A DNA stretch of 64,000 nucleotides from Rhodobacter xanthinilyticus. Lineage in GTDB: Bacteria; Pseudomonadota; Alphaproteobacteria; Rhodobacterales; Rhodobacteraceae. The position numbers and the translations under genes were made by a program. This document shows, piece by piece, positions 1-64,000 of the stretch (position 1 is the stretch's first letter; the number at the start of each line of letters is the position of its first letter). Location of the stretch: contig NZ_CP017781.1 in assembly GCF_001856665.1 (NCBI RefSeq), positions 992,001-1,056,000 on the forward strand. The letters run 5' to 3'. Below the pieces are notes generated by a model, which worked only from the letters and a program-made list of their open reading frames with translations, was not told the DNA's origin and ran no database searches.

Positions 1-914
1 TGAGCGCGCTGCGGGTGGCGGAGCTCGCGCATCAGGCGGGCCTGCCGCGCGGCGTTTTCAACGTGGTGACGGGGGGCGGCGCCGAGGTGGGCGAGCCGCT
101 CGGCCGGCACCCCGGCGTCGACATGGTGTCCTTCACCGGCTCGACGCGGACGGGGCGGCGCTTTCTGCACTATTCGGCCGACAGCAACCTCAAGGAGGTG
201 GTGCTGGAGCTGGGCGGCAAGAACCCCTGCATCGTTCTGGACGACGCCGAGAACCTCGATGCGGTGGCGGGCCATGTCGTCCAGGGCGCGTTTTGGAACA
301 TGGGCGAGAATTGCTCGGCGGCCTCGCGGCTGATCGTGCAGCGCGGCGTCAAGGCGCGGCTCTTGGAGCACATCGCGGCGCATCTGCGCGAATGGGTCGT
401 GGGCGACCCGCTCGACCCGGCGGTGCGGGTGGGCGCGCTGATCTCGAAGGCGCATTTTGCCAAGGTTTGCAGCTACCTGGAGGCTTGCAAGGAGGAAAGG
501 GTCGTGCTGGGCGGCAAGGTGATCGCGGAGGGCTTTGTCGAGCCGACGGTGGTTGAAGTCTCCTCGGCCGGCTCGAAACTGGCGAGCGAGGAGATCTTCG
601 GCCCGATCCTGAGCGTGATCGAAGTGGCGAGTTTCGAGGAGGCCATCGCGGTGGCGAATGCGACCGACTACGGGCTGAGCGCCTCGATCTTCACCGCCAA
701 CGGCAAGCGGGCCTTGCGCGGGGCGCGGGCGCTGCGGGCGGGCACGGTGACGGTCAACAGCTTCGGCGAGGGCGATATTTCGACGCCCTTTGGCGGCTAC
801 AAGCAATCGGGCTTCGGCGGGCGCGACAATGGCATCCACGCGCATGACCAATATACGCAGCTCAAGACGATCTGGCTCGATCTGACCGATCCGGCCGACA
901 GCTCGCTCGATTGA
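1..914 (+). CDS. Aldehyde dehydrogenase, 3'-terminal part (PuuC/gamma-glutamyl-aminobutyraldehyde type)
   Basis: This is the C-terminal 300 or so residues of an NAD(P)-dependent aldehyde dehydrogenase. The reading frame is open to the window edge, so the N-terminus and true start lie upstream. The family signature LELGGKNP carries the general-base glutamate, and NMGENCSA carries the catalytic cysteine; FTGSTRTG fits the cofactor-binding loop. The C-terminal PFGGYKQSGFGGRDNG motif is also typical. The next gene, an FAD amine oxidase of the PuuB type, follows after 8 bases, so the pair probably oxidises an amine and then the resulting aldehyde to the acid, as in putrescine or other amine catabolism. 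The exact substrate cannot be read from the sequence. Confidence 0.9.
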   Translation, partial: SALRVAELAHQAGLPRGVFNVVTGGGAEVGEPLGRHPGVDMVSFTGSTRTGRRFLHYSADSNLKEVVLELGGKNPCIVLDDAENLDAVAGHVVQGAFWNMGENCSAASRLIVQRGVKARLLEHIAAHLREWVVGDPLDPAVRVGALISKAHFAKVCSYLEACKEERVVLGGKVIAEGFVEPTVVEVSSAGSKLASEEIFGPILSVIEVASFEEAIAVANATDYGLSASIFTANGKRALRGARALRAGTVTVNSFGEGDISTPFGGYKQSGFGGRDNGIHAHDQYTQLKTIWLDLTDPADSSLD

Positions 915-922
915 GGTGCGCG

Positions 923-2269
923 ATGAGCCGTCATGATGCGATCCGCCAGCCGCGATTCACCGGGCCTGCGGGCTGGGCCGAGATCTTGCCGCCGCGCCCG
1001 CCGCGGCCGGTGCTGACCGGCGCGCAGGGCTGCGATGTGGCGATCATCGGCGCGGGCTATGCGGGGCTGTCCGCGGCGCGGCGGCTGCGCCAGATCGAGC
1101 CGGGGCTGGCCGTCACGCTGCTTGAGGCGGGGCGTCTGGCCGAGGGCGGCACCGGGCGCAATTCGGGCTTCATGATCGACCTGCCGCATGAGCTGACCGC
1201 TTCGGATTACGCGGCCGGGGGCGAAAGCCGCGACCGGGTTCTGACCCGGCTGAACCGGCAGGCGATCGACTTTGCCGGGGCGGCGGCGGCGGAGTACGGC
1301 ATGGGGCCGGGCGCCTTCCAGCGCCGCGGCAAGGTGAACGCGGCGGCGTCCGAGCGCGGCATGGCGGCCAACCGCGCCTATGCCGCGCATCTGCAAGCCC
1401 TTGGCGAAGCGCATGAAATGCTCGATGCGCAGGCGATGCGCGCGCTCACCGGCTCGGCCTATTACCAGGGCGGGCTTTACACCCCCGGCACCGCGATGTT
1501 GCAGCCGGCGGGCTATGCGCTCGGGCTTGCGGCGGGGCTCGAGGCGGCCGGCGTGCGGATCTTCGAGCGCTCCGGCGTCACGCGCCTCGAGACCGCGCCC
1601 GGGGGCTGGCGGGTTGAAACCGCGCAGGGGGTGCTGGCGGCGCAAAAGGTCATTTTGGCCACCAACGGCCATCTCGAGAGCTTCGGTTTCGCGCGCGGGC
1701 GGCTGATGCATGTGATGCTGAGCGCATGCATGAGCGCCGAGATGAGCCCCGATCAGATCCGCGCGCTCGGCGGCGCCGAGAGCTGGGGCCTGACCCCCGC
1801 CGACCCGATGGGCGCGACGGTGCGGCGCCTCGGCCCGGCCGAGGGCGGCAACCGCATCGTGATCCGTCAGGGCGCCTGTTACCGCCCCGGCATGGAGACC
1901 TCGGCCGCCGATCTGGCGCGGCTCGTGCGTGCGATGCGGGCCAAGTTCGACGCGCGCTTCCCGGGGCTTGCGGGGCAGCCCTTCGAACATTGCTGGTCGG
2001 GGCATCTGTGCCTGACGAAAAACGCTGTCAGCGTGATGCGCGAACTCGAGCCGGGGCTGGTTGCGGCCTGCGTGCAAAACGGGCTGGGCACCGCGCGCGG
2101 CACGCTGAGCGGGATCGGGGCGGCGGAGCTCGTCTGCGGGCAAGCCTCGGAGATCACGGAGTATTTCGCTGCCGAGCCCGAACCCGCCAAGCTGCCGCCA
2201 CATCCATTCGACACGATCGGCGCGACCCTGTATCTTCGTGCGAAGGAATGGCAGGCCCGGCGCGAGTGA
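923..2269 (+). CDS. FAD-dependent amine/amino acid oxidoreductase (DAO family, PuuB-like)
   Basis: 448-residue flavoprotein of the D-amino acid oxidase-like fold. The N-terminal Rossmann motif GAGYAGLSAARRL binds the ADP part of FAD, and GGTGRNSGF following it is typical of PuuB/OrdL-type oxidases. The ATG at 923 was chosen because GAGG at 913-916 is correctly spaced, while the in-frame TTG at 911 has no ribosome site. It follows the aldehyde dehydrogenase by 8 bases and precedes a LysR regulator, which suggests an inducible amine oxidation unit. Amine to aldehyde oxidation is inferred from family and neighbours. Other DAO-family substrates such as glycine derivatives remain possible. Confidence 0.85.
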   Translation: MSRHDAIRQPRFTGPAGWAEILPPRPPRPVLTGAQGCDVAIIGAGYAGLSAARRLRQIEPGLAVTLLEAGRLAEGGTGRNSGFMIDLPHELTASDYAAGGESRDRVLTRLNRQAIDFAGAAAAEYGMGPGAFQRRGKVNAAASERGMAANRAYAAHLQALGEAHEMLDAQAMRALTGSAYYQGGLYTPGTAMLQPAGYALGLAAGLEAAGVRIFERSGVTRLETAPGGWRVETAQGVLAAQKVILATNGHLESFGFARGRLMHVMLSACMSAEMSPDQIRALGGAESWGLTPADPMGATVRRLGPAEGGNRIVIRQGACYRPGMETSAADLARLVRAMRAKFDARFPGLAGQPFEHCWSGHLCLTKNAVSVMRELEPGLVAACVQNGLGTARGTLSGIGAAELVCGQASEITEYFAAEPEPAKLPPHPFDTIGATLYLRAKEWQARRE

Positions 2270-2296
2270 CCGGGCCTGCCCCGTGAAAGGAGCGCG

Positions 2297-3232
2297 ATGC
2301 CCCCGGTCCGACGCCGCCATCTGCCCTCGCTCGGCGCGTTTGCCACCTTCGAGGTGGCGGCCAAGCATCTCTCCTTCACGCTCGCCGCGAAGGAGCTCAA
2401 CGTCACGCAGGGCGCGGTGAGCCAGCAGATCCGGCTTCTGGAAACCGCGCTCGGGACGCCGCTTTTCATCCGCAAGCACAATGCGCTCGAGCTGACCGAG
2501 GCGGGCAAGGCACTGTTTGCCAGCGTGACGGTCGGGCTCGACGCGATCGCCGATGCGGTGGCGGCGACGTCGGGCGGGGCCGAGCCGCAACAGGTCACCG
2601 TTTCGGCCACCGATGGCATGGCGCGGTTCTGGCTCAAGCCGCTGATCGACAGCTTTCGCGCGCGCCACCCCGAGGTGGGCTTCACCGTGCTCGCCTCCGA
2701 CGCCGACGACACGTTGCGCAACTACGCCCAGGTCGATATCGCGCTGATCTGCGGCAATGAGCGCTGCGAGGTCGGCGAGCAGGTGCATTTCCTCTTCCCC
2801 GAGCTCGCCCAGCCGGTCTGCGCGCCCGCCTATCTGGCCGCGCAGGGGCCGTTTGACACGGTGGAAAGGTTCAACGAAGTCAATCTCTTGCACCTGCATG
2901 ACAGCCATTGGAACGCCGATGCGATCGGCTGGCAGCCCTTGGGCTGGAGCGAGTGGTTTCGCGCCCATGGCGGGGTCTGGGGCAAGGGCCCGTCGAGCCT
3001 GATCACCAACAAGGTCGGGCTGTTGATCGAGGCGGCGCTGGCGGGGGAGGGGGTGATGCTCGGCTGGCACCAGATGGTGCGCCGCTTCATCGCCTCGGGT
3101 GAATTGGTCTTTGCCCATCCCGGCACGATCGGCGCGGGGCGCGGCAATTTCCTCAACGTGCGGCAGGCGGCGCTGCGCCGCCCCTCTGTCGCGCGCTTCG
3201 TCAGCCACCTTCTGGACAGCCTCGCGCCCTGA
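2297..3232 (+). CDS. LysR-family transcriptional regulator (GcvA-like)
   Basis: 311-residue LysR regulator. The N-terminal winged helix-turn-helix (about residues 10-70) reads LPSLGAFATFEVAAKHLSFT and AKELNVTQGAVSQQIRLLE, which is the GcvA-like subgroup pattern. The rest is a periplasmic-binding-like effector domain. A good ribosome site (AAAGGAG) precedes the ATG. It lies 27 bases after the amine oxidase on the same strand and is probably its regulator, although LysR proteins more often sit divergently from their targets. Confidence 0.88.
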   Translation: MPPVRRRHLPSLGAFATFEVAAKHLSFTLAAKELNVTQGAVSQQIRLLETALGTPLFIRKHNALELTEAGKALFASVTVGLDAIADAVAATSGGAEPQQVTVSATDGMARFWLKPLIDSFRARHPEVGFTVLASDADDTLRNYAQVDIALICGNERCEVGEQVHFLFPELAQPVCAPAYLAAQGPFDTVERFNEVNLLHLHDSHWNADAIGWQPLGWSEWFRAHGGVWGKGPSSLITNKVGLLIEAALAGEGVMLGWHQMVRRFIASGELVFAHPGTIGAGRGNFLNVRQAALRRPSVARFVSHLLDSLAP

Positions 3233-3311
3233 GCGGCCTCGGGCGGGCTTGTGCGCGCCGGGCGGCCGCCGCGGTTGGGGCGGCGAGGCCATCGCCCCGC
3301 CGCCGGCCGGG

Positions 3312-4052
3312 TCACCAGGCCTGAACGGTCGGCCCGACGGTCAGCTCGCTGACATTGGTATCCTCGGGCTGCTCGATGGCGAAGGCGACGACATTGGCGA
3401 TCCGGTCGGGGGTGATGCCGACCTGTTCGTAAAGCGCGGCCATGCCGGCCGCGGTGCCCGGCTCGCTGATCGTGTTGAGAAGCTCGGTGTTGATCGCGGC
3501 CGGGAAGATCGTCGCGGTGCGGATATGGGTGCCCTCCATCGCCGATTCCATGCGCAAGATCTCCATGAAATCGCGCACGAAGAACTTGGTGCCGCCGTAG
3601 ACCGCCGCCGCCGGATAGGCCTTGAGCCCCGCAACCGAGGAGGTCGCGATCACATGGCCCGATTTCTGCGCGATGAACTCGGGCAGCACGGCGGCCACCC
3701 CGTTCAGCACGCCCTTGATGTTGATATCGACCATCGCGTGCCAATCGTCGGTCTTGAGCGCCGAGAGCGGCGAGCTGGGCATGATCCCGGCATTGAGGAA
3801 GATCACGTCGACCCGGCCGAAGCGGTCCTTCGCCAGTTTCACGAAGGCGTCGTTGTCGGCCTGGCTGGTGACATCGAGCACCTGCCAGATCGCCTCCCCG
3901 CCCGCGGCGGTGATCTCGTTGGCCAGCGCCTCGAGACGATCCGCCCGGCGCGCGCCGAGCACGACCTTCGCGCCCTTCGCGGCGAGCAGTTTCGCGGTGG
4001 CTTCGCCGATGCCCGAGGAGGCGCCGGTGATCAGGATGACCTTGTCTTTCAT
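3312..4052 (-). CDS. Short-chain dehydrogenase/reductase
   Basis: 246-residue classical SDR oxidoreductase. It has the TGASSGIGEA cofactor motif near residue 9, NAG in the central strand, a catalytic Ser in SSVAG and the Tyr-x3-Lys pair in VYGGTK. GARRADR after the second strand suggests NADPH use. It is the last gene of a minus-strand cluster (cupin, cyclophilin-like protein, SDR) divergent from a LysR gene. The ribosome site GAAAGGA lies just upstream of the ATG. The substrate is unknown; serine dehydrogenase or quinone reductase-like members have similar sequence. Confidence 0.88.
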   Translation of the reverse strand: MKDKVILITGASSGIGEATAKLLAAKGAKVVLGARRADRLEALANEITAAGGEAIWQVLDVTSQADNDAFVKLAKDRFGRVDVIFLNAGIMPSSPLSALKTDDWHAMVDINIKGVLNGVAAVLPEFIAQKSGHVIATSSVAGLKAYPAAAVYGGTKFFVRDFMEILRMESAMEGTHIRTATIFPAAINTELLNTISEPGTAAGMAALYEQVGITPDRIANVVAFAIEQPEDTNVSELTVGPTVQAW

Positions 4053-4078
4053 GTCGTTTCCTTTCGTTGAAACAGGCC

Positions 4079-4510
4079 TCAGCCGTGAGCGATCACGCTG
4101 AGGGGATAGGTGCCGCGCCGCCGCAGGGGCGCGATGTCGCCCTCGACCCGGCCGAGCCGGATCAGCCCGCGGGAGAAACGATAGGGCGCGTGGAAGAACA
4201 CGAGATTGCCCCAGGGCGCATAGGTGCAGACATCGCCCACCGCTTCGTTGCCGAAGGGGGCGGCGCCCTCTTCGGTCAGCTTGCGCGGCAGGGAGGCGAT
4301 CTTCTCGTTCTGCGCGTAATCCTCGATCGTCAGATCGAGGGGCAGCAGCGACAGCAGATCCCGCGCGGCCGGGCTGTCGTTCAGCGCGACGGTGAAAGCC
4401 TGATCGGCAAAGCGGCAGATGAGGCGCATCGGAAGCTCCTTGGAAAAGGCCGGCGCAGGGCGGCTCACCGCGATGCAGGCCGCGCCGGCGGTGAAGCTGC
4501 GCCGCGTCAT
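4079..4510 (-). CDS. Cyclophilin-like fold protein with a possible Tat signal
   Basis: About 143 residues from the ATG at 4510. The body (residues 30-143) matches the small cyclophilin-like family: DLLSLLPLDLTIEDYAQNEKI, then an APWGNLVFF strand and the ending SRGLIRLGR. With this start the N-terminus reads MTRRSFTAGAACIA, a twin-arginine-like export signal. An alternative start at 4546 would add 12 residues and overlap the cupin gene. Neither start has a convincing ribosome site, suggesting translational coupling to the cupin. Members of this family commonly sit beside cupins, SDRs and LysR regulators. Function is not established. Confidence 0.75.
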   Translation of the reverse strand: MTRRSFTAGAACIAVSRPAPAFSKELPMRLICRFADQAFTVALNDSPAARDLLSLLPLDLTIEDYAQNEKIASLPRKLTEEGAAPFGNEAVGDVCTYAPWGNLVFFHAPYRFSRGLIRLGRVEGDIAPLRRRGTYPLSVIAHG

Positions 4511-4526
4511 CCAGGTGGGGTTGGGG

Positions 4527-4922
4527 TCAGCCGCGGTAGTCTGCATCGCTGACCGGTTCGAGCCAGGTGACGACCTCGCCCGCGACCGCCTCCTGAATCG
4601 CGATATGAGTCATCGCCACGTCGGGCGCCGCACCATGCCAGTGCTTTTCACCCGCCGGGAACCAGACCACATCGCCGGGACGGATCTCTTCGACCGGGCC
4701 GCCGGCACGCTGCACGCGGCCAAGCCCGGCGGTGACGATCAGCGTCTGCCCGGCCGGGTGGGTGTGCCAGGCGGTGCGCGCGCCGGGCTCGAAAGTCACG
4801 GCGGCGCCGGCCGCCTGCCCGGGCGGCTCGGCCTGAAACAGCGGGTCGATCCGCACCGTGCCGGTGAACCAGTCGGCCGGCCCTTTCATCGAGGGCGTGC
4901 TGCCTGCGCGGGTGATCTTCAT
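4527..4922 (-). CDS. Cupin-domain protein
   Basis: 131-residue single-domain cupin. Motif 1 is seen as [12 protein letters not shown] and motif 2 as [16 protein letters not shown], with the metal-binding histidines present. It resembles the small cupins found with carboxymuconolactone decarboxylase-like or SDR genes. A strong GGAGG ribosome site precedes the ATG. It is the first gene of a minus-strand cluster divergent from the LysR gene at 5034, and so the likely target of that regulator. The bound substrate cannot be predicted. Confidence 0.85.
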
Positions 4923-5033
4923 GGGAGCCTCCTGCTTTCGTGGGTTGCCGTTGTTATATGGCCGCCCGAGACTTATTGATTAGAGGCGAAGTATCGCTTG
5001 AACTTATCGACCATGGCCATGAATGGGGGCGCA
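4923..5033. promoter_or_regulatory. Divergent promoter region between the cupin cluster and LysR
   Basis: About 110 bases, clearly richer in A and T than the flanks, around 4955-5010 (for example the stretch ending TTATTGATTAGAG). The divergent LysR arrangement makes this the probable operator region for both units. No exact operator is claimed. Confidence 0.45.
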
Positions 5034-5921
5034 ATGGCGCAGACCGATTTCAACGATCTGATGTGGTTTCTCGCGGTCACCGAGGAGGGCAGCTTCACCC
5101 GGGCCGCGGCGAAGCTCGGCGTCGTGCAATCGACGCTGAGCCACCGGATCAAGAAGCTCGAGGCGCAGATGGGGATGCGGCTTTTGGCGCGCACCACCCG
5201 CTCGGTCGCCACCACCGAGGCGGGCGAGCGGCTGCGGCGGGCGCTCGCGCCGCGGGTGAGCGAGATCGAGGCGGAGATCGCCGCGCTGATGGAGCTGCGC
5301 GACCGGCCGGCGGGGTCGGTGCGGATCACGCTCTCGCATCATGCGCTCACCGGCCTGATCTGGCCCAAGCTGCGCCCGGTGTTGCGCGATTATCCCGACA
5401 TCCGGCTCGAGCTGAGCGTCGACGGCGGTTTTCGCAATATCGTCGAGGACGGGTTCGACGCCGGCATCCGGCTGGGCGAAAGCGTCGAGCAGGACATGAT
5501 CGCGCAGCGCGTCGGGCCGGATTGGCGGCTGGTCGCGGTGGCCTCGCCCGGCTATCTCGCCGCCCGCGGGCGCCCCGCCCATCCGCAGGATCTGCTGGCG
5601 CAGGAGTGCATCAACCGGCGGCTGGTCACGGCGGGCGGGCTCTACGCCTGGGAGTTCGAGAAGGACGGCAAGGAGCTGCGGGTGCGCGTCGAGGGGCGGC
5701 TGACGCTGAACGACGAGGCGACGATGGTCGCGGCGGCGCTCGAGGGGGTGGGGATCGCCTATGTGCCCGAGGATATGGTCGCGCCCCATCTCGCCAGCGG
5801 CGCGCTGGAGCTCTTGCTCGACGACTGGTCGCCGCGCTTTGCCGGCTATCACATCTATTACCCGAGCCGGCACCAGAACCTGCCCGCGTTCAAGGTCGTG
5901 GTGAACGCGCTGCGGCAGTGA
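5034..5921 (+). CDS. LysR-family transcriptional regulator
   Basis: 295-residue LysR regulator. Its N-terminal helix-turn-helix ([23 protein letters not shown], then [15 protein letters not shown]) is followed by an effector domain typical of the large AaeR/PgrR-like branch that controls adjacent oxidoreductases. The start at 5034 (MAQTDFNDL) gives the usual family N-terminus; in-frame ATGs at 5013 and 5019 would add a few unconserved residues. It is divergent from the cupin, cyclophilin-like and SDR genes, its likely targets. Confidence 0.85.
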
Positions 5922-6016
5922 CCGCGCCGGCGCGGCCGCGGGGGCGGCGTTGACTTGGCGCTCCGGCACGCTCAGTTTGCGGCGATGACGTTCCTTCCGG
6001 CTCTCGCGACAGGCTC

Positions 6017-6649
6017 ATGACAAAAGCGGACACCAAGCACCTGCCGGGCAAGGTCAGGGCGGCCCTGAACAAACTTGCTGCGGCCGGCATTGCGCCGGAG
6101 GAACTCGCGATCATGGCCGATGACGCGCTGGTGCGGGTGCCCGGCATGGGGCCCGCCACGCTCGGCGCTCTTCGCGAGCACTTCCCCTTCGACGAAGCCG
6201 GGGCGTTCAAGGCGCTCAGCCACTCGAACCGGAGCCTGAGCGCGCAGGTCGAGCGGCTCTCGCGCGTCTTGCAGGAGCAGCCGGCCGAACCTGTCGACTG
6301 TGGCGCGTTTCACGCGGTTCGCTCGGCGCGGATCGAGATGCGCAGCCGCCGGGAGGGGGCCGTGCTCCTCTCGCATGGTCGGCCGGAAACGCGCACCTGT
6401 CTGCGCTTCAAGCTCGATCTCGATGGCCGGTTGCCGCGCAATCTGGCGTCCTTGGGCTTTGGCGAGACGCCACTCGCCCCCTGGCCCGAGGACGAGGGCT
6501 TTTTCCTCTTGCGCGGCGTCAAGACCGTTCGGATGAGCGCGCTCAAGCGCGTGTCCGATGTCTCGTTTGCGGTTTTGAGCTTTGAGCTCGCGCGGGCGGT
6601 GCTTCGCTTTGAGCTGTTCGCCGAAGGGCCCGGCGCGCCGCGCGCGTGA
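6017..6649 (+). CDS. Unrecognised protein with a helix-hairpin-helix-like N-terminal motif
   Basis: 210 residues, family not recognised. Residues 10-60 look like a small helical DNA-binding region, with VRVPGMGPATLGALREHF resembling a helix-hairpin-helix (a GxG turn flanked by helices). The remaining 130 residues are mixed alpha/beta and moderately charged, without signal peptide or membrane segments. It stands alone between a LysR gene and the convergent membrane protein at 6655, and its codon use looks like that of the host. A nucleic-acid role is possible only by the motif. Confidence 0.65.
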   Translation: MTKADTKHLPGKVRAALNKLAAAGIAPEELAIMADDALVRVPGMGPATLGALREHFPFDEAGAFKALSHSNRSLSAQVERLSRVLQEQPAEPVDCGAFHAVRSARIEMRSRREGAVLLSHGRPETRTCLRFKLDLDGRLPRNLASLGFGETPLAPWPEDEGFFLLRGVKTVRMSALKRVSDVSFAVLSFELARAVLRFELFAEGPGAPRA

Positions 6650-6654
6650 CGCGC

Positions 6655-7596
6655 TCAGCCGCGCAGCGCCCGCAGGAGCGAGAGCGCCGCGTCCCACAGG
6701 TCGAAGACCCGCGCGAGGAGCGGCTCGCGGGCGATGAAGGGGGCGCCCGCGGTGCCCGCGATCTCGCCCTCGAGCACCGCGATCAGCCGCGCGAGCCGGC
6801 GGCGATGGACCCCGAGCCAGACCTGAACCGGATCGGCGAGCGCGCCGGCCAGGCTCGTCAGCACCGCCCCGCCCAGCACGAGCCCCGCCACCGTGAGCGC
6901 CACGAGCCCCCCCGAGGGGCCGGCCGGAAACACCCCATACCAGAGCCCGCCGAGCCCGGCGCCGAGCGGAAATTCGGCGATGGCGGTGCTCTGCGCGAGC
7001 TGTTCGGCGAGGCTGGGCGCGAGCGAGATCGCCCCGGGCGTCAGGCTGTGAAAGGCCAGCGCGCCGATCGCGAGCAAGATCAGCGCGGCGGTGAATTCCG
7101 CCGTCGCGGCCCGCGCGCCCGAATATTCGTTCAGCGCCGCGAGGATCCGCCCCACGAGGCGCTCGGCCGCCTCCTGCGAGCCCGCGGCGCGCAGCGGCGC
7201 GCGCAGCCGGGGCGCGGCGAGCAGCGCGCGCCGGAGCGCGGCGCGGTCGGGCGCGGGGCCGGGCAGGGGGATGGCGCAAAGCTCGCTCAGGATCAGCGCC
7301 TCGACCCGCGCCGCGACCGCCGTGCGCAGCAGGATCTGGCGCGTGCCCAGCCACCGTCCGAGCCCCGCGCCGCCCAGCCTGCCGCCCAGCCTGCCGCCCA
7401 GCCTTCCCCACAGCCAGCCGAGCCCGCGCAGCCCCAGCTGCACCGGCGCAAGCGCGAGATTGACCGGCGCGCGCAGCAGATCGCCGCCGAGCGCCGCGCG
7501 ATGGAGCCGCAAGCTCCCCGGCCAGAGAAACTGGCGCCGCACGAAAGCGTCGAGCGCCGCAGCGCGCGCGGGATCGGTCTCGGCTGGCGCGGTCAT
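6655..7596 (-). CDS. Predicted membrane protein (DUF6635-like)
   Basis: 313-residue alanine- and leucine-rich protein with at least three probable transmembrane segments. One follows residue 165 (TAALILLAIGALAF), and two lie in the C-terminal half around LGGLWYGVF and GLVALTVAGLVLGGAVL. It resembles the Rhodobacteraceae membrane family DUF6635, but I assign this from memory of the pattern only. A small in-frame tandem repeat (Gly-Arg-Leu-Gly three times, residues about 63-76) comes from a short DNA tandem repeat near 7376-7405. It is divergent from the Zur-controlled GTPase gene. Confidence 0.7.
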   Translation of the reverse strand: MTAPAETDPARAAALDAFVRRQFLWPGSLRLHRAALGGDLLRAPVNLALAPVQLGLRGLGWLWGRLGGRLGGRLGGAGLGRWLGTRQILLRTAVAARVEALILSELCAIPLPGPAPDRAALRRALLAAPRLRAPLRAAGSQEAAERLVGRILAALNEYSGARAATAEFTAALILLAIGALAFHSLTPGAISLAPSLAEQLAQSTAIAEFPLGAGLGGLWYGVFPAGPSGGLVALTVAGLVLGGAVLTSLAGALADPVQVWLGVHRRRLARLIAVLEGEIAGTAGAPFIAREPLLARVFDLWDAALSLLRALRG

Positions 7597-7678
7597 CTGA
7601 GGCTCCCTGTCTGGCGCGCGCAGTATGCCAGCCTTTCGCCGCGAAGGCGACGGGCGGCGGGCCCTTGCATCTCGGGAA

Positions 7679-7709
7679 GTTATATTATAACGAAAAGTTA
7701 TAGTATAAC
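7679..7709. promoter_or_regulatory. Tandem Zur boxes upstream of the COG0523 GTPase
   Basis: Two near-identical 13-bp palindromes, GTTATATTATAAC at 7679-7691 and GTTATAGTATAAC at 7697-7709, sit 18 bp apart centre to centre. They lie immediately before the ribosome site of the next gene. They match the GTTATANTATAAC core known for the zinc uptake repressor Zur. In a surrounding region of very high GC they are conspicuous. Their position would block transcription of the GTPase gene when zinc is sufficient. Confidence 0.88.
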
Positions 7710-7721
7710 ATGGAGCCCCCG

Positions 7722-8918
7722 ATGCCCGATCGTTTGCCTGTCACCGTGCTGTCCGGCTTTCTTGGCGCCGGCAAGACGACGCTGCTCAACCATATTCTGA
7801 CCAATCGCGCGGGCCTGCGGGTGGCGGTGATCGTCAATGACATGTCGGAGGTGAATATCGACGCCGATCTGGTGCGCGCGGGCGCGAGCCTCACCCGCGG
7901 CGAGGAAAAGCTCGTCGAGATGACCAATGGCTGCATCTGCTGCACGCTGCGCGACGATCTGCTGATCGAGGTGCGCCGGCTCGCCGAGGAGGGTCGGTTC
8001 GATTACCTGTTGATCGAATCCACCGGCGTCTCGGAGCCCTTGCCGGTGGCGGCGACCTTCGAATTCCGCGATGAAGCGGGCGCGGCGCTCGAGGATGTCG
8101 CGCGGCTCGACACGATGGTGACGGTGGTCGATGCGGCCAATCTGACGCGGGATTTCTCCGCGCAGGCGTTCTTGGCCGATCGTGGCGCGGCGCTCGGCCC
8201 CGAGGATGGGCGCAGCCTCGTGCAGCTGCTCACCGAGCAGATCGAATTCGCCGATGTGATCGTGCTCAACAAGGTGTCCTCGGCCCGCGCCGAGGATCGG
8301 GCCGATGCGCGCGCGATCCTGCGCGCGCTCAATGCCGATGCGAAGATCCTCGAGACCGATCGCGGGCGGGTCGATCCGGGCGAGATCCTCGGCACCGGGC
8401 GGTTCAGCTTCGAGGCCGCGCACCGCCACCCGACCTGGGCGCAGGAGCTTTACGGCTTTGCCGATCACATCCCCGAAGATGCCGAATATGGCATCACCTC
8501 CTTCGTGTTTCGCGCCGAGCGCCCGTTCGAGCCCGCGAAACTCGCCGCGTTCTTCGAGACGCCGCTGCCCGGGGTGATCCGCGCCAAGGGGCATTTCTGG
8601 CTGGCGACGCGGCCTGACTGGGCGGGCGAGGTCTCGGTCGCGGGGCCGATGCTCGAGGTGCGGGCGCTCGGGCTTTGGTGGGCGGCGGTGCCGCAGGAGC
8701 ACTGGCCCGAGGAGGCGCGCGCGCGGATGGCCGGGCGGGTGGGGCAGGCGTTTGGCGACCGCCGGCAGGAGCTGGTCTTCATCGGCCGGCTCGGCACCAT
8801 GAACCGCGCCCGGATCGAGGCGATGCTCGAGCGCTGCCTCGTGCCGCAGACCAGCTTCACGCCGGAGCTTTGGGCCGGGCTCGAAGACCCGTTCCCGCGC
8901 TGGGGCGGCGGCGCATGA
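7722..8918 (+). CDS. COG0523/CobW-family GTPase, probable zinc metallochaperone (ZigA-like)
   Basis: 398 residues. Walker A is [13 protein letters not shown] at the N-terminus, followed by the family's metal-binding CxCC motif in [18 protein letters not shown] and VLNKV give the switch and guanine-recognition motifs. A CobW C-terminal domain follows. These proteins are thought to deliver zinc to client enzymes during zinc starvation. The two Zur boxes directly upstream support that role over cobalamin or nitrile hydratase relatives. The ATG at 7722 is preceded by GGAG at 7712-7715; the in-frame ATG at 7710 overlaps the second Zur box and lacks a ribosome site. The stop overlaps the next start. 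Confidence 0.9.
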
Positions 8919-9154
8919 GGCGCAACCTCGGCACCCGACTGCGCGCGCGGATCCGCGAGGCCCCGATGGCGGCGCATGACCGGCTGCCCGCCCCCGCGCG
9001 CCGGTGGGTGGCGCAGGCGGTGCTGCCCTGGTCGGCGGCGTCGGTGGCGCGGATCTGGGCGCGGGCGATGGCGCAAACCGGCTCGGAGGAGGCCGCGCTC
9101 GCGCGGCTGGCGCAGGCCGAGGCGCGCACGCTCGCGCGCGAGGCCCGGCTATAG
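8915..9154 (+). CDS. Small DUF6525-like protein
   Basis: 79 residues, rich in arginine and alanine. It overlaps the end of the GTPase gene by four bases (ATGA), so it is translationally coupled. The pattern ([11 protein letters not shown] near the start, then [25 protein letters not shown]) resembles the small DUF6525 proteins common in Rhodobacteraceae. No function is known. Coupling to a Zur-controlled GTPase suggests expression under zinc limitation. Its stop overlaps the 3' end of rlmF on the other strand by 6 bases. Confidence 0.7.
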
Positions 9155-10054
9155 CGCGCGCAGCCGCTCGGGGTAATAGCTCCAGGCGAGAAAGCGGCTG
9201 GTCTTCTGGCCCTGCGCCATCTCGACCACCCGCGTCTCGGCCACCTCGGCGCGCCGCAACAGCCGCGTCAACGGCGCGAGGTTGTCCTGTTTCGAGACGA
9301 GGCAGGTGAACCACAGGCATTGCTCGGCGACCTCGCGGCTTTGCGCGATCATCCGCGCGATGAAGCCGACCTCGCCGCCCGGGCACCACAGCTCCCCCCT
9401 CTGGCCGCCGAAATTGAGCGCATCCTGATCGCCCTTGCCAAGGTTGCGCCATTTGCGCCGCGTGCCCGCGCGCGCCGCCTCGGGCGAGGCGTGGAACGGC
9501 GGGTTGCACAGCGTCAGGTGAAACAGGTCATCGGCGCGCACCACGCCGCGGAAGATGTCTTCCGGGTTGCGCTGCCGCCGCAGCCCGATCTCGAGCCGGT
9601 TCTCCTGACAGATCCGCCGCGCCGAGGCGAGCGAGGCCGGGTCGATATCGACCCCGGTGAAGCTCCAGCCATAGGCGCTCTGGCCGGTGAGCGGATAGAC
9701 GAGGCTCGCCCCGGTGCCGATATCGAGCGCGCGGATCTGCGGCCCGCGCGGGATCACGCCGCCGTTGCTCTCGGCCAGCAGATCCGCGAGATAATGGAGG
9801 TAATCGACCCGCCCCGGGATCGGCGGGCACAGCGCCTTGGCCGGAAACTCCCAGAAATCAAGGTCGTAATGCGTGCGCAGGAGCGCGCGGTTGAGGCAGC
9901 GCACCGCCTCGGGGTTCTGGAAATCAATCGTCAGCTCGCCGCGCGGGGAGCGGGTCGTGAGCGCGGCAAGCTCGGGCGTTTTCTCGAACAGGCGCGGAAA
10001 ATCATAGCCCTCCCGATGCAGGTTCCGCGGGTGCAACATCGGTTTGACGGCCAT
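9149..10054 (-). CDS. rlmF: 23S rRNA (adenine(1618)-N6)-methyltransferase RlmF
   Basis: 301 residues. The family-specific N-terminus LHPRNLHREGYDF is present. The Rossmann methyltransferase core follows, with LDIGTGASLVYPL as SAM motif I and CNPPFHAS as the N6-adenine methyltransferase catalytic NPPF motif. Length and motifs match RlmF, which methylates A1618 of 23S rRNA. It is convergent with the DUF6525 gene and divergent from the frmR operon, and it appears to be a single-gene unit. Confidence 0.93.
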   Translation of the reverse strand: MAVKPMLHPRNLHREGYDFPRLFEKTPELAALTTRSPRGELTIDFQNPEAVRCLNRALLRTHYDLDFWEFPAKALCPPIPGRVDYLHYLADLLAESNGGVIPRGPQIRALDIGTGASLVYPLTGQSAYGWSFTGVDIDPASLASARRICQENRLEIGLRRQRNPEDIFRGVVRADDLFHLTLCNPPFHASPEAARAGTRRKWRNLGKGDQDALNFGGQRGELWCPGGEVGFIARMIAQSREVAEQCLWFTCLVSKQDNLAPLTRLLRRAEVAETRVVEMAQGQKTSRFLAWSYYPERLRAL

Positions 10055-10224
10055 GAGACCTTGCCTGCTCCTTGCGGCGGGCGGCGCGCCCGCGAGAGGC
10101 CGAGCTTACCGCGTCTTGGCGGGCGGTGAAATAGCGCGGGCGCCGGCCCGGCGCGGGGCCCGGGGAGGGGCGGCGGTCGTTTTTGGCGCGGCAAATGTCG
10201 CGGCCCTTGCGTCACGGGGCCGAT

Positions 10225-10245
10225 GTATACTATACCCTAGTATAC
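10225..10245. promoter_or_regulatory. Probable FrmR operator
   Basis: A perfect inverted repeat with arms GTATACTA (10225-10232) and TAGTATAC (10238-10245) around TACCC lies 16 bases before frmR. AT-rich arms around a C/G spacer are the architecture of FrmR/RcnR-family operators. It stands out in an AT-poor region and would let FrmR repress its own operon with frmA until formaldehyde appears. Confidence 0.85.
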
Positions 10246-10261
10246 GATATGCGGAGCGCCG

Positions 10262-10525
10262 ATGCCCAATAACCCCGAAGACAAGAAGCGCATCCTGACG
10301 CGGGTGCGGCGGATCAAGGGCCAATGCGAGGCGCTCGAGCGCGCGCTCGAGGCCGGCAGCCCCTGCGCGCCGATCCTGCAACAGATCGCCGCCACCCGTG
10401 GCGCGATCAACGGGTTGATGGCCGAGGTGCTCGAGGCCCATATCCGCGATGAATTCGGCGCCCCCGATGCTCAGGGCGCCAAGACCCAGGAACTGCTCGC
10501 CCTCGTGCGCAGCTATCTCAAATAA
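10262..10525 (+). CDS. frmR: Formaldehyde-responsive repressor FrmR
   Basis: 87 residues, an all-helical CsoR/RcnR-family repressor. Pro2, Cys35 and His60 are all present at the positions characteristic of FrmR, where formaldehyde cross-links Pro2 to Cys35 and releases DNA. This favours a formaldehyde sensor over a metal sensor. The next gene downstream is glutathione-dependent formaldehyde dehydrogenase, and a palindromic operator lies upstream, so the assignment is strong. Confidence 0.92.
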   Translation: MPNNPEDKKRILTRVRRIKGQCEALERALEAGSPCAPILQQIAATRGAINGLMAEVLEAHIRDEFGAPDAQGAKTQELLALVRSYLK

Positions 10526-11668
<1,143 letters not shown>

Positions 11669-11676
11669 GGCGGGCG

Positions 11677-12507
11677 ATGGAGAAGATCGAAACCCATCGC
11701 ATCTTCGGCGGCGAGCAGAGCGTGTGGAAACACGCCTCTGCCACGCTCGGCTGCGAGATGCGCTTTGCCGTTTTCGTGCCGGACCATGCACCGGGCGCGA
11801 AGCTGCCGGTGATCTACTGGCTCTCGGGGCTGACCTGCACCGAGCAGAATTTCATCACCAAGGCCGGCGCCCAAAGCTATGCGGCGAAGGCCGGCGTGAT
11901 CCTCGTCGCGCCCGATACCTCGCCGCGTGGCGAGGGCGTGGCCGATGACGCGGGCTATGATCTGGGGCAGGGCGCGGGGTTCTACCTCAACGCGACCGAG
12001 GCGCCCTGGGCGGGCCATTACCGGATGTATGACTACATCACCGAGGAGCTGCCCGGGCTGATCGAGGCGGGCTTCCCGGCCTCGGAGCGGCGCTCGATCA
12101 TGGGCCATTCGATGGGCGGGCATGGCGCGCTGGTCATCGCGCTGAAGAACCCGGGCCGCTATGCCGCGGTCTCGGCCTTCTCGCCGATCGTGGCGCCCGC
12201 GCTCGTGCCCTGGGGGCAAAAGGCCTTCACCGCCTATCTCGGCGCTGACCGGGCGGCCTGGGCGGCCTGGGATGCGACCGCGCTTTTGGCGCAGGCGGGG
12301 GAGCGGCTGCCGATCCTGATCGATCAGGGCGAGGCCGATCCGTTCCTCGAGGCCGAGCTGAAGCCCTGGCTCTTCGAGGCGGCGGCCGCGGCGGCGGGCC
12401 ATCCGCTCACGCTGCGCCGTCATGAGGGCTATGACCACAGCTATTACTTCATCGCCACCTTCATCGGCGAACATATCGCCCATCACGCGGCGGCGCTCGC
12501 CGCCTGA
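11677..12507 (+). CDS. fghA: S-formylglutathione hydrolase
   Basis: 276-residue alpha/beta hydrolase of the esterase D family. It releases formate and glutathione from S-formylglutathione, the step after Frm[11 protein letters not shown] near residue 50 is a family signature, [10 protein letters not shown] holds the nucleophilic serine, and the C-terminal [10 protein letters not shown] carries the catalytic histidine. It is co-transcribed with frmR and frmA. No formate dehydrogenase gene is seen in this window. Confidence 0.95.
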
Positions 12508-12526
12508 GGCGCGACGTTGCCCGCGA

Positions 12527-12540
12527 CTTTGGTCGTATAG
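12527..12540 (+). promoter_or_regulatory. Copy D of the shared TTGGTC motif, upstream of the NosR-like gene
   Basis: CTTTGGTCGTATAG is the inverted form of the motif also found upstream of the PedF-type cytochrome, the cytochrome c gene and xoxF (for comparison, copy B reads ATACGACCAATGTC, and this site read on the minus strand is ATACGACCAAAGTC). It lies about 33 bases before the NosR-like start. It may be a regulator site or overlap the promoter. Confidence 0.45.
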
Positions 12541-12572
12541 GCAAGAGCCCGGCGCGGCGCGAGGATCACCCG

Positions 12573-14639
12573 ATGATCCGCGCCGCGCTTTTCCTTTTTC
12601 TCACCCTCTGTCTCGTGGCCCCCGCCGCCGCCGAGCCCTTGCCGCGCGAGGCGATCGAAGCCGAGATCGTCGCGCCCTATGGTCTTGGCGAAGCGGTGAA
12701 CGACCAGGGCGTCTGGGCGCTTTTGAACTCGGGCGGCGGGCCGGCGGGCTATGTCTTCGAGACCGGGCCGCTCGCGCCTTTGCCGGGCTTTTCCGGCCAG
12801 CCGATCAACATGCTCGTGCTCCTCGATACCGAGGGGCGGTTCATCGACGTGCGGCTTCTCTCCCATAACGAGCCGATCTTCGTCTCGGGCCTCGGCGAGG
12901 CGCCGTTTCGCGCCTTTCTCGAGCAATATCGCGGCCATGCGATCTCCGAGCCGCTGGTGGTGGGCACCCCCTATGGCGCGGGGGGCGCGGCTTCGGACAA
13001 TGTCTATCTCGACGGCGTGACCAAGGCGACCGCCTCGGTGCGCATCGCGCATGAATCGATCCTCGCGGCCACGCTCGCGGTCGCGCGCGAGAAGATGCAG
13101 GGCGTCTCGGCCGGCCCCCCGCCGCGCCCCGACCCCGCGCATGACGAAGCTCTCGATTGGCCGCGCGCGCTGGCCGAGGGGCTGATCGGGCGGCTCACCG
13201 TGACCGAGGCCGAGCTCGACGCGGCCTTTGCCGGCACGAAATGGGCCTCCGATGGCGCGGGCGGCGACCCCGAGGCGCCGTTCATCGACCTTTACGTCGT
13301 CGATCTCGGCCCCCCCGCGCTCGCCCGCGCGGCGCTCGCCCCCGAGACCCTGGCCGAAATCGCGCGTTTCACCGCGCGCGCCCCGGATGACGAGCTTTAC
13401 CTCCTGATCGAGGCGGGCCGCCATGGCCTCGTCTCCGAGGATTTCGTGCGCAACACCGCCCCCGACCGCCTCTCAGCCAGCCAAGACGGCCTGCCGCTCG
13501 CGCTGCGCGATGCCGATATCCTGCCCGAGCTTGGCCCCAGCGTGCCGCCCGAGCTTTCCGACGCGACCCGCATGGTGCTGCGCCTCGACCGCCGTCTCGG
13601 CTTTGATCCGACCCGGCCCTGGGAGCTCGCGCTGCAAGCCGTGCGCCTCCATGGCCAGTTCCAGCCCGAGCCCGGCGAGACCCATTTCGCGCTCTCCCTC
13701 GCCACGCCCGAGCGCTTCTTCCTGCGCCCCGAGGCGCCGCGCGCGCTCTCGCCCTTCGAGGAGGCGCTGCGCAACCGCGCGGCCGATCTCTGGGCGCTGG
13801 GCGCGCTGCTCGTGGCCCTCTTCGCAGCACTCTTGGCGCAATCGCGGCTCGCGGGGCTGCGCGCCTTCACGCCTTTGCGCCTTGGCGTGCTGGCGGTGGT
13901 CATCGGCTTTGTGGGCTTCTGGGGCCAGGGCCAGCTCTCGGTCGTCACGCTTCTCGCCGTCTTGCGCGGGCTCAAGGCGCAGGGCGCGGCGGGGCTCGAG
14001 GTGCTGCTCTACGACCCCTTCGGGCTCCTCGTCTGGGCGGCGGCGATTGCCGGGTTCTTCCTCTGGGGGCGGGGGCTCTTTTGCGGCTGGCTGTGCCCCT
14101 TCGGCGCGCTGCAGGAATTCGCCCACCACCTCGGCCGGCTCCTGCGCCTGCCGCGTTGGGAGCCGCCGCCGAGCCTTGCGCGCGCGCTGTTGTGGACGGG
14201 GCCGGTCGCGCTCGCGGGGCTCGTCGCGACCGCGCTTCTCGCCCCGGATCACGCCGAAACCGTGGCCGAGATCGAGCCCTTCAAGACCGCGATCACCCTG
14301 CATTTCGCCCGCCCCTGGCCCTATCTGCTCTGGGCGGGGGGGTGGCTTGCCGTCTCGATGGTCTGGTTCAAGGGGTTTTGCCGCTCGCTTTGCCCGCTCG
14401 GCGCGGCGATGCGGCTGGGCGGGCTTTTGCGCCTGCGCGCCTTCATCCCGCGCCGCGCGGCCTGTGGCAGCCCCTGTCAGCTGTGCAAGGTGCGCTGCCG
14501 CTACGGGGCGATCGCGAAAACCGGAGAGATCCGCTATTCCGAGTGTTTTCAATGCCTTGATTGCGTGAAGATCCATGATGATCCGGGGCTCTGCGTGCCG
14601 CTCGTGCTGGCCGCGCGCCGCGAGGGGAGGGCGAAATGA
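12573..14639 (+). CDS. NosR/NirI-family membrane flavo-iron-sulfur protein
   Basis: 688 residues. The order is: signal peptide (residues 1-20); periplasmic FMN-binding domain (about 40-170); a long periplasmic linker; a cluster of hydrophobic segments (from about residue 400); cysteine motifs CGWLCP and CRSLCP; and a C-terminal ferredoxin-like domain with CGSPCQLC and CFQCLDC. DGVTKAT (residues 147-153) resembles the site where ApbE attaches FMN through a threonine, here probably Thr153. NosR/NirI relatives carry electrons across the inner membrane to periplasmic enzymes. No nitrous oxide or nitrite reductase genes are nearby. It overlaps apbE by four bases and lies inside the alcohol-oxidation island, so a role there is inferred. 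Confidence 0.85.
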   Translation: MIRAALFLFLTLCLVAPAAAEPLPREAIEAEIVAPYGLGEAVNDQGVWALLNSGGGPAGYVFETGPLAPLPGFSGQPINMLVLLDTEGRFIDVRLLSHNEPIFVSGLGEAPFRAFLEQYRGHAISEPLVVGTPYGAGGAASDNVYLDGVTKATASVRIAHESILAATLAVAREKMQGVSAGPPPRPDPAHDEALDWPRALAEGLIGRLTVTEAELDAAFAGTKWASDGAGGDPEAPFIDLYVVDLGPPALARAALAPETLAEIARFTARAPDDELYLLIEAGRHGLVSEDFVRNTAPDRLSASQDGLPLALRDADILPELGPSVPPELSDATRMVLRLDRRLGFDPTRPWELALQAVRLHGQFQPEPGETHFALSLATPERFFLRPEAPRALSPFEEALRNRAADLWALGALLVALFAALLAQSRLAGLRAFTPLRLGVLAVVIGFVGFWGQGQLSVVTLLAVLRGLKAQGAAGLEVLLYDPFGLLVWAAAIAGFFLWGRGLFCGWLCPFGALQEFAHHLGRLLRLPRWEPPPSLARALLWTGPVALAGLVATALLAPDHAETVAEIEPFKTAITLHFARPWPYLLWAGGWLAVSMVWFKGFCRSLCPLGAAMRLGGLLRLRAFIPRRAACGSPCQLCKVRCRYGAIAKTGEIRYSECFQCLDCVKIHDDPGLCVPLVLAARREGRAK

Positions 14640-15502
14640 ACCGCAGGCGCTTCTTGCAGATCACCGCCGCCGCGGCGCTGGGCGGCCGCGCCGCGGGCGC
14701 CAAAGGCGCGGCCGACTGGCGCGGCCGCGCCTTTGGCGCCGAGGTGGCGGTCTCGGGCCTGCCCGAGACCGCCCGCGCGGCGCTCCTGGCCGAGATCGCC
14801 GCGATCGAGGCCACCTTTTCGCTCTACCGCGAGAGCGAACTCACCCGCCTCAACGCCGCCGGCCGCGGCCCCGGCTCGGCGCAGATGCGCGCGGTTCTGG
14901 CGCTTGCAGGCCGGGTCCATGCGGCCACCGGGGGCGCCTTCGATCCGACCGTCGGCCGCCTTTGGGCCGCGCGCGCGGCCCGCGCCCCCGAGGCCGAGGC
15001 GCGCGCCGCGATCGGCTTTGCGCGCGTCGAGATCGGCCGCGAGATCCGCCTCGGCCCGGGTCAGGCGCTGACCTTGAACGGCGTGGTGCAGGGCTATGCC
15101 GCCGACCGGGTCGCGGCGCTTCTCGAGGCGGCGGGCGCGGGGCCCTGCCTGATCGACATGGGCGAATTCGTCGGGCTTGGCGGGCGCTTCCGGCTCGGGG
15201 TCGAGGATCCGGCGGCGGGGCTTCTGGGCGCGCGCGAGATCGGCGCGGGCGCCCCGCGCGCGATTGCCACCTCGAGCCCCGGGGCGATGCGCCTGGGCGC
15301 GGGCGGCCATATCCTCGGGCCGCAGGGCCAGGCGCCGCGCTGGTCGACGGTCGCGGTCGAGGGGGGGGCGGCGGCGCTCTGCGACGCGGCCTCGACGGGG
15401 TTCGTGCTGATGGAGGCGGGCGAGATCGCGCGGGCGCGCGACGCGCTCGGGCTCGGCACGGTGACGCTGATCGACGCCGCGGGCGATCTCGTGACGCTCT
15501 GA
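14636..15502 (+). CDS. apbE: FAD:protein FMN transferase (ApbE family)
   Basis: 288 residues. The N-terminus MNRRRFLQITAAAALG is a twin-arginine export signal, placing the enzyme in the periplasm. ApbE uses FAD to attach FMN covalently to a threonine of target flavoproteins. FSLYRESELTRLN, TGGAFDPTVGRLW and the later LNGVVQGYAADRV are typical ApbE segments. The start overlaps the NosR-like gene by four bases, and that protein has a candidate flavinylation motif, so the two are a probable enzyme-substrate pair. Confidence 0.9.
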   Translation: MNRRRFLQITAAAALGGRAAGAKGAADWRGRAFGAEVAVSGLPETARAALLAEIAAIEATFSLYRESELTRLNAAGRGPGSAQMRAVLALAGRVHAATGGAFDPTVGRLWAARAARAPEAEARAAIGFARVEIGREIRLGPGQALTLNGVVQGYAADRVAALLEAAGAGPCLIDMGEFVGLGGRFRLGVEDPAAGLLGAREIGAGAPRAIATSSPGAMRLGAGGHILGPQGQAPRWSTVAVEGGAAALCDAASTGFVLMEAGEIARARDALGLGTVTLIDAAGDLVTL

Positions 15503-16417
15503 TCACCTCACGGGCGGCGCGAACTCCACCCCGTAGCGCGCGAAAATCGCCGCGATCCGGCCATCGGCGAGCGCCGCCGCGATCGCATCATCGACCGCAT
15601 AGCCGAGCGGGCGATGCTGGAACGAGACCGCCGCGCCGAGGGTCCATTTCGAGCGCGCGAGCCCCAGAAGCGGCGGCTCATGCACCGCTTGCCCCGCGCC
15701 GAGATTGGCGTCGAGCTCGGCGCGCGGGCCCATCACCGCCATCACCTCGCCCGCCTCGAGCCCCGCCATCGCGGCGGCGGTGGTGCGGTAGCGGTGCACC
15801 TTGTCAGCGGTGGCGCCATGGGCGACCGAGGTCAGGTAGAAATCCGAGATCGAATCGTTCTCGACCCCCACCGGATCATAGCGGAAGACCGCCGGCACCG
15901 GCCCCTTCTCGGGGTAATCGGCCAGCCCGTAGGCGATCGCGAGCCGCTCGACCGCATATTGCCCGGTGAACACCACCTGATCGAAACGGCACGCATAATC
16001 AACGTCATAGGGCACATGGAGCATGACATTCGAGACATGCCCGCCGACCACCGCGCCGCGATAGACATAGTTCAGCAGATCGGCGTCGAGCGTCTCGCCC
16101 GAGGCCACGAGCCGGATCCGCGCCTCGACGCCGAGATCGGCCGCGATCAGCTGCGCGATCTCGACATCGATCCCGCGCGGCGCGCCGTTTTCCGCCCAGG
16201 ACCAGGGCGCGAATTCCTCATAGAGGGCGAATTCGATCCAGCCCTCCTCGCGGATCCGGTCGAGCGAGCGGCCGATATCCTGCGGCGGGGTGTTTTGCAG
16301 CTTTTGCTCGGGCGGCAGGCCCTCGCAGGCCGCCCGCGCAAGCCCGGGCGCGACCGGCGCCGCCAGAAGCGCCAGCGCAAGCCCCAGAACCCACCGCCGC
16401 CCGAGAGCGCCCGCCAT
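15503..16417 (-). CDS. Quinoprotein dehydrogenase-associated substrate-binding protein (MoxJ/XoxJ-like)
   Basis: 304 residues with an N-terminal signal peptide (through about residue 29) and an SBP_bac_3-type periplasmic binding fold. The segment EFALYEEFAPWSW followed by GIDVEIAQLIAADLGVEARI is the usual ligand-binding start. Members of this MoxJ/XoxJ-type family accompany PQQ dehydrogenases and may help mature or activate XoxF rather than feed a transporter. It lies 3 bases after a PedF-type cytochrome gene and is surely co-transcribed with it. No permease accompanies it, which supports the non-transport reading. Confidence 0.85.
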   Translation of the reverse strand: MAGALGRRWVLGLALALLAAPVAPGLARAACEGLPPEQKLQNTPPQDIGRSLDRIREEGWIEFALYEEFAPWSWAENGAPRGIDVEIAQLIAADLGVEARIRLVASGETLDADLLNYVYRGAVVGGHVSNVMLHVPYDVDYACRFDQVVFTGQYAVERLAIAYGLADYPEKGPVPAVFRYDPVGVENDSISDFYLTSVAHGATADKVHRYRTTAAAMAGLEAGEVMAVMGPRAELDANLGAGQAVHEPPLLGLARSKWTLGAAVSFQHRPLGYAVDDAIAAALADGRIAAIFARYGVEFAPPVR

Positions 16418-16420
16418 CGC

Positions 16421-17110
16421 TTACTCCGCCGCCGACAGGCCGATGGTGAGCAGCTCGGCGGCGTGTTTCTCGCTCGCCGGGTCCTCGGTGAGCGCCGCCG
16501 CCGCGCGGCTGACCGCGCTGTCGGCCACCGGCGCGCCCGACGCGGTGGCGACGGTCGCCGCGATCTCCTCGAGCTCGGCCTTCAGCGCGGCCGCATCGGC
16601 GCCGCCCGCAGCCAGCGCATCGCGGATCGCATGGAGCCGCGTCGAGGCGGCATCGAGCGCGCCATCCTCGGGGCGGGTCTCGATATAGGTGCGGATCGCC
16701 CAGCCCGCCTTTTGCCCGAGCACCGCGCCGAAGGCCGGCATCTTGGTCGTGCCATCCTGGGTATAGCCGTGCTGGAAGCGCTCGACGAACCATTCGTCGC
16801 CGCTCTCATTGGCCTCGAGGAAGCGCAGATCGGGCGCGAGCCCGCCCGAGACCGCGCCGAGCCCGTGGCAGCGCGCGCAGTTCTGGTTGAACCCGGAATC
16901 GCCGATCTGCACGGCCTTGGCCCAGACCTCCTCGCCCGCGGTTTCGGCGCGGTAGGGGTTCTCGGTCAGCCATTCTTCGCCGACCTCGGGCAGGGCATCG
17001 GTGTTGATCGGCTGCGGCGCCACGTCGCCATGCGCATAGGCCAGGGCGGGCGCGGTCAGCGCCGCCAGCGTCAGGGCCGCCATCAGGCGGCGGGTGCGGA
17101 TGTCGAGCAT
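16421..17110 (-). CDS. Cytochrome c-550, PedF type, with a C-terminal extension
   Basis: 229 residues. A signal peptide ends near AHGDV (residue 26). One heme c site, CARCH, lies at residues 78-82. The segments HGDVAPQPINTDALP, NPYR and SGFNQNCARCHGLGAVSGG match the PedF cytochrome c-550 family, the electron acceptor of PQQ ethanol dehydrogenases in pseudomonads. The cytochrome domain ends near residue 145; the remaining 80 or so residues are alanine- and glutamate-rich and predicted helical, an unusual extension. It is first in a two-gene minus-strand operon with the MoxJ-like protein. A copy of the shared GACCAATG motif lies 120 bases upstream. Confidence 0.88.
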   Translation of the reverse strand: MLDIRTRRLMAALTLAALTAPALAYAHGDVAPQPINTDALPEVGEEWLTENPYRAETAGEEVWAKAVQIGDSGFNQNCARCHGLGAVSGGLAPDLRFLEANESGDEWFVERFQHGYTQDGTTKMPAFGAVLGQKAGWAIRTYIETRPEDGALDAASTRLHAIRDALAAGGADAAALKAELEEIAATVATASGAPVADSAVSRAAAALTEDPASEKHAAELLTIGLSAAE

Positions 17111-17221
17111 GTCTCCCTCCCTCTCGATCTTGGGTGCGACCGGCTTAGCGGGGCCCGGTGTGGGGCGCTATTCGACCTTGGTCGCGGCTGGTCTCATCCT
17201 GCCTGATCGCCCCGGCGGCGC

Positions 17222-17242
17222 TATTGGCCATTGGTCTAATAG
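17222..17242 (-). promoter_or_regulatory. Copy A of the shared GACCAATG motif
   Basis: Read on the minus strand this is TATTAGACCAATGGCCAATA, pointing toward the PedF-type cytochrome gene about 112 bases away. The same region also serves the divergent ABC importer operon starting at 17308. It matches copy C upstream of xoxF in the core GACCAATGG and the following CAATA. It is a candidate site for the LuxR-type regulator encoded at 27767. Confidence 0.6.
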
Positions 17243-17307
17243 GAGGGCGGCGGGGGGCGGCCTAATCTGGGCCCCGGAGACCCGCGCGGGCGGGCAGGGA
17301 GGATGAC

Positions 17308-18288
17308 ATGTTCAAGGCAATGGGTCGCGGTGCTGCGGCCGTGTTCGGGCTTGCGCTGGCGGGCCTTGTGGGGGGCGCGCAGGCCGAGGAGCTGCCGGTG
17401 CTCAAGGTCGCGGCGCTCGAGGGCGGCACGGTCAACTGGGAGCTCGACACGATCAGCCATTATGGGCTCGACACCGCGGCGGGGTTCCGCCTCGAGGTGA
17501 TGCCGGTGGCGGGCAACCCGGCCGCGCAGGTGGCTTTGCAGGGCGGCGCGGTCGATGCGATCGTGAGCGATTGGTTCTGGGTGGCGCGGCTCGCGGCCGA
17601 GGGGCAGGATTATCGCTTCCTGCCCTACTCGAAGGCGGTGGGCGGGCTGATGGTCGGCGCCGAGAGCCCGGTGGCGGCCCTCGCCGATCTCAAGGGCCGC
17701 AAGATCGGTATCGCGGGCGGGCCGCTCGACAAGAGCTGGCTGATCCTGCGCGCCTATGCGCAGAAAGAGGCCGGGATCGATCTCGCCGCCGAGACCGAGC
17801 AGGTCTTTGGCGCCCCGCCGCTGATCATGGAGGCGGGGCTCTCGGGCGAGGTCGATGCGGCGATCAACTTCTGGCATTTCAACGCCAAGATGCAGGCCGC
17901 GGGGATGCATCAGCTGATCGGCGTCTCCGAAGCGGCGCTGGCGCTCGGGCTCGACCCGGAGACGCCGCTGCTGGGCTATGTGCTGCCCGGCAAGCTGGTG
18001 GACGAGCGCCCCGAGTTGGCTGCGGCGCTGGGTCAGGCCTCGCGCGCGGCGAAGGAAAAGCTTGGCCAGGATGATACCGCGTTCGAGCGGCTGCGGCCCC
18101 AGATGAAGGCGAAATCGGAGGCGCAATATGCGGCGCTGGTGGCGGGGTATCGCGCCGGGATCCCGGCGGCGGGGCCGGTCGACGAGGCGGCGGCGGCGCG
18201 GATGCTCGCGCTGATGGCCGATCTGGGCGGGCCGGAGCTCGTCGGCGCGGCGAAAGACCTGCCGCCGGGGATCTTCCTGACGAATTGA
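17308..18288 (+). CDS. ABC importer substrate-binding protein (NitT/TauT type)
   Basis: 326 residues with a signal peptide ending near QAEELP (residue 26), then an NMT1/TauA-like periplasmic binding fold. VAGNPAAQVALQGGAVDAIVSDWFW and LKGRKIGIAGGPLDKSW are typical of this type. It begins a plus-strand operon with a permease and an ATPase. It is divergent from the PedF-type cytochrome gene, so it is embedded in the alcohol-oxidation island. The ligand is unknown; relatives bind nitrate, taurine, thiamine precursors and other small molecules. The context raises a cofactor or chelated metal as an untested possibility. Confidence 0.85.
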   Translation: MFKAMGRGAAAVFGLALAGLVGGAQAEELPVLKVAALEGGTVNWELDTISHYGLDTAAGFRLEVMPVAGNPAAQVALQGGAVDAIVSDWFWVARLAAEGQDYRFLPYSKAVGGLMVGAESPVAALADLKGRKIGIAGGPLDKSWLILRAYAQKEAGIDLAAETEQVFGAPPLIMEAGLSGEVDAAINFWHFNAKMQAAGMHQLIGVSEAALALGLDPETPLLGYVLPGKLVDERPELAAALGQASRAAKEKLGQDDTAFERLRPQMKAKSEAQYAALVAGYRAGIPAAGPVDEAAAARMLALMADLGGPELVGAAKDLPPGIFLTN

Positions 18289-18302
18289 GGGAGGGGCGGG
18301 GC

Positions 18303-19163
18303 ATGGGCGTGAGCCGGGCACAAGAGAGCCTGCGTGCCCCGGGGGGCGCGGCGGGGCGCGCGGCGGGGCGAGAGCCCGCCGCGCCGCCGCGCAACCCCGC
18401 GCCGGGGCCGCGCGATCTGCGGGCGCTCGCGCGCGGCGCGGCCTCCGTTCTCGCGCTCGTTCTCGTCTGGGGGCTGCTCGCTTGGGCGCTCGGCGATCCG
18501 CAGCGCGCGCCCGGGCCGCAGCAGGTTCTGCCCGCGCTCTGGCAGGGGCTCGTCTCGGGGGCGATGCTGCCCGATCTGGGCGCCACGCTGCGCCGGGTGG
18601 GGCTGAGCTTTATCCTCGCGATGGGCCTTGGCACGGCGGCGGGGATCGCGCTCGGCCTCGCGCCGCGGCTCGACCGCTGGCTCGACCCCTGGCTCACGGT
18701 TTTCAACAATATCCCGGCGCTGGTCACGGTGGTGCTTTGTTACCTCTGGATCGGGCTGAACGAGACCGCCGCGATCGCCGCCGTCGCGCTCAACAAGGTG
18801 CCGCTCGTCACGATCATGCTGCGCGAGGGGGTGCGGGTGCTCGACCCGGGGCTGAGCGAGATGGCGCGGATCCACCGCATGGGCCTTGGCGCGCGGCTGC
18901 GCCATATCATCTTGCCGCAGATCGCGCCGCATCTGGCGGGGGCGGCGCGCGCCGGGCTCGCGCTGATCTGGAAGATCGTGCTGGTCGTCGAATTCCTCGG
19001 CCGCTCGAACGGCGTGGGCTTCCGCATCCACCTCGATTTCCAGATGTTCGACATCACCGGCGTGCTGGCCAATGCGCTGGCCTTCGTGGCGGTGATGCTG
19101 GCGATCGAATGGGCGGTGCTCGGCCCGCTCGCGCGCCGCGCCGCGCGCTGGAGGGCGCCATGA
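18303..19163 (+). CDS. ABC importer permease (NitT/TauT type)
   Basis: 286 residues. A hydrophilic, arginine/proline-rich N-terminal tail of about 45 residues precedes around six transmembrane segments. The EAA-loop for the ATPase contact is seen as EMARIHRMGLGARLRHIILPQ. The start at 18303 (MGVSRAQ) was chosen because a GGAGGGG stretch lies upstream; the upstream in-frame start overlaps the binding-protein gene. Its stop overlaps the ATPase start (ATGA). Confidence 0.88.
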   Translation: MGVSRAQESLRAPGGAAGRAAGREPAAPPRNPAPGPRDLRALARGAASVLALVLVWGLLAWALGDPQRAPGPQQVLPALWQGLVSGAMLPDLGATLRRVGLSFILAMGLGTAAGIALGLAPRLDRWLDPWLTVFNNIPALVTVVLCYLWIGLNETAAIAAVALNKVPLVTIMLREGVRVLDPGLSEMARIHRMGLGARLRHIILPQIAPHLAGAARAGLALIWKIVLVVEFLGRSNGVGFRIHLDFQMFDITGVLANALAFVAVMLAIEWAVLGPLARRAARWRAP

Positions 19164-19753
19164 TCACGCTCGATCTCGTGGAAAAACGCTTCGGCGCGGT
19201 GCCGGTTCTGGGGCCGATGCGGCTTTGCGTGGCGCGGGGTGAGGTGCTGGGCATCTCGGGCGCCTCGGGGGCGGGGAAATCGACGCTTTTGCGGATCCTC
19301 GCGGGGCTCGATGGCCGGTTCGAGGGCGAACTCAGCGCGCCCGGCCGCCGCGCGATGGTGTTTCAGAGCCCGACGCTGATGCCCTGGCGGACGGTGCTCG
19401 ACAATGTCACGATCCCGACCGGGGTGTCGGAGGCCAGCGCGCGCGAGATGCTGGCGCGGGTCGGGCTTGGCGGGCTCGAGGGGCGCTGGCCGGGGCAGAT
19501 CTCGCTCGGTCAGGCGCGCCGCGTGGCGATCGCGCGGGCCTTCGTGGGCGCGCCCGAGATGCTGATCCTCGACGAGCCCTTCGCCTCGCTCGATGCCGAG
19601 CGGATCGAGGATCTGCTCGCGCTGACGGCCGAGCTGATCGCCGAGATCCGGCCTGCGGTGGTGCTGGCCTCGCATGCGGAGGCGGAGCTTGCCCGCCTCG
19701 CCACGCGGCGCGCGCGGCTCGAGGGGCGGCCCGCGCGACTTGTCGCGCATTGA
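19160..19753 (+). CDS. ABC importer ATP-binding protein (NitT/TauT type)
   Basis: 197 residues, short for the family (usually 240-260). Walker A is GASGAGKST, the Q-loop is VFQSPTLMPWRT, the signature is a variant ISLGQARRVAIARA, and Walker B is MLILDEPFASLD. The C-terminus ends soon after the H-loop, lacking the extra 50 or so residues common in this type. The first copy of the 28-bp palindromic repeat array lies inside the last codons, encoding the C-terminal Ala-Arg-Leu-Val-Ala-His. The C-terminus may therefore have been reshaped by the repeat. Confidence 0.88.
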   Translation: MITLDLVEKRFGAVPVLGPMRLCVARGEVLGISGASGAGKSTLLRILAGLDGRFEGELSAPGRRAMVFQSPTLMPWRTVLDNVTIPTGVSEASAREMLARVGLGGLEGRWPGQISLGQARRVAIARAFVGAPEMLILDEPFASLDAERIEDLLALTAELIAEIRPAVVLASHAEAELARLATRRARLEGRPARLVAH

Positions 19754-19832
19754 GGTGCCCGCGCGACTTGTCGCGCAATAACCTGGGGGCGCGACTTGTC
19801 GCGCATTGATATGCGGGCGCGACCTGTCGCGC
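19733..19832. repeat. Four-copy array of a 16-bp palindrome at exact 28-bp spacing
   Basis: GCGCGACTTGTCGCGC occurs at 19733-19748, 19761-19776 and 19789-19804, and a variant with CT in the centre occurs at 19817-19832. The arms GCGCGAC/GTCGCGC are perfect in all four. Starts are exactly 28 bp apart, with 12-bp intervening segments that differ (ATTGAGGTGCCC, AATAACCTGGGG, ATTGATATGCGG). The array covers the convergence point of two ABC operons. The first copy is within the ATPase gene; the last ends 2 bases before the opposing permease stop. No T-run follows any copy, so it is not a standard terminator. Confidence 0.9.
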
Positions 19833-19833
19833 T

Positions 19834-20613
19834 TTAACGCGCCCGCGTGCGGGCGGGCTCGAACCCCCAGAGCGCGAGGCCGAAGAACACCGCGCCGGCC
19901 AGCCCCGTCCAGCCGAGCGCGGCCCAGTTCATCTGCCCGTAAAGCGCAAAGCGGATCAGCTCGACGGCATGGGTGAAGGGGTTGGCGCGGCAGATCGCGG
20001 CCAGAAGCGGCGAGCTTTCCTGCATTTTCCAGAGCGGATAGAGCGCCGAGGAGAGGAAGAACATCGGGAAGATCACGAAGTTCATCACGCCCGCGAAATT
20101 CTCGAGCTGGCGCACGCGGGCGGAGAGGAAGAGCCCCAGCGCGCCGAGCATCAGCCCGGCGAGCAGCGCCGCCGGCGCCGCCGCGAGATAGCCCCAGAGC
20201 GGCGCCTTCAGCCCGTAAAGCGCGGCCACCGCGAGAAACATCGCCACCTGCAAGAGCCCGACGAGCGCGCCCGCGAGGAGTTTTGCGCCCAAGAGAAACC
20301 AGCGCGGCCAAGGCGCCGTCAGCATCAGCCGCATCGCGCCATTCTCGCGGTCGCTCACGAGGCTGAGCGAGCTTTGCATGCCCGAGAACAGCAGGATCAT
20401 CCCGCACAGCCCGGGCAGGATATAGGTCTCATAGGTGATATAGGTGCGGTAGGGCGGGATGATCGAGAGCCCGAGCGCCGCGCGAAAGCCCGCGGCAAAG
20501 ACGAAGAGCCAGACCATCGGGCGCACCAGCGCGGCGAGGAAGCGCTCGCGTTGGGTCAGGAAGCGGGCGAGCTCGCGGGCGGCGATGGCGCGGGCGGCGA
20601 GGAGGGCGCTCAT
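19834..20613 (-). CDS. ABC-2 type exporter permease of the PQQ alcohol oxidation system (PedC-like)
   Basis: 259 residues with about six transmembrane segments of the ABC-2 permease type. FLTQRERFLAALVRPMVWLFVFAAGF at the N-terminus, SLVSDRENGAMRLMLTAPWPRWFL in the middle and NPFTHAVELIRFALYGQMNW near the end are typical of the PedC-like permease found with PQQ alcohol dehydrogenases. The start at 20613 (MSALLAARAIAAREL) overlaps the ATPase stop by four bases. It is the last gene of the minus-strand operon starting at 24024. What it exports is unknown in the family. Confidence 0.85.
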   Translation of the reverse strand: MSALLAARAIAARELARFLTQRERFLAALVRPMVWLFVFAAGFRAALGLSIIPPYRTYITYETYILPGLCGMILLFSGMQSSLSLVSDRENGAMRLMLTAPWPRWFLLGAKLLAGALVGLLQVAMFLAVAALYGLKAPLWGYLAAAPAALLAGLMLGALGLFLSARVRQLENFAGVMNFVIFPMFFLSSALYPLWKMQESSPLLAAICRANPFTHAVELIRFALYGQMNWAALGWTGLAGAVFFGLALWGFEPARTRAR

Positions 20614-21386
20614 CGGGTAGGCTCCTTGGGGGCGGGCTCCTTGGTTTGTTCCAGAAACCACGCCGCGAGCGGGGCGCCGCCGGTGGCCTCGGCCACCGGC
20701 CCCCGCGCCGCAAGGCGCCCGCGGTGGAGAAGCAGCAGATCATCCTCGGGGCGGATCTCATCGACGAGATGGGTGGCCCAGAGCACCGCGACCCCGGTCT
20801 GACACAGCGCATGGACATGCTCGGTGATCGCCGCGCGGGCGGGCGCGTCGAGCCCGACGGTGGGCTCATCGAGGATCAAAAGCCGCGGCGCATGGATCAG
20901 CGCGCGCGCGATCTCCATCCGCCGCCGATGCCCGCCGTTGAGCGCGCCCGCCTTCTCGCCGGCGCGCTCGGCCATGCCAAGCCGGGCCAGCGCCTCGGTG
21001 ATCCGCGACTCGGCGCGCGCCCCCCCCAGCCCGTGCAGCGCCGCGAAATAGCGCAGGTTGGCCGCGACACTGCGCTCTGGGTCATAGGTGGGCGATTGAT
21101 AGACCACGCCGATCTGCGCCCGCGCGGCGCGCGCCGCCCGCCCCAGATCGGCGCCGCCGATGATCACCTGCCCCGGGCGCGGGCGGATGAGCCCGGTGAG
21201 CACCGCGATCAGCGTCGATTTGCCCGCGCCATTGGGCCCCAAAAGCGCGCAAAACCGCCCCGGCGCGAGGCGGAAGGAGACCTCATCGAGCGCGCGCCGG
21301 GCGCCCCAGTCATGGCTGAGGCCCCGCACCTCGAGGGCCGCAGCCGGGGCAGGGGCGCCCGGTGAGGGGGCGGGCGGCTCAATCAA
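20610..21386 (-). CDS. ABC exporter ATP-binding protein of the PQQ alcohol dehydrogenase system
   Basis: About 258 residues. Walker A is GPNGAGKST, the signature is an atypical LNGGHRRRMEIARAL, and Walker B is LLILDEPTVGLD. The closest type is the ATPase of the PQQ-dependent alcohol dehydrogenase ABC system. No ATG lies near the conserved start. A TTG at 21386, overlapping the end of the preceding gene by 8 bases, gives a sensible length with a proline/alanine-rich lead of 20 residues. The start is therefore uncertain. It pairs with the ABC-2 permease just downstream. Confidence 0.82.
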   Translation of the reverse strand: MIEPPAPSPGAPAPAAALEVRGLSHDWGARRALDEVSFRLAPGRFCALLGPNGAGKSTLIAVLTGLIRPRPGQVIIGGADLGRAARAARAQIGVVYQSPTYDPERSVAANLRYFAALHGLGGARAESRITEALARLGMAERAGEKAGALNGGHRRRMEIARALIHAPRLLILDEPTVGLDAPARAAITEHVHALCQTGVAVLWATHLVDEIRPEDDLLLLHRGRLAARGPVAEATGGAPLAAWFLEQTKEPAPKEPTR

Positions 21387-21831
21387 TCTCGATCTCGAGG
21401 CGCTGCGAGGCCCCCGTCGCGCCCGGGATCTCGAGGCTGTAGCGCCCCGGCTTGATCGCGACAAAGCCGATCTCCATCGTGCCCGCGCGGTCGAATTCGA
21501 TCGAATGGAGCCCCATCGGGCGCATCTCAAGCCCGCGGATCACCACCTCGTCGACCCAGATCGCGCGGAAGAAATCGGCCCCCGCGAGGCCGAGCTCGCC
21601 CGAGCCGTCGGCGGTGATCTCGACCTCGTAATAGCCCCCCGAGCGCAGCTTCCAGGGCCCGCCGAGCGGCTCGCCCACCGACAGGATCACCTCGGGAAGC
21701 GCGGTCTTGTTGGGCCCCGCGAGCAGCCCCGCGAGCGGCGCGTCATCGTCTTCGGCGGCGGTTTCGGCAAGCGCCATGCCGGCGCCGAGCGCGAGGCAGG
21801 CCGACAGCAGAAAGGCTGAGAAAATGCGCAT
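21379..21831 (-). CDS. Small secreted protein, cupredoxin-like without obvious copper ligands
   Basis: 150 residues with a clear signal peptide (cleavage near ALAE, residue 23). The rest looks all-beta: WKLRSGGYYEVEITADGSGE at the start, then FFRAIWVDEVVIRG, a GLHSIEFD strand and IKPGRYSLEIPG near the end. This resembles the edge strands of cupredoxins, but the usual Cys-His-Met copper cluster is missing. It lies between the beta-propeller and the ATPase genes, so it is part of the PQQ-associated operon. Function is unknown. Confidence 0.75.
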   Translation of the reverse strand: MRIFSAFLLSACLALGAGMALAETAAEDDDAPLAGLLAGPNKTALPEVILSVGEPLGGPWKLRSGGYYEVEITADGSGELGLAGADFFRAIWVDEVVIRGLEMRPMGLHSIEFDRAGTMEIGFVAIKPGRYSLEIPGATGASQRLEIEID

Positions 21832-21841
21832 GGGTAACTCC

Positions 21842-22804
21842 TTAATCCGAGGTGGGCCGCGCCGCCGCGCCCCAGGGGAAGCGGCCGACCTTGATGGTGG
21901 CGACGGGTTCGAGGGTTGCGAGGTCGATCGCGGTGACATCGCCCGAGACGCCGTTGGTGGTGAAGAGCATCGTCTCATCGGGCGAGATCGCCATATGCCA
22001 GACGCGCCGCCCGACGAGGATGTAACGCTCGACGGTGCGGCTCGCGGCATCGACCACCGCGATATGGTTTGCCGGCCCCAGCGCGACGAAGACCTTGGTC
22101 GCATCGGGGGAGAAGCGCATCCCCACGGGTTGCAGCTTCTCGGGCTGCACGCCCTTGATCGCGAAGGAGATTTTCCCGATCTCGGCCTTCGTCGCCGCAT
22201 CGAAGACCGCCACCGTGCCGCCGATCTCGGAGCTCACCCAGAGCTCGGCGCCATCGGGGCTGAACTCGGCATGGCGGGGGCGCGCGTCGACGAGGCTGTT
22301 GGCGATCACCTGATGGGTCGCGGTGTCGATCCAATGCGCCATGTTGGTGGTCTCGGAGGTGGTGACCTGCACCCGGCCATCGGGCGAGATCCCCATCCCC
22401 TCGGGCTCGACGCCGACATCGATCTGGGCGACGAGCTTGCGGGTCTGGGTGTCGACGACGGTGGTGATCGCGTCATCTTCATTGGCGATGTAGAGCAGCC
22501 GGTCATCGGGGGCGAGGACGAATTGCTCGGGGTCTTCGCCCGAGGGCAGGTCATGCAAGATCGCGCCGGTGGCGGGGTCCATCACCTGCACCGCGTCGCT
22601 GTCGGAGGCGCAGATGTAAAGGCGCGAGAAATCGCGCGAGAAGGTCAGCCCGCGGGGGCGCTCGCCGGTCGGGTAGGTGGCCTTGACGGTGAGCGTGGCG
22701 ACATCGATCACGCTCACGCTGTCATCCATCTCGTTCGTCACCCAGATCTCATCGGCCAGCGCGGGCGCGGCGAGGAAAGTGGAGAGCAGTAGCGCGCGGA
22801 TCAT
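21842..22804 (-). CDS. PQQ-catabolism-associated YVTN beta-propeller protein
   Basis: 320 residues, signal peptide ending near ALADE (residue 18). The remainder is repeated YVTN/NHL-like beta-propeller blades: IWVTNEMDDSVSVIDVATL, then similar blades with LTFSRDFSRLYICASDSDAV, LYIANEDDAITTVVDT and so on. This is the periplasmic propeller family that accompanies PQQ alcohol dehydrogenase ABC systems. The start overlaps the end of the binding-protein gene (ATGA). Propellers of this kind lack known catalytic residues and probably act as a scaffold or binding partner. Confidence 0.88.
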   Translation of the reverse strand: MIRALLLSTFLAAPALADEIWVTNEMDDSVSVIDVATLTVKATYPTGERPRGLTFSRDFSRLYICASDSDAVQVMDPATGAILHDLPSGEDPEQFVLAPDDRLLYIANEDDAITTVVDTQTRKLVAQIDVGVEPEGMGISPDGRVQVTTSETTNMAHWIDTATHQVIANSLVDARPRHAEFSPDGAELWVSSEIGGTVAVFDAATKAEIGKISFAIKGVQPEKLQPVGMRFSPDATKVFVALGPANHIAVVDAASRTVERYILVGRRVWHMAISPDETMLFTTNGVSGDVTAIDLATLEPVATIKVGRFPWGAAARPTSD

Positions 22805-24024
22805 TCGGGGTCTCCAAAGGCTTGGCAGAGGGTTTCGGGGCGGTCGGGGCCGAGCGTGTCGAGCTCGTTGGTCGCGTGCAGGAACCCCTCGAAGGGCGCG
22901 AGCGCGACCACCGCGCGTTCGGTCACGATCGGGATCGGCTGGCGCATCTGGCCATCCCAGGGGCGGAAGCTGAGCGGGCGGCCGAGAAAGCCGCCGATCC
23001 GCGCGGCATCGGAGAGGAGCCACGCGCGCAGGCCCGCGGGCTCGGTCGTGCCCGCGCGCGTCACCGCCTCGCCAAGCGCGGCGACGGCGGCCCAGGCGGC
23101 GTAATCCTCGGCGCGCATCTCGCGGCCGGTGGCCTCGCGGAAGCGGTTTTGCAGCTGCGCGGCGCCGTTTTGCTCGACCACGCCCGCCCAGCCCACGGGC
23201 TTTGCGCCCTCCGAGCCCGCCAGAAGCCGCGGCTCCCAGGTGTTATAGGCGACATAGCGGGCGAAATCGCCCGGCTCATCGGCCACGAGGAGGAGGTCAT
23301 GCGCGGGCAGATCCTGGGTGAAGAGCGGCACCTCGGCGGCGGCCGCGCGGCGCATGTCGGCATCATAGGCCCAGGTCTTCTCGCCCGCGAGCGCGAGGCC
23401 GAATTTCGTCAGCGAAGCGCGCAGCGCGGCGGCGAAGGCGGTGTCCTCCGGGTGGGTGCCCGCGATGAGCGCAAGCCGCGTCCAGCGTTTGGTGACGATG
23501 AACTGCGCCAGCGCATCGGCGCGCATCGCGTAGGAGGGCAGGGTGTGGAGCACATTGGCCCGGCAGCCGGGCCCGCGCAGCGCATCCTCGGGGGCGGCGG
23601 TGTTGAGAATGAGCGCGCCTTTCGCCTCGGGCAGATCGGCAAGCGCAAGGAGGTCTTCGGCAGGCGCCCGCACGACAAGCACCCGCGCGCCCGCGCCGAG
23701 GGCCGCACGCGCCGCGGGCAGGAACTCGGCCTCGGGCGGCACCACGGTGTCGGTGATCCGATAGCTCTGGCCGGTGAATTTGCCGGTGGTGGAAATATCG
23801 GCGAGCGCAAGCGCGGCGCCCGCGCGGCCGAGATCCTCGGGGCGGGCTTGCATGTTCGAGAGCACTGGCGGCGGCGTCACCTGCCGCTCGATCCAGTCGA
23901 TGCGCAGCTCGCCCGCGCCCGCGGCTTGTGCCGCAAACAAAAGCCCGGCGGCCTGCGCCGTCAGCGCGAGCCCCGCGGCCCTTGCAGCAAACGAAAGCCC
24001 CGCGGCAAAACTCAAAGCACGCAT
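22801..24024 (-). CDS. ABC substrate-binding protein of the PQQ alcohol dehydrogenase system
   Basis: 407 residues. An alanine-rich signal peptide with three similar AAGL/AAQAAG units covers about residues 1-36. It is followed by a branched-chain amino acid-type (receptor-ligand) binding fold. The lead motif IDWIERQVTPPPVLSN is characteristic of the PQQ alcohol dehydrogenase-associated binding protein. The start at 24024 is chosen for the GGGAGGA ribosome site. It heads a five-gene minus-strand operon (binding protein, propeller, small secreted protein, ATPase, permease), divergent from the cytochrome c gene. Confidence 0.87.
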   Translation of the reverse strand: MRALSFAAGLSFAARAAGLALTAQAAGLLFAAQAAGAGELRIDWIERQVTPPPVLSNMQARPEDLGRAGAALALADISTTGKFTGQSYRITDTVVPPEAEFLPAARAALGAGARVLVVRAPAEDLLALADLPEAKGALILNTAAPEDALRGPGCRANVLHTLPSYAMRADALAQFIVTKRWTRLALIAGTHPEDTAFAAALRASLTKFGLALAGEKTWAYDADMRRAAAAEVPLFTQDLPAHDLLLVADEPGDFARYVAYNTWEPRLLAGSEGAKPVGWAGVVEQNGAAQLQNRFREATGREMRAEDYAAWAAVAALGEAVTRAGTTEPAGLRAWLLSDAARIGGFLGRPLSFRPWDGQMRQPIPIVTERAVVALAPFEGFLHATNELDTLGPDRPETLCQAFGDPE

Positions 24025-24072
24025 GAAATTCCTCCCTGGGGCCCAGACTGGTCCCGGCGGGGGGCGGCGGAC

Positions 24073-24090
24073 AATACGACCAATGTCTAG
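24073..24090 (+). promoter_or_regulatory. Copy B of the shared GACCAATG motif
   Basis: AATACGACCAATGTCTAG lies about 97 bases upstream of the cytochrome c gene and also within the promoter region of the divergent operon at 24024. The core GACCAATG is shared with copies A and C. It is oriented toward the cytochrome gene. Confidence 0.6.
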
Positions 24091-24186
24091 GGCCGCGCGG
24101 GCGCCGCTTGGCGCTAGGCTGGCCGCCGGGAGGAGCTGCGCGCGCGGCCCCCTCATGCCGGCGCAGACCATGACAGGAGTAGACCC

Positions 24187-24594
24187 ATGCGAGCCAGACC
24201 GTTTCGCCGCCTCGCGGCCCCGCTGACCTTTGCCGCGCTGGCCGCGCTTTGTGCGCCCGCGCAGGCCGATACCTATCAGACCGTGAAGGTCGCCGCCGGC
24301 AAGATGCTGTTCGACGCGACCTGCCATCGCTGCCACTCGGTCGAGGCCGACAAGAAGAGCTACGGGCCGCTGCTCGATGGCGTGGTCGGGCGCCGCGCGG
24401 GCACTTTCGAGGGCTATCCCTATTCGGATGCGCTGAAGGGGGCGGGCTTTGTCTGGACGCCGGGGGCGCTGAAGGCCTGGATGGAGGCCAATGACGAATT
24501 CGTGCCGGGCACCAAGATGCGCCATGTCGGCATCACCGACCCGACGGTGCAGGAATTCATCGTGGCCTATCTGGAAAGCCTGCTCGCCAAGTAA
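24187..24594 (+). CDS. Class I cytochrome c (cytochrome c553i-like), probable electron acceptor of XoxF
   Basis: 135 residues with a signal peptide (to about residue 27, AQAD) and one heme c site CHRCH at residues 46-50. PGTKM near the C-terminus provides the methionine axial ligand. The fold GPLLDGVVGRRAGTFEGYPYSDALK is the membrane-associated c-type pattern. In Rhodobacter sphaeroides the gene cycI (cytochrome c553i) precedes xoxF; here the same order is seen, with 191 bases between them. It would accept electrons from the PQQ dehydrogenase. AGGAG precedes the ATG. Confidence 0.9.
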   Translation: MRARPFRRLAAPLTFAALAALCAPAQADTYQTVKVAAGKMLFDATCHRCHSVEADKKSYGPLLDGVVGRRAGTFEGYPYSDALKGAGFVWTPGALKAWMEANDEFVPGTKMRHVGITDPTVQEFIVAYLESLLAK

Positions 24595-24613
24595 GCGGGG
24601 CCCATCGGCCCTC

Positions 24614-24649
24614 AAGGGCGCGCGCGGCGGCGGCCGGGCGCGCCCTTTT
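24614..24649 (+). terminator. Rho-independent terminator after the cytochrome c gene
   Basis: A stem of AAGGGCGCGC (24614-24623) and GCGCGCCCTT (24638-24647) is followed by a short T-run. It separates the cytochrome gene from xoxF, which has its own promoter region. Confidence 0.85.
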
Positions 24650-24679
24650 CGTTGCGCGGCTGTCAAGCCCGCCGGGGTC

Positions 24680-24700
24680 GTAAGACCAATGGACAATATA
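24680..24700 (+). promoter_or_regulatory. Copy C of the shared GACCAATG motif, upstream of xoxF
   Basis: GTAAGACCAATGGACAATAT lies about 86 bases before the xoxF start and points toward it. It matches copy A in GACCAATGG and CAATA. A GATACT sequence 37 bases downstream (24721) could be the -10 element, which would place the motif in an activator position. Confidence 0.6.
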
Positions 24701-24785
24701 CCGCGCGGCGCGCCCGGGCCGATACTGGCGCCAGGGTTCGCGCGCCGCCCAAAGGCGCCGGACGGGAGAACCGGGAGGACACCAC

Positions 24786-26552
24786 ATGAATCGTTTCGTC
24801 ATGGCCGCCGTCGTGGCCATCACCTGCCTCGGCACGGCCGCCAGCGCCGGCGTCACCGAGGAAGACCTGCTCAACGACCAGACCAGCGTCAGCGACGTTC
24901 TGACCAATGGCATGGGCCGCAACCTGCAACGCTACAGCCCGCTCGAGACGCTGAACAAGGACAACGTCAAGAACCTGGTGCCGGCCTGGGCCTTCTCGCT
25001 CGGCGGCGAGAAACAGCGCGGCCAGGAGAGCCAGCCGCTCGTCCATGACGGGATGATGTATATCACCGGCTCCTATTCGCGCGTCTATGCGATCGACCTC
25101 AAGACCGGCAAGGAAGCCTGGCAATATGACGCCCGCCTGCCCGAGGGGATCCTGCCCTGCTGTGACGTGATCAACCGCGGCGGCGCGATCTATGGCGACA
25201 ATTTCTACTTCGGCACGCTCGATGCGCGGATCATCGCGCTCGATCTGAAGACCGGCAAGGTCAAGTGGAACAAGAAGATCGCCGATTACAAGGAAGGCTA
25301 CAGCTATACCGCGGCGCCGCTGATCGTGAACGGGCTCGTGATCACCGGCAATTCGGGCGGCGAGTTCGGGATCGTCGGCGAGGTGCAGGCGCGCGACGCC
25401 GAGACCGGCGAGATGGTCTGGACGCGGCCGATGATCGAAGGCCATATGGGCACCTTCAAGGGCGAGCCCTCGACGATGACCGGCACGCTCAACGCCACCT
25501 GGCCGGGCGATCTGTGGAAGACCGGCGGCGGCGCGACCTGGCTCGGCGGCTCCTATGATGCCGATACCAACACGCTGATCTTCGGCGCAGGCAACCCGTC
25601 GCCCTGGAACAGCCACCTGCGAAACGCCGGCACGCCCGTCGAGGGCAACAAGGGCGACAACCTCTATGCCGCGAGCCGCGTCGGCATCGACCCGGCCACC
25701 GGCGAGATCAAATGGCACTTCCAGACCACCCCGCGCGAGGGCTGGGATTTCGACGGCGTGAACGAGGTCGTGGCCTTCACCGACAAGGACGGCAACAAGC
25801 GCTTCGCCACCGCCGACCGCAACGGCTTCTTCTATGTGCTCAACCGCGAGGACGGCAAATTCGTCGCCGCCCACCCCTTCGTGAAGAACATCACCTGGGC
25901 GAGCGGCATCGATGAAACCGGCCGGCCGATCTACAACGAAGACAACCGCCCCGGCGCCCCCGATGCCGCGGCCGAAGGCGGCAAGGGCCAGCAGGTCTTC
26001 GCGGTGCCCTCGTTCCTCGGCGGCAAGAACTGGATGCCGATGGCCCATAGCCAGAAGACCGGCCTCTTCTATGTGCCCTCGAACGAATGGGGCATGGATA
26101 TCTGGAACGAGCCGATCAGCTACAAGAAGGGCGCGGCCTATCTCGGCGCGGGCTTCACGATCAAACCGCTCTTCGAGGATTACATCGGCTCGCTGAAGGC
26201 GATCGACCCGGTGACCGGCGAGGTGAAATGGGAATACAAGAACGGCGCGCCGCTCTGGGGGGGCGTGATGACCACCGCCGGCGGGCTCGTCTTCACCGGC
26301 ACCCCCGAGGGCGAATTCATCGCCTTCGACGATGAAACCGGCGAGAAGCTGTGGTCGTTCCAGACCGGCTCGGGCATCGTCGGCCAGCCGATCACCTGGG
26401 AACAGGACGGCGAGCAATATGTCTCGATCATGTCGGGCTGGGGCGGCGCGGTTCCGCTCTGGGGCGGCGAGGTCGCCAAGAAGGTGAACTACCTCAACCA
26501 GGGCGGCATGGTCTGGACGTTCAAACTGCCCAAACAGCTCGCGGCGAACTGA
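24786..26552 (+). CDS. xoxF: PQQ-dependent alcohol dehydrogenase, XoxF type (lanthanide-binding signature)
   Basis: 588 residues. A signal peptide ends near SAGV, residue 23. An eight-bladed quinoprotein propeller carries the vicinal disulfide CCD (Cys125-Cys126), the metal ligands Glu193 (GGEFG) and Asn275 (PWNSH), the catalytic Asp321 and a second acidic residue Asp323 in WDFDG. The Asp-x-Asp pair is the mark of lanthanide-dependent enzymes; calcium-dependent MxaF has alanine at the second position. It oxidises methanol or other short alcohols in the periplasm. PQQ synthesis genes and mxaI are not in this window. The neighbouring ped-like genes also fit ethanol or wider alcohol use. Confidence 0.93.
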
Positions 26553-26578
26553 GCGCGCCCGGCAAGACCAGACCGCGC

Positions 26579-26607
26579 GGCGCGGGGGGAAACCCTCGCG
26601 CCGTTTT
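26579..26607 (+). terminator. Rho-independent terminator after xoxF
   Basis: GGCGCG (26579-26584) pairs with CGCGCC (26597-26602), extended inward by G-C pairs around a GGAAA loop, followed by GTTTT. It marks the end of xoxF transcription. Confidence 0.8.
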
Positions 26608-26848
26608 CCTGCGCGGCGGGGCGAAGTCAGAAAAGCTGTCGATCGTAGTTCATTTCATTGGGGGCAACTTCGATCGTTCCATCGAATGGAAAGCAACGAA
26701 AGCAGAATCCGTTCTCAAAAGTCTCGTTGCCGTGCCCACGATATCTGATCTGACCTGCGCACCATACCCAGACGGGGAGGGCGTCACTCAATCCGTCGTG
26801 ATATGCAGCCAGAAAACCTTCGCGCATCCTCCTGAGGAAGCAGAGGTA
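26608..26848. other. Lower-GC segment between xoxF and the insertion sequence
   Basis: About 240 bases with GC near 50%, against about 70% around it. A 66-residue open frame on the minus strand (26627-26827) reads MREGFLAAYHDGLSDALP at its start and is cysteine- and aromatic-rich, but I recognise no family and see no clear ribosome site. It could be a remnant of foreign DNA brought in or trimmed near the insertion sequence. No confident gene is called. Confidence 0.4.
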
Positions 26849-27293
26849 GGGTCAGGACACATAACCAATAGATGACGGTTGCTGCGAGGGCGATGGCAGA
26901 CAGGAAGACCTTCGGACACCTGTCGTATCGTGTCGCAACGCGTCGCCAATCCTTTAGCCTGCCGAACATGATCTCGATCCGGTTCCGGCGTTTGTAGCGG
27001 CGCTTGTCGTATTTCACCGCCTTCTTGCGCTGCTTACGGCCAGGGATGCAGGCGCGTATCCCCTTGTCTTTCAATGCTTCTCTGAACCAGTCGGCATCAT
27101 ACCCCCGATCGCCGAGCAGCCAATCGACCTTCGGCAGGCTGCTGAGCAGCGCTCGCGCGCCGATGTAGTCGCTGACTTGTCCGGCGGTGGCGAAGAGGTT
27201 GAGCGGCCGGCCCTGGCTGTCGCAGATAGCGTGCAGTTTAGTGTTCATGCCGCCCTTCGTCCGACCGATCAGGCGTCCACGCCCCCCTTTTTC
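26784..27293 (-). CDS. IS427-group transposase, second reading frame (expressed by -1 frameshift)
   Basis: Frame -1 relative to the first, usable from the slippery run onward, giving about 169 residues. GDRGYDADWF holds the second catalytic aspartate and RRNRIEIMFGRLKDWRR the glutamate of the DDE triad. The core ends with VIYWL near the inverted repeat. Unusually the frame has no stop inside the element; it reads through the terminal repeat into flanking DNA and stops at 26784, adding about 20 host-encoded residues. Confidence 0.82.
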   Translation of the reverse strand, partial: EKGGRGRLIGRTKGGMNTKLHAICDSQGRPLNLFATAGQVSDYIGARALLSSLPKVDWLLGDRGYDADWFREALKDKGIRACIPGRKQRKKAVKYDKRRYKRRNRIEIMFGRLKDWRRVATRYDRCPKVFLSAIALAATVIYWLCVLTLPLLPQEDARRFSGCISRRIE

Positions 27294-27679
27294 ACGCCCA
27301 AACTGGTCGCTGTTCGGTGGGCCCTGAGGTAGGTCGCGTCGATCATCACGGTCTTCGTCTCGCTGTGCTCGGCAGCCAGACCGGCCATCATTCGCGCGAA
27401 GATGCCCTTGTCGCTCCATCGTTTCCAACGGTTGTAGAGCGTCTTGTGTGGACCGTAGGCGATGGGGGCATCCCGCCACCGCAAGCCGTTGCGATTGATG
27501 AAGATAATCCCACTCAGCACACGTCGGTCATCGACGCGTGGCCTGCCGTGTGACTTGGGAAAGAAGGGCTCAAGACGCGCCATCTGGGCGTCGGTCAGCC
27601 AAAACAGATCAGACATGTTCACCGCTCGTTTTCGAACCGTGAATCATGCCATCCCTAGGAAATCAATGGGTCCTGACCC
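26849..27679 (-). mobile_element. IS5-family (IS427-group) insertion sequence, 831 bp
   Basis: The ends carry inverted repeats: GGGTCAGGACACAT on the plus strand at 26849, and GGGTCAGGACCCAT read on the minus strand from 27679, with one mismatch. TA flanks both ends (26847-26848 and 27680-27681), consistent with a TA target duplication. Inside are two overlapping transposase frames separated by a run A5G6, the usual -1 frameshift arrangement of the IS427 group. It lies between the xoxF gene and the regulatory trio. It appears intact. Confidence 0.9.
27269..27622 (-). CDS. IS427-group transposase, first reading frame
   Basis: 117 residues. DLFWLTDAQMARLEPFFP at the N-terminus and RWRDAPIAYGPHKTLYNRWKRW are typical of the DUF4096-like N-terminal domain. 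The first catalytic aspartate is in MIDATYLRAHRTA. The frame ends shortly after the slippery A5G6 run (27282-27292), where a -1 shift would join the second frame. Confidence 0.88.
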   Translation of the reverse strand: MNMSDLFWLTDAQMARLEPFFPKSHGRPRVDDRRVLSGIIFINRNGLRWRDAPIAYGPHKTLYNRWKRWSDKGIFARMMAGLAAEHSETKTVMIDATYLRAHRTATSLGVKKGGVDA

Positions 27680-27766
27680 TAGACTTTAGCACAGTATGGC
27701 GCCGCAAAGGGGGTTGCTAGAGTGAGGGGAGCCCCGCACAATCGGCGAGACAGACAGGACGAGCCC

Positions 27767-28498
27767 ATGCAACAGACCGACCCCGCCCCGATCGCGCCGC
27801 CCGCCGGTCCGCTTGCTTGCGGCGAGCTGCGGCGCGCGCTCATCGTGGATGACCATCCGCTGTTTTGCGATGCGCTGGGCATGACCTTGCGTGCGGTGGC
27901 GGGGATCGAGGAACTCGAGCAGGCCGAATGCCTCGCCGATGCGCTGGCGCTGATCGAGGGCGGCGCGGCGCCCGATGTGATCGTGCTCGATCTCAACCTG
28001 CCCGATGTGAACGGGCTCGAGGGGTTGATGAGCCTGCGCAAGGCCGCGCCGGAGCGGCCGGTGATCGTGGTCTCCTCGCTCGACGAGCCGCGGGTGATCC
28101 GCGCCGCGCTGGCGGCGGGGGCGGCGGGCTTCGTGCCCAAACATTCGCGCCGCGAGCTCTTTCGCGCGGCCTTTGCCGCGATCGCGCGGGGCGAGGTCTT
28201 CGTGCCCGAAAGCGCGGGCGCCGCGCTCGAGGCCGCGGCCCCCGAGGGCGCGCAGGAGGAGGCGATCCGGCGGCTGAGCCAGCTCACCCGCCAGCAGGCC
28301 AACATCCTCGAGCAGATCTGCGCGGGCAAGATGAACAAGCAGATCGCTTTTGATCTGTCGATCGCCGAGACCACGGTGAAGGCCCATGTCACCGCGATCA
28401 TGCGCAAGCTCGGCGTCTACAGCCGCACCCAGGCGGTGTTGCTCGCGCGCGAGGCGCAATCGACGGGGGCATTGCCGGGGGACTGGGGCGCGCGCTAA
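27767..28498 (+). CDS. LuxR-type response regulator (NarL family; AgmR/ErbR-like)
   Basis: 243 residues. The N-terminal receiver domain has IVDDHPLF (acidic pocket), Asp75 in VLDLNLPD (phosphorylation site) and FVPKHS (conserved Lys). The C-terminal LuxR helix-turn-helix reads LTRQQANILEQICAGKMNKQIA and AETTVKAHVTAIMRKL. In Pseudomonas aeruginosa the similar AgmR/ErbR controls the PQQ ethanol oxidation genes. Here it lies beside a xoxF system and a hybrid kinase, so the same role is inferred. The start at 27767 (MQQTDP) is preferred; a longer frame from 27722 has no better ribosome site. Confidence 0.87.
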   Translation: MQQTDPAPIAPPAGPLACGELRRALIVDDHPLFCDALGMTLRAVAGIEELEQAECLADALALIEGGAAPDVIVLDLNLPDVNGLEGLMSLRKAAPERPVIVVSSLDEPRVIRAALAAGAAGFVPKHSRRELFRAAFAAIARGEVFVPESAGAALEAAAPEGAQEEAIRRLSQLTRQQANILEQICAGKMNKQIAFDLSIAETTVKAHVTAIMRKLGVYSRTQAVLLAREAQSTGALPGDWGAR

Positions 28499-28519
28499 GC
28501 TCCTGCCCGGGAGGACATC

Positions 28520-29707
28520 ATGGAGACGATCAGCGACCCTCACGCAGGGGCGGCGCGTGCGGCCAATTGCCCCGCGCAGGCCTGTCCGGTCACCGCTTCG
28601 GCGCGCGCTGCCGACCCGGGCGCCTTTGCCACGCTCGCGGCGGGGCTCGGGCCCGGGCCCTTCGCGCAGATCTCGATCTTTGCGAGCCCCGAGGCCGATC
28701 TCGAGGCGCTGTGCCGGGGCGCGGCGGCGCAATATCCGCGCGCGGTGGTGGTCGGCTGCACCACGGCGGGCGAGATCACCGAGGCGGGCTATGCCGAGGG
28801 CCAGATCCTCGCCTTCGCGCTGCCGCGGGCGGGGTTCGATGTCGAGATGATCGTCGTGCCCGAGCTCGACCGGCTCGACACGCGGCGGCTGATCGCGGAG
28901 GTGCTGCGCGCGCGTCAGGGGCTCGGGCTGCGCGCCGCCGATCTGGCGAGCGAATTCGCGGTGCTGCTGGTCGACGGGCTCTCGGGGCGCGAGGATGAAC
29001 TCGTCGGCGCGCTCTCAGGCGCGCTCGGCGCGGTGCCGCTGATCGGCGGCTCGGCGGGCGACGGGGGGCTGTTTCGCCGCTCGCTGATCTGGGCGGGGGG
29101 GCGGCTTTGGGAAAACGCCGCCGCGCTCAGCCTCGTGCGCGGGCGCTGCGAGGTGCGGCCCTTCTCGATCGACCACATGCGCCCGACCGAGGCGCGGATG
29201 GTGGTCACCGCCGCCGACCCCGCGCGCCGGGCCGTGGCGCGGATCAATGACGAGCCCGCCGCGGCCGAATATGCGCGCCTGCTCGGGCTGCCGGTCGAGG
29301 CGCTCTCGCCCTATGTCTTTGCCGCGCATCCGGTTTTGGCGCGGGCGGGCGGGCGCCACCATGTCCGCGCGATCCAGGGGGTGGATGCGAGCGGCGCGCT
29401 GATCTTCTTCGCCGCGATCGCCGAGGGGTTGGTGCTGACGCTGGCCGAACCGGGCGATATCGCGGCCCATCTCGACGCGGCGCTGGCCGATCTGGCCGCG
29501 GGCGGCGCGCCCTCGGCGATCCTCGGCTTCGACTGCATCTTCCGGCGCATCGAGGCCACCGGGCGCCAGCGCGCGCGGGCGGTCTCCGAGATCCTCGCGC
29601 GCCACCGGGTCACCGGCTTTTCCACCTATGGCGAGCAGATCGGGGCGATGCATGTCAACCAGACGCTGACCGGCTTTGCCTTTTACCCCACCGAGGCGCG
29701 CCGATGA
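28520..29707 (+). CDS. FIST-domain sensory protein
   Basis: 395 residues, no signal peptide. The FIST N domain covers about residues 45-235 (VVVGCTTAGEITEAGY, then AVLLVDGLSGREDELV and PLIGGSAGDGG). The FIST C domain follows to near the end (GRHHVRAIQGVDASGALIFFAAI, then ILGFDCIFRR). FIST proteins are thought to sense small ligands, possibly amino acids, and often sit beside signalling proteins. The gene overlaps the hybrid kinase start by four bases, so the two are coupled and probably work as sensor and kinase. GGGAGG precedes the ATG. Confidence 0.88.
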   Translation: METISDPHAGAARAANCPAQACPVTASARAADPGAFATLAAGLGPGPFAQISIFASPEADLEALCRGAAAQYPRAVVVGCTTAGEITEAGYAEGQILAFALPRAGFDVEMIVVPELDRLDTRRLIAEVLRARQGLGLRAADLASEFAVLLVDGLSGREDELVGALSGALGAVPLIGGSAGDGGLFRRSLIWAGGRLWENAAALSLVRGRCEVRPFSIDHMRPTEARMVVTAADPARRAVARINDEPAAAEYARLLGLPVEALSPYVFAAHPVLARAGGRHHVRAIQGVDASGALIFFAAIAEGLVLTLAEPGDIAAHLDAALADLAAGGAPSAILGFDCIFRRIEATGRQRARAVSEILARHRVTGFSTYGEQIGAMHVNQTLTGFAFYPTEARR

Positions 29708-31971
29708 CCGCCCCGGATTTTGCCACCATGGCGCGTTCGCTCGTCGACCCTGCCGACAGCCTCGCGCGGCAAAACGAGAAGCTGCGGGTGATCGCGGGGG
29801 CCCTGATGCGCCATGCCGAGGAGATCACCGAGGATCGCGGCGCGGGCTATGCGCAGTTCCAGCGCGCCGCCGTGCTCGAGGAGCAGGTCCGCGAGCGCAC
29901 CCGCGATCTCGAGCGCGCGCTCGATCTGCTCAACGCCTCGAACGCGCGTCTGGCCGAGGCCAACCGCGAGATCGAGGCCGCGCGCGCCAACCTCGCCGCC
30001 GCGCTCGAGACGATCCAGGAGGGGTTTGCGCTTTTTGACGCCAACGACATCTTGGTGATGTGCAACTCGCGCTACAACATCTTGTTGGCTGATATCCGCC
30101 CGCAGATGGTCCCGGGGCTGCATTTCTCGGATTATCTGCGCATCGTCGCGGGCTCGGCCTTCCTCGGCATGCCCGCCGGCATGAGCCCGCCCGACTGGAT
30201 CGAGATGCGCGCGCGCCGCCATGAGAGCCATCATTTCATCCTGACCCAGCAGATGGGCGACGACCGCTGGGTGCAGGTCTCCGAGCACCGCACCCAGGAG
30301 GGCGGCACGGTGATCTTGCAGACCGAGGTCACCGATCTGATCCGCGCCGAGCGGCGCGAGCGCGGGCGGATGCTCGACGATCAGGCCAGGATCCTGCGCG
30401 CCACGCTCGAACATCTGCCGCTTGGCGTGTGCATCTTCGATGCGCGGCTCCAGCTTCTGGGCTGGAACGAGCGGCTGGCCGATCTGCTCACGCTGCCGCG
30501 GCGGCGGCTGCGGGCGGGGATCCATTTCGACACGCTTCTCGAGCAGGTGCGCGATCAGTTCCTCTTCCCGAGCGGGCTGAGCGCCTATCGGCTCTCGGAT
30601 TGGGTGCGCCGCGCGCGCCGGCGCGATCATCTGCGCATGGAGCTCAGCCGCGAGGGCGGGCAGGTTTACGAGCTCTTCGCGCAGGAGCTGCCCGACGGCG
30701 GCTTCGTGATGTCGCTGGCCGATGTCACCGCCGAGCGCGGCGCGTTGCAGGCGCTCGCGCAGGCCAATGAGACGCTCGAGGCGCGGGTGATGGAGCGCAC
30801 GCTCGAGCTCGAGGATGCGCTCGGGCGCGCCGAGCGGGCGAATGCCTCGCGCTCGCGCTTTGTCGCGGCGGCGAGCCATGATCTGCTGCAGCCGCTCTCG
30901 GCCGCGCGGCTCTATCTCGCCTCGATGGGCGATGATGCGATCGCGCCCGCGGCGCGCGCCACGCTCGAGAAGGCGCAAAACGCGCTCGGCTCGGTCGAGG
31001 CGATCCTCGGCGCGCTGCTCGATATCTCGCGCCTCGAGGCGGGGCGGGCGGCGGTCGAGCCGGGGCCCTTGGCGCTCGGGCCGCTTCTGCGCGCGCTCGC
31101 CGATGAATTCGCGCCAAGCGCCGCGCTCAAGGGGATCGAGCTGGTGATCCGGCCGGTCGAAGCGGTGGTGATCTCCGACCGCGCCTATCTGCGCCGGATC
31201 TTGCAAAACCTGATCTCGAACGCGGTGCGCTACACGCTGCGCGGGCGCGTGGCGGTGCTTTGCCGGCGCCGGGGCGGGCAGCTTGTCGTTGAGGTGCGCG
31301 ACAGCGGCCCGGGCATCGCCGAGGCCGATCAGGAGATCATCTTCCGCGAGTTTCAGCGCCTCCATCAGGCCTCCTCGGCGGCGGTCGGCATGGGGCTCGG
31401 CCTTGCCATCGTCGAGCGCGCGGCGGCGCTATTGGGCCATCCGCTCGGGCTGCGCTCGGCGCCGGGGCGGGGCACCACCTTCACGCTCGGGCTGCGCCTT
31501 GCGCCCGCCGCCGCGCCCGGGCTCGACAAGGTCGCCCCCGATGCCGGCCCGCGCGACCCGGAGGCGGGCGAGATCGTCGTGCTTTTGGTCGAGAACGACC
31601 CGGGGCTGCGTCAGGCGATGGTGCAGCTGCTCGAGACCTGGGGGGCGAGCGTGCTCGATGTGGCCTCGGGCGAGGAGGCGCTCGAGCTGATCGAGGCGAC
31701 GGGGCTGGTGCCCGACCGGGCGCTTGTCGATTTTCAGCTCGGCGAGGGGCGGCTCGACGGGATCGAGACGCTCGGGCGGCTGGCGGCGATGGTCGGGCCC
31801 TTTGCCGCGCGGCTCGTCACCGCCGACCGCTCCGAGGCGCTGTTGCGGCGCGCGGCGGCGGCGGGGGTGACGGTCTTGCACAAGCCCTTGCCGCCCGGCG
31901 ATCTCTCCGAGTTCCTGTTCGGCGCGGAGCGGGACGGGTTCGGCGCGCAGCGCGAGGGGCGGCCGGGCTGA
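29704..31971 (+). CDS. PAS-domain hybrid histidine kinase/response regulator (NahK/ErcS family)
   Basis: 755 residues, cytoplasmic. A coiled-coil lead (about 55-100) is followed by two PAS-like domains (about 100-210 and 235-350) and a second coiled coil. The HisKA box is SRFVAAASHDLLQPLSAAR with His392, and the HATPase is marked by NLISNAVRYT and MGLGLAIVERAA. A C-terminal receiver has Asp676 in LVDFQLG. NahK/ErcS relatives control PQQ alcohol oxidation in pseudomonads. The unlinked phosphotransfer path to the LuxR regulator at 27767 is inferred. Confidence 0.88.
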   Translation: MTAPDFATMARSLVDPADSLARQNEKLRVIAGALMRHAEEITEDRGAGYAQFQRAAVLEEQVRERTRDLERALDLLNASNARLAEANREIEAARANLAAALETIQEGFALFDANDILVMCNSRYNILLADIRPQMVPGLHFSDYLRIVAGSAFLGMPAGMSPPDWIEMRARRHESHHFILTQQMGDDRWVQVSEHRTQEGGTVILQTEVTDLIRAERRERGRMLDDQARILRATLEHLPLGVCIFDARLQLLGWNERLADLLTLPRRRLRAGIHFDTLLEQVRDQFLFPSGLSAYRLSDWVRRARRRDHLRMELSREGGQVYELFAQELPDGGFVMSLADVTAERGALQALAQANETLEARVMERTLELEDALGRAERANASRSRFVAAASHDLLQPLSAARLYLASMGDDAIAPAARATLEKAQNALGSVEAILGALLDISRLEAGRAAVEPGPLALGPLLRALADEFAPSAALKGIELVIRPVEAVVISDRAYLRRILQNLISNAVRYTLRGRVAVLCRRRGGQLVVEVRDSGPGIAEADQEIIFREFQRLHQASSAAVGMGLGLAIVERAAALLGHPLGLRSAPGRGTTFTLGLRLAPAAAPGLDKVAPDAGPRDPEAGEIVVLLVENDPGLRQAMVQLLETWGASVLDVASGEEALELIEATGLVPDRALVDFQLGEGRLDGIETLGRLAAMVGPFAARLVTADRSEALLRRAAAAGVTVLHKPLPPGDLSEFLFGAERDGFGAQREGRPG

Positions 31972-32067
31972 CGCAACGGCAGGCGGATCACTTTTCGCAA
32001 ATTGTCACGGGTGTGACGCATCGCTTTGGCAAAGGGGGGCCAGCCAACAACCTTTGAGGACCCTCCC

Positions 32068-33813
32068 ATGAAGCTGCGCAGCCATCTGCTCTCCGCCACC
32101 GCGCTCATGCTCCTGCCGCTCGCCGCGCAAGCGGGCGAGCTCGCCTTCGCGCCGGTGCCCTTCGCCGCCGACGACGCCGCCAAGCGCGCCGTTCTCGCCT
32201 CGAGCGAAGTGACCATCGACGGCAAGACCTATCCGATCGGCTACACCGCCTTCGCCCGCTCGGGCGAGAAATTCGGCCAGACCGCCTTCGGGGCGCTGAC
32301 CGGGCGCGACGGCGCGGTGCTCAAGGCCGAAGACGGCAGCGAGATCATCTCCAACAGCGCCGATTTCACCTCGCTGCTGAAGGTCGGCGCGAAGCTCTTC
32401 TCGCTCACCCATTTCGAATCGCGCCCGGGCGCGATGTATCTGAGCGAGCTGGCGCAGGACGCCGAGGGCAAGCTCTCGGTCGTTTCCTCGAAGCCGGTCG
32501 ATTTCTCGGCGCTCAACGGCCTTTGGGTGCCCTGCGCGGGCTCGGTCACGCCGTGGGAAACCCATCTCGGCTCGGAGGAATACCCCGCCGATGCGCGCGC
32601 CATCGAAGAGGCGACCGCGCTCGACCAGCTCGATGATTACCCCTTCACGATGGTCCGCTACGAGGGCGTCGAGCCCGCGAAGATGGATCTCGAGGCGTTC
32701 CGCGCGGCCTACAAGCCCTATCGCTACGGCGCGCCCGTCGAGGTCACCGTGACCGAGGACGGCACCGCCACCCCGGTGCGCCACCATGCGATGGGCCGCG
32801 TCGCGGTCGAGCTCGCCAAGGTCATGCCCGACCAGAAAACCGCCTATATCTCGGATGACGGCACCAATGTGGGCCTGTTCATGTTCGTGGCCGACAAGGA
32901 AGGCGATCTCTCGGCCGGCCAGCTCTACGCCGCGAAATGGACCCAGACCTCGGATGAGGGCGCGGGCGCGGCCGATCTGAGCTGGATCGACCTCGGCCAT
33001 GCCGATGACGCCACCGTCACCAAGGCCGTCGAGGAGGGGATCAAGTTCTCCGACCTCTTCGAGACCGCCGAGATCGGCGAAGACGGCTCCTGCCCGGAGG
33101 GCTTTGCCTCCGCCAATGCCGAGGGTCAGGCCGAGTGCCTCAAGGTCAAGCCGGGCATGGAGATGCTCGCCTCGCGGCTCGAGACGCGCCGCTATGCCTC
33201 GATGCTCGGCGCCACGACCGAGTTCCGCAAGATGGAAGGCATCGCCTATGACGGCGATCACAACAAGGTCTATCTGGCGATGTCGGAAATCGCCAAGGGC
33301 ATGGAGGACGGCTCCAAGCAGGACAAGGGCGGGCGCAACGACATCCGCCTCGCCAAGAACGCGTGCGGCGCGGTCTACCAGCTTGATCTGGCGGAGAATT
33401 TCCAGGCGACCTCGGCCAAGGCGATCGTCGCGGGCAAGCCGCTGACCTACCCGGAAGGCTCGGAGTATGCCGGCAATGAATGCGATATCGACGGCATCGC
33501 GAACCCCGACAACCTGACCTATATCCCCGGCTACAACACGCTGATCATCGGCGAGGATACCGGCGAGGGCCACCAGAACGACGCGATCTGGTCGATGAAC
33601 CTCGAGACCGCCGCGCTGACGCGGGTGTTCTCGACGCCCTACGGCTCGGAAACCACCTCGCCCTACTGGTACCCGGATGTGAACGGCCATGGCTATCTGA
33701 TGGCGGTCGTGCAGCACCCCTACGGCGAATCCGATGAGGACAAGCTGCAAGATGCCGCCGATGCGCAGGCCTATGTCGGCTATATCGGCCCGTTCCCGGC
33801 GCTGGCGAAGTAA
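32068..33813 (+). CDS. PhoX-family (DUF839) protein, probable periplasmic phosphatase
   Basis: 581 residues. An N-terminal Sec-type signal peptide (residues 1-22, ending AQAGE) is followed by the DUF839 propeller. PCAGSVTPWETHLGSEEY resembles the calcium/iron-binding CAGGxTPWGTWLTCEE segment of PhoX. YISDDGTNVGLFMFV and NPDNLTYIPGYNTLIIGEDT are further family segments. PhoX normally uses a Tat signal; this one lacks twin arginines, so a PhoX-like function is likely but not certain. GAGGA precedes the ATG. It stands alone with its own terminator. Confidence 0.8.
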   Translation: MKLRSHLLSATALMLLPLAAQAGELAFAPVPFAADDAAKRAVLASSEVTIDGKTYPIGYTAFARSGEKFGQTAFGALTGRDGAVLKAEDGSEIISNSADFTSLLKVGAKLFSLTHFESRPGAMYLSELAQDAEGKLSVVSSKPVDFSALNGLWVPCAGSVTPWETHLGSEEYPADARAIEEATALDQLDDYPFTMVRYEGVEPAKMDLEAFRAAYKPYRYGAPVEVTVTEDGTATPVRHHAMGRVAVELAKVMPDQKTAYISDDGTNVGLFMFVADKEGDLSAGQLYAAKWTQTSDEGAGAADLSWIDLGHADDATVTKAVEEGIKFSDLFETAEIGEDGSCPEGFASANAEGQAECLKVKPGMEMLASRLETRRYASMLGATTEFRKMEGIAYDGDHNKVYLAMSEIAKGMEDGSKQDKGGRNDIRLAKNACGAVYQLDLAENFQATSAKAIVAGKPLTYPEGSEYAGNECDIDGIANPDNLTYIPGYNTLIIGEDTGEGHQNDAIWSMNLETAALTRVFSTPYGSETTSPYWYPDVNGHGYLMAVVQHPYGESDEDKLQDAADAQAYVGYIGPFPALAK

Positions 33814-33829
33814 GCGCAGAGCCTTGCGA

Positions 33830-33855
33830 GGGGGCCCCGCCCGGGGCCCCCTTTT
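33830..33855 (+). terminator. Rho-independent terminator after the PhoX-like gene
   Basis: GGGGGCCCC (33830-33838) pairs perfectly with GGGGCCCCC (33843-33851) around GCCC, then TTTT. Confidence 0.9.
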
Positions 33856-33873
33856 CCATCCCGGAGAGACGCC

Positions 33874-35532
33874 ATGACCCGACTAGCCCTGCTTTTCGCC
33901 ACGCTGACCGCCGCTTCGGGCGCGCAGGCGCTCGATCTGGGGGCGACCACGCTCTCCAACCGCTCGGCGCATATCCCGCCGCAATGCTATACCAAGACGA
34001 CCGATGCCGCGGGCGCGGTGCACAACCCCTGCCAGACCTGCCACGTCCTGCCGCGCGCGCCCAATTACACCGCCGATGCCGATTTGCAGACGGTCTATGC
34101 CTTCCCGGCGCCGGCGCGGGTGAACCCCTGGACGAACCTCTTCGCCGACCGCCGCGCCGCGATCGCCACCACGCCGGCGCCCGAGATCGACGCCTGGGTC
34201 GCGCAGGACAATTACCGCAGCCCGTCGGGCAAGATCGCGCTGGCCGAGAAACTCGCCGCGCTGCCCGCCGATTGGGATAGCGACGGCGATGGCAAATGGG
34301 CGGGCTATGTGCCGGATATCTGGTTCGATTTCGACGAAGAAGGGTTCGACCGCGGCCCCGATGGCCGCGAGAGCGGCTGGCGCGCCTTCGCCTATCATCC
34401 GCTGCCGGGCAGCTTCTGGCCGATGAGCGGCTCGACCGATGACGTGATGATCCGCCTGCCCGAGGCCTATCGCCGGGCGGCGGACGGCACGCCCTCGCGC
34501 GCGATCTACAAGCTCAACCTCGCGATCACCGAGGCGCTGATCAAACGCGCGGATATCGCCATTGCGCCCACCGAGGAGGCGCCGCTCGGGCTCGATCTCG
34601 ACCGCGACGGGCGGCTTGGGCGGGCCGAGAAGGTGGCCTTCGACTGGGATCCGCTCGCCGGGCGCGAGATGCGCTGGGTGGGGCAGGCGGCCACGCTGCC
34701 CGCCGCCGAGGCGCCGATCGCGGCGGGGCTCTACCCGCTCGGCACCGAGTTTCTCCATTCGGTGCGCTATCTGAGCCCTGAGGCGCCCGGCCAGATGGCG
34801 CCGCGGATGAAGGAGCTGCGCTACATGCGCAAGACCCGCTGGCAGAGCTATTACGACCGCGAGGATGCCGCCCATGCCGATGCCAAGGAGCGGCGCGATT
34901 TCCCCGATCGGCTGGCGCAGTTCTTCGGCTCGGCCGAGGAGGGGATCTCGAACGGCACCGGCTGGCGGTTGCAGGGCTTCATCGAGGATGCGGCGGGCGA
35001 TCTGCGGCCGCAAAGTTTCGAGGAGACGGTGTTTTGCATGGGCTGCCATGGCGGGATCGGCGCGACCGATGACGATACCTTCGCCTTCCCGCGCAAGCTC
35101 GGGGCGGAGGCGTTCCGCGCGGGGTGGTATCATTGGAGCCAGAGGGGCTTTGACGGCGGCGCCGATCTGATCCGGGCCGATGGCACCTCGGAGGCCGCGC
35201 ATTACCTGCGCGCCAATGGCGGGGCCGATGATCTGGGCGCGACGCGGGCCGAGGTCGCGCAGTGGCTCGCCGATAACGCGCTCGCGCCGGCGGCGGCGCA
35301 GGCGGTCGGGGCCGGGGGCGCGGGGCTTGCGGCGCTGATCCTGCCCGATGCGGGCCGGGCGCGCGCGCTCGATGTCGCCTATCGCGAGGTGGTGCGCGAG
35401 CAGAGCTTCACCAAGGGCCGCGACGCGGTGCTCGCGCCGATGGAGGGGAGCGTGTGGCGCGTGCTCGAGGAGGATCAGCCGACGGGCGTCGCGGCGCCGG
35501 TCGCGGGGTGGTTTGCGCGCGCCGCGCGCTGA
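33874..35532 (+). CDS. Exported diheme c-type protein with EF-hand-like loop, unknown function
   Basis: 552 residues with a short signal peptide (to about residue 18). Two heme c sites are present: CQTCH at 53-57 and CMGCH at 388-392. Between them, DLDRDGRLGRAE at 241-252 fits a full EF-hand calcium loop (Asp at 1, 3 and 5, Gly at 6, Glu at 12). DWDSDGDGKWAG at 133-144 is a partial one. I do not recognise the family by name. The role could be electron transfer or peroxidase-like; it follows the PhoX-like gene after its terminator, so it may be a separate unit. Confidence 0.75.
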   Translation: MTRLALLFATLTAASGAQALDLGATTLSNRSAHIPPQCYTKTTDAAGAVHNPCQTCHVLPRAPNYTADADLQTVYAFPAPARVNPWTNLFADRRAAIATTPAPEIDAWVAQDNYRSPSGKIALAEKLAALPADWDSDGDGKWAGYVPDIWFDFDEEGFDRGPDGRESGWRAFAYHPLPGSFWPMSGSTDDVMIRLPEAYRRAADGTPSRAIYKLNLAITEALIKRADIAIAPTEEAPLGLDLDRDGRLGRAEKVAFDWDPLAGREMRWVGQAATLPAAEAPIAAGLYPLGTEFLHSVRYLSPEAPGQMAPRMKELRYMRKTRWQSYYDREDAAHADAKERRDFPDRLAQFFGSAEEGISNGTGWRLQGFIEDAAGDLRPQSFEETVFCMGCHGGIGATDDDTFAFPRKLGAEAFRAGWYHWSQRGFDGGADLIRADGTSEAAHYLRANGGADDLGATRAEVAQWLADNALAPAAAQAVGAGGAGLAALILPDAGRARALDVAYREVVREQSFTKGRDAVLAPMEGSVWRVLEEDQPTGVAAPVAGWFARAAR

Positions 35533-35548
35533 GCGCTTGTGGCAAAAA

Positions 35549-35580
35549 CGCCGCGCCGGGCGGTAAACTCGGGCGCGGCG
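35549..35580 (+). other. GC-rich hairpin after the diheme gene
   Basis: CGCCGCGCC (35549-35557) pairs with GGCGCGGCG (35572-35580) across a 14-base loop. No T-run follows, so it is at best a weak or factor-dependent terminator. Confidence 0.5.
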
Positions 35581-35700
35581 CGGTCAAAATCTGGCCCGAT
35601 TTCGTCGCCATATTGACCCCATGCCCCGGCTGGGGCCAAGAATCGCCCGTCGGCGCGGCCCAAAGGTCGCCCGGCCAAGCAAAGAAAGACGAGCAGGTCG

Positions 35701-36621
35701 ATGTTGAAACAGATCCTTTCCGGGGCGCTGGCCCTGATGTGCCTTTGCGCGCCCGCGGTGGCGGAGCCTTTCGGGCAGGGATATCAAACACTTGGCTATG
35801 GCCGGCTGTTCAACAACGACCATCTGGGCGACGGCGATGACCGCTGGCAGACGGGCTCTTACACCATCTCGGTGGTGCGCGGCACCGGCTGGGAGGGGGC
35901 GATGCCCGCCGCGCCGCTCGAGGTGATCGAATATCGCATCGGCTCCTCGATCATCGCGCCCTCGGATCTGCGCAGCCCGCCGCCGGGCGACCGGCGCTAT
36001 GCCGGGCGGCTGCACCTTGGCGCGAATACCTACTTTGATTTCAAAGGCTTGGAGACGCGTCTCGGCGCCGGGCTCGTCGCGGTGGGCCCCGATACCGGGG
36101 TCTCGGGCCTTCATGAGGATCTGCACCGGATCTTCAGCTCGCCCCGCCCCGTGGTCGCGGCCAATCAGCTCCCCAACCATCTCTACCCGGTGCTCTCGGG
36201 CGAGATCGGGCGCCCGCTCGCGCTCGGCCGGGCCGAGCTGCGCCCCTTCGCCGAGGCGCGGCTGGGCGATGAGGATCTGCTGCGCGCGGGCGTCGATCTG
36301 AGCTTTGGCGCGCGCGAGATCGGCGCGCTGTGGCTGCGCGACGAGACCACCGGCCAGCGCTATGTCGGCATCTCCGGCGAGAGCGATCCGCGCCCGGCCT
36401 TCACGCTCGGCGCCGATGTCGCGCGGGTGTTCGACAGCGGCTATTTCCCCGCCGCCGATGGGGTCGAGGCCGAGAAAACCCGCGCGCGGCTGCGCGCCGG
36501 CGTCGATGCGCGGCTCGGCATGATGGGGGTGTTCTACGGCGTCACCTGGCTCTCGGAGGAGTTCGAGGGCCAGCCCGAGGGGCAGGTTCTGGGCTCGCTG
36601 CGGCTGCGCGTGAACTTCTGA
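35701..36621 (+). CDS. LpxR-family outer-membrane protein (DUF2219), probable lipid A-modifying
   Basis: 306 residues with a signal peptide (to about residue 22, AVAEP). The LpxR-type start is seen in FNNDHLGDGDDRWQTGSYT, with Asn-Asp and a following Thr. EDLHRIF in the middle carries a histidine in the position typical of the lipid A 3'-O-deacylase family. The remainder is alternating beta strands ending in an aromatic (VNF), typical of a beta-barrel. Catalytic activity cannot be confirmed; many Rhodobacterales members are only LpxR-like. Confidence 0.8.
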   Translation: MLKQILSGALALMCLCAPAVAEPFGQGYQTLGYGRLFNNDHLGDGDDRWQTGSYTISVVRGTGWEGAMPAAPLEVIEYRIGSSIIAPSDLRSPPPGDRRYAGRLHLGANTYFDFKGLETRLGAGLVAVGPDTGVSGLHEDLHRIFSSPRPVVAANQLPNHLYPVLSGEIGRPLALGRAELRPFAEARLGDEDLLRAGVDLSFGAREIGALWLRDETTGQRYVGISGESDPRPAFTLGADVARVFDSGYFPAADGVEAEKTRARLRAGVDARLGMMGVFYGVTWLSEEFEGQPEGQVLGSLRLRVNF

Positions 36622-36761
36622 AACCGCCCGGTCTGCCGCCCGCGAAAATTTCTTCGGAGCGATTCGATTGGGGATTCACAAGCCGATTCGCCCATGTTAG
36701 CGTGGTCGAATAATCAAGGGTCACAAGACCCAAAGCAGTGCGGCAGTGGATCATACAGGCA

Positions 36762-37820
36762 ATGAAAACGGGCTATCAGGGCACGTTTGTCATCTCGTGG
36801 GCGCAAACGGAAATTGACGGGCTTTCGCCCGCCCCGCTCTCGTCGGTGCGGGTCGGCGCCGGCTGGAGCTGGCGCGGCGAGGCGGTGCGCGTCGATGGCC
36901 CGCGCGACCTTCTCATCCTCACCGGCGCCGAGGGCGAGGCGGAGCTGCGCGCCCGCGCGGCGCGGATGGTGCGCCGGCTGATGGGCGCGGCGCTCGAGGG
37001 GGCGGCGGCGCCCGATCTCGGCGAAGACCCCACGCCCGAGCAGAGCTTCACCGTGACCGACGGGCTGCGCGCCTGGGTGGTGACGCTGGTCGAGCTTCCC
37101 GACAGCGCGGCGCGGCTCTTGATGTTCTCCGGCCATGTGCCGCCCGCCGGCGCCGAGCTCTGGATCGTCGATTGCGGGCTCGACCTGCGCCCCGCGCTGA
37201 GCCGCGCCGAGGCGCCGGGCGTGATCTGCTTCACCCCCGGCACGCTGATCGACACCCCCGAGGGCAAGCGCCCCGTCGAGGCGCTCGCGCCCGGCGATTG
37301 GGTCACCACCCGCGATGACGGCGCGCAACAGATCCTGTGGACGGGCGGGCGCGCGATGACCGGCGCGCGGCTCTACGCGATGCCCGAGCTGCGCCCGGTG
37401 CGGATCCGCGCCGGCGCCTTCGGCATCGGCCGCCCCGAGGGCGATCTCCTCGTCTCGCCCCAACACCGGATGCTCCTGCGCGGCGCGCAAGCCCGCGCGC
37501 TCTTCAACGAAGACGAGGTGCTGGTGCGCGCCTGCGATCTGGTCGATGGCCGCGCCGTGCGCATCGAACAGGGCCTGCCGCGGCTGCGCTATATCCATAT
37601 CCTCCTCAGCCGCCACCAGGTGCTCTGGGCCAACGGCATGGAGACCGAGAGCTTCCACCCCGGCGCGACCGCGCTCAGCCTCGTGCCCGAGGATCAGCGC
37701 GCCGGCCTGCTCGCGCTGATGCCCGATCTCGCGCAAGACCCGATGTCCTACGGCGGCTTCGCGCGGCGCATGCTCACCGCCCCCGAAGCCGCAATCCTGC
37801 GCCACGATCTGGCCGCCTGA
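36762..37820 (+). CDS. Hint-domain protein
   Basis: 352 residues. The N-terminal 160 residues are not recognised. From residue 163 a Hint domain (inteins and hedgehog-like) begins at CFTPGTLIDTPEGKRPVEAL, followed by GDWVTTRDDGAQQILW and the later SPQHRMLLRG. The domain is common in Rhodobacteraceae and often terminates secreted or surface proteins, but here no signal peptide is evident. The ATG at 36762 (MKTGYQ) is used; a GTG at 36738 would add 8 residues. Function unknown; autocatalysis is possible from the Cys and His. Confidence 0.82.
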   Translation: MKTGYQGTFVISWAQTEIDGLSPAPLSSVRVGAGWSWRGEAVRVDGPRDLLILTGAEGEAELRARAARMVRRLMGAALEGAAAPDLGEDPTPEQSFTVTDGLRAWVVTLVELPDSAARLLMFSGHVPPAGAELWIVDCGLDLRPALSRAEAPGVICFTPGTLIDTPEGKRPVEALAPGDWVTTRDDGAQQILWTGGRAMTGARLYAMPELRPVRIRAGAFGIGRPEGDLLVSPQHRMLLRGAQARALFNEDEVLVRACDLVDGRAVRIEQGLPRLRYIHILLSRHQVLWANGMETESFHPGATALSLVPEDQRAGLLALMPDLAQDPMSYGGFARRMLTAPEAAILRHDLAA

Positions 37821-37830
37821 AGCCCCCCTC

Positions 37831-37891
37831 CCTTCAACGATGCCGAAATATCCCGGGGGAGGGCCGCGAGGCCCGGGGGCGGAGCCCCCAT
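37831..37891. repeat. Interspersed GC-rich repeat, copy 1
   Basis: TTCAACGATGCCGAAATATC is followed by a run of G, a palindromic GGGCCGCGAGGCCC and GGGGGCGGAGCCCCC. Related copies lie at 52601-52662 and 63716-63785. All three are in intergenic DNA beside gene ends. Confidence 0.8.
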
Positions 37892-37923
37892 CCCGCCAGC
37901 CCCGGGGGCGCGCCCCATCCCGC

Positions 37924-37951
37924 TTGACAGCCCCGCCCGGCCCTGTATAAG
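37924..37951 (+). promoter_or_regulatory. Sigma-70-type promoter for rpsD
   Basis: TTGACA (37924-37929) and TATAAG (37946-37951) are spaced by 16 bases, preceded by TG in the extended -10 position. It would start transcription around 37958, giving a leader of about 135 bases. Confidence 0.75.
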
Positions 37952-37974
37952 CCCGCCATCCCGACGGCGCCCTC

Positions 37975-38090
37975 GTGCCGGCGGTATCATTGGTGTTGGT
38001 GGACCCCGCAAGGGGAAACCTGTCGCCCGAAGCCTCGCGGATGAGGCCGAGGGAGGAGGACAACGCCCTTCGAAACGTCAGAAGGAGATC
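37975..38090 (+). other. Structured leader of rpsD
   Basis: The untranslated leader holds CCCC-GCAA-GGGG (38004-38015, a GNRA tetraloop hairpin) and GCCTC-GCGGAT-GAGGC (38032-38047), then a purine-rich stretch and the ribosome site. S4 is known to repress its own operon through leader RNA in other bacteria, so this may be an autoregulatory element. Confidence 0.5.
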
Positions 38091-38094
38091 AGCC

Positions 38095-38715
38095 GTGACC
38101 AAACGCACGTCTGCCAAGTACAAAATCGACCGCCGCATGGGCGAGAACATCTGGGGCCGCGCCAAGTCGCCGCTGAACAAGCGCGAATACGGCCCGGGCC
38201 AACACGGCCAGCGCCGCAAGGGCAAGCTGTCGGACTTCGGCACCCAGCTGCGCGCCAAGCAAAAGCTCAAGGGCTACTACGGCGACCTGACCGAAAAGCA
38301 ATTCCGCCGCATCTACGGCGAAGCCGAACGCGTCAAGGGCGACACCGGTGAGAACCTCGTCGGCCTGCTCGAGCGCCGCCTCGACGCCGTGATCTACCGT
38401 GCGAAATTCGTCCCGACCGTCTTCGCGGCGCGTCAGTTCGTCAACCACGGCCACGTCACCGTCAACGGCAAGCGCGTCAACATCGCGTCCTACCGCGTGA
38501 AAGAAGGCGACGTGATCGCCATCCGCGAGAAATCGCGTCAGCTCGCGCTGGTGATCGAAGCCTCGCAATCGGGCGAGCGCGACGTGCCGGACTACCTCGA
38601 GGTTGACCACGGCAAGATGACCGCGACCTTCGTGCGCACCCCGGGCCTCTCGGACGTGCCCTATCCGGTCGTCATGGAACCGAACCTCGTCGTCGAATTC
38701 TACGCGAAGAACTGA
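38095..38715 (+). CDS. rpsD: 30S ribosomal protein S4
   Basis: 206 residues from a GTG start preceded by [22 protein letters not shown] is the family N-terminus in alphaproteobacteria. The S4 RNA-binding domain ([14 protein letters not shown], then [19 protein letters not shown]) starts near residue 95. It binds 16S rRNA early in 30S assembly. It stands alone, away from the alpha operon where rpsD sits in enterobacteria, as is usual in alphaproteobacteria. Codon use is biased as expected for a highly expressed gene. Confidence 0.97.
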
Positions 38716-38740
38716 TCTTTCAGATCAAACGATCTTGCGA

Positions 38741-38767
38741 AAGGGCCGGGGTTTCCCGGCCCTTTTT
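38741..38767 (+). terminator. Rho-independent terminator after rpsD
   Basis: AAGGGCCGGG (38741-38750), a GTTT loop and CCCGGCCCTT are followed by TTT; the stem is perfect. Confidence 0.92.
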
Positions 38768-38846
38768 CGTTACACCCCCGGCAAGATCGCGCTGGCTTTG
38801 CGCCCCGCCGCCCGCTAGAAAGCCCGCGACACTTGGGGAAAAGACC

Positions 38847-39938
38847 ATGAACGATCACATTCGCCCGCAACCCGGCATCATGGAGATCGCTCTCTATGAG
38901 GGCGGGGCCTCGCATGTGGCGGGGGTCACCGATGCGGTGAAGCTGAGCTCGAACGAGAACCCGTTCGGGCCCTCGGACAAAGCCAAGGAAGCGTTCACGC
39001 GCGCGGCCCACAAGCTGCACCGCTACCCCTCGACCGACCACGCCAGCCTGCGCCAGGCGATCGGCGATGTCTACAAGCTCGACCCCGCCCAGATCATCTG
39101 CGGCGTCGGCTCGGACGAGATCATCCGCATGCTGGTCAACGCCTATGCCGGCCCGAAGGATGAGGTCGTGTTCACCGAACACGGCTTCCTGATGTATAAG
39201 ATCGCCGCGCTCGGCGCGGGGGCGACCCCGGTCGCGGTGCCCGAGCGCGAGCGCACCACCGATGTCGACGCGATCCTGAAGGCCTGCGGCAAGAAGACCA
39301 AGCTCGTCTTCATCGCCAACCCGAACAACCCGACCGGCACGATGATCGGCCTGGCCGAGCTCGAACGGCTGGCGAACGGCCTGCCCAAACAGGCGATCCT
39401 GGTGATCGACGGGGCCTATGCCGAATATGTCGAGGGCTATGACGGCGGCGCCGAGCTCGCCACGCGGCTGCCCAACGTGTTCATGACGCGCACTTTTTCC
39501 AAGATCTACGGGCTTGGCGGGCTGCGCATCGGCTGGGGCTATGGCCCCAAACACATCATCGACGTGCTCGCCCGGATCCGCGACCCGTTCAACCTCTCGA
39601 CCGCGCAGCTCGAGACCGCCGAGGCCGCGGTGCGCGATCAGGATTGGATCAACCGCTGCCGCGACGACAACGCCCGGCTGCGCGGCTGGCTTGCCGAGGC
39701 GCTCGCCGAAAAGGGCGTGCCCTCCGATACCTCGACGGCGAATTTCATCCTCGCGCGCTTCGGCTCCGAGGAAGAGGCGATCGCCTGCGATGAATTCCTC
39801 AAGCGAGACGGGCTGATCGTGCGCCGCGTGGCGAGCTACGGGCTGCCGCATTGCCTGCGGATCACGGTGGGCGACGAACCTTCCTGCCGCCGCGTCGCGC
39901 ATATGATCGGGCTCTTCAAGGCGGGTGCAACCGCATGA
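38847..39938 (+). CDS. hisC: Histidinol-phosphate/aromatic aminotransferase
   Basis: 363 residues, PLP-dependent class I/II aminotransferase. [11 protein letters not shown] near the start, [18 protein letters not shown] and the PLP-binding lysine in [17 protein letters not shown] match HisC. The enzyme acts on histidinol phosphate; in Rhodobacteraceae such enzymes also transaminate prephenate or aromatic keto acids. Coupling to tyrC (the ATG of tyrC overlaps this stop) suggests a tyrosine/phenylalanine route here. Confidence 0.92.
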
Positions 39939-40861
39939 CGGGCTACAACCGGGTCGCGCTGATCGGGCTCGGGCTGATCGCCTCCTCGATGGCGCATGCG
40001 CTGCGCAAGGCGGGGCTCGCGGGCGAGATCTGGGGCCATGCGCGCTCGGAGGAGACCCGCGCCGCGGCGCTCGAGATCGGGATCTGCGATCAGGTCTTCG
40101 AGACGGCGGCCGAGGCGGTGCGCGGCGCCGATCTCGTCGTGCTTTGCGTGCCGGTCGGCGCGATGGGCGCGATCGCGGCGGAAATCGCCCCCCATCTCGC
40201 GGTCGGCTGCACGGTGACCGATGTCGGCTCGGTGAAGGCCGCGGTGGTCGAGGCGGTGGGCCCGCATCTGCCTGCGCATGTCCATTTCATCCCCGGCCAC
40301 CCGCTCGCCGGGACCGAACATTCCGGCCCCCGCTCGGGGTTCGCGGCGCTCTTCAGCAACCGCTGGTGGCTGCTCACGCCGCTCGAGGGGACCGACGCGG
40401 GCGCGCTCGCGCGGCTAAAAGCCTGCCTCACCGGCATCGGCGCGAATGTCGACGAGATGGAGGTCGCGCGCCATGACCTCGTGCTCGCCGTGGTGTCGCA
40501 CACGCCCCACCTCATCGCCTATACGATGGTCGGCGTGGCGGACCACCTGCGCCGCGTAACACACGAGGAAGTCATCAAATATTCGGCCTCGGGCTTTCGC
40601 GATTTCACCCGGATCGCGGCCTCCGACCCGACCATGTGGCGCGATGTCTTCCTGACCAACAAGGATGCGACGCTCGATATTCTCGGCCGCTTCACCGAGG
40701 AGCTGTTCATGCTCCAACGCGCGATCCGGATGGGCGACGGGCAGATGCTGCACGACTATTTCACCCGCACCCGCGCGATCCGGCGCGGCATCATCGAGGC
40801 CGGCCAGGATACCGCGGCGCCCGATTTCGGCCGCGGCGCGCCCGGGGGTGAGAGCCGCTGA
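39935..40861 (+). CDS. tyrC: Prephenate/arogenate dehydrogenase family protein
   Basis: 308 residues. An N-terminal NAD(P)-binding motif ([19 protein letters not shown]) and [14 protein letters not shown] with the catalytic histidine define the prephenate/arogenate dehydrogenase family. It oxidatively decarboxylates arogenate or prephenate in tyrosine synthesis. The start at 39935 overlaps the hisC stop by four bases. It is followed at a one-base overlap by the extensin-like gene. Confidence 0.92.
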
Positions 40862-41763
40862 TGCGCGCCCGGGCGGTGCTGGCCGCGCTCCTCGTGATGG
40901 CCGGGGTGGCGCAGGCCGAGCCGCCCACCACGAGCCCGCGCCCGCTGCCCAACCCGCACCGCCCGGCCGAGGCCGCGCCCGATCTGGCCGCCGTGCCGCA
41001 TCCGGTTCCCTCGCCGCTCGCGGGCGCCTCGCTCGCCGCAAGCGCGATCAGCGCGGCCCGGCCCGCCCCGCTCGCGCCCGCCCCGCAAGTGGCGGCCGAG
41101 CCGAACGGCACGCTGACGATCCTCGCCGCGAGCCCGCGCCCGATGCCCCGCCCCGAAAGCGGCGCGCCCGCCGCGACGGCGCCCGCGCCACAGGTCACCA
41201 TGTCGGGCGCCTCGGTGCCGCTCAAGCTCGGAAAACCCGGCGCGAAGGGGATGGTCTGCGGCACGCCCGGCCTCATAGGCGTCGCGGTTCCGGCGATCCC
41301 GGGCGAGCTGGAGGGCTGCGGGCTCGAGAATGGCGTGCGCCTCACCTCGGTCGCCGGCGTGCCGCTCTCGATCCCGGCGACGGTCGATTGCAACACCGCC
41401 AAGGCCCTGAAAACATGGGTCGATCGCGGGATCATCCCGGCGGTGGGGCGCGCCGGCGGGGGCCTCGCGCGGCTCGAGATCGCGGGCTCCTATGCCTGCC
41501 GGGGGCGCAACCGTCAGGCGGGCGCCAAGATCTCCGAACATGGCCGCGGCAAGGCGATCGACCTGCGCGGGCTGACGCTGGCGAATGGCAAGGTGATCAC
41601 CGTCGAGGCCGATTGGCGGCGCGAGGGCAAGATCTTGCAGGCGGTGCATCGCTCGGCCTGCGGCACCTTCGGCACCGTGCTCGGCCCGAAATCGGATGCG
41701 TTCCACCGCGATCACATCCACGTCGACACCGCGCGCTACAACTACGGCGCCTATTGCAAGTGA
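40861..41763 (+). CDS. Extensin-like C-terminal domain protein, secreted
   Basis: 300 residues. A signal peptide (to about residue 20, AQAE) is followed by a proline- and alanine-rich linker (residues 20-120), then the extensin-like C-terminal domain. The domain shows TVDCNTAKALKTWV, SEHGRGKAIDLRG and the ending FGTVLGPKSDAFHRDHIHVD, whose His and Asp residues suggest metal-dependent peptidase-like chemistry (similar to D-Ala-D-Ala peptidases). Probably acts in the periplasm on cell wall; not demonstrated. Confidence 0.87.
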   Translation: MRARAVLAALLVMAGVAQAEPPTTSPRPLPNPHRPAEAAPDLAAVPHPVPSPLAGASLAASAISAARPAPLAPAPQVAAEPNGTLTILAASPRPMPRPESGAPAATAPAPQVTMSGASVPLKLGKPGAKGMVCGTPGLIGVAVPAIPGELEGCGLENGVRLTSVAGVPLSIPATVDCNTAKALKTWVDRGIIPAVGRAGGGLARLEIAGSYACRGRNRQAGAKISEHGRGKAIDLRGLTLANGKVITVEADWRREGKILQAVHRSACGTFGTVLGPKSDAFHRDHIHVDTARYNYGAYCK

Positions 41764-42726
41764 TCAGCGCAGCCGCGGCGCGGGCCCGAGCGGCACGGGC
41801 CCGAGGTTCATCTGCCCCTTCGAGAGCCCGAGCGGCAGGCTGAGCACGCCGCCGTTTTGCGCCGCAAGCCCCGCCGCGACCGAGCGCAGGAGCCCCGCGC
41901 GCTCCGGCGGGATCAGCCCCTCGGCCTCAAGGAGCGCGAGCCAGCCCTCCCAGCTTGCGGTTTTCACGAGGAGCGTGCCGCTGGGCGCGCCCGTGGCGTC
42001 GATCTCGAGCCGCCCGGAGGCCTCGGCGGTGAGCGGCCCCCAGGCCAGGCTGGCCGCCCCGATATCGAGCGCGGTGAGGGCCGGGGCGGCGCCGGCGCGC
42101 AGGGCGATCGGCGCGCTCAGCGTCAGATCGGCCTCGAGCGCGAGGGTTTCGATCCGGGCGGGCAGGGCGGGCAGGCCGGCGCCCTGCGGCAGGGCCTCGG
42201 GCGGCGGCGCGAGATCGCGGGCCACGCCGCTCAGATGGTAGCGCGCCGGGGTGTCGGTGGCGCGCAGATCGACCTCGAGCGCACCGACCCCGAGCCCCGC
42301 GCCCGCCGGGCCGCCGAGCCGCGCCTCGCGCAGCGCAAGGCGCGCCTGCGCCAGCGGCAGCGCGAGGCCCGGGCGCGCGCGAACCGCCCCGGAAAGCCCC
42401 TGATGATCGACCGTAACCAGTTGACCTTGATAGAGAATGTCGACCTTGCCACGGGCGTCGAGATGCCAGGATAGCGGGTTCCAGAGCGGCGCCCAGAGAT
42501 CGGCCGCCGCCGCCCGCACCGCCAGCTCCGCCCCCGGATCAGCGAGCGCCGGCGCCGTCATTGCCACGGCAAAACGGTCCGGCCGCTGGCTCGGGCTGAG
42601 CGCCTCGACCCGGAACCGCCCGCTCTCCTGCGCCGCGCCGAGCGCGCTTTCGAGCGCCGCCGTCCCCGCCGCCCAATAGCCGCCCGCGAGCCCCGCCACC
42701 GCGATCACCCCGAAAAATCCGCGCAT
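41764..42726 (-). CDS. DUF2125-family protein
   Basis: 320 residues. An N-terminal signal or anchor (RGFFGVIAVAGLAGGYWAAG) is followed by a beta-rich periplasmic body, with GKVDILYQGQLVTVDHQGL and later LPARIETLALEADLTL. The family is widespread and uncharacterised in alphaproteobacteria. It ends directly against the convergent extensin-like gene and is divergent from the gamma-glutamylcyclotransferase gene. Confidence 0.87.
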   Translation of the reverse strand: MRGFFGVIAVAGLAGGYWAAGTAALESALGAAQESGRFRVEALSPSQRPDRFAVAMTAPALADPGAELAVRAAAADLWAPLWNPLSWHLDARGKVDILYQGQLVTVDHQGLSGAVRARPGLALPLAQARLALREARLGGPAGAGLGVGALEVDLRATDTPARYHLSGVARDLAPPPEALPQGAGLPALPARIETLALEADLTLSAPIALRAGAAPALTALDIGAASLAWGPLTAEASGRLEIDATGAPSGTLLVKTASWEGWLALLEAEGLIPPERAGLLRSVAAGLAAQNGGVLSLPLGLSKGQMNLGPVPLGPAPRLR

Positions 42727-42809
42727 TGCCTACCCCCTTACGCCGCGCTTCTCCCTTGATGGCGCGGCTGCCGAGAGGCTATCCCTGAGGCGCGGGGAGG
42801 GCCAGCACG

Positions 42810-43343
42810 ATGAGCGATGCGCTTTGGATCTTCGGCTATGGATCGCTGATCTGGGATCCGGGGTTTGCGCCCGCCGAGGTGCGGCGCGCGGTCGCGATCG
42901 GCTGGCAGCGCAGCTTTTGCATGCGCTCGATCCATTTTCGCGGCACCGCGGAGGCGCCGGGGCTCGTGCTGGCGCTCGATGCAGCGCCCGGCGCGCGCTG
43001 CGCGGGGCTCGCGTTCCGAGTGGCGCCGGCGGAGGCCGAGCGGGTGCTCGCCGAAACCCGCGCGCGCGAGCTGATCTCCTATGCCTATCTCGAACGGCGG
43101 CTCGAGCTGAGCTGCGAGAGCGGCGAGACGATTTCCGCGATCAGCTATGTGATCGACCGCGCGGGGCCGCAATATTGCCAGCTTGACGCCGAGGAACAGG
43201 CCCGGATCATCGCCAGCGCGGCGGGCACGCGCGGCCCGAACCGGGATTATTTGTTCAATACTGCCAATCATTTGCGCGAACTTGGCCTGCCGGATGCGGC
43301 GCTCGAGGCGCTCGCGGCGCGGGTCGCGGCGCTCGCGCGTTAA
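42810..43343 (+). CDS. chaC: Gamma-glutamylcyclotransferase, ChaC type
   Basis: 177 residues. FGYGSLIWDPGF at the N-terminus is the ChaC substrate-binding loop. The catalytic glutamate is in ARELISYAY (about residue 84). The enzyme cleaves glutathione to 5-oxoproline and Cys-Gly. The proximity to glutathione-dependent formaldehyde genes is only general (30 kb apart). It precedes the MotA/TolQ-OmpA pair by 64 bases on the same strand. Confidence 0.9.
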   Translation: MSDALWIFGYGSLIWDPGFAPAEVRRAVAIGWQRSFCMRSIHFRGTAEAPGLVLALDAAPGARCAGLAFRVAPAEAERVLAETRARELISYAYLERRLELSCESGETISAISYVIDRAGPQYCQLDAEEQARIIASAAGTRGPNRDYLFNTANHLRELGLPDAALEALAARVAALAR

Positions 43344-43407
43344 CCCTTGGCAGCCCGGCCGCACCCGCCTATCCTCGCGCCAAAGACGACAGCAGATGAG
43401 GCAGCCC

Positions 43408-44595
43408 ATGCGTGGGGAAATCCGGCTCGACGCGCAATTCTCCCAACCCGTGCGGCAGATCACCTCGATGTTGATCGTGCTCGGCCTCGTGATCGCGGGG
43501 GGCTGGTTCGCCTATGCGCGAATCTTCCCGATTTTCTTTGCAAATCCGTGGCTTAACGGGCTGATCGCGACGGTCTTCGTGCTCGGCGTGCTGACCTGTC
43601 TGTGGCAGGTTGTGCAGCTCGTGAAGGCGGTGAGCTGGATCGAGAGCTTCGCCGCCGACCGCCCCGGGCGCCCGCTCGTGACCGCGCCGACCATGCTCGC
43701 GCCGCTCGCCGCGCTTCTCGGCGCGCGCGGTGGGCGGCGCACGATCGCCACCTCGGCGGCGCGCTCGATCCTCGAATCGGTCGCGACGCGCATCGACGAG
43801 GCCCGCGATATCACGCGCTACCTCTCCAACCTTTTGATTTTCCTTGGCCTTCTGGGGACGTTCTACGGCCTTGCGACGACTGTCCCGGCGGTGGTCGAGA
43901 CGATCCGCGCGCTCGCCCCGCAGGAGGCGGAAAGCGGGCTTGCGGTCTTCGACAAGCTGATGACCGGGCTCGAGGCGCAGCTCGGCGGCATGGGCACGGC
44001 GTTTTCCTCCTCGCTTCTGGGCCTCGCGGGCTCGCTCGTCGTCGGCCTGCTCGAACTTTTCGTCACCCATGGCCAGAACCGCTTCTACCGCGAGCTCGAG
44101 GAGTGGATTTCCTCGATCACCCGGCTCAGCTTCTCGGGCGCGGAGGGCGAGGGCGAGGCCTCGGTGGTGGCCGAAATTCTCGACCACATGGCCGAGCAGA
44201 TGAACGGCATGCAGGAGCTTTTCGCGGAATCCGAGGGCTCGCGCGCCGAGCTTGACCGGCATTTCGGGATGCTCTCGAATGCGGTGGCGCAGCTGGCCGA
44301 CCGGCTTGGCCAGGAGATCGACGCGCGCGAGGCGCAAAGCGCGGCGCTTGGCGCGATGGCGGCGGGGCAGGAGCGGCTGGTGGCCGCGCTCGAGCGGCTC
44401 GCGCATCAGGCCGAGACCGATGAGAGCGCCGAAATCAACGCCGAGGCGCGGATGCGGCTGCGCTCGATGGACGGGCAGCTCGCGCGGATGCTCGAGGAGA
44501 TGACCGCCGGGCGGCAGGAGAGCATGGCCGAGCTGCGCAACGATTTTGCGGCGCTGACGCGGGCAATCTTGCGCGGCGCGCGGGGCGAGGGCTGA
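43408..44595 (+). CDS. MotA/TolQ/ExbB-like membrane protein
   Basis: 395 residues with probable transmembrane segments near residues 20-45, 52-75, 135-160 and 195-220. LSNLLIFLGLLGTFYGLATTVP and MGTAFSSSLLGLAGSLVVG are the proton-channel signature of the MotA/TolQ/ExbB proton channel family. A C-terminal cytoplasmic coiled coil follows. It pairs with the OmpA-like gene 3 bases downstream, so together they resemble a stator-like proton-driven complex. The start at 43408 is preferred; 43396 is possible. Confidence 0.87.
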   Translation: MRGEIRLDAQFSQPVRQITSMLIVLGLVIAGGWFAYARIFPIFFANPWLNGLIATVFVLGVLTCLWQVVQLVKAVSWIESFAADRPGRPLVTAPTMLAPLAALLGARGGRRTIATSAARSILESVATRIDEARDITRYLSNLLIFLGLLGTFYGLATTVPAVVETIRALAPQEAESGLAVFDKLMTGLEAQLGGMGTAFSSSLLGLAGSLVVGLLELFVTHGQNRFYRELEEWISSITRLSFSGAEGEGEASVVAEILDHMAEQMNGMQELFAESEGSRAELDRHFGMLSNAVAQLADRLGQEIDAREAQSAALGAMAAGQERLVAALERLAHQAETDESAEINAEARMRLRSMDGQLARMLEEMTAGRQESMAELRNDFAALTRAILRGARGEG

Positions 44596-44598
44596 GCC

Positions 44599-45909
44599 AT
44601 GGCGCTTTCGCGCGGCACCGGCGGACAGCGGTTTTCGGCGACGATCTGGCCGGGGTTCGTCGATGCGATGACGGCGCTCCTGATGGTGCTGATGTTCGTG
44701 CTGACGATCTTCATGGTCGTGCAATCGGTGCTGCGCGACACGATCTCGACGCAGGACAATGAGCTCTCGGCGCTCAATGAACAGGTGGCGGGTCTCGCCA
44801 AGGCCTTGTCCTTGCAAGAGAAAAAATCGGCCGATCTCGGCGCGGCGCTCGATGCGGCGGGGCAGAAGATCACCGCGTTCGAGGCGCAGGTGGCGGCGTT
44901 GATCTCGGCGCGCGATGCGGCCCAGGCGGAGGCTGCGGCGCGGGCGGCCGATCTCAAGCTCGACCGGGCGACGATCGAGGAGCTGCGCGGCAAGCTCAAG
45001 GCCTCGGGCGATGAGGTGGCGGCGATGACGCTCGCGCTCGAGGCGGCGCGGGCGAAGGCCGAGGAGACGCTGACGCTCTTGGCCGCCGCCAATGCCGCGA
45101 AGGCCGATTTGCAGGGGCGGCTCGATGCCGAGCTGAGCGAGGCCGAAAAGCGCGCGGCGCTGAAGGCGGCGGCGGAGGCGGCGCTGGCCTCGGAGAAGGA
45201 AATTTCGGCGGAGGCGGCGAAGAAGGTCGCGCTCTTGAACGAGCAGATCGGCGCGCTCCGCGCCCAGCTTGGCGAGCTGCAAGGCGTGCTCGATGCCGCG
45301 AAATCGCGCGATGAGGCGGCGCAGGTGCAGCTCGAAACGCTCGGCTCGCAGCTCAACGCGGCGCTCGCGCAGGTCGCGGCGGAGCAAAAGCGCCGCGCCG
45401 CGCTCGAGGAGGCCGCGCGGCTCAAGGCCGAGGCCGAGGCCAAGGATCTTGCGCGCTACCGCTCGGAGTTCTTCGGGCGGATGTCGGAGCTTCTGGCGGG
45501 CCGCGAGGGGGTGCGCGTGGTCGGCGACCGCTTCGTCTTCTCCTCCGAGGTGCTCTTCAAGCCGGGCTCGGCCGAGCTCTCGGCGGAGGGCAAGGCCCAG
45601 ATCGCGCGGGTCGCCGAGACCTTTGGCGAGCTCTCCGGCCAGATCCCGCCCGAGATCGACTGGATCTTGCGGGTCGACGGGCATACCGACAACCAGCCGC
45701 TCTCGGGGCTTGGCGAGTTCAAGGATAACTGGGAGCTGAGCCAGGCGCGGGCGCTGGCGGTCGTGCGCTATATGATCGACGGGCTCGGTTTCCCGCCGAA
45801 CCGCCTCGCGGCGACGGGCTTTGGCGAGTTCCGCCCGGTGGCGGAGGGCGACAGCGCCGAAGCGCGGGCGGCGAACCGGCGCATCGAGCTCAAGCTGACC
45901 GAGCGTTAA
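44599..45909 (+). CDS. OmpA/MotB-like peptidoglycan-binding protein with long coiled coil
   Basis: 436 residues. One N-terminal transmembrane helix (WPGFVDAMTALLMVLMFVLTIFMV) carries the aspartate expected for proton flow (as in MotB). A long alanine/glutamate-rich coiled coil covers residues 45-285. The C-terminal OmpA domain has ILRVDGHTDNQPLSG and NWELSQARALAVVRYM. It forms a pair with the TolQ/MotA-like gene. No flagellar, Tol or defence genes are adjacent, so it is probably a general envelope complex of Rhodobacterales of unknown purpose. Confidence 0.88.
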   Translation: MALSRGTGGQRFSATIWPGFVDAMTALLMVLMFVLTIFMVVQSVLRDTISTQDNELSALNEQVAGLAKALSLQEKKSADLGAALDAAGQKITAFEAQVAALISARDAAQAEAAARAADLKLDRATIEELRGKLKASGDEVAAMTLALEAARAKAEETLTLLAAANAAKADLQGRLDAELSEAEKRAALKAAAEAALASEKEISAEAAKKVALLNEQIGALRAQLGELQGVLDAAKSRDEAAQVQLETLGSQLNAALAQVAAEQKRRAALEEAARLKAEAEAKDLARYRSEFFGRMSELLAGREGVRVVGDRFVFSSEVLFKPGSAELSAEGKAQIARVAETFGELSGQIPPEIDWILRVDGHTDNQPLSGLGEFKDNWELSQARALAVVRYMIDGLGFPPNRLAATGFGEFRPVAEGDSAEARAANRRIELKLTER

Positions 45910-46861
45910 GGGCCGAGGGTGATTTGCGCGCGGCGCAGGCCGAGGGGCTTGCCCGCGCGGGTGAGCCGCACTTCGGCGCTGTAAAGGCCGGGGGCAAAGC
46001 CCTCGCCGGGCGCGCGTTTTCCGGCGTAGCGGAAGGCGAGTTGCTGCGATTTTTCCAGCGTGACGTCTTGCGCGAAGCGAAAACCCGCGGGGCCGGAGAT
46101 CTCGAGCTCGAGCCGGTCGCCCGCATCCGTGCCCCAGAAATAGGCCCAGAGCACCAGAGATTTCGCCGATTTCGGCAGGGTCGAGGGCGCGGGCAGGCCG
46201 TCCTTGACCGCGGCAAAGCTCGGCGGCGTTTCGGCGAGCCCGGCGTCGAGCAGGCCTGCGGGGGCATAGGGCAGGGCGGTTTGCCACAGCCCCGGGCCGG
46301 TGGCGGCGGAACAGGCCTCGCCGGGCACGGGGCGGAACGGGTCGACCGGGGCGCCATTGTGGCGCAGCGTCAGATGCAGATGTGGGAAGTCCGCAAGGCC
46401 GGAGGCGCCGATCTGCCCGAGTGGCGCGCCGGCGGCGACCGTCTCTCCGGGCCGGACCTGAACGCTGCCCGCGCGCAGATGGCAATATTGGGTCTGCCAG
46501 CCATCCGGGTGATCGATCACGACGCCATTGCCACATTCCTTGCCGGCAACATCCTGCCCGGCGAGCGCCGCCCCATCGGGCTCGCCGTCGCGCACAGCGC
46601 GGATGCGCCCGGGCGCCGCGGCGAGGACCGGCACGCCCGCCAACATCGCCGCCATCGTGGGCAGCGCGAAATCCGTGCCATCATGAGCGTCATAGCTTGC
46701 ATTGCCGCAAGCATGGTCTATCACGCCCGGACCCGCGTCGCGATCTACGAAATGCTGGATATAGCAGCCATCGCCCAGGGTGCAGCCGACCGGTTGGGCG
46801 AGGGTAAGGGCAAAGGCCGGGGCGGCCCCGAAGAGGGCCGCCGCGAGGAGCGTGAGCCGCA

Positions 46862-46862
<1 letters not shown>
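45906..46862 (-). CDS. Secreted M23-family metallopeptidase
   Basis: 318 residues, signal peptide to about residue 18. The peptidase domain has HDGTDFALP (first zinc ligands), then CHLRAGSVQVRPGETVAAGAPLG and HLHLTLRHN (second histidine pair), as in LytM-like endopeptidases that cut cell-wall cross-links. A C-terminal beta domain of about 110 residues follows. Its stop overlaps the end of the OmpA-like gene on the opposite strand, and the ATG overlaps the last base of clpA's stop codon. Confidence 0.88.
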
Positions 46863-49180
<2,318 letters not shown>

Positions 49181-49586
49181 ATGGTGCTCCTTTCCTTGTC
49201 GCGGGCCGTTTGCTCATGCTGGACCCGATAAGGTTAAAGTTCGGTGGAAATCGCCCGGCTTCAAGGGGGAATGCGCGAATTTCCATCACTTCTCACGCTC
49301 GGCCCGAAAGCTGATGTTTTCCTTAACCCAGCGTATGCTGTTTGGCGGCGTTTTGCGCTTGCGGCATGGCGGGGCAGGGGTGGAGGCGCGGGGCGTGCTG
49401 ATTATCCGGGCGGTTGGAGGGGTTTTCCGTCGGCGTTTGCCGAATTAATGTGCATATAGGAGGGCGCGCGGCGCGCACAAGACCCGCCCGGCGGGGAATT
49501 CGGGTTGAAATGCGGGGCCGATGGGTCCAAGCGGGGGCCCGTGCGGCCTGAAAGGGCGGCGCCACGGGGCAAAACCGGAGGAAGCG
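49181..49586. other. Intergenic region between clpA and the ClC gene
   Basis: About 400 bases with no convincing gene. It should hold the divergent promoters of clpA and the ClC transporter. A locally AT-rich stretch near 49440-49460 (TAATGTGCATATAGG) may include a -10 element for the ClC gene. No repeats or RNA were recognised. Confidence 0.5.
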
Positions 49587-50969
49587 ATGGAAACGGGCAA
49601 GCTCACGCGGCTTGGCATGTTGCGCCGCTCGCGCGCGATGGTGTCTCGCAGGGTCTGGAAATCGCGGCTGGTGTTCTGGTCGGGGGCGCTCCTGATCGGG
49701 GCGATCTCGGCGGGATTCGCGCGCGCGGCCGATTACGCGCACCACCTCTTCACCCGGCTCGTCGCGCAAGACGGGCTGAGCCTCGCGCCGCTCGTGATCA
49801 CGCCGCTCGGCTTTGTCGCGCTCGCCTATGCTTCGCGGCGGTGGTTCCCGGGCACCCAGGGTTCGGGCATTCCGCAGGCGATCGCCTCGCGCTCGCTGCG
49901 CGATCTTCCGGGGCGGGGGGGGCTGTTGTCGCTGCGCATCGCGGTGGGCAAGGTGCTCTTGACCGTCGCCGGGCTGTTTTGCGGCGCCTCGATCGGGCGC
50001 GAGGGCCCGACGGTGCAGGTCGGCGCCTCGATCATGATGCTTGCGGGGCGTTTTGGCGGTATGGCCGAGGGGCGCGGGCTGATCCTCGCGGGGGGCGCGG
50101 CGGGGGTGGCGGCGGCCTTCAACACGCCGCTTGCCGGCATCGTCTTCGCGATCGAGGAAATGAGCCGCGCCTACCGCGCGCGCACCAATGGCATCGTGCT
50201 GACCACGGTCATCATCGCGGGCGTCTCCTCGCTCGCAATCCTCGGAAATTACACCTATTTCGGCATCTCCCATGCGGTGCTCGACGGGCGCCGCGATTGG
50301 GCGCTCGTGCTCGTTTGCGGGCTCGCGGGCGGGCTCGCGGGGGCGCTTTTCTCGCGCACCATGGTCAGCCTCGTGCGCCGCATCCGCCGCTGGAAGGGCC
50401 CCTCGCCGACCCGCAAGGCGCTCACCGTGGCGCTGATCGCGGGCGTGATCACGGCGGGGATCGGGGTGGGCTTTGGCGGCCAGACCTGGGGCACCGGCTA
50501 TGAACAGGCGCGCGCCGCGATCGAGGGCGAGGCCCCCTCGGCGGGCTATTTCGCGCTCAAGCTGATCACCACGCTCGCAGCCTCGGTCTCGGGCATCCCG
50601 GGCGGGCTCTTCGCGCCCTCGCTCTCGGTCGGCGCGGGCCTTGGCGCGACCGTCGCGGGTCTGCTCCAATCCCAGGTCGGCCTCGCCGCGATCCTCGGCA
50701 TGGCGGGCTATTTCGCCGGCGTCACCCAGGCGCCGATGACCGCGATCGTGATCATCATCGAGATGACCGGCAACCATGGCATCGTGGTGCCGGTGATGCT
50801 CACCGCGATGCTCGGCTATGGCACCTCGCGGCTCTTCGCGCCCGAGCCGCTCTACGGCGCGCTCTCGCGGCTCTTCGTGGCCGATGCGCTGCGCCTCTAC
50901 CGCGCGCAAGAGGCCGCGAGCCGCACCGCGCAGGCCGAAGCCCCCCCGCGCCCGCTCGACCCGCGCTGA
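49587..50969 (+). CDS. ClC-family chloride channel/antiporter
   Basis: 460 residues, about ten or more membrane helices. The three ClC selectivity motifs are present: GSGIPQ, GREGP (with the gating glutamate) and GGLFAPSLSVG. The C-terminal 50 or so residues are hydrophilic without CBS domains. The ATG at 49587 follows GGAGG. It exchanges chloride (or fluoride-like anions) for protons or forms a channel. A role in acid tolerance is inferred only. Confidence 0.92.
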   Translation: METGKLTRLGMLRRSRAMVSRRVWKSRLVFWSGALLIGAISAGFARAADYAHHLFTRLVAQDGLSLAPLVITPLGFVALAYASRRWFPGTQGSGIPQAIASRSLRDLPGRGGLLSLRIAVGKVLLTVAGLFCGASIGREGPTVQVGASIMMLAGRFGGMAEGRGLILAGGAAGVAAAFNTPLAGIVFAIEEMSRAYRARTNGIVLTTVIIAGVSSLAILGNYTYFGISHAVLDGRRDWALVLVCGLAGGLAGALFSRTMVSLVRRIRRWKGPSPTRKALTVALIAGVITAGIGVGFGGQTWGTGYEQARAAIEGEAPSAGYFALKLITTLAASVSGIPGGLFAPSLSVGAGLGATVAGLLQSQVGLAAILGMAGYFAGVTQAPMTAIVIIIEMTGNHGIVVPVMLTAMLGYGTSRLFAPEPLYGALSRLFVADALRLYRAQEAASRTAQAEAPPRPLDPR

Positions 50970-50972
50970 GCC

Positions 50973-51743
50973 TCAGAACCGGTCCTTGCGCGCCCGCGCC
51001 TCGGTGAAGCACGCCAGATCCGAGGCGCCGGGCGCCAGCCCCAACGCCGCGCGCAGCTCCGCCGCGCCGTAGCGCAAAAACGGGTTCGTCGCGATCTCGA
51101 GCGAAAGCGGCGCCGGCACCGTCGGCTGCCCCGCCGCCCGCGCCGCCCTCACCACCGCCATCCGCGCCAGAAGATCGGCGTTCTCCGGCTCGAGCGCGAG
51201 CGCAAACCGCCCGTTCGCCTCGGTATATTCATGCCCCGAACAGACCAGCGTCTCCCCCGGCAAAGCCGCCAGCCGCCGCAGGCTCGCCAACATCTGCGCC
51301 GGCGCCCCCTCGAAGAGCCGCCCACAGCCCCAGCTCATCAGACTGTCGCCCGAGAACAGCAACCCCGCCTCCGGCAGATGAAAGGCGATATGGCCGATCG
51401 TATGCCCCGGCACCTCGATCACCTCCGCCGCCGCCCCCGCAATCTCGAGCCGGTCGCCGCCCCGCAGCGCAATATCGAGCGGCGGCAGCCGATGCGCATC
51501 CGCCGCCGCCCCCGCCACCTTCGCCCCCGTTGCCGCGACAATCTCGCCCACCCCGGCGATATGGTCGCCATGATGATGCGTCAGCGCGATCAGATCGAGC
51601 CCCCAGCCCCGCGCCGCCAACGCCTCGAGCACCGGCGCGGGCTCCGGCGCATCAATCAGCGCCACCGTCCCGCGCGCGCCATCACGCAACAAATAGGCAT
51701 AGTTATCGGTCAGACAGGGCAGGATCAGCAGCTCAAGGGTCAT
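50973..51743 (-). CDS. gloB: Hydroxyacylglutathione hydrolase (glyoxalase II)
   Basis: 256 residues, metallo-beta-lactamase fold. [10 protein letters not shown] is the zinc-binding motif, followed by [27 protein letters not shown] and [10 protein letters not shown]. It hydrolyses S-lactoylglutathione, ending the glyoxalase path. The substrate-binding C-terminal domain ends with a basic tail. The ATG at 51743 is used; a longer frame exists upstream but has no family sequence. It is divergent from the methyltransferase gene. Confidence 0.94.
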
Positions 51744-51803
51744 GGTGTTTCGCGCCAGTTTCGGTATTCTGCCCCAGCTTCGCCCAAGCAGGAGCCAAGA
51801 GCA

Positions 51804-52559
51804 ATGCACCTCGATGTGCTCGATCTGCGCAACTTCTACTACCGCACGCAACTGGGCCGCGCGGCGCAGAAAGCCGTGCGCGACCGGGTCTGCGCGCTCT
51901 GGCCGGCGGGCGGCGAAATGACCGGGCTCACCGTCGCGGGCTTCGGCTTCGCGGTGCCGCTCCTGCGCCCCTATCTCGAGCCCGCCCGCCGCGTGATCGG
52001 CCTGATGCCCGCCCAACAAGGCGTGATGCCCTGGCCCGCGGGCCTGCCCAATGTCTCGGTGCTCTGCGATGAAACCCGCTGGCCGATCGAGACCGGCATG
52101 ATCGACCGCCTCGTCGTCATGCACGGGCTCGAAATGTCCGACCACCCCGATGCGCTGCTCGCCGAATGCTGGCGCGTGCTCGGCCCCGGCGGGCGGGCGC
52201 TCCTGATCGTGCCGAACCGCTCGGGCCTCTGGGCCCCGCGCGAAACCACCCCCTTCGGCTTCGGCCGCCCCTATACGCTCGGCCAGCTCGACGCCCAGGC
52301 CCGCGCCGCCGGCTTCGTCCCCGAACGCCACGCCGCCGCCCTCTATATCCCGCCCTCGCACCGCCGCTTCTGGCTGCGCTCGGCGCCGATGTGGGAACGG
52401 CTCGGCACGAAACTGGCGGGCCTGCTGGCGGCCGGCGTCGTGATGCTCGAAGTCTCCAAACAGATCCACGCCCCGCGCCGCCCTGGCCTCGGCGCCGCCG
52501 TGCGCCGCCCGCTCTCGATCCTCGAAGGCGCGGTCAAACCCGCCGCCGACCCGGTCTGA
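51804..52559 (+). CDS. SAM-dependent methyltransferase
   Basis: 251 residues, a class I methyltransferase-like protein with a rather weak SAM motif ([15 protein letters not shown]). [33 protein letters not shown] is the usual segment after the acidic loop. It resembles the methyltransferases sitting divergent from gloB in many Rhodobacteraceae. The substrate is unknown. ATG at 51804 follows AGGAG. Confidence 0.82.
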
Positions 52560-52600
52560 GCCCCGAAGCCCCGGTCTGCCACGCCCCCCCCACGCCCCCT

Positions 52601-52662
52601 TTCATCTTGCCCCAAATATCCCGGGGGGAGCCCGGCACGGGCGGGGGGCAGCGCCCCCCCCC
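52601..52662. repeat. Interspersed GC-rich repeat, copy 2
   Basis: TTCATCTTGCCCCAAATATC is followed by runs of G and a stem-like GGGGGGCAGCGCCCCCC. It matches copies 1 and 3 in CAAATATCC plus the hairpin. It lies right after the methyltransferase gene and may act in termination. Confidence 0.75.
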
Positions 52663-52790
52663 CGCGGCCTCCCTCCCGCGCCCCCCGCAAGCGGGTGAAT
52701 CACCCCCGCCAAAGCGCGCCGCATCGCTGCGACAAACCCCGCCGCGCCGTAGCGTCACGGGCCGGAATTGGTCGGGTTTTCGGGCCGATC

Positions 52791-52836
52791 GAGCCGTTAG
52801 CGCCATAACTCCCTGCAGCGCTTGCGCTAACGGCTC
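52791..52836. promoter_or_regulatory. 13-bp perfect inverted repeat upstream of the atp operon (candidate operator)
   Basis: GAGCCGTTAGCGC (52791-52803) and GCGCTAACGGCTC (52824-52836) are perfect complements with a 20-base loop. The GTTAGCGC half-site resembles LacI-family operators in Rhodobacteraceae such as the regulator of central carbon and energy metabolism CceR. A related GTTAGCGC site lies upstream of ppaC. Confidence 0.6.
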
Positions 52837-53020
52837 AAGGCCGGGCCAAATTGCGCCTCCCGCATTCACATTCTGTTGTGCAAGACGGTTGCGAGGGGGG
52901 GAATGCTCTGCTACACGCGGGGCCGATATTGCGGCGTGCGGGACTGTCCTGCGCGCCAGGGGAGGCCCCGCGTGCCGCACCCTCGCGGCGGGACGGGGCA
53001 AGAACATCGGAAGGGTGGAC

Positions 53021-53580
53021 GTGTCCGAACCAGCTTCGATTTCCGCAGCCATTGCCGGGCGCTATGCCACGGCGATCTTTGAAATTGCCCGCGAGGCCGG
53101 GGCGCTTGGCGCTCTGGAAGCCGATGTCGCGGCCCTGCAATCGGCCCTGGCCGAGTCGGCGGATCTGCGCGATCTGATCGCCTCGCCGCTCTACGGGCGC
53201 GACGAGCAGGCCGCCGTGATCGGCGCGCTCGGCACGAAAATGGGCCTGACCGCGGCGATGGCCGGCGGCCTCGGGCTGATGGCGTCCAAACGGCGCCTGT
53301 TCGCGCTGCCGCAGCTCCTCAAGGCGCTCTCGGCCGCGATCGCCGAAGAGAAGGGCGAAGTGACCGCCGATGTCACCTCGGCCACCGCGCTTTCCACCGC
53401 CCAGGCCGAGAAACTGGCCGAGGCGCTGAAAACCAAGACGGGCAAGACCGTCAAACTCAACATCGCCGTGGATGAGAGCCTCATCGGCGGCATGATCGTC
53501 AAGCTGGGTTCGCGAATGATCGACACCTCGGTCAAAGCCAAACTCGCTTCCCTCCAGAACGCCATGAAAGAGGTCGGATA

Positions 53581-53581
<1 letters not shown>
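53021..53581 (+). CDS. atpH: ATP synthase F1 subunit delta
   Basis: 186 residues from a GTG start ([20 protein letters not shown]) preceded by a GGAAGGG site. It is the peripheral-stalk subunit that connects F1 to the b subunits. [38 protein letters not shown] near the C-terminus is typical. Its stop overlaps the atpA start by one base. First gene of the F1 operon; the Fo genes are not in this window, as usual in alphaproteobacteria. Confidence 0.94.
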
Positions 53582-55110
<1,529 letters not shown>

Positions 55111-55130
55111 GCGCCTGAAAGGACAGGGAC

Positions 55131-56006
55131 ATGCCCAGCCTTAAGGACCTAAAGAACCGGATCACGAGTGTCAAAAACACTCGGAAGATCACGAAGGCGA
55201 TGCAGATGGTCGCGGCGGCTAAGCTCCGTCGCGCCCAGGAAGCCGCCGAAAGCGCCCGGCCCTTCGCCGAGCGCATGACGGCCGTCATGTCGGGGCTTGC
55301 TGCCTCGGTGGGCGGCTCCGACAGCGCGCCCCGGCTTCTCGCCGGGACGGGCTCGGATCAGATCCACCTTCTGGTGGTGATGACCGGTGAGCGCGGGCTG
55401 TGTGGGGGCTTCAACGCCAACATCGCCAAACTCGCGAAGGCGCGGGCTCTCGAGCTGATCGCCGCCGGCAAAACGGTCAAGATCCTGACCGTCGGCAAAA
55501 AAGGCCGCGACGCGCTGCGTCGTGACCTTGGCGACCATTTCGTGGCCCATGTCGATCTCTCCGAGGTCAAGAAAATCGGCTACGCCAACGCGCAGGAGAT
55601 CGCCCGCGATCTGCTCGCCCGTTTCGAAGCCGGCGAATTCGATGTCGCGACGATCTTCTACTCGCGCTTCGAATCCGTGATCTCGCAGATCCCGACGGCC
55701 CGGCAGATCATCCCCGCCCAGTTCGAGGCAGGCGAAGCCAATGCGGCTTCGGCGGTCTACGACTACGAGCCGAGCGAAGAAGAGATCCTCGCGGATCTTC
55801 TCCCGCGCGGCGTGGCGACGGCGATCTTCTCGGCGCTTCTGGAAAACAACGCCTCGTTCAACGGGGCCCAGATGTCGGCGATGGACAACGCCACTCGCAA
55901 CGCGGGCGACATGATCGACAAGCTGACGATCGAGTTCAACCGCTCGCGTCAGGCCGTGATCACCAACGAGCTCATCGAAATCATTTCGGGCGCCGAGGCG
56001 CTCTGA
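55131..56006 (+). CDS. atpG: ATP synthase F1 subunit gamma
   Basis: 291 residues, the rotor shaft. The N-terminal [35 protein letters not shown] and the C-terminal [39 protein letters not shown] helices are conserved. The central Rossmann-like part includes [14 protein letters not shown]. Follows atpA by 20 bases with AAAGGACAG as ribosome site. Confidence 0.96.
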
Positions 56007-56021
56007 CCGAACCGGAGATAG

Positions 56022-57446
<1,425 letters not shown>

Positions 57447-57458
57447 GGAGGCTGATCC

Positions 57459-57857
57459 ATGGCCGACACGATGCAATTCGACCTCGTCTCCCCTGAACGG
57501 AAGCTCGCTTCCGTCCAGGCCCGCGAGGTGCGCATCCCGGGCGCCGATGGTGACCTGACTGCGATGCCGGGTCACGCGGCCCTGATCACCACGCTGCGTC
57601 CGGGCATCCTGACGGTCGTTTCGGCCGAGGGGAGCGCGGATTATGCCGTCACCGGCGGCTTTGCCGAGATCGGGCCGGAGGGCGTCACCGTCCTCGCCGA
57701 GCGCGGCTTGCCGAAGACCGAGCTGACCCCGGCGATCCACGCCGAGATGATGGCGGAGGCCAAGAAGGCCGTCGATACCGCCCATCCCTCGGTGGTCGAC
57801 GCCGCGGTGAAGATGCTCGCGGATATGGAAGCCCTCGGCACCCATATGACCGCCTGA
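57459..57857 (+). CDS. atpC: ATP synthase F1 subunit epsilon
   Basis: 132 residues. [45 protein letters not shown] is the conserved beta-sandwich start. The C-terminal helical region is shorter and less clear. It regulates the rotor. The operon ends with a strong terminator. Confidence 0.95.
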
Positions 57858-57877
57858 GCACGGCGCCAAGCAAATCG

Positions 57878-57905
57878 AAGCCCCGGGGAAACCCGGGGCT
57901 TTTTT
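57878..57905 (+). terminator. Rho-independent terminator of the atp operon
   Basis: AAGCCCCGGG (57878-57887), a GAAA tetraloop and CCCGGGGCTT (57892-57901), then a run of T; a perfect 10-bp stem. Confidence 0.95.
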
Positions 57906-57952
57906 CTTTCGCAACCTGCGCCTAAAACAGGCGAAAAGGTCACGAGGATTTC

Positions 57953-58303
57953 ATGCAGAAGTTTAGCAGCCATCGCGTCGGGGTCTTGCAAGGGTCGCTG
58001 GTGCTGTTCTCCGATTACCAGGACGGCGGCGTGATGTGGACGGGCGAGGGCCCGCGCGAGCTGCGCAAGGTCGTCGAATTCTCCGAGGCCTTCCGCGAAG
58101 TGCCCGCCGTGCATGTCTCGCTCGCGATGTGGGATATCGACCAGAAGCACAACGGCCGGATGGATATCTCGGCCGATATGGTGACCGAGGAGGGCTTCGT
58201 GATCGTATTCCGCACCTGGGGCGATACCCGCGTGGCGCGCGTGCGCTGCGACTGGCTCGCGATCGGCGGGGTCGGCAACGAGGACGATTGGGAAATTCTC
58301 TGA
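57953..58303 (+). CDS. H-type lectin domain protein
   Basis: 116 residues, no signal peptide. The H-type lectin-like pattern begins with GVLQGSLVLFSDYQDGGVMWTG, then VHVSLAMWDIDQKHNGRMDISAD and FRTWGDTRVARVRCDWLAIG. This small gene commonly follows the atp operon in Rhodobacteraceae, just ahead of aroQ. Sugar binding is only inferred; its function is unknown. The aroQ start lies 12 bases after its stop. Confidence 0.85.
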   Translation: MQKFSSHRVGVLQGSLVLFSDYQDGGVMWTGEGPRELRKVVEFSEAFREVPAVHVSLAMWDIDQKHNGRMDISADMVTEEGFVIVFRTWGDTRVARVRCDWLAIGGVGNEDDWEIL

Positions 58304-58315
58304 GGAGGGCAGGGC

Positions 58316-58756
58316 ATGAGCAAGACGATTTTCATCCTGAACGGGCCAAACCTGAACCTCTTGGGCAAGCGCGAGCCGGAGATCTACGGCCACGAGACGC
58401 TCGCCGATGTCGAGAGCCGCTGCGCCGCGATCGCGGGGCCGCGGGGCGTGGCGGTGAGCCTGCGCCAGTCGAACCACGAGGGCGAGATCATCGACTGGAT
58501 CCACGAGGCGCGCGAGGCCGCCGCGGGCATCGTGATCAACCCCGCGGCCTTCACCCATACCTCGGTCGCGATCCTCGATGCGCTCAACGCCTATGACGGC
58601 CCGGTGATCGAGGTGCATATCTCGAACGTCCACAAGCGCGAGGCCTTCCGCCATCACAGCTTCGTCTCGGCCCGCGCCGAAGGGGTGATCGCCGGCCTCG
58701 GCATCGAGGGCTACGAGGCCGCAACGCGCCGGATCCTGACGCTGATCGGCGCCTGA
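58316..58756 (+). CDS. aroQ: 3-dehydroquinate dehydratase, type II
   Basis: 146 residues. [18 protein letters not shown] is the type II signature with the catalytic tyrosine and arginine. [16 protein letters not shown] and [33 protein letters not shown] complete the active site. It forms 3-dehydroshikimate in the shikimate pathway. It is coupled to the lectin-like gene upstream and followed by a terminator. Confidence 0.96.
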
Positions 58757-58779
58757 GGCTTTCCCTTTTGCAACAATCG

Positions 58780-58803
58780 CGCCGCCTTTCGGGGCGGCGT
58801 TTT
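58780..58803 (+). terminator. Rho-independent terminator after aroQ
   Basis: CGCCGCC (58780-58786) pairs with GGCGGCG (58793-58799) around TTTCGG, followed by TTTT. Confidence 0.85.
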
Positions 58804-58833
58804 GCTGCGCGCTATCCCTTTTGCGACAATCGT

Positions 58834-59355
58834 TCAGCCCGCCGCGGCGATCATCGCGCGGATCCGGGCGGCACAGGCGCGCGCCTCTTCCTCGGAGGTG
58901 AACTCGTCGCTCGCGATCCGGGCGCCACCCGCGAGCGTCACCTCGAGGATCGGCGTTTCGGAGCTGTCGGGCGCCGAGGGCAACAGGTAGACCCGCGGCG
59001 CCTCGAGCGCGTCGAGCGCGCAGCCGACCTCGCTCGGCGCGCCGCGCAAAGGCCATGTGCGCAAGCTGACCCGGCCCGCGCCCGGGTCGATCCGCAGGCA
59101 TTGCCGCGGCGCGCGCCCGATCTGGCGGATCCCGAGCCCGCCAAGCCCCACGATCGCCGCGCAGCCCCCCCAGAAGATCAGCGCAGGCAGCTCCGCCCCG
59201 GCGGCAAGGAGGCCCAGCACCGTCACCCCGCCGATGAGCGCGAGGCTCGTCCCGACGCCGCGCCAGATCAGGCCGCCGCGCGCGCTGCGCGGGCCCGCGC
59301 GCAGGATCAACACGTCGTGGTCGGTGGTCGGGTTTGGGGGCACAATCGAGGGCAT
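58834..59355 (-). CDS. Small predicted membrane protein, unknown family
   Basis: 173 residues from the ATG at 59355 (MPSIVPPNPTTDHDVL). Two hydrophobic segments lie near residues 35-80 (GTSLALIGGVTVLGLLAAG and LIFWGGCAAIVGLGGLG). The C-terminal part is soluble and beta-rich with CLRIDPGAGRVSLRTWPL, resembling a short PH-like domain. No family is assigned. Convergent to aroQ and followed on its upstream side by the groEL terminator. Confidence 0.7.
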   Translation of the reverse strand: MPSIVPPNPTTDHDVLILRAGPRSARGGLIWRGVGTSLALIGGVTVLGLLAAGAELPALIFWGGCAAIVGLGGLGIRQIGRAPRQCLRIDPGAGRVSLRTWPLRGAPSEVGCALDALEAPRVYLLPSAPDSSETPILEVTLAGGARIASDEFTSEEEARACAARIRAMIAAAG

Positions 59356-59433
59356 GGCAATTCGGGCGTGAAACGGGCTGCGGCTATGACGCCACCTTGC
59401 CGGCAAAATGCGCCCAAACCGTGACGGCGCAAA

Positions 59434-59460
59434 GAAAAAGGGCGCCCCGAGAGGCGCCCT
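59434..59460 (-). terminator. Rho-independent terminator of groESL
   Basis: On the minus strand GGGCGCC (59459-59453) pairs with GGCGCCC (59446-59440) around a 6-base loop, followed by a T-run (the A-run at 59435-59439 on the plus strand). Confidence 0.88.
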
Positions 59461-59486
59461 TTCCGTCCCTTGCGGGCGCGGCGTGA

Positions 59487-61136
<1,650 letters not shown>

Positions 61137-61168
61137 TTATGCGTTTGAGATCAATGGGATCGCGTGAG

Positions 61169-61456
61169 TTACGCGATGATGCCCATGATGTCGGATTCTT
61201 TCATGATCAGCAGTTCTTCGCCGTCGAGGGTCACTTCCGTGCCCGACCATTTGCCGAAGAGCACGCGATCGCCCGGCTTGACCGACGGCGCGATCAGCTC
61301 GCCCGAATCCTTGCGCGCGCCTTCGCCAACGGCGACGATCTCGCCCTCGGCCGGCTTCTCTTTCGCCGAATCCGGAATGATCAGACCGCCCTTGGTCTTT
61401 TCTTCGCTCTGCACGCGCTTGACCAGCACGCGGTCATGAAGCGGTTTGAATGCCAT
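61169..61456 (-). CDS. groES: Co-chaperonin GroES
   Basis: 95 residues from the ATG at 61456. [35 protein letters not shown], the mobile loop, is conserved. AGGGAG lies 9 bases upstream of this ATG; the in-frame GTG at 61465 would lie too close to it. It caps GroEL. First gene of the groESL operon under CIRCE control. Confidence 0.97.
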
Positions 61457-61491
61457 CTGGGTCACTCCCTAAGGTTCCAGGTTGAATGCTT

Positions 61492-61518
61492 TTAGCACTC
61501 TTTTCGGGTGAGTGCTAA
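61492..61518. promoter_or_regulatory. CIRCE element (HrcA operator) of groESL
   Basis: TTAGCACTC (61492-61500), nine bases, GAGTGCTAA (61510-61518): an exact CIRCE sequence. HrcA binds it to repress groESL in the absence of heat stress. Confidence 0.97.
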
Positions 61519-61527
61519 CGATGCGGG

Positions 61528-61556
61528 AGTTAGGCACTGCCCCCCGTGGCTGTCAA
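61528..61556 (-). promoter_or_regulatory. Sigma-70-type promoter of groESL
   Basis: On the minus strand TTGACA (61556-61551) is followed after 17 bases by CTAACT (61533-61528). CIRCE lies directly downstream over the probable start of transcription. Confidence 0.75.
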
Positions 61557-61663
61557 CACCCGCGCGCAAAATTTTGCGTGGAATTTTTGCGACCGGCCCG
61601 GGCGGCCTTGGCGGCGGGGTGCGGGCGTGGCAGGGTCGCGCGGCAAAAGAGGAGAGAGTGCGA

Positions 61664-62659
61664 ATGATTTGGCGTGCGGTTGCGAGTGTGGCCCTCGGGG
61701 TCTCGGTTCTGGCGGGGACGGGGGCGCGCGCGGGCTGTGTGGGCACCGATCTCTTCGCGGCGCTCCCCGAGGCCGAGCGCGCCGCGCTCACCGCCGACGC
61801 CGCTGCCGCGCCCCATGGCGAGGGGCTCGTCTTCCGCGCCTCCCGCGGCGAAGAGCGCCTCACCGTCGTCGGCACCTATCACCTCCCCGATCCGCGCCAC
61901 GCCGCCCTCGTCGCGGAGATCCGCCCCGATCTCGCGGCCGCGACCACGCTTCTGGTCGAGGCCGGCCCCGAGGAAGAGGCCGCGCTCAAGGCGCGTATCG
62001 CCACCGATCCGGGGCTGATGTTTGCCACCGACGGCCCGACGCTCCCCGAGATCCTGCCCGAGGATCTGTGGCAAGAGCTCGCCACCGTGGCCACCGCGCG
62101 CGGCATGCCCGCGGTTCTGGTCGCCAAGATGCGCCCGGCCTTCCTGTCGATGATCCTGTCGATCCCGCCCTGCGCGCTCACCGAGATGGCCGAGGGCGGC
62201 GGCGGGCTCGACAAGGCGCTGATGGCCGAGGCCGCGGCGCGCGATCTGCCGGTGCGCGCGGTCGAGCCCTATGACACGCTCTTCACCCTCTTCGAGGAGA
62301 TCCCGCAGGAGGATACCGAGGCGATGATCCGCGCGACGCTGGTCGGCGCGGAGGATGGCCCGTCGAATTCGGTGACCATGGGCAACCTCTATTTCGCCCG
62401 CCAGCCGCGGCTGATCTGGGAATTCTCGCGCCATGAGGCGCTCGCGGCGGGCCTCGACCCCGAGGAGGTCGCGGCGCAGATGGATCTCGCCGAGGAGCTG
62501 CTCGTCGTGCGCCGCAACCGCGCCTGGATCGCGCCGGTCGAGGCCGCGCTCGCCGAGGGGCCGGCGGTGCTCGCGGTGGGCGCGCTGCATCTTTCGGGGG
62601 CGGTGGGGGTGCTCGCGCTCCTCGAGGCGGAGGGCTTCACCGTCACCCGTGTCGATTGA
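61664..62659 (+). CDS. TraB/GumN-family secreted protein
   Basis: 331 residues, with a signal peptide (MIWRAVASVALGVSVLAGTGARAG, to about 24). The TraB/PrgY/GumN fold is seen in VVGTYHLPDPRHAAL, LVEAGPEE and the C-terminal VGALHLSGAVGVLALLEAEGF, with the conserved GxH motifs at both ends. Family members may be metalloproteases or heme/metal-binding; no function is certain. The ATG at 61664 has GGAGAG upstream. Divergent from groES. Confidence 0.87.
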   Translation: MIWRAVASVALGVSVLAGTGARAGCVGTDLFAALPEAERAALTADAAAAPHGEGLVFRASRGEERLTVVGTYHLPDPRHAALVAEIRPDLAAATTLLVEAGPEEEAALKARIATDPGLMFATDGPTLPEILPEDLWQELATVATARGMPAVLVAKMRPAFLSMILSIPPCALTEMAEGGGGLDKALMAEAAARDLPVRAVEPYDTLFTLFEEIPQEDTEAMIRATLVGAEDGPSNSVTMGNLYFARQPRLIWEFSRHEALAAGLDPEEVAAQMDLAEELLVVRRNRAWIAPVEAALAEGPAVLAVGALHLSGAVGVLALLEAEGFTVTRVD

Positions 62660-62666
62660 GCGCGCC

Positions 62667-62682
62667 CGTTAGCGCCAAACGG
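62667..62682. promoter_or_regulatory. GTTAGCGC-type site upstream of ppaC
   Basis: CCGTTAGCGCCAAACGG around 62667-62682 has CCGTT/AACGG arms and carries the same GTTAGCGC half-site found in the inverted repeat upstream of the atp operon. It lies about 60 bases before the ppaC start. Confidence 0.45.
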
Positions 62683-62740
62683 ATGACAAGCCCCGCGCAA
62701 GCCCCTATAACGCGGCCGAAACGCAGATCCGAGGGATTCC

Positions 62741-63661
62741 ATGACCACCAAGGTTTTCGGCCACAAGGCCCCTGACACCGACTCGACCGGCTCGCCCATC
62801 ATCTGGGCCTGGTATCTGAACGAAGTGAAAGGCGTGCCCGCCACGCCGGTGCTGCTCGGTGAGCCCAACACCGAAGCCGCCTTCGTGCTCAAGCACTGGG
62901 ATCTGGCGAAACCCGAGATCATCTCGGGCGTCGAGGCCGGCGAGAAGGTCGTGATCGTCGACACCAACAACCCCGCCGAGCTCCCCGAGGGCATCAACAA
63001 GGCCGATATCACCGCGATCATCGACCACCACAAGCTGGTCGGCGGCCTCGAGACCAAGGGCCCGATCGACATCACCATCCGCCCGCTCGCCTGCACCGCG
63101 ACCATCATGTATGACCTGATGGGCGAGGATGTGAAAAAGGCTCCGCGCGGGATCAAGGGCGCGATGCTGTCGTGCATCCTCTCCGATACGCTCGAGTTCC
63201 GCTCGCCGACCACCACCGCCCATGACAAGGCCGTCTGCGAGGCGCTCGCGGCCGATCTGGGCGTGTCGATCAACGAGCTCGCTTCGGCGATGTTCGAGGC
63301 GAAATCGGACGTGTCCGAGTTCTCGGACGCGGCGCTCCTGCGGATGGATTCCAAGGAATACAACGTCGACGGCACCGAGCTGCGGGTTTCGGTTCTCGAG
63401 ACCACCGCGCCGAAGCTGATCCTCGACCGCAAGGCGAGCCTGATGGCTTCGATGGTCGATGTCGCCAAGGAAGATGGCGCCGATCAGGTGCTGCTCTTCG
63501 TCGTCGACATCCTGAACGAGGAGGCCACGCTTCTGGTGCCGAACGATCTGGTGAAGAAAATCGCCGAGGCGTCGTTTGGCTGCACCGTCGAGGGCGATAC
63601 CGTGGTTCTGCCCGGCGTGATGTCGCGCAAGAAACAGATCATCCCGGCGCTGAAGGTCTGA
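62741..63661 (+). CDS. ppaC: Manganese-dependent inorganic pyrophosphatase
   Basis: 306 residues, DHH-superfamily (family II) pyrophosphatase. GHKAPDTDS with metal-binding His and Asp, VDTNNP, IDHHKL, SCILSDT and the C-terminal SRKKQIIP are the family signature. It hydrolyses pyrophosphate in the cytoplasm, driving biosynthesis. It stands alone with its own promoter region and terminator. Confidence 0.96.
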   Translation: MTTKVFGHKAPDTDSTGSPIIWAWYLNEVKGVPATPVLLGEPNTEAAFVLKHWDLAKPEIISGVEAGEKVVIVDTNNPAELPEGINKADITAIIDHHKLVGGLETKGPIDITIRPLACTATIMYDLMGEDVKKAPRGIKGAMLSCILSDTLEFRSPTTTAHDKAVCEALAADLGVSINELASAMFEAKSDVSEFSDAALLRMDSKEYNVDGTELRVSVLETTAPKLILDRKASLMASMVDVAKEDGADQVLLFVVDILNEEATLLVPNDLVKKIAEASFGCTVEGDTVVLPGVMSRKKQIIPALKV

Positions 63662-63683
63662 TCCGACCAGGATCGTGATGAGA

Positions 63684-63710
63684 GGGGCGGGGGGAAACCT
63701 CCGCCCTTTT
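63684..63710 (+). terminator. Rho-independent terminator after ppaC
   Basis: GGGCGG pairs with CCGCCC around a GGGGAAACCT centre, followed by TTTT. Confidence 0.88.
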
Positions 63711-63715
63711 GCATG

Positions 63716-63785
63716 CGGGGGAGGGGGCTCCGCCCCCGCCGGCGCGCCGGCCCCCCGGATATTTGGGCATCGTTGAAGGGGCGGG
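63716..63785. repeat. Interspersed GC-rich repeat, copy 3 (inverted orientation)
   Basis: Read on the minus strand it begins TTCAACGATGCCCAAATATC, the same start as copy 1 apart from one base, followed by GC-rich palindromes including GGGGGCGGAGCCCCC. It lies between ppaC and the HAD gene. Confidence 0.8.
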
Positions 63786-63862
63786 CTTTGCCTTTTTCAC
63801 ATCCCTGTCCTATAGCGGGGGCAGGATCGGCGCGCGACGCGCAGCAGACAAGATGAGGCAGC

Positions 63863-64000
63863 ATGACCCGGATCGTTCAATCTCTGGCCGAAATCTCGGC
63901 GCCCTATGACGCGCTCTTTTGCGATCTCTGGGGGTGTCTGCACAATGGCGTGGCGCCCTTCCCGGAGGCGGTGGCGGCGTTGCAGGGGTTCCGCGCGACG
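63863..64000 (+). CDS. HAD-superfamily hydrolase, class IIA, 5' part
   Basis: The first 46 residues of a gene cut by the window end. MTRIVQSLAEISAPYDALFC then DLWGCLHNGVAPFPEAV is the start of HAD class IIA phosphatases (motif I DxWGxLHNG with the nucleophilic aspartate). It resembles the TIGR01459 branch. The substrate is unknown. Confidence 0.85.
   Translation, partial: MTRIVQSLAEISAPYDALFCDLWGCLHNGVAPFPEAVAALQGFRAT

Follow-up and report, generated by a model that had tools for sequence, protein, structure and literature searches.

A conserved diheme protein with a predicted P460-like domain, encoded next to a PhoX-like protein that lacks a twin-arginine signal

In Rhodobacter xanthinilyticus, a PhoX-like gene and a gene for an exported protein with two CxxCH motifs form a two-gene unit, in which the diheme gene is second. 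The unit lies in a 64,000-nucleotide stretch of DNA (the window), whose numbering is used throughout. The diheme proteins are a conserved family with sparse but clear relatives, and modelling predicts that they represent a two-heme branch of the P460/c′-β fold. It is tentatively proposed, at somewhat less than even odds, that the diheme protein is a redox activator of a PhoX phosphatase that is exported without a Tat signal. The open-access literature that was searched yielded neither a description of the PhoX–diheme pair nor experimental work on the diheme family.

The diheme gene and its PhoX-like partner

The diheme gene (33874..35532, + strand) starts with ATG, encodes 552 amino acids and has its first codon 60 nt past the stop codon of the PhoX-like gene. 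Residues 1–19 (33874..33930, + strand) form a probable signal peptide, judged by eye from a hydrophobic start and a terminal AQA; a lipobox was recognised by eye in the relatives L003–L005 and L022. The first-pass annotation described an unclassified, exported protein with two CxxCH sites 335 residues apart, and this description stands. The sites, which presumably both carry heme, are CQTCH at residues 53–57 (34030..34044, + strand) and CMGCH at residues 388–392 (35035..35049, + strand), the latter within the P460-like domain described below. Searches with the single sequence returned nothing from Pfam or NCBIfam at E ≤ 10 and only two chance rows from the PDB sequences (E 1.5 and 2.2), and the family profile A1 had no match among PDB sequences at E ≤ 10.

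Among genomes sampled at three taxonomic levels, diheme relatives turned up in 5 of 299 for the phylum, 10 of 292 for the order and 9 of 295 for the family, counting the genome itself each time. A search of genome contigs gave 23 diheme loci, mostly from Rhodobacteraceae but also from Thiotrichales, Neptunomonas, Rhodobium and others. The gene is also present in three Pseudoalteromonas plasmid records, the sole annotated copy being named 'hypothetical protein'. Viral contigs were rejected as a source, with 14 pattern matches and no relatives among them.

The working alignment of 33 rows comprises the 27 rows of A1 and six more divergent sequences, excluding the broken L028 and the cut L050. 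Residues invariant in all 33 rows include Cys38 (33985..33987, + strand), which lies outside any CxxCH, Cys53, Cys56 and His57 of the first motif, Cys388, Cys391 and His392 of the second, and His295, Lys313, Glu314, Arg316 and Lys320. As His295 is the sole invariant histidine outside the heme motifs and no methionine is invariant, a conserved histidine could be the second ligand of at most one heme. A divergent subfamily (L049, L050 and L051; 648–659 amino acids where complete) has a longer insert past the second CxxCH and lacks the EF-type loop at 241–252, with the PhoX pairing still present in L049 and L051. In the Rubrimonas locus L028 (2518–4472), both genes look broken: PhoX is reduced to 137 amino acids and the diheme gene is split over two frames.

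In 32 of the 34 distinct diheme loci (L006–L028 and L041–L051, after removal of L052 and L053, which duplicate L008 and L012), the diheme gene is immediately preceded by a PhoX-like gene in the same orientation. The two genes are 505 nt apart in L019 and less than 200 nt apart in the other paired loci. The two exceptions are L050, truncated at the end of its contig, and L041 from genome G114, where PhoX is on a different contig; among the paired loci, L011 has a PhoX gene that runs off the contig and L028 a partial one. All five diheme genomes of the phylum draw hold a partner-type PhoX-like gene, including G114. The pair occurs in both Alpha- and Gammaproteobacteria, and pairwise distances of the diheme and PhoX proteins are strongly correlated (Mantel r 0.935 over 30 loci, against 0.50 for the best of 5000 shuffles).

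No other neighbour recurs across lineages beside the diheme loci. Two sets of window genes, the FIST/kinase group and the PQQ gene, were considered as parts of the system and ruled out, being unconserved beside relatives. The former group, at 27722–31971 (+ strand) just before the PhoX pair, encodes a response regulator (PF00072, GerE), a FIST protein and a PAS/HisKA/receiver hybrid kinase, and we take it to resemble a NosP–NahK nitric-oxide sensing set. Adjoining the diheme gene on its 3′ side is a gene for an LpxR-type outer membrane protein (35701–36621, + strand; PF09982), which is likewise not among the recurring neighbours.

The partner gene (32068..33813, + strand) encodes 581 amino acids with a Sec-type signal peptide, as judged by eye. 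Its product, already called PhoX-like in the first-pass annotation, matches PF05787 with E 3.1e-23 and 83.2 bits against a cut-off of 24, and is the sole PF05787 match in the genome. The partner profile A2 matches the PhoX entries 3zwu and 4amf with E about 4e-18, and hhalign aligns it with canonical PhoX over most of its length (99.9%, E 1.5e-33). By these sequence comparisons, the partner is a true PhoX relative. The places of Cys179, Glu273, Asp292 and Glu387, which we take to be the PhoX metal ligands, are kept in 30/30 partners. The Fe3+ of PhoX has a thiolate ligand, according to the available extract of PMC4223295.

The partners differ from canonical PhoX in several respects beyond the diheme neighbour gene. 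An RR pair occurs within the first 60 residues of none of 30 partners, as against 27 of 30 canonical PhoX proteins. The place of Arg385, a residue that we assume to have a role in PhoX, is lysine in all 30 partners, giving K-x-E-G where all 30 canonical proteins have D-R-P-E. A further cysteine pair is found in 28 of 30 partners, both positions being alanine in L049 and L051. A loose pattern finds a lipobox in five partners, and a sixth, in L042, was seen by eye.

In a tree of 55 proteins, canonical PhoX is far removed (branch 2.49, support 100/100). Around the genes of a group of 12 PhoX-like proteins, here called the 'like' group, the flanking DNA that was read contains nothing recognisable as a relative of the diheme gene. 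On the tree, these partnerless proteins fall within the partnered set, next to L049 and L051, so that partnered PhoX is not one separate group (two changes on the tree). RR is present in seven of the 12 and absent from five; K-x-E-G, by string search, is present in 11. The five, together with a Thiodictyon protein, make six PhoX-like proteins that lack RR and also have no diheme gene recognised nearby, so that absence of a Tat signal does not require the partner. At the level of sequence, a partner thus implies no Tat signal in 30/30 cases, whereas the converse is untrue.

The 'like' group was also considered as a source of further cases of heme-protein association. A DHOR or CCP_MauG gene lies within about 5 kb in 2/12, one of them convergent, which amounts to no more than a hint; no heme family was matched by ten additional ORFs next to four of the remaining 'like' PhoX genes. 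In L134 (3987–10314, + strand), imelysin, DHOR and second imelysin genes (PF09375, PF06537) come after the PhoX-like gene in the same orientation. In L135 (2063–7353), a CCP_MauG gene adjoins a phosphoesterase gene (PF04185) and is convergent with the PhoX-like gene.

The two-gene unit is probably under PhoB control. A Pho-box-like element, TGTCACGGGTGTGACGC, lies at 32003..32019 (+ strand), about 65 bp 5′ of the PhoX-like start codon, with one mismatch to TGTCACN5TGTCRC. Measured against the consensus CTGTCATN4CTGTCAT, as given in the available part of PMC3131613, the best site in the window has six mismatches (shuffle p 0.52). Across 31 loci, the 150 bp 5′ of the PhoX-like gene averaged 4.94 mismatches to this consensus against 6.21 when shuffled, with 11/31 loci at p ≤ 0.05; this comparison used a shorter region, one strand and corrected starts. 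A looser search for the same consensus (both strands, 300–400 bp) did not separate 14 partner regions from 30 canonical PhoX regions (4.36 vs 4.37 mismatches). For TGTCACN5TGTCRC, the 31 regions averaged 2.61 mismatches against 4.53, and 16/31 loci came within two, a partly circular result in that the pattern was derived from the same regions; before the diheme gene, 0/21 regions came within two. Independent backing for the element comes from the published consensus and from the pst region. Over 12 kb around the genome's own pst–phoU genes (PhoU identified by search, pstS by eye), one site alone comes within four mismatches of the consensus; it is found 104 bp 5′ of the pstS-like ORF and is an exact fit to TGTCACN5TGTCRC.

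Predicted fold and heme pocket of the second heme domain

Residues 135–413 (34276..35112, + strand) are predicted to form a P460/c′-β-like domain with insertions. An AlphaFold2 model built with 27 relatives as input had a mean pLDDT of 85.9, and all 12 rows returned for it by VIA-align 2 were cytochrome P460 or c′-β (Z 5.5–3.8). For a model of the domain (residues 118–420, 33 rows as input, pLDDT 82.1), ranks 1–16 were all P460/c′-β with Z 6.8–4.3, followed by an unrelated chain at Z 2.9. These 16 rows aligned 110–133 residues of chains 135–160 residues long, the best (Z 6.8) having an rmsd of 3.6 over 131 residues. Both models show the β-sheet fold with CxxCH near the C-terminal end that typifies the superfamily, at Z values (≤6.8) in the range below 8 where VIA-align cautions that a match may reflect a merely common arrangement. 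Foldseek gave no match at E ≤ 0.001 for either model.

Profile comparisons point in the same direction over a narrower span. Of 27 members, 25 give sub-cut-off matches to PF16694, the best with E 1.4e-4; the window protein is one of the two that have no match at E ≤ 10. When five relatives were scanned singly, four matched with at most 18.2 bits, below the curated cut-off of 27 bits; a Pseudoalteromonas relative covers positions 22–117 of the 125-position profile with E 0.016. Comparison of A1 with 17 PF16694 proteins by hhalign gave a probability of 47.7, with the alignment limited to 37 columns at the second CxxCH, and comparison of the domain with P460 gave 60.4 (E 8e-5). A P460 profile scored a family median of 11.7 bits and 10.8 for the window protein, as against control medians of 4.4 for N-terminal parts, −0.8 for the CxxCH-masked domain and −1.9 for reversed sequences. 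Twenty-two other CxxCH ORFs near the cytochrome c genes of this genome scored up to 9.5 bits, little below the window protein. The sequence signal thus lies in the segment around the second CxxCH, and the P460 assignment rests on the fold comparison.

Features shared with the P460/c′-β superfamily (PF16694) are thus the predicted fold, the CxxCH near the domain end, a P-x-G-T turn and a GW...C-x-x-C-H...D..F segment. The diheme family differs in its additional CxxCH at the N-terminus, its insertions, its C-terminal helices and its scores below the Pfam cut-off. Fold testing was centred on the P460-like domain. Profile searching and structure prediction, which the first-pass annotation had proposed for placing the protein, provide it with a predicted fold but with no curated family or significant Foldseek match. 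It is improbable that the likeness is one of shared sheet arrangement only and that the protein has a separate two-heme fold. The Foldseek result, the best Z of 6.8, the missing PF16694 match of the window protein and the dependence of the profile signal on the CxxCH segment would suit such a fold, but all 16 rows above Z 4 belong to one superfamily and cover most of their chains, and both the 25/27 sub-threshold matches and the extended Pseudoalteromonas alignment likewise count against that reading.

Pocket positions of P460 were taken from Table 2 in the available part of PMC11928373. In P460 sequences from the PDB, the cross-linking lysine lies four residues past the G-T of the turn (Lys106; leucine in the K106L entry 6w6n). 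The residue aligned to it in the diheme family is His295 (34756..34758, + strand), in 33/33 rows and by a register that comes from one weak profile alignment (the hhalign probability of 60.4) and the shared P-x-G-T turn. By the same weak register, the distal Glu/Asp position of the P460 hydroxylamine oxidases is taken by Arg316 in 33/33 rows, on a strand that also bears the invariant Lys313, Glu314 and Lys320 (34810..34833, + strand). This register is somewhat favoured, and held to that level because the HMMER alignments stop short of this region. Lys313 and Lys320 were a first guess for the cross-linking residue and were ruled out by the turn and the hhalign alignment, both of which favour His295. 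Cytochromes c′-β have no such lysine and a mostly hydrophobic pocket; at the aligned places the diheme family has no lysine, but histidine and arginine.

A distal histidine and arginine are found in peroxidases, and by our own comparison the aligned pocket of the diheme protein resembles them. One member of the P460/c′-β superfamily has peroxidase-like activity, according to the available part of PMC11928373. The description 'peroxidase-like' in the first-pass annotation is therefore possible, given this superfamily member and the invariant His and Arg.

Candidate roles of the diheme protein

Canonical PhoX is exported in folded form via Tat, presumably carrying its Fe3+/Ca2+ cofactor. Lacking a twin-arginine signal, the partner would acquire its iron only once exported, and the iron would be oxidised to, or maintained in, the ferric state at that stage. 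It is tentatively proposed that the diheme protein is responsible for this step or activates the partner by a related oxidative reaction. The second c-heme would sit in the P460/c′-β-type domain, in a polar pocket where His295, Arg316 and perhaps Glu314 replace the lysine and carboxylate of P460. Either an oxidant (O2 or peroxide) or the iron of the partner may react with this heme, and heme 1 may relay electrons. We infer each of these steps, from export ahead of cofactor loading to the activating role, the oxidant and the electron path. Insertion of the PhoX and PhoD iron in the cytoplasm, ahead of Tat export, has been put forward as speculation in the work on the PhoD structure (PMC4223295).

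The activating role is consistent with the predicted fold, the 32/34 pairing, the Mantel correlation, the Pho-like element, the non-Tat signal and the kept metal ligands. Against it stand the Foldseek result, the Z values below 8 and the loss of the P460 profile signal on masking CxxCH, as well as the six partnerless PhoX-like proteins without RR and the failure of partnered PhoX to form a separate group on the tree. The poor fit of the window element to the published consensus, the negative first Pho-box test and the location of the G114 PhoX on another contig also count against it.

Further support comes from parallels elsewhere. In Flavobacterium, according to the available part of PMC8812569, phoX encodes a lipoprotein that is a distant PhoX relative, lies in an operon with the MauG-like gene fjoh_2477 and is up-regulated together with it in Pi depletion. 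In the same source, the Flavobacterium protein was inactive upon expression in P. putida, for which its authors suggest a required cofactor or poor folding or localisation, and deletion of phoX in its own host lowered the inducible activity. Like the present pair, the Flavobacterium operon of that source joins a PhoX-like protein, there a lipoprotein, to a c-type diheme neighbour, and Pi depletion raises the expression of both in Flavobacterium. The neighbour there is MauG-like, whereas here 0/27 members match PF03150 and a P460-like fold is predicted, so that an unrelated protein occupies the same genomic place. MauG itself, in the role given to it in the available part of PMC8812569, shares two c-hemes and the proposed oxidative activation of a partner protein; PF03150 (MauG/CCP) is not among the eight families matched by any of the 27 members at E ≤ 10.

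A Hymenobacter plasmid carries PhoX, leucine-rich-repeat (LRR) and CCP_MauG genes in one orientation, with a Na/Pi symporter gene close by. This PhoX has no RR at its annotated start, which may be incomplete. The LRR gene (L166, 6563–7279, + strand) lies between the other two, and the PhoX has a C-terminal sorting domain (PF18962).

A second reading, unlikely at about one chance in five, need not tie the diheme protein to PhoX chemistry: it would be an independent P460/c′-β-like enzyme or gas binder (for NO, hydroxylamine or peroxide) that is merely co-transcribed with PhoX. The predicted fold would suit this, as the superfamily is known for NO binding, hydroxylamine oxidation and one peroxidase-like member, according to the available part of PMC11928373. 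However, the pair is retained in 32/34 loci of Alpha- and Gammaproteobacteria and co-evolves, and the lysine and carboxylate required for hydroxylamine oxidation are absent at the aligned positions.

It is improbable that the two proteins are subunits of a periplasmic, PhoB-controlled oxidoreductase, in which the PhoX-like protein binds phosphite or a phosphonate at its Fe/Ca site and the diheme subunit accepts the electrons. PhoB control would fit such an enzyme, as phosphate would be its product, and strict pairing, co-evolution, the Pho-like element and the altered residue at the Arg385 place are all compatible with it. The low heme potentials of the superfamily (−428 to −205 mV; Table 3 in the available part of PMC11928373) would suit a strong donor. 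Opposed to this are the kept metal-ligand positions and the presence of K-x-E-G in 11/12 PhoX-like proteins with no diheme neighbour. The view that the P460 and MauG folds may be two structurally unrelated answers to the need of non-Tat PhoX for a diheme activator is closer to the evidence than a reduced-phosphorus oxidase.

If the diheme protein does activate its partner, one branch of PhoX phosphatases would depend on heme redox chemistry, and phosphorus scavenging would be tied to iron and heme supply. Two unrelated diheme proteins would have been recruited for PhoX, MauG-like in Flavobacterium and P460-like here. The inactivity of Flavobacterium PhoX in a foreign host, a result lacking an explanation so far, would become a matter for a simple co-expression test. 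The P460 superfamily would gain a two-heme branch with histidine at the place of the heme-linked lysine.

DxDxDG loops and the PQQ dehydrogenase gene

The first-pass annotation identified an EF-hand-type loop at residues 241–252 (34594..34629, + strand), DLDRDGRLGRAE, and a partial loop at 133–144, DWDSDGDGKWAG, both of which are present. The pattern D-x-[DN]-x-[DN]-G also fits the latter segment starting at residue 135; the first loop spans residues 133–146 (34270..34311, + strand). The pattern is kept at 241–246 in 30/33 rows and at 135–140 in 23/33. In 20,000 shuffles of the window protein, DxDxDG arose in 2.6% and a fuller EF-type pattern in 0.2%; this rarity makes a chance origin of the loop unlikely, and its conservation concurs. 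The Asp/Asn at positions 1, 3 and 5 and the Gly at 6 expected of an EF-hand are found in 30/33 rows. Position 12 (Glu252 in the window protein) is Glu in only 4/33 rows and Asp in 2/33, and the model has a strand (E250-254), not the second helix of a flanking pair, after the loop. The divergent L049 and L051 lose the segment 241–252 yet keep both CxxCH sites and the PhoX partner. It is plausible from the alignment that most members have a calcium site, one that would be nonessential to the diheme family.

A calcium or lanthanide response, suggested in the first-pass annotation, is as a central idea not supported, given these counts at position 12 and in the first loop and the loss of 241–252 in L049 and L051. 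Of the co-occurrence with PhoX or XoxF that was raised with it, the PhoX-like gene is strictly linked (32/34 loci). The window has a PQQ dehydrogenase gene (24786–26552, + strand; PF01011), which we take to be XoxF-like; it lies about 5.5 kb 5′ of the PhoX-like gene and is not among the window ORFs that recur near diheme relatives (flanks of up to 8 kb). A calcium- or lanthanide-responsive cytochrome tied to XoxF metabolism is thus very improbable: the loop pattern in 30/33 rows and the nearby PQQ gene speak for it, but the rarity of Glu at position 12, the retention of the partner where the loop segment is gone and the absence of the PQQ gene from the flanks read (≤8 kb) near relatives speak against it. 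The window that holds the PQQ dehydrogenase gene also contains a zinc alcohol dehydrogenase gene at 10559–11668.
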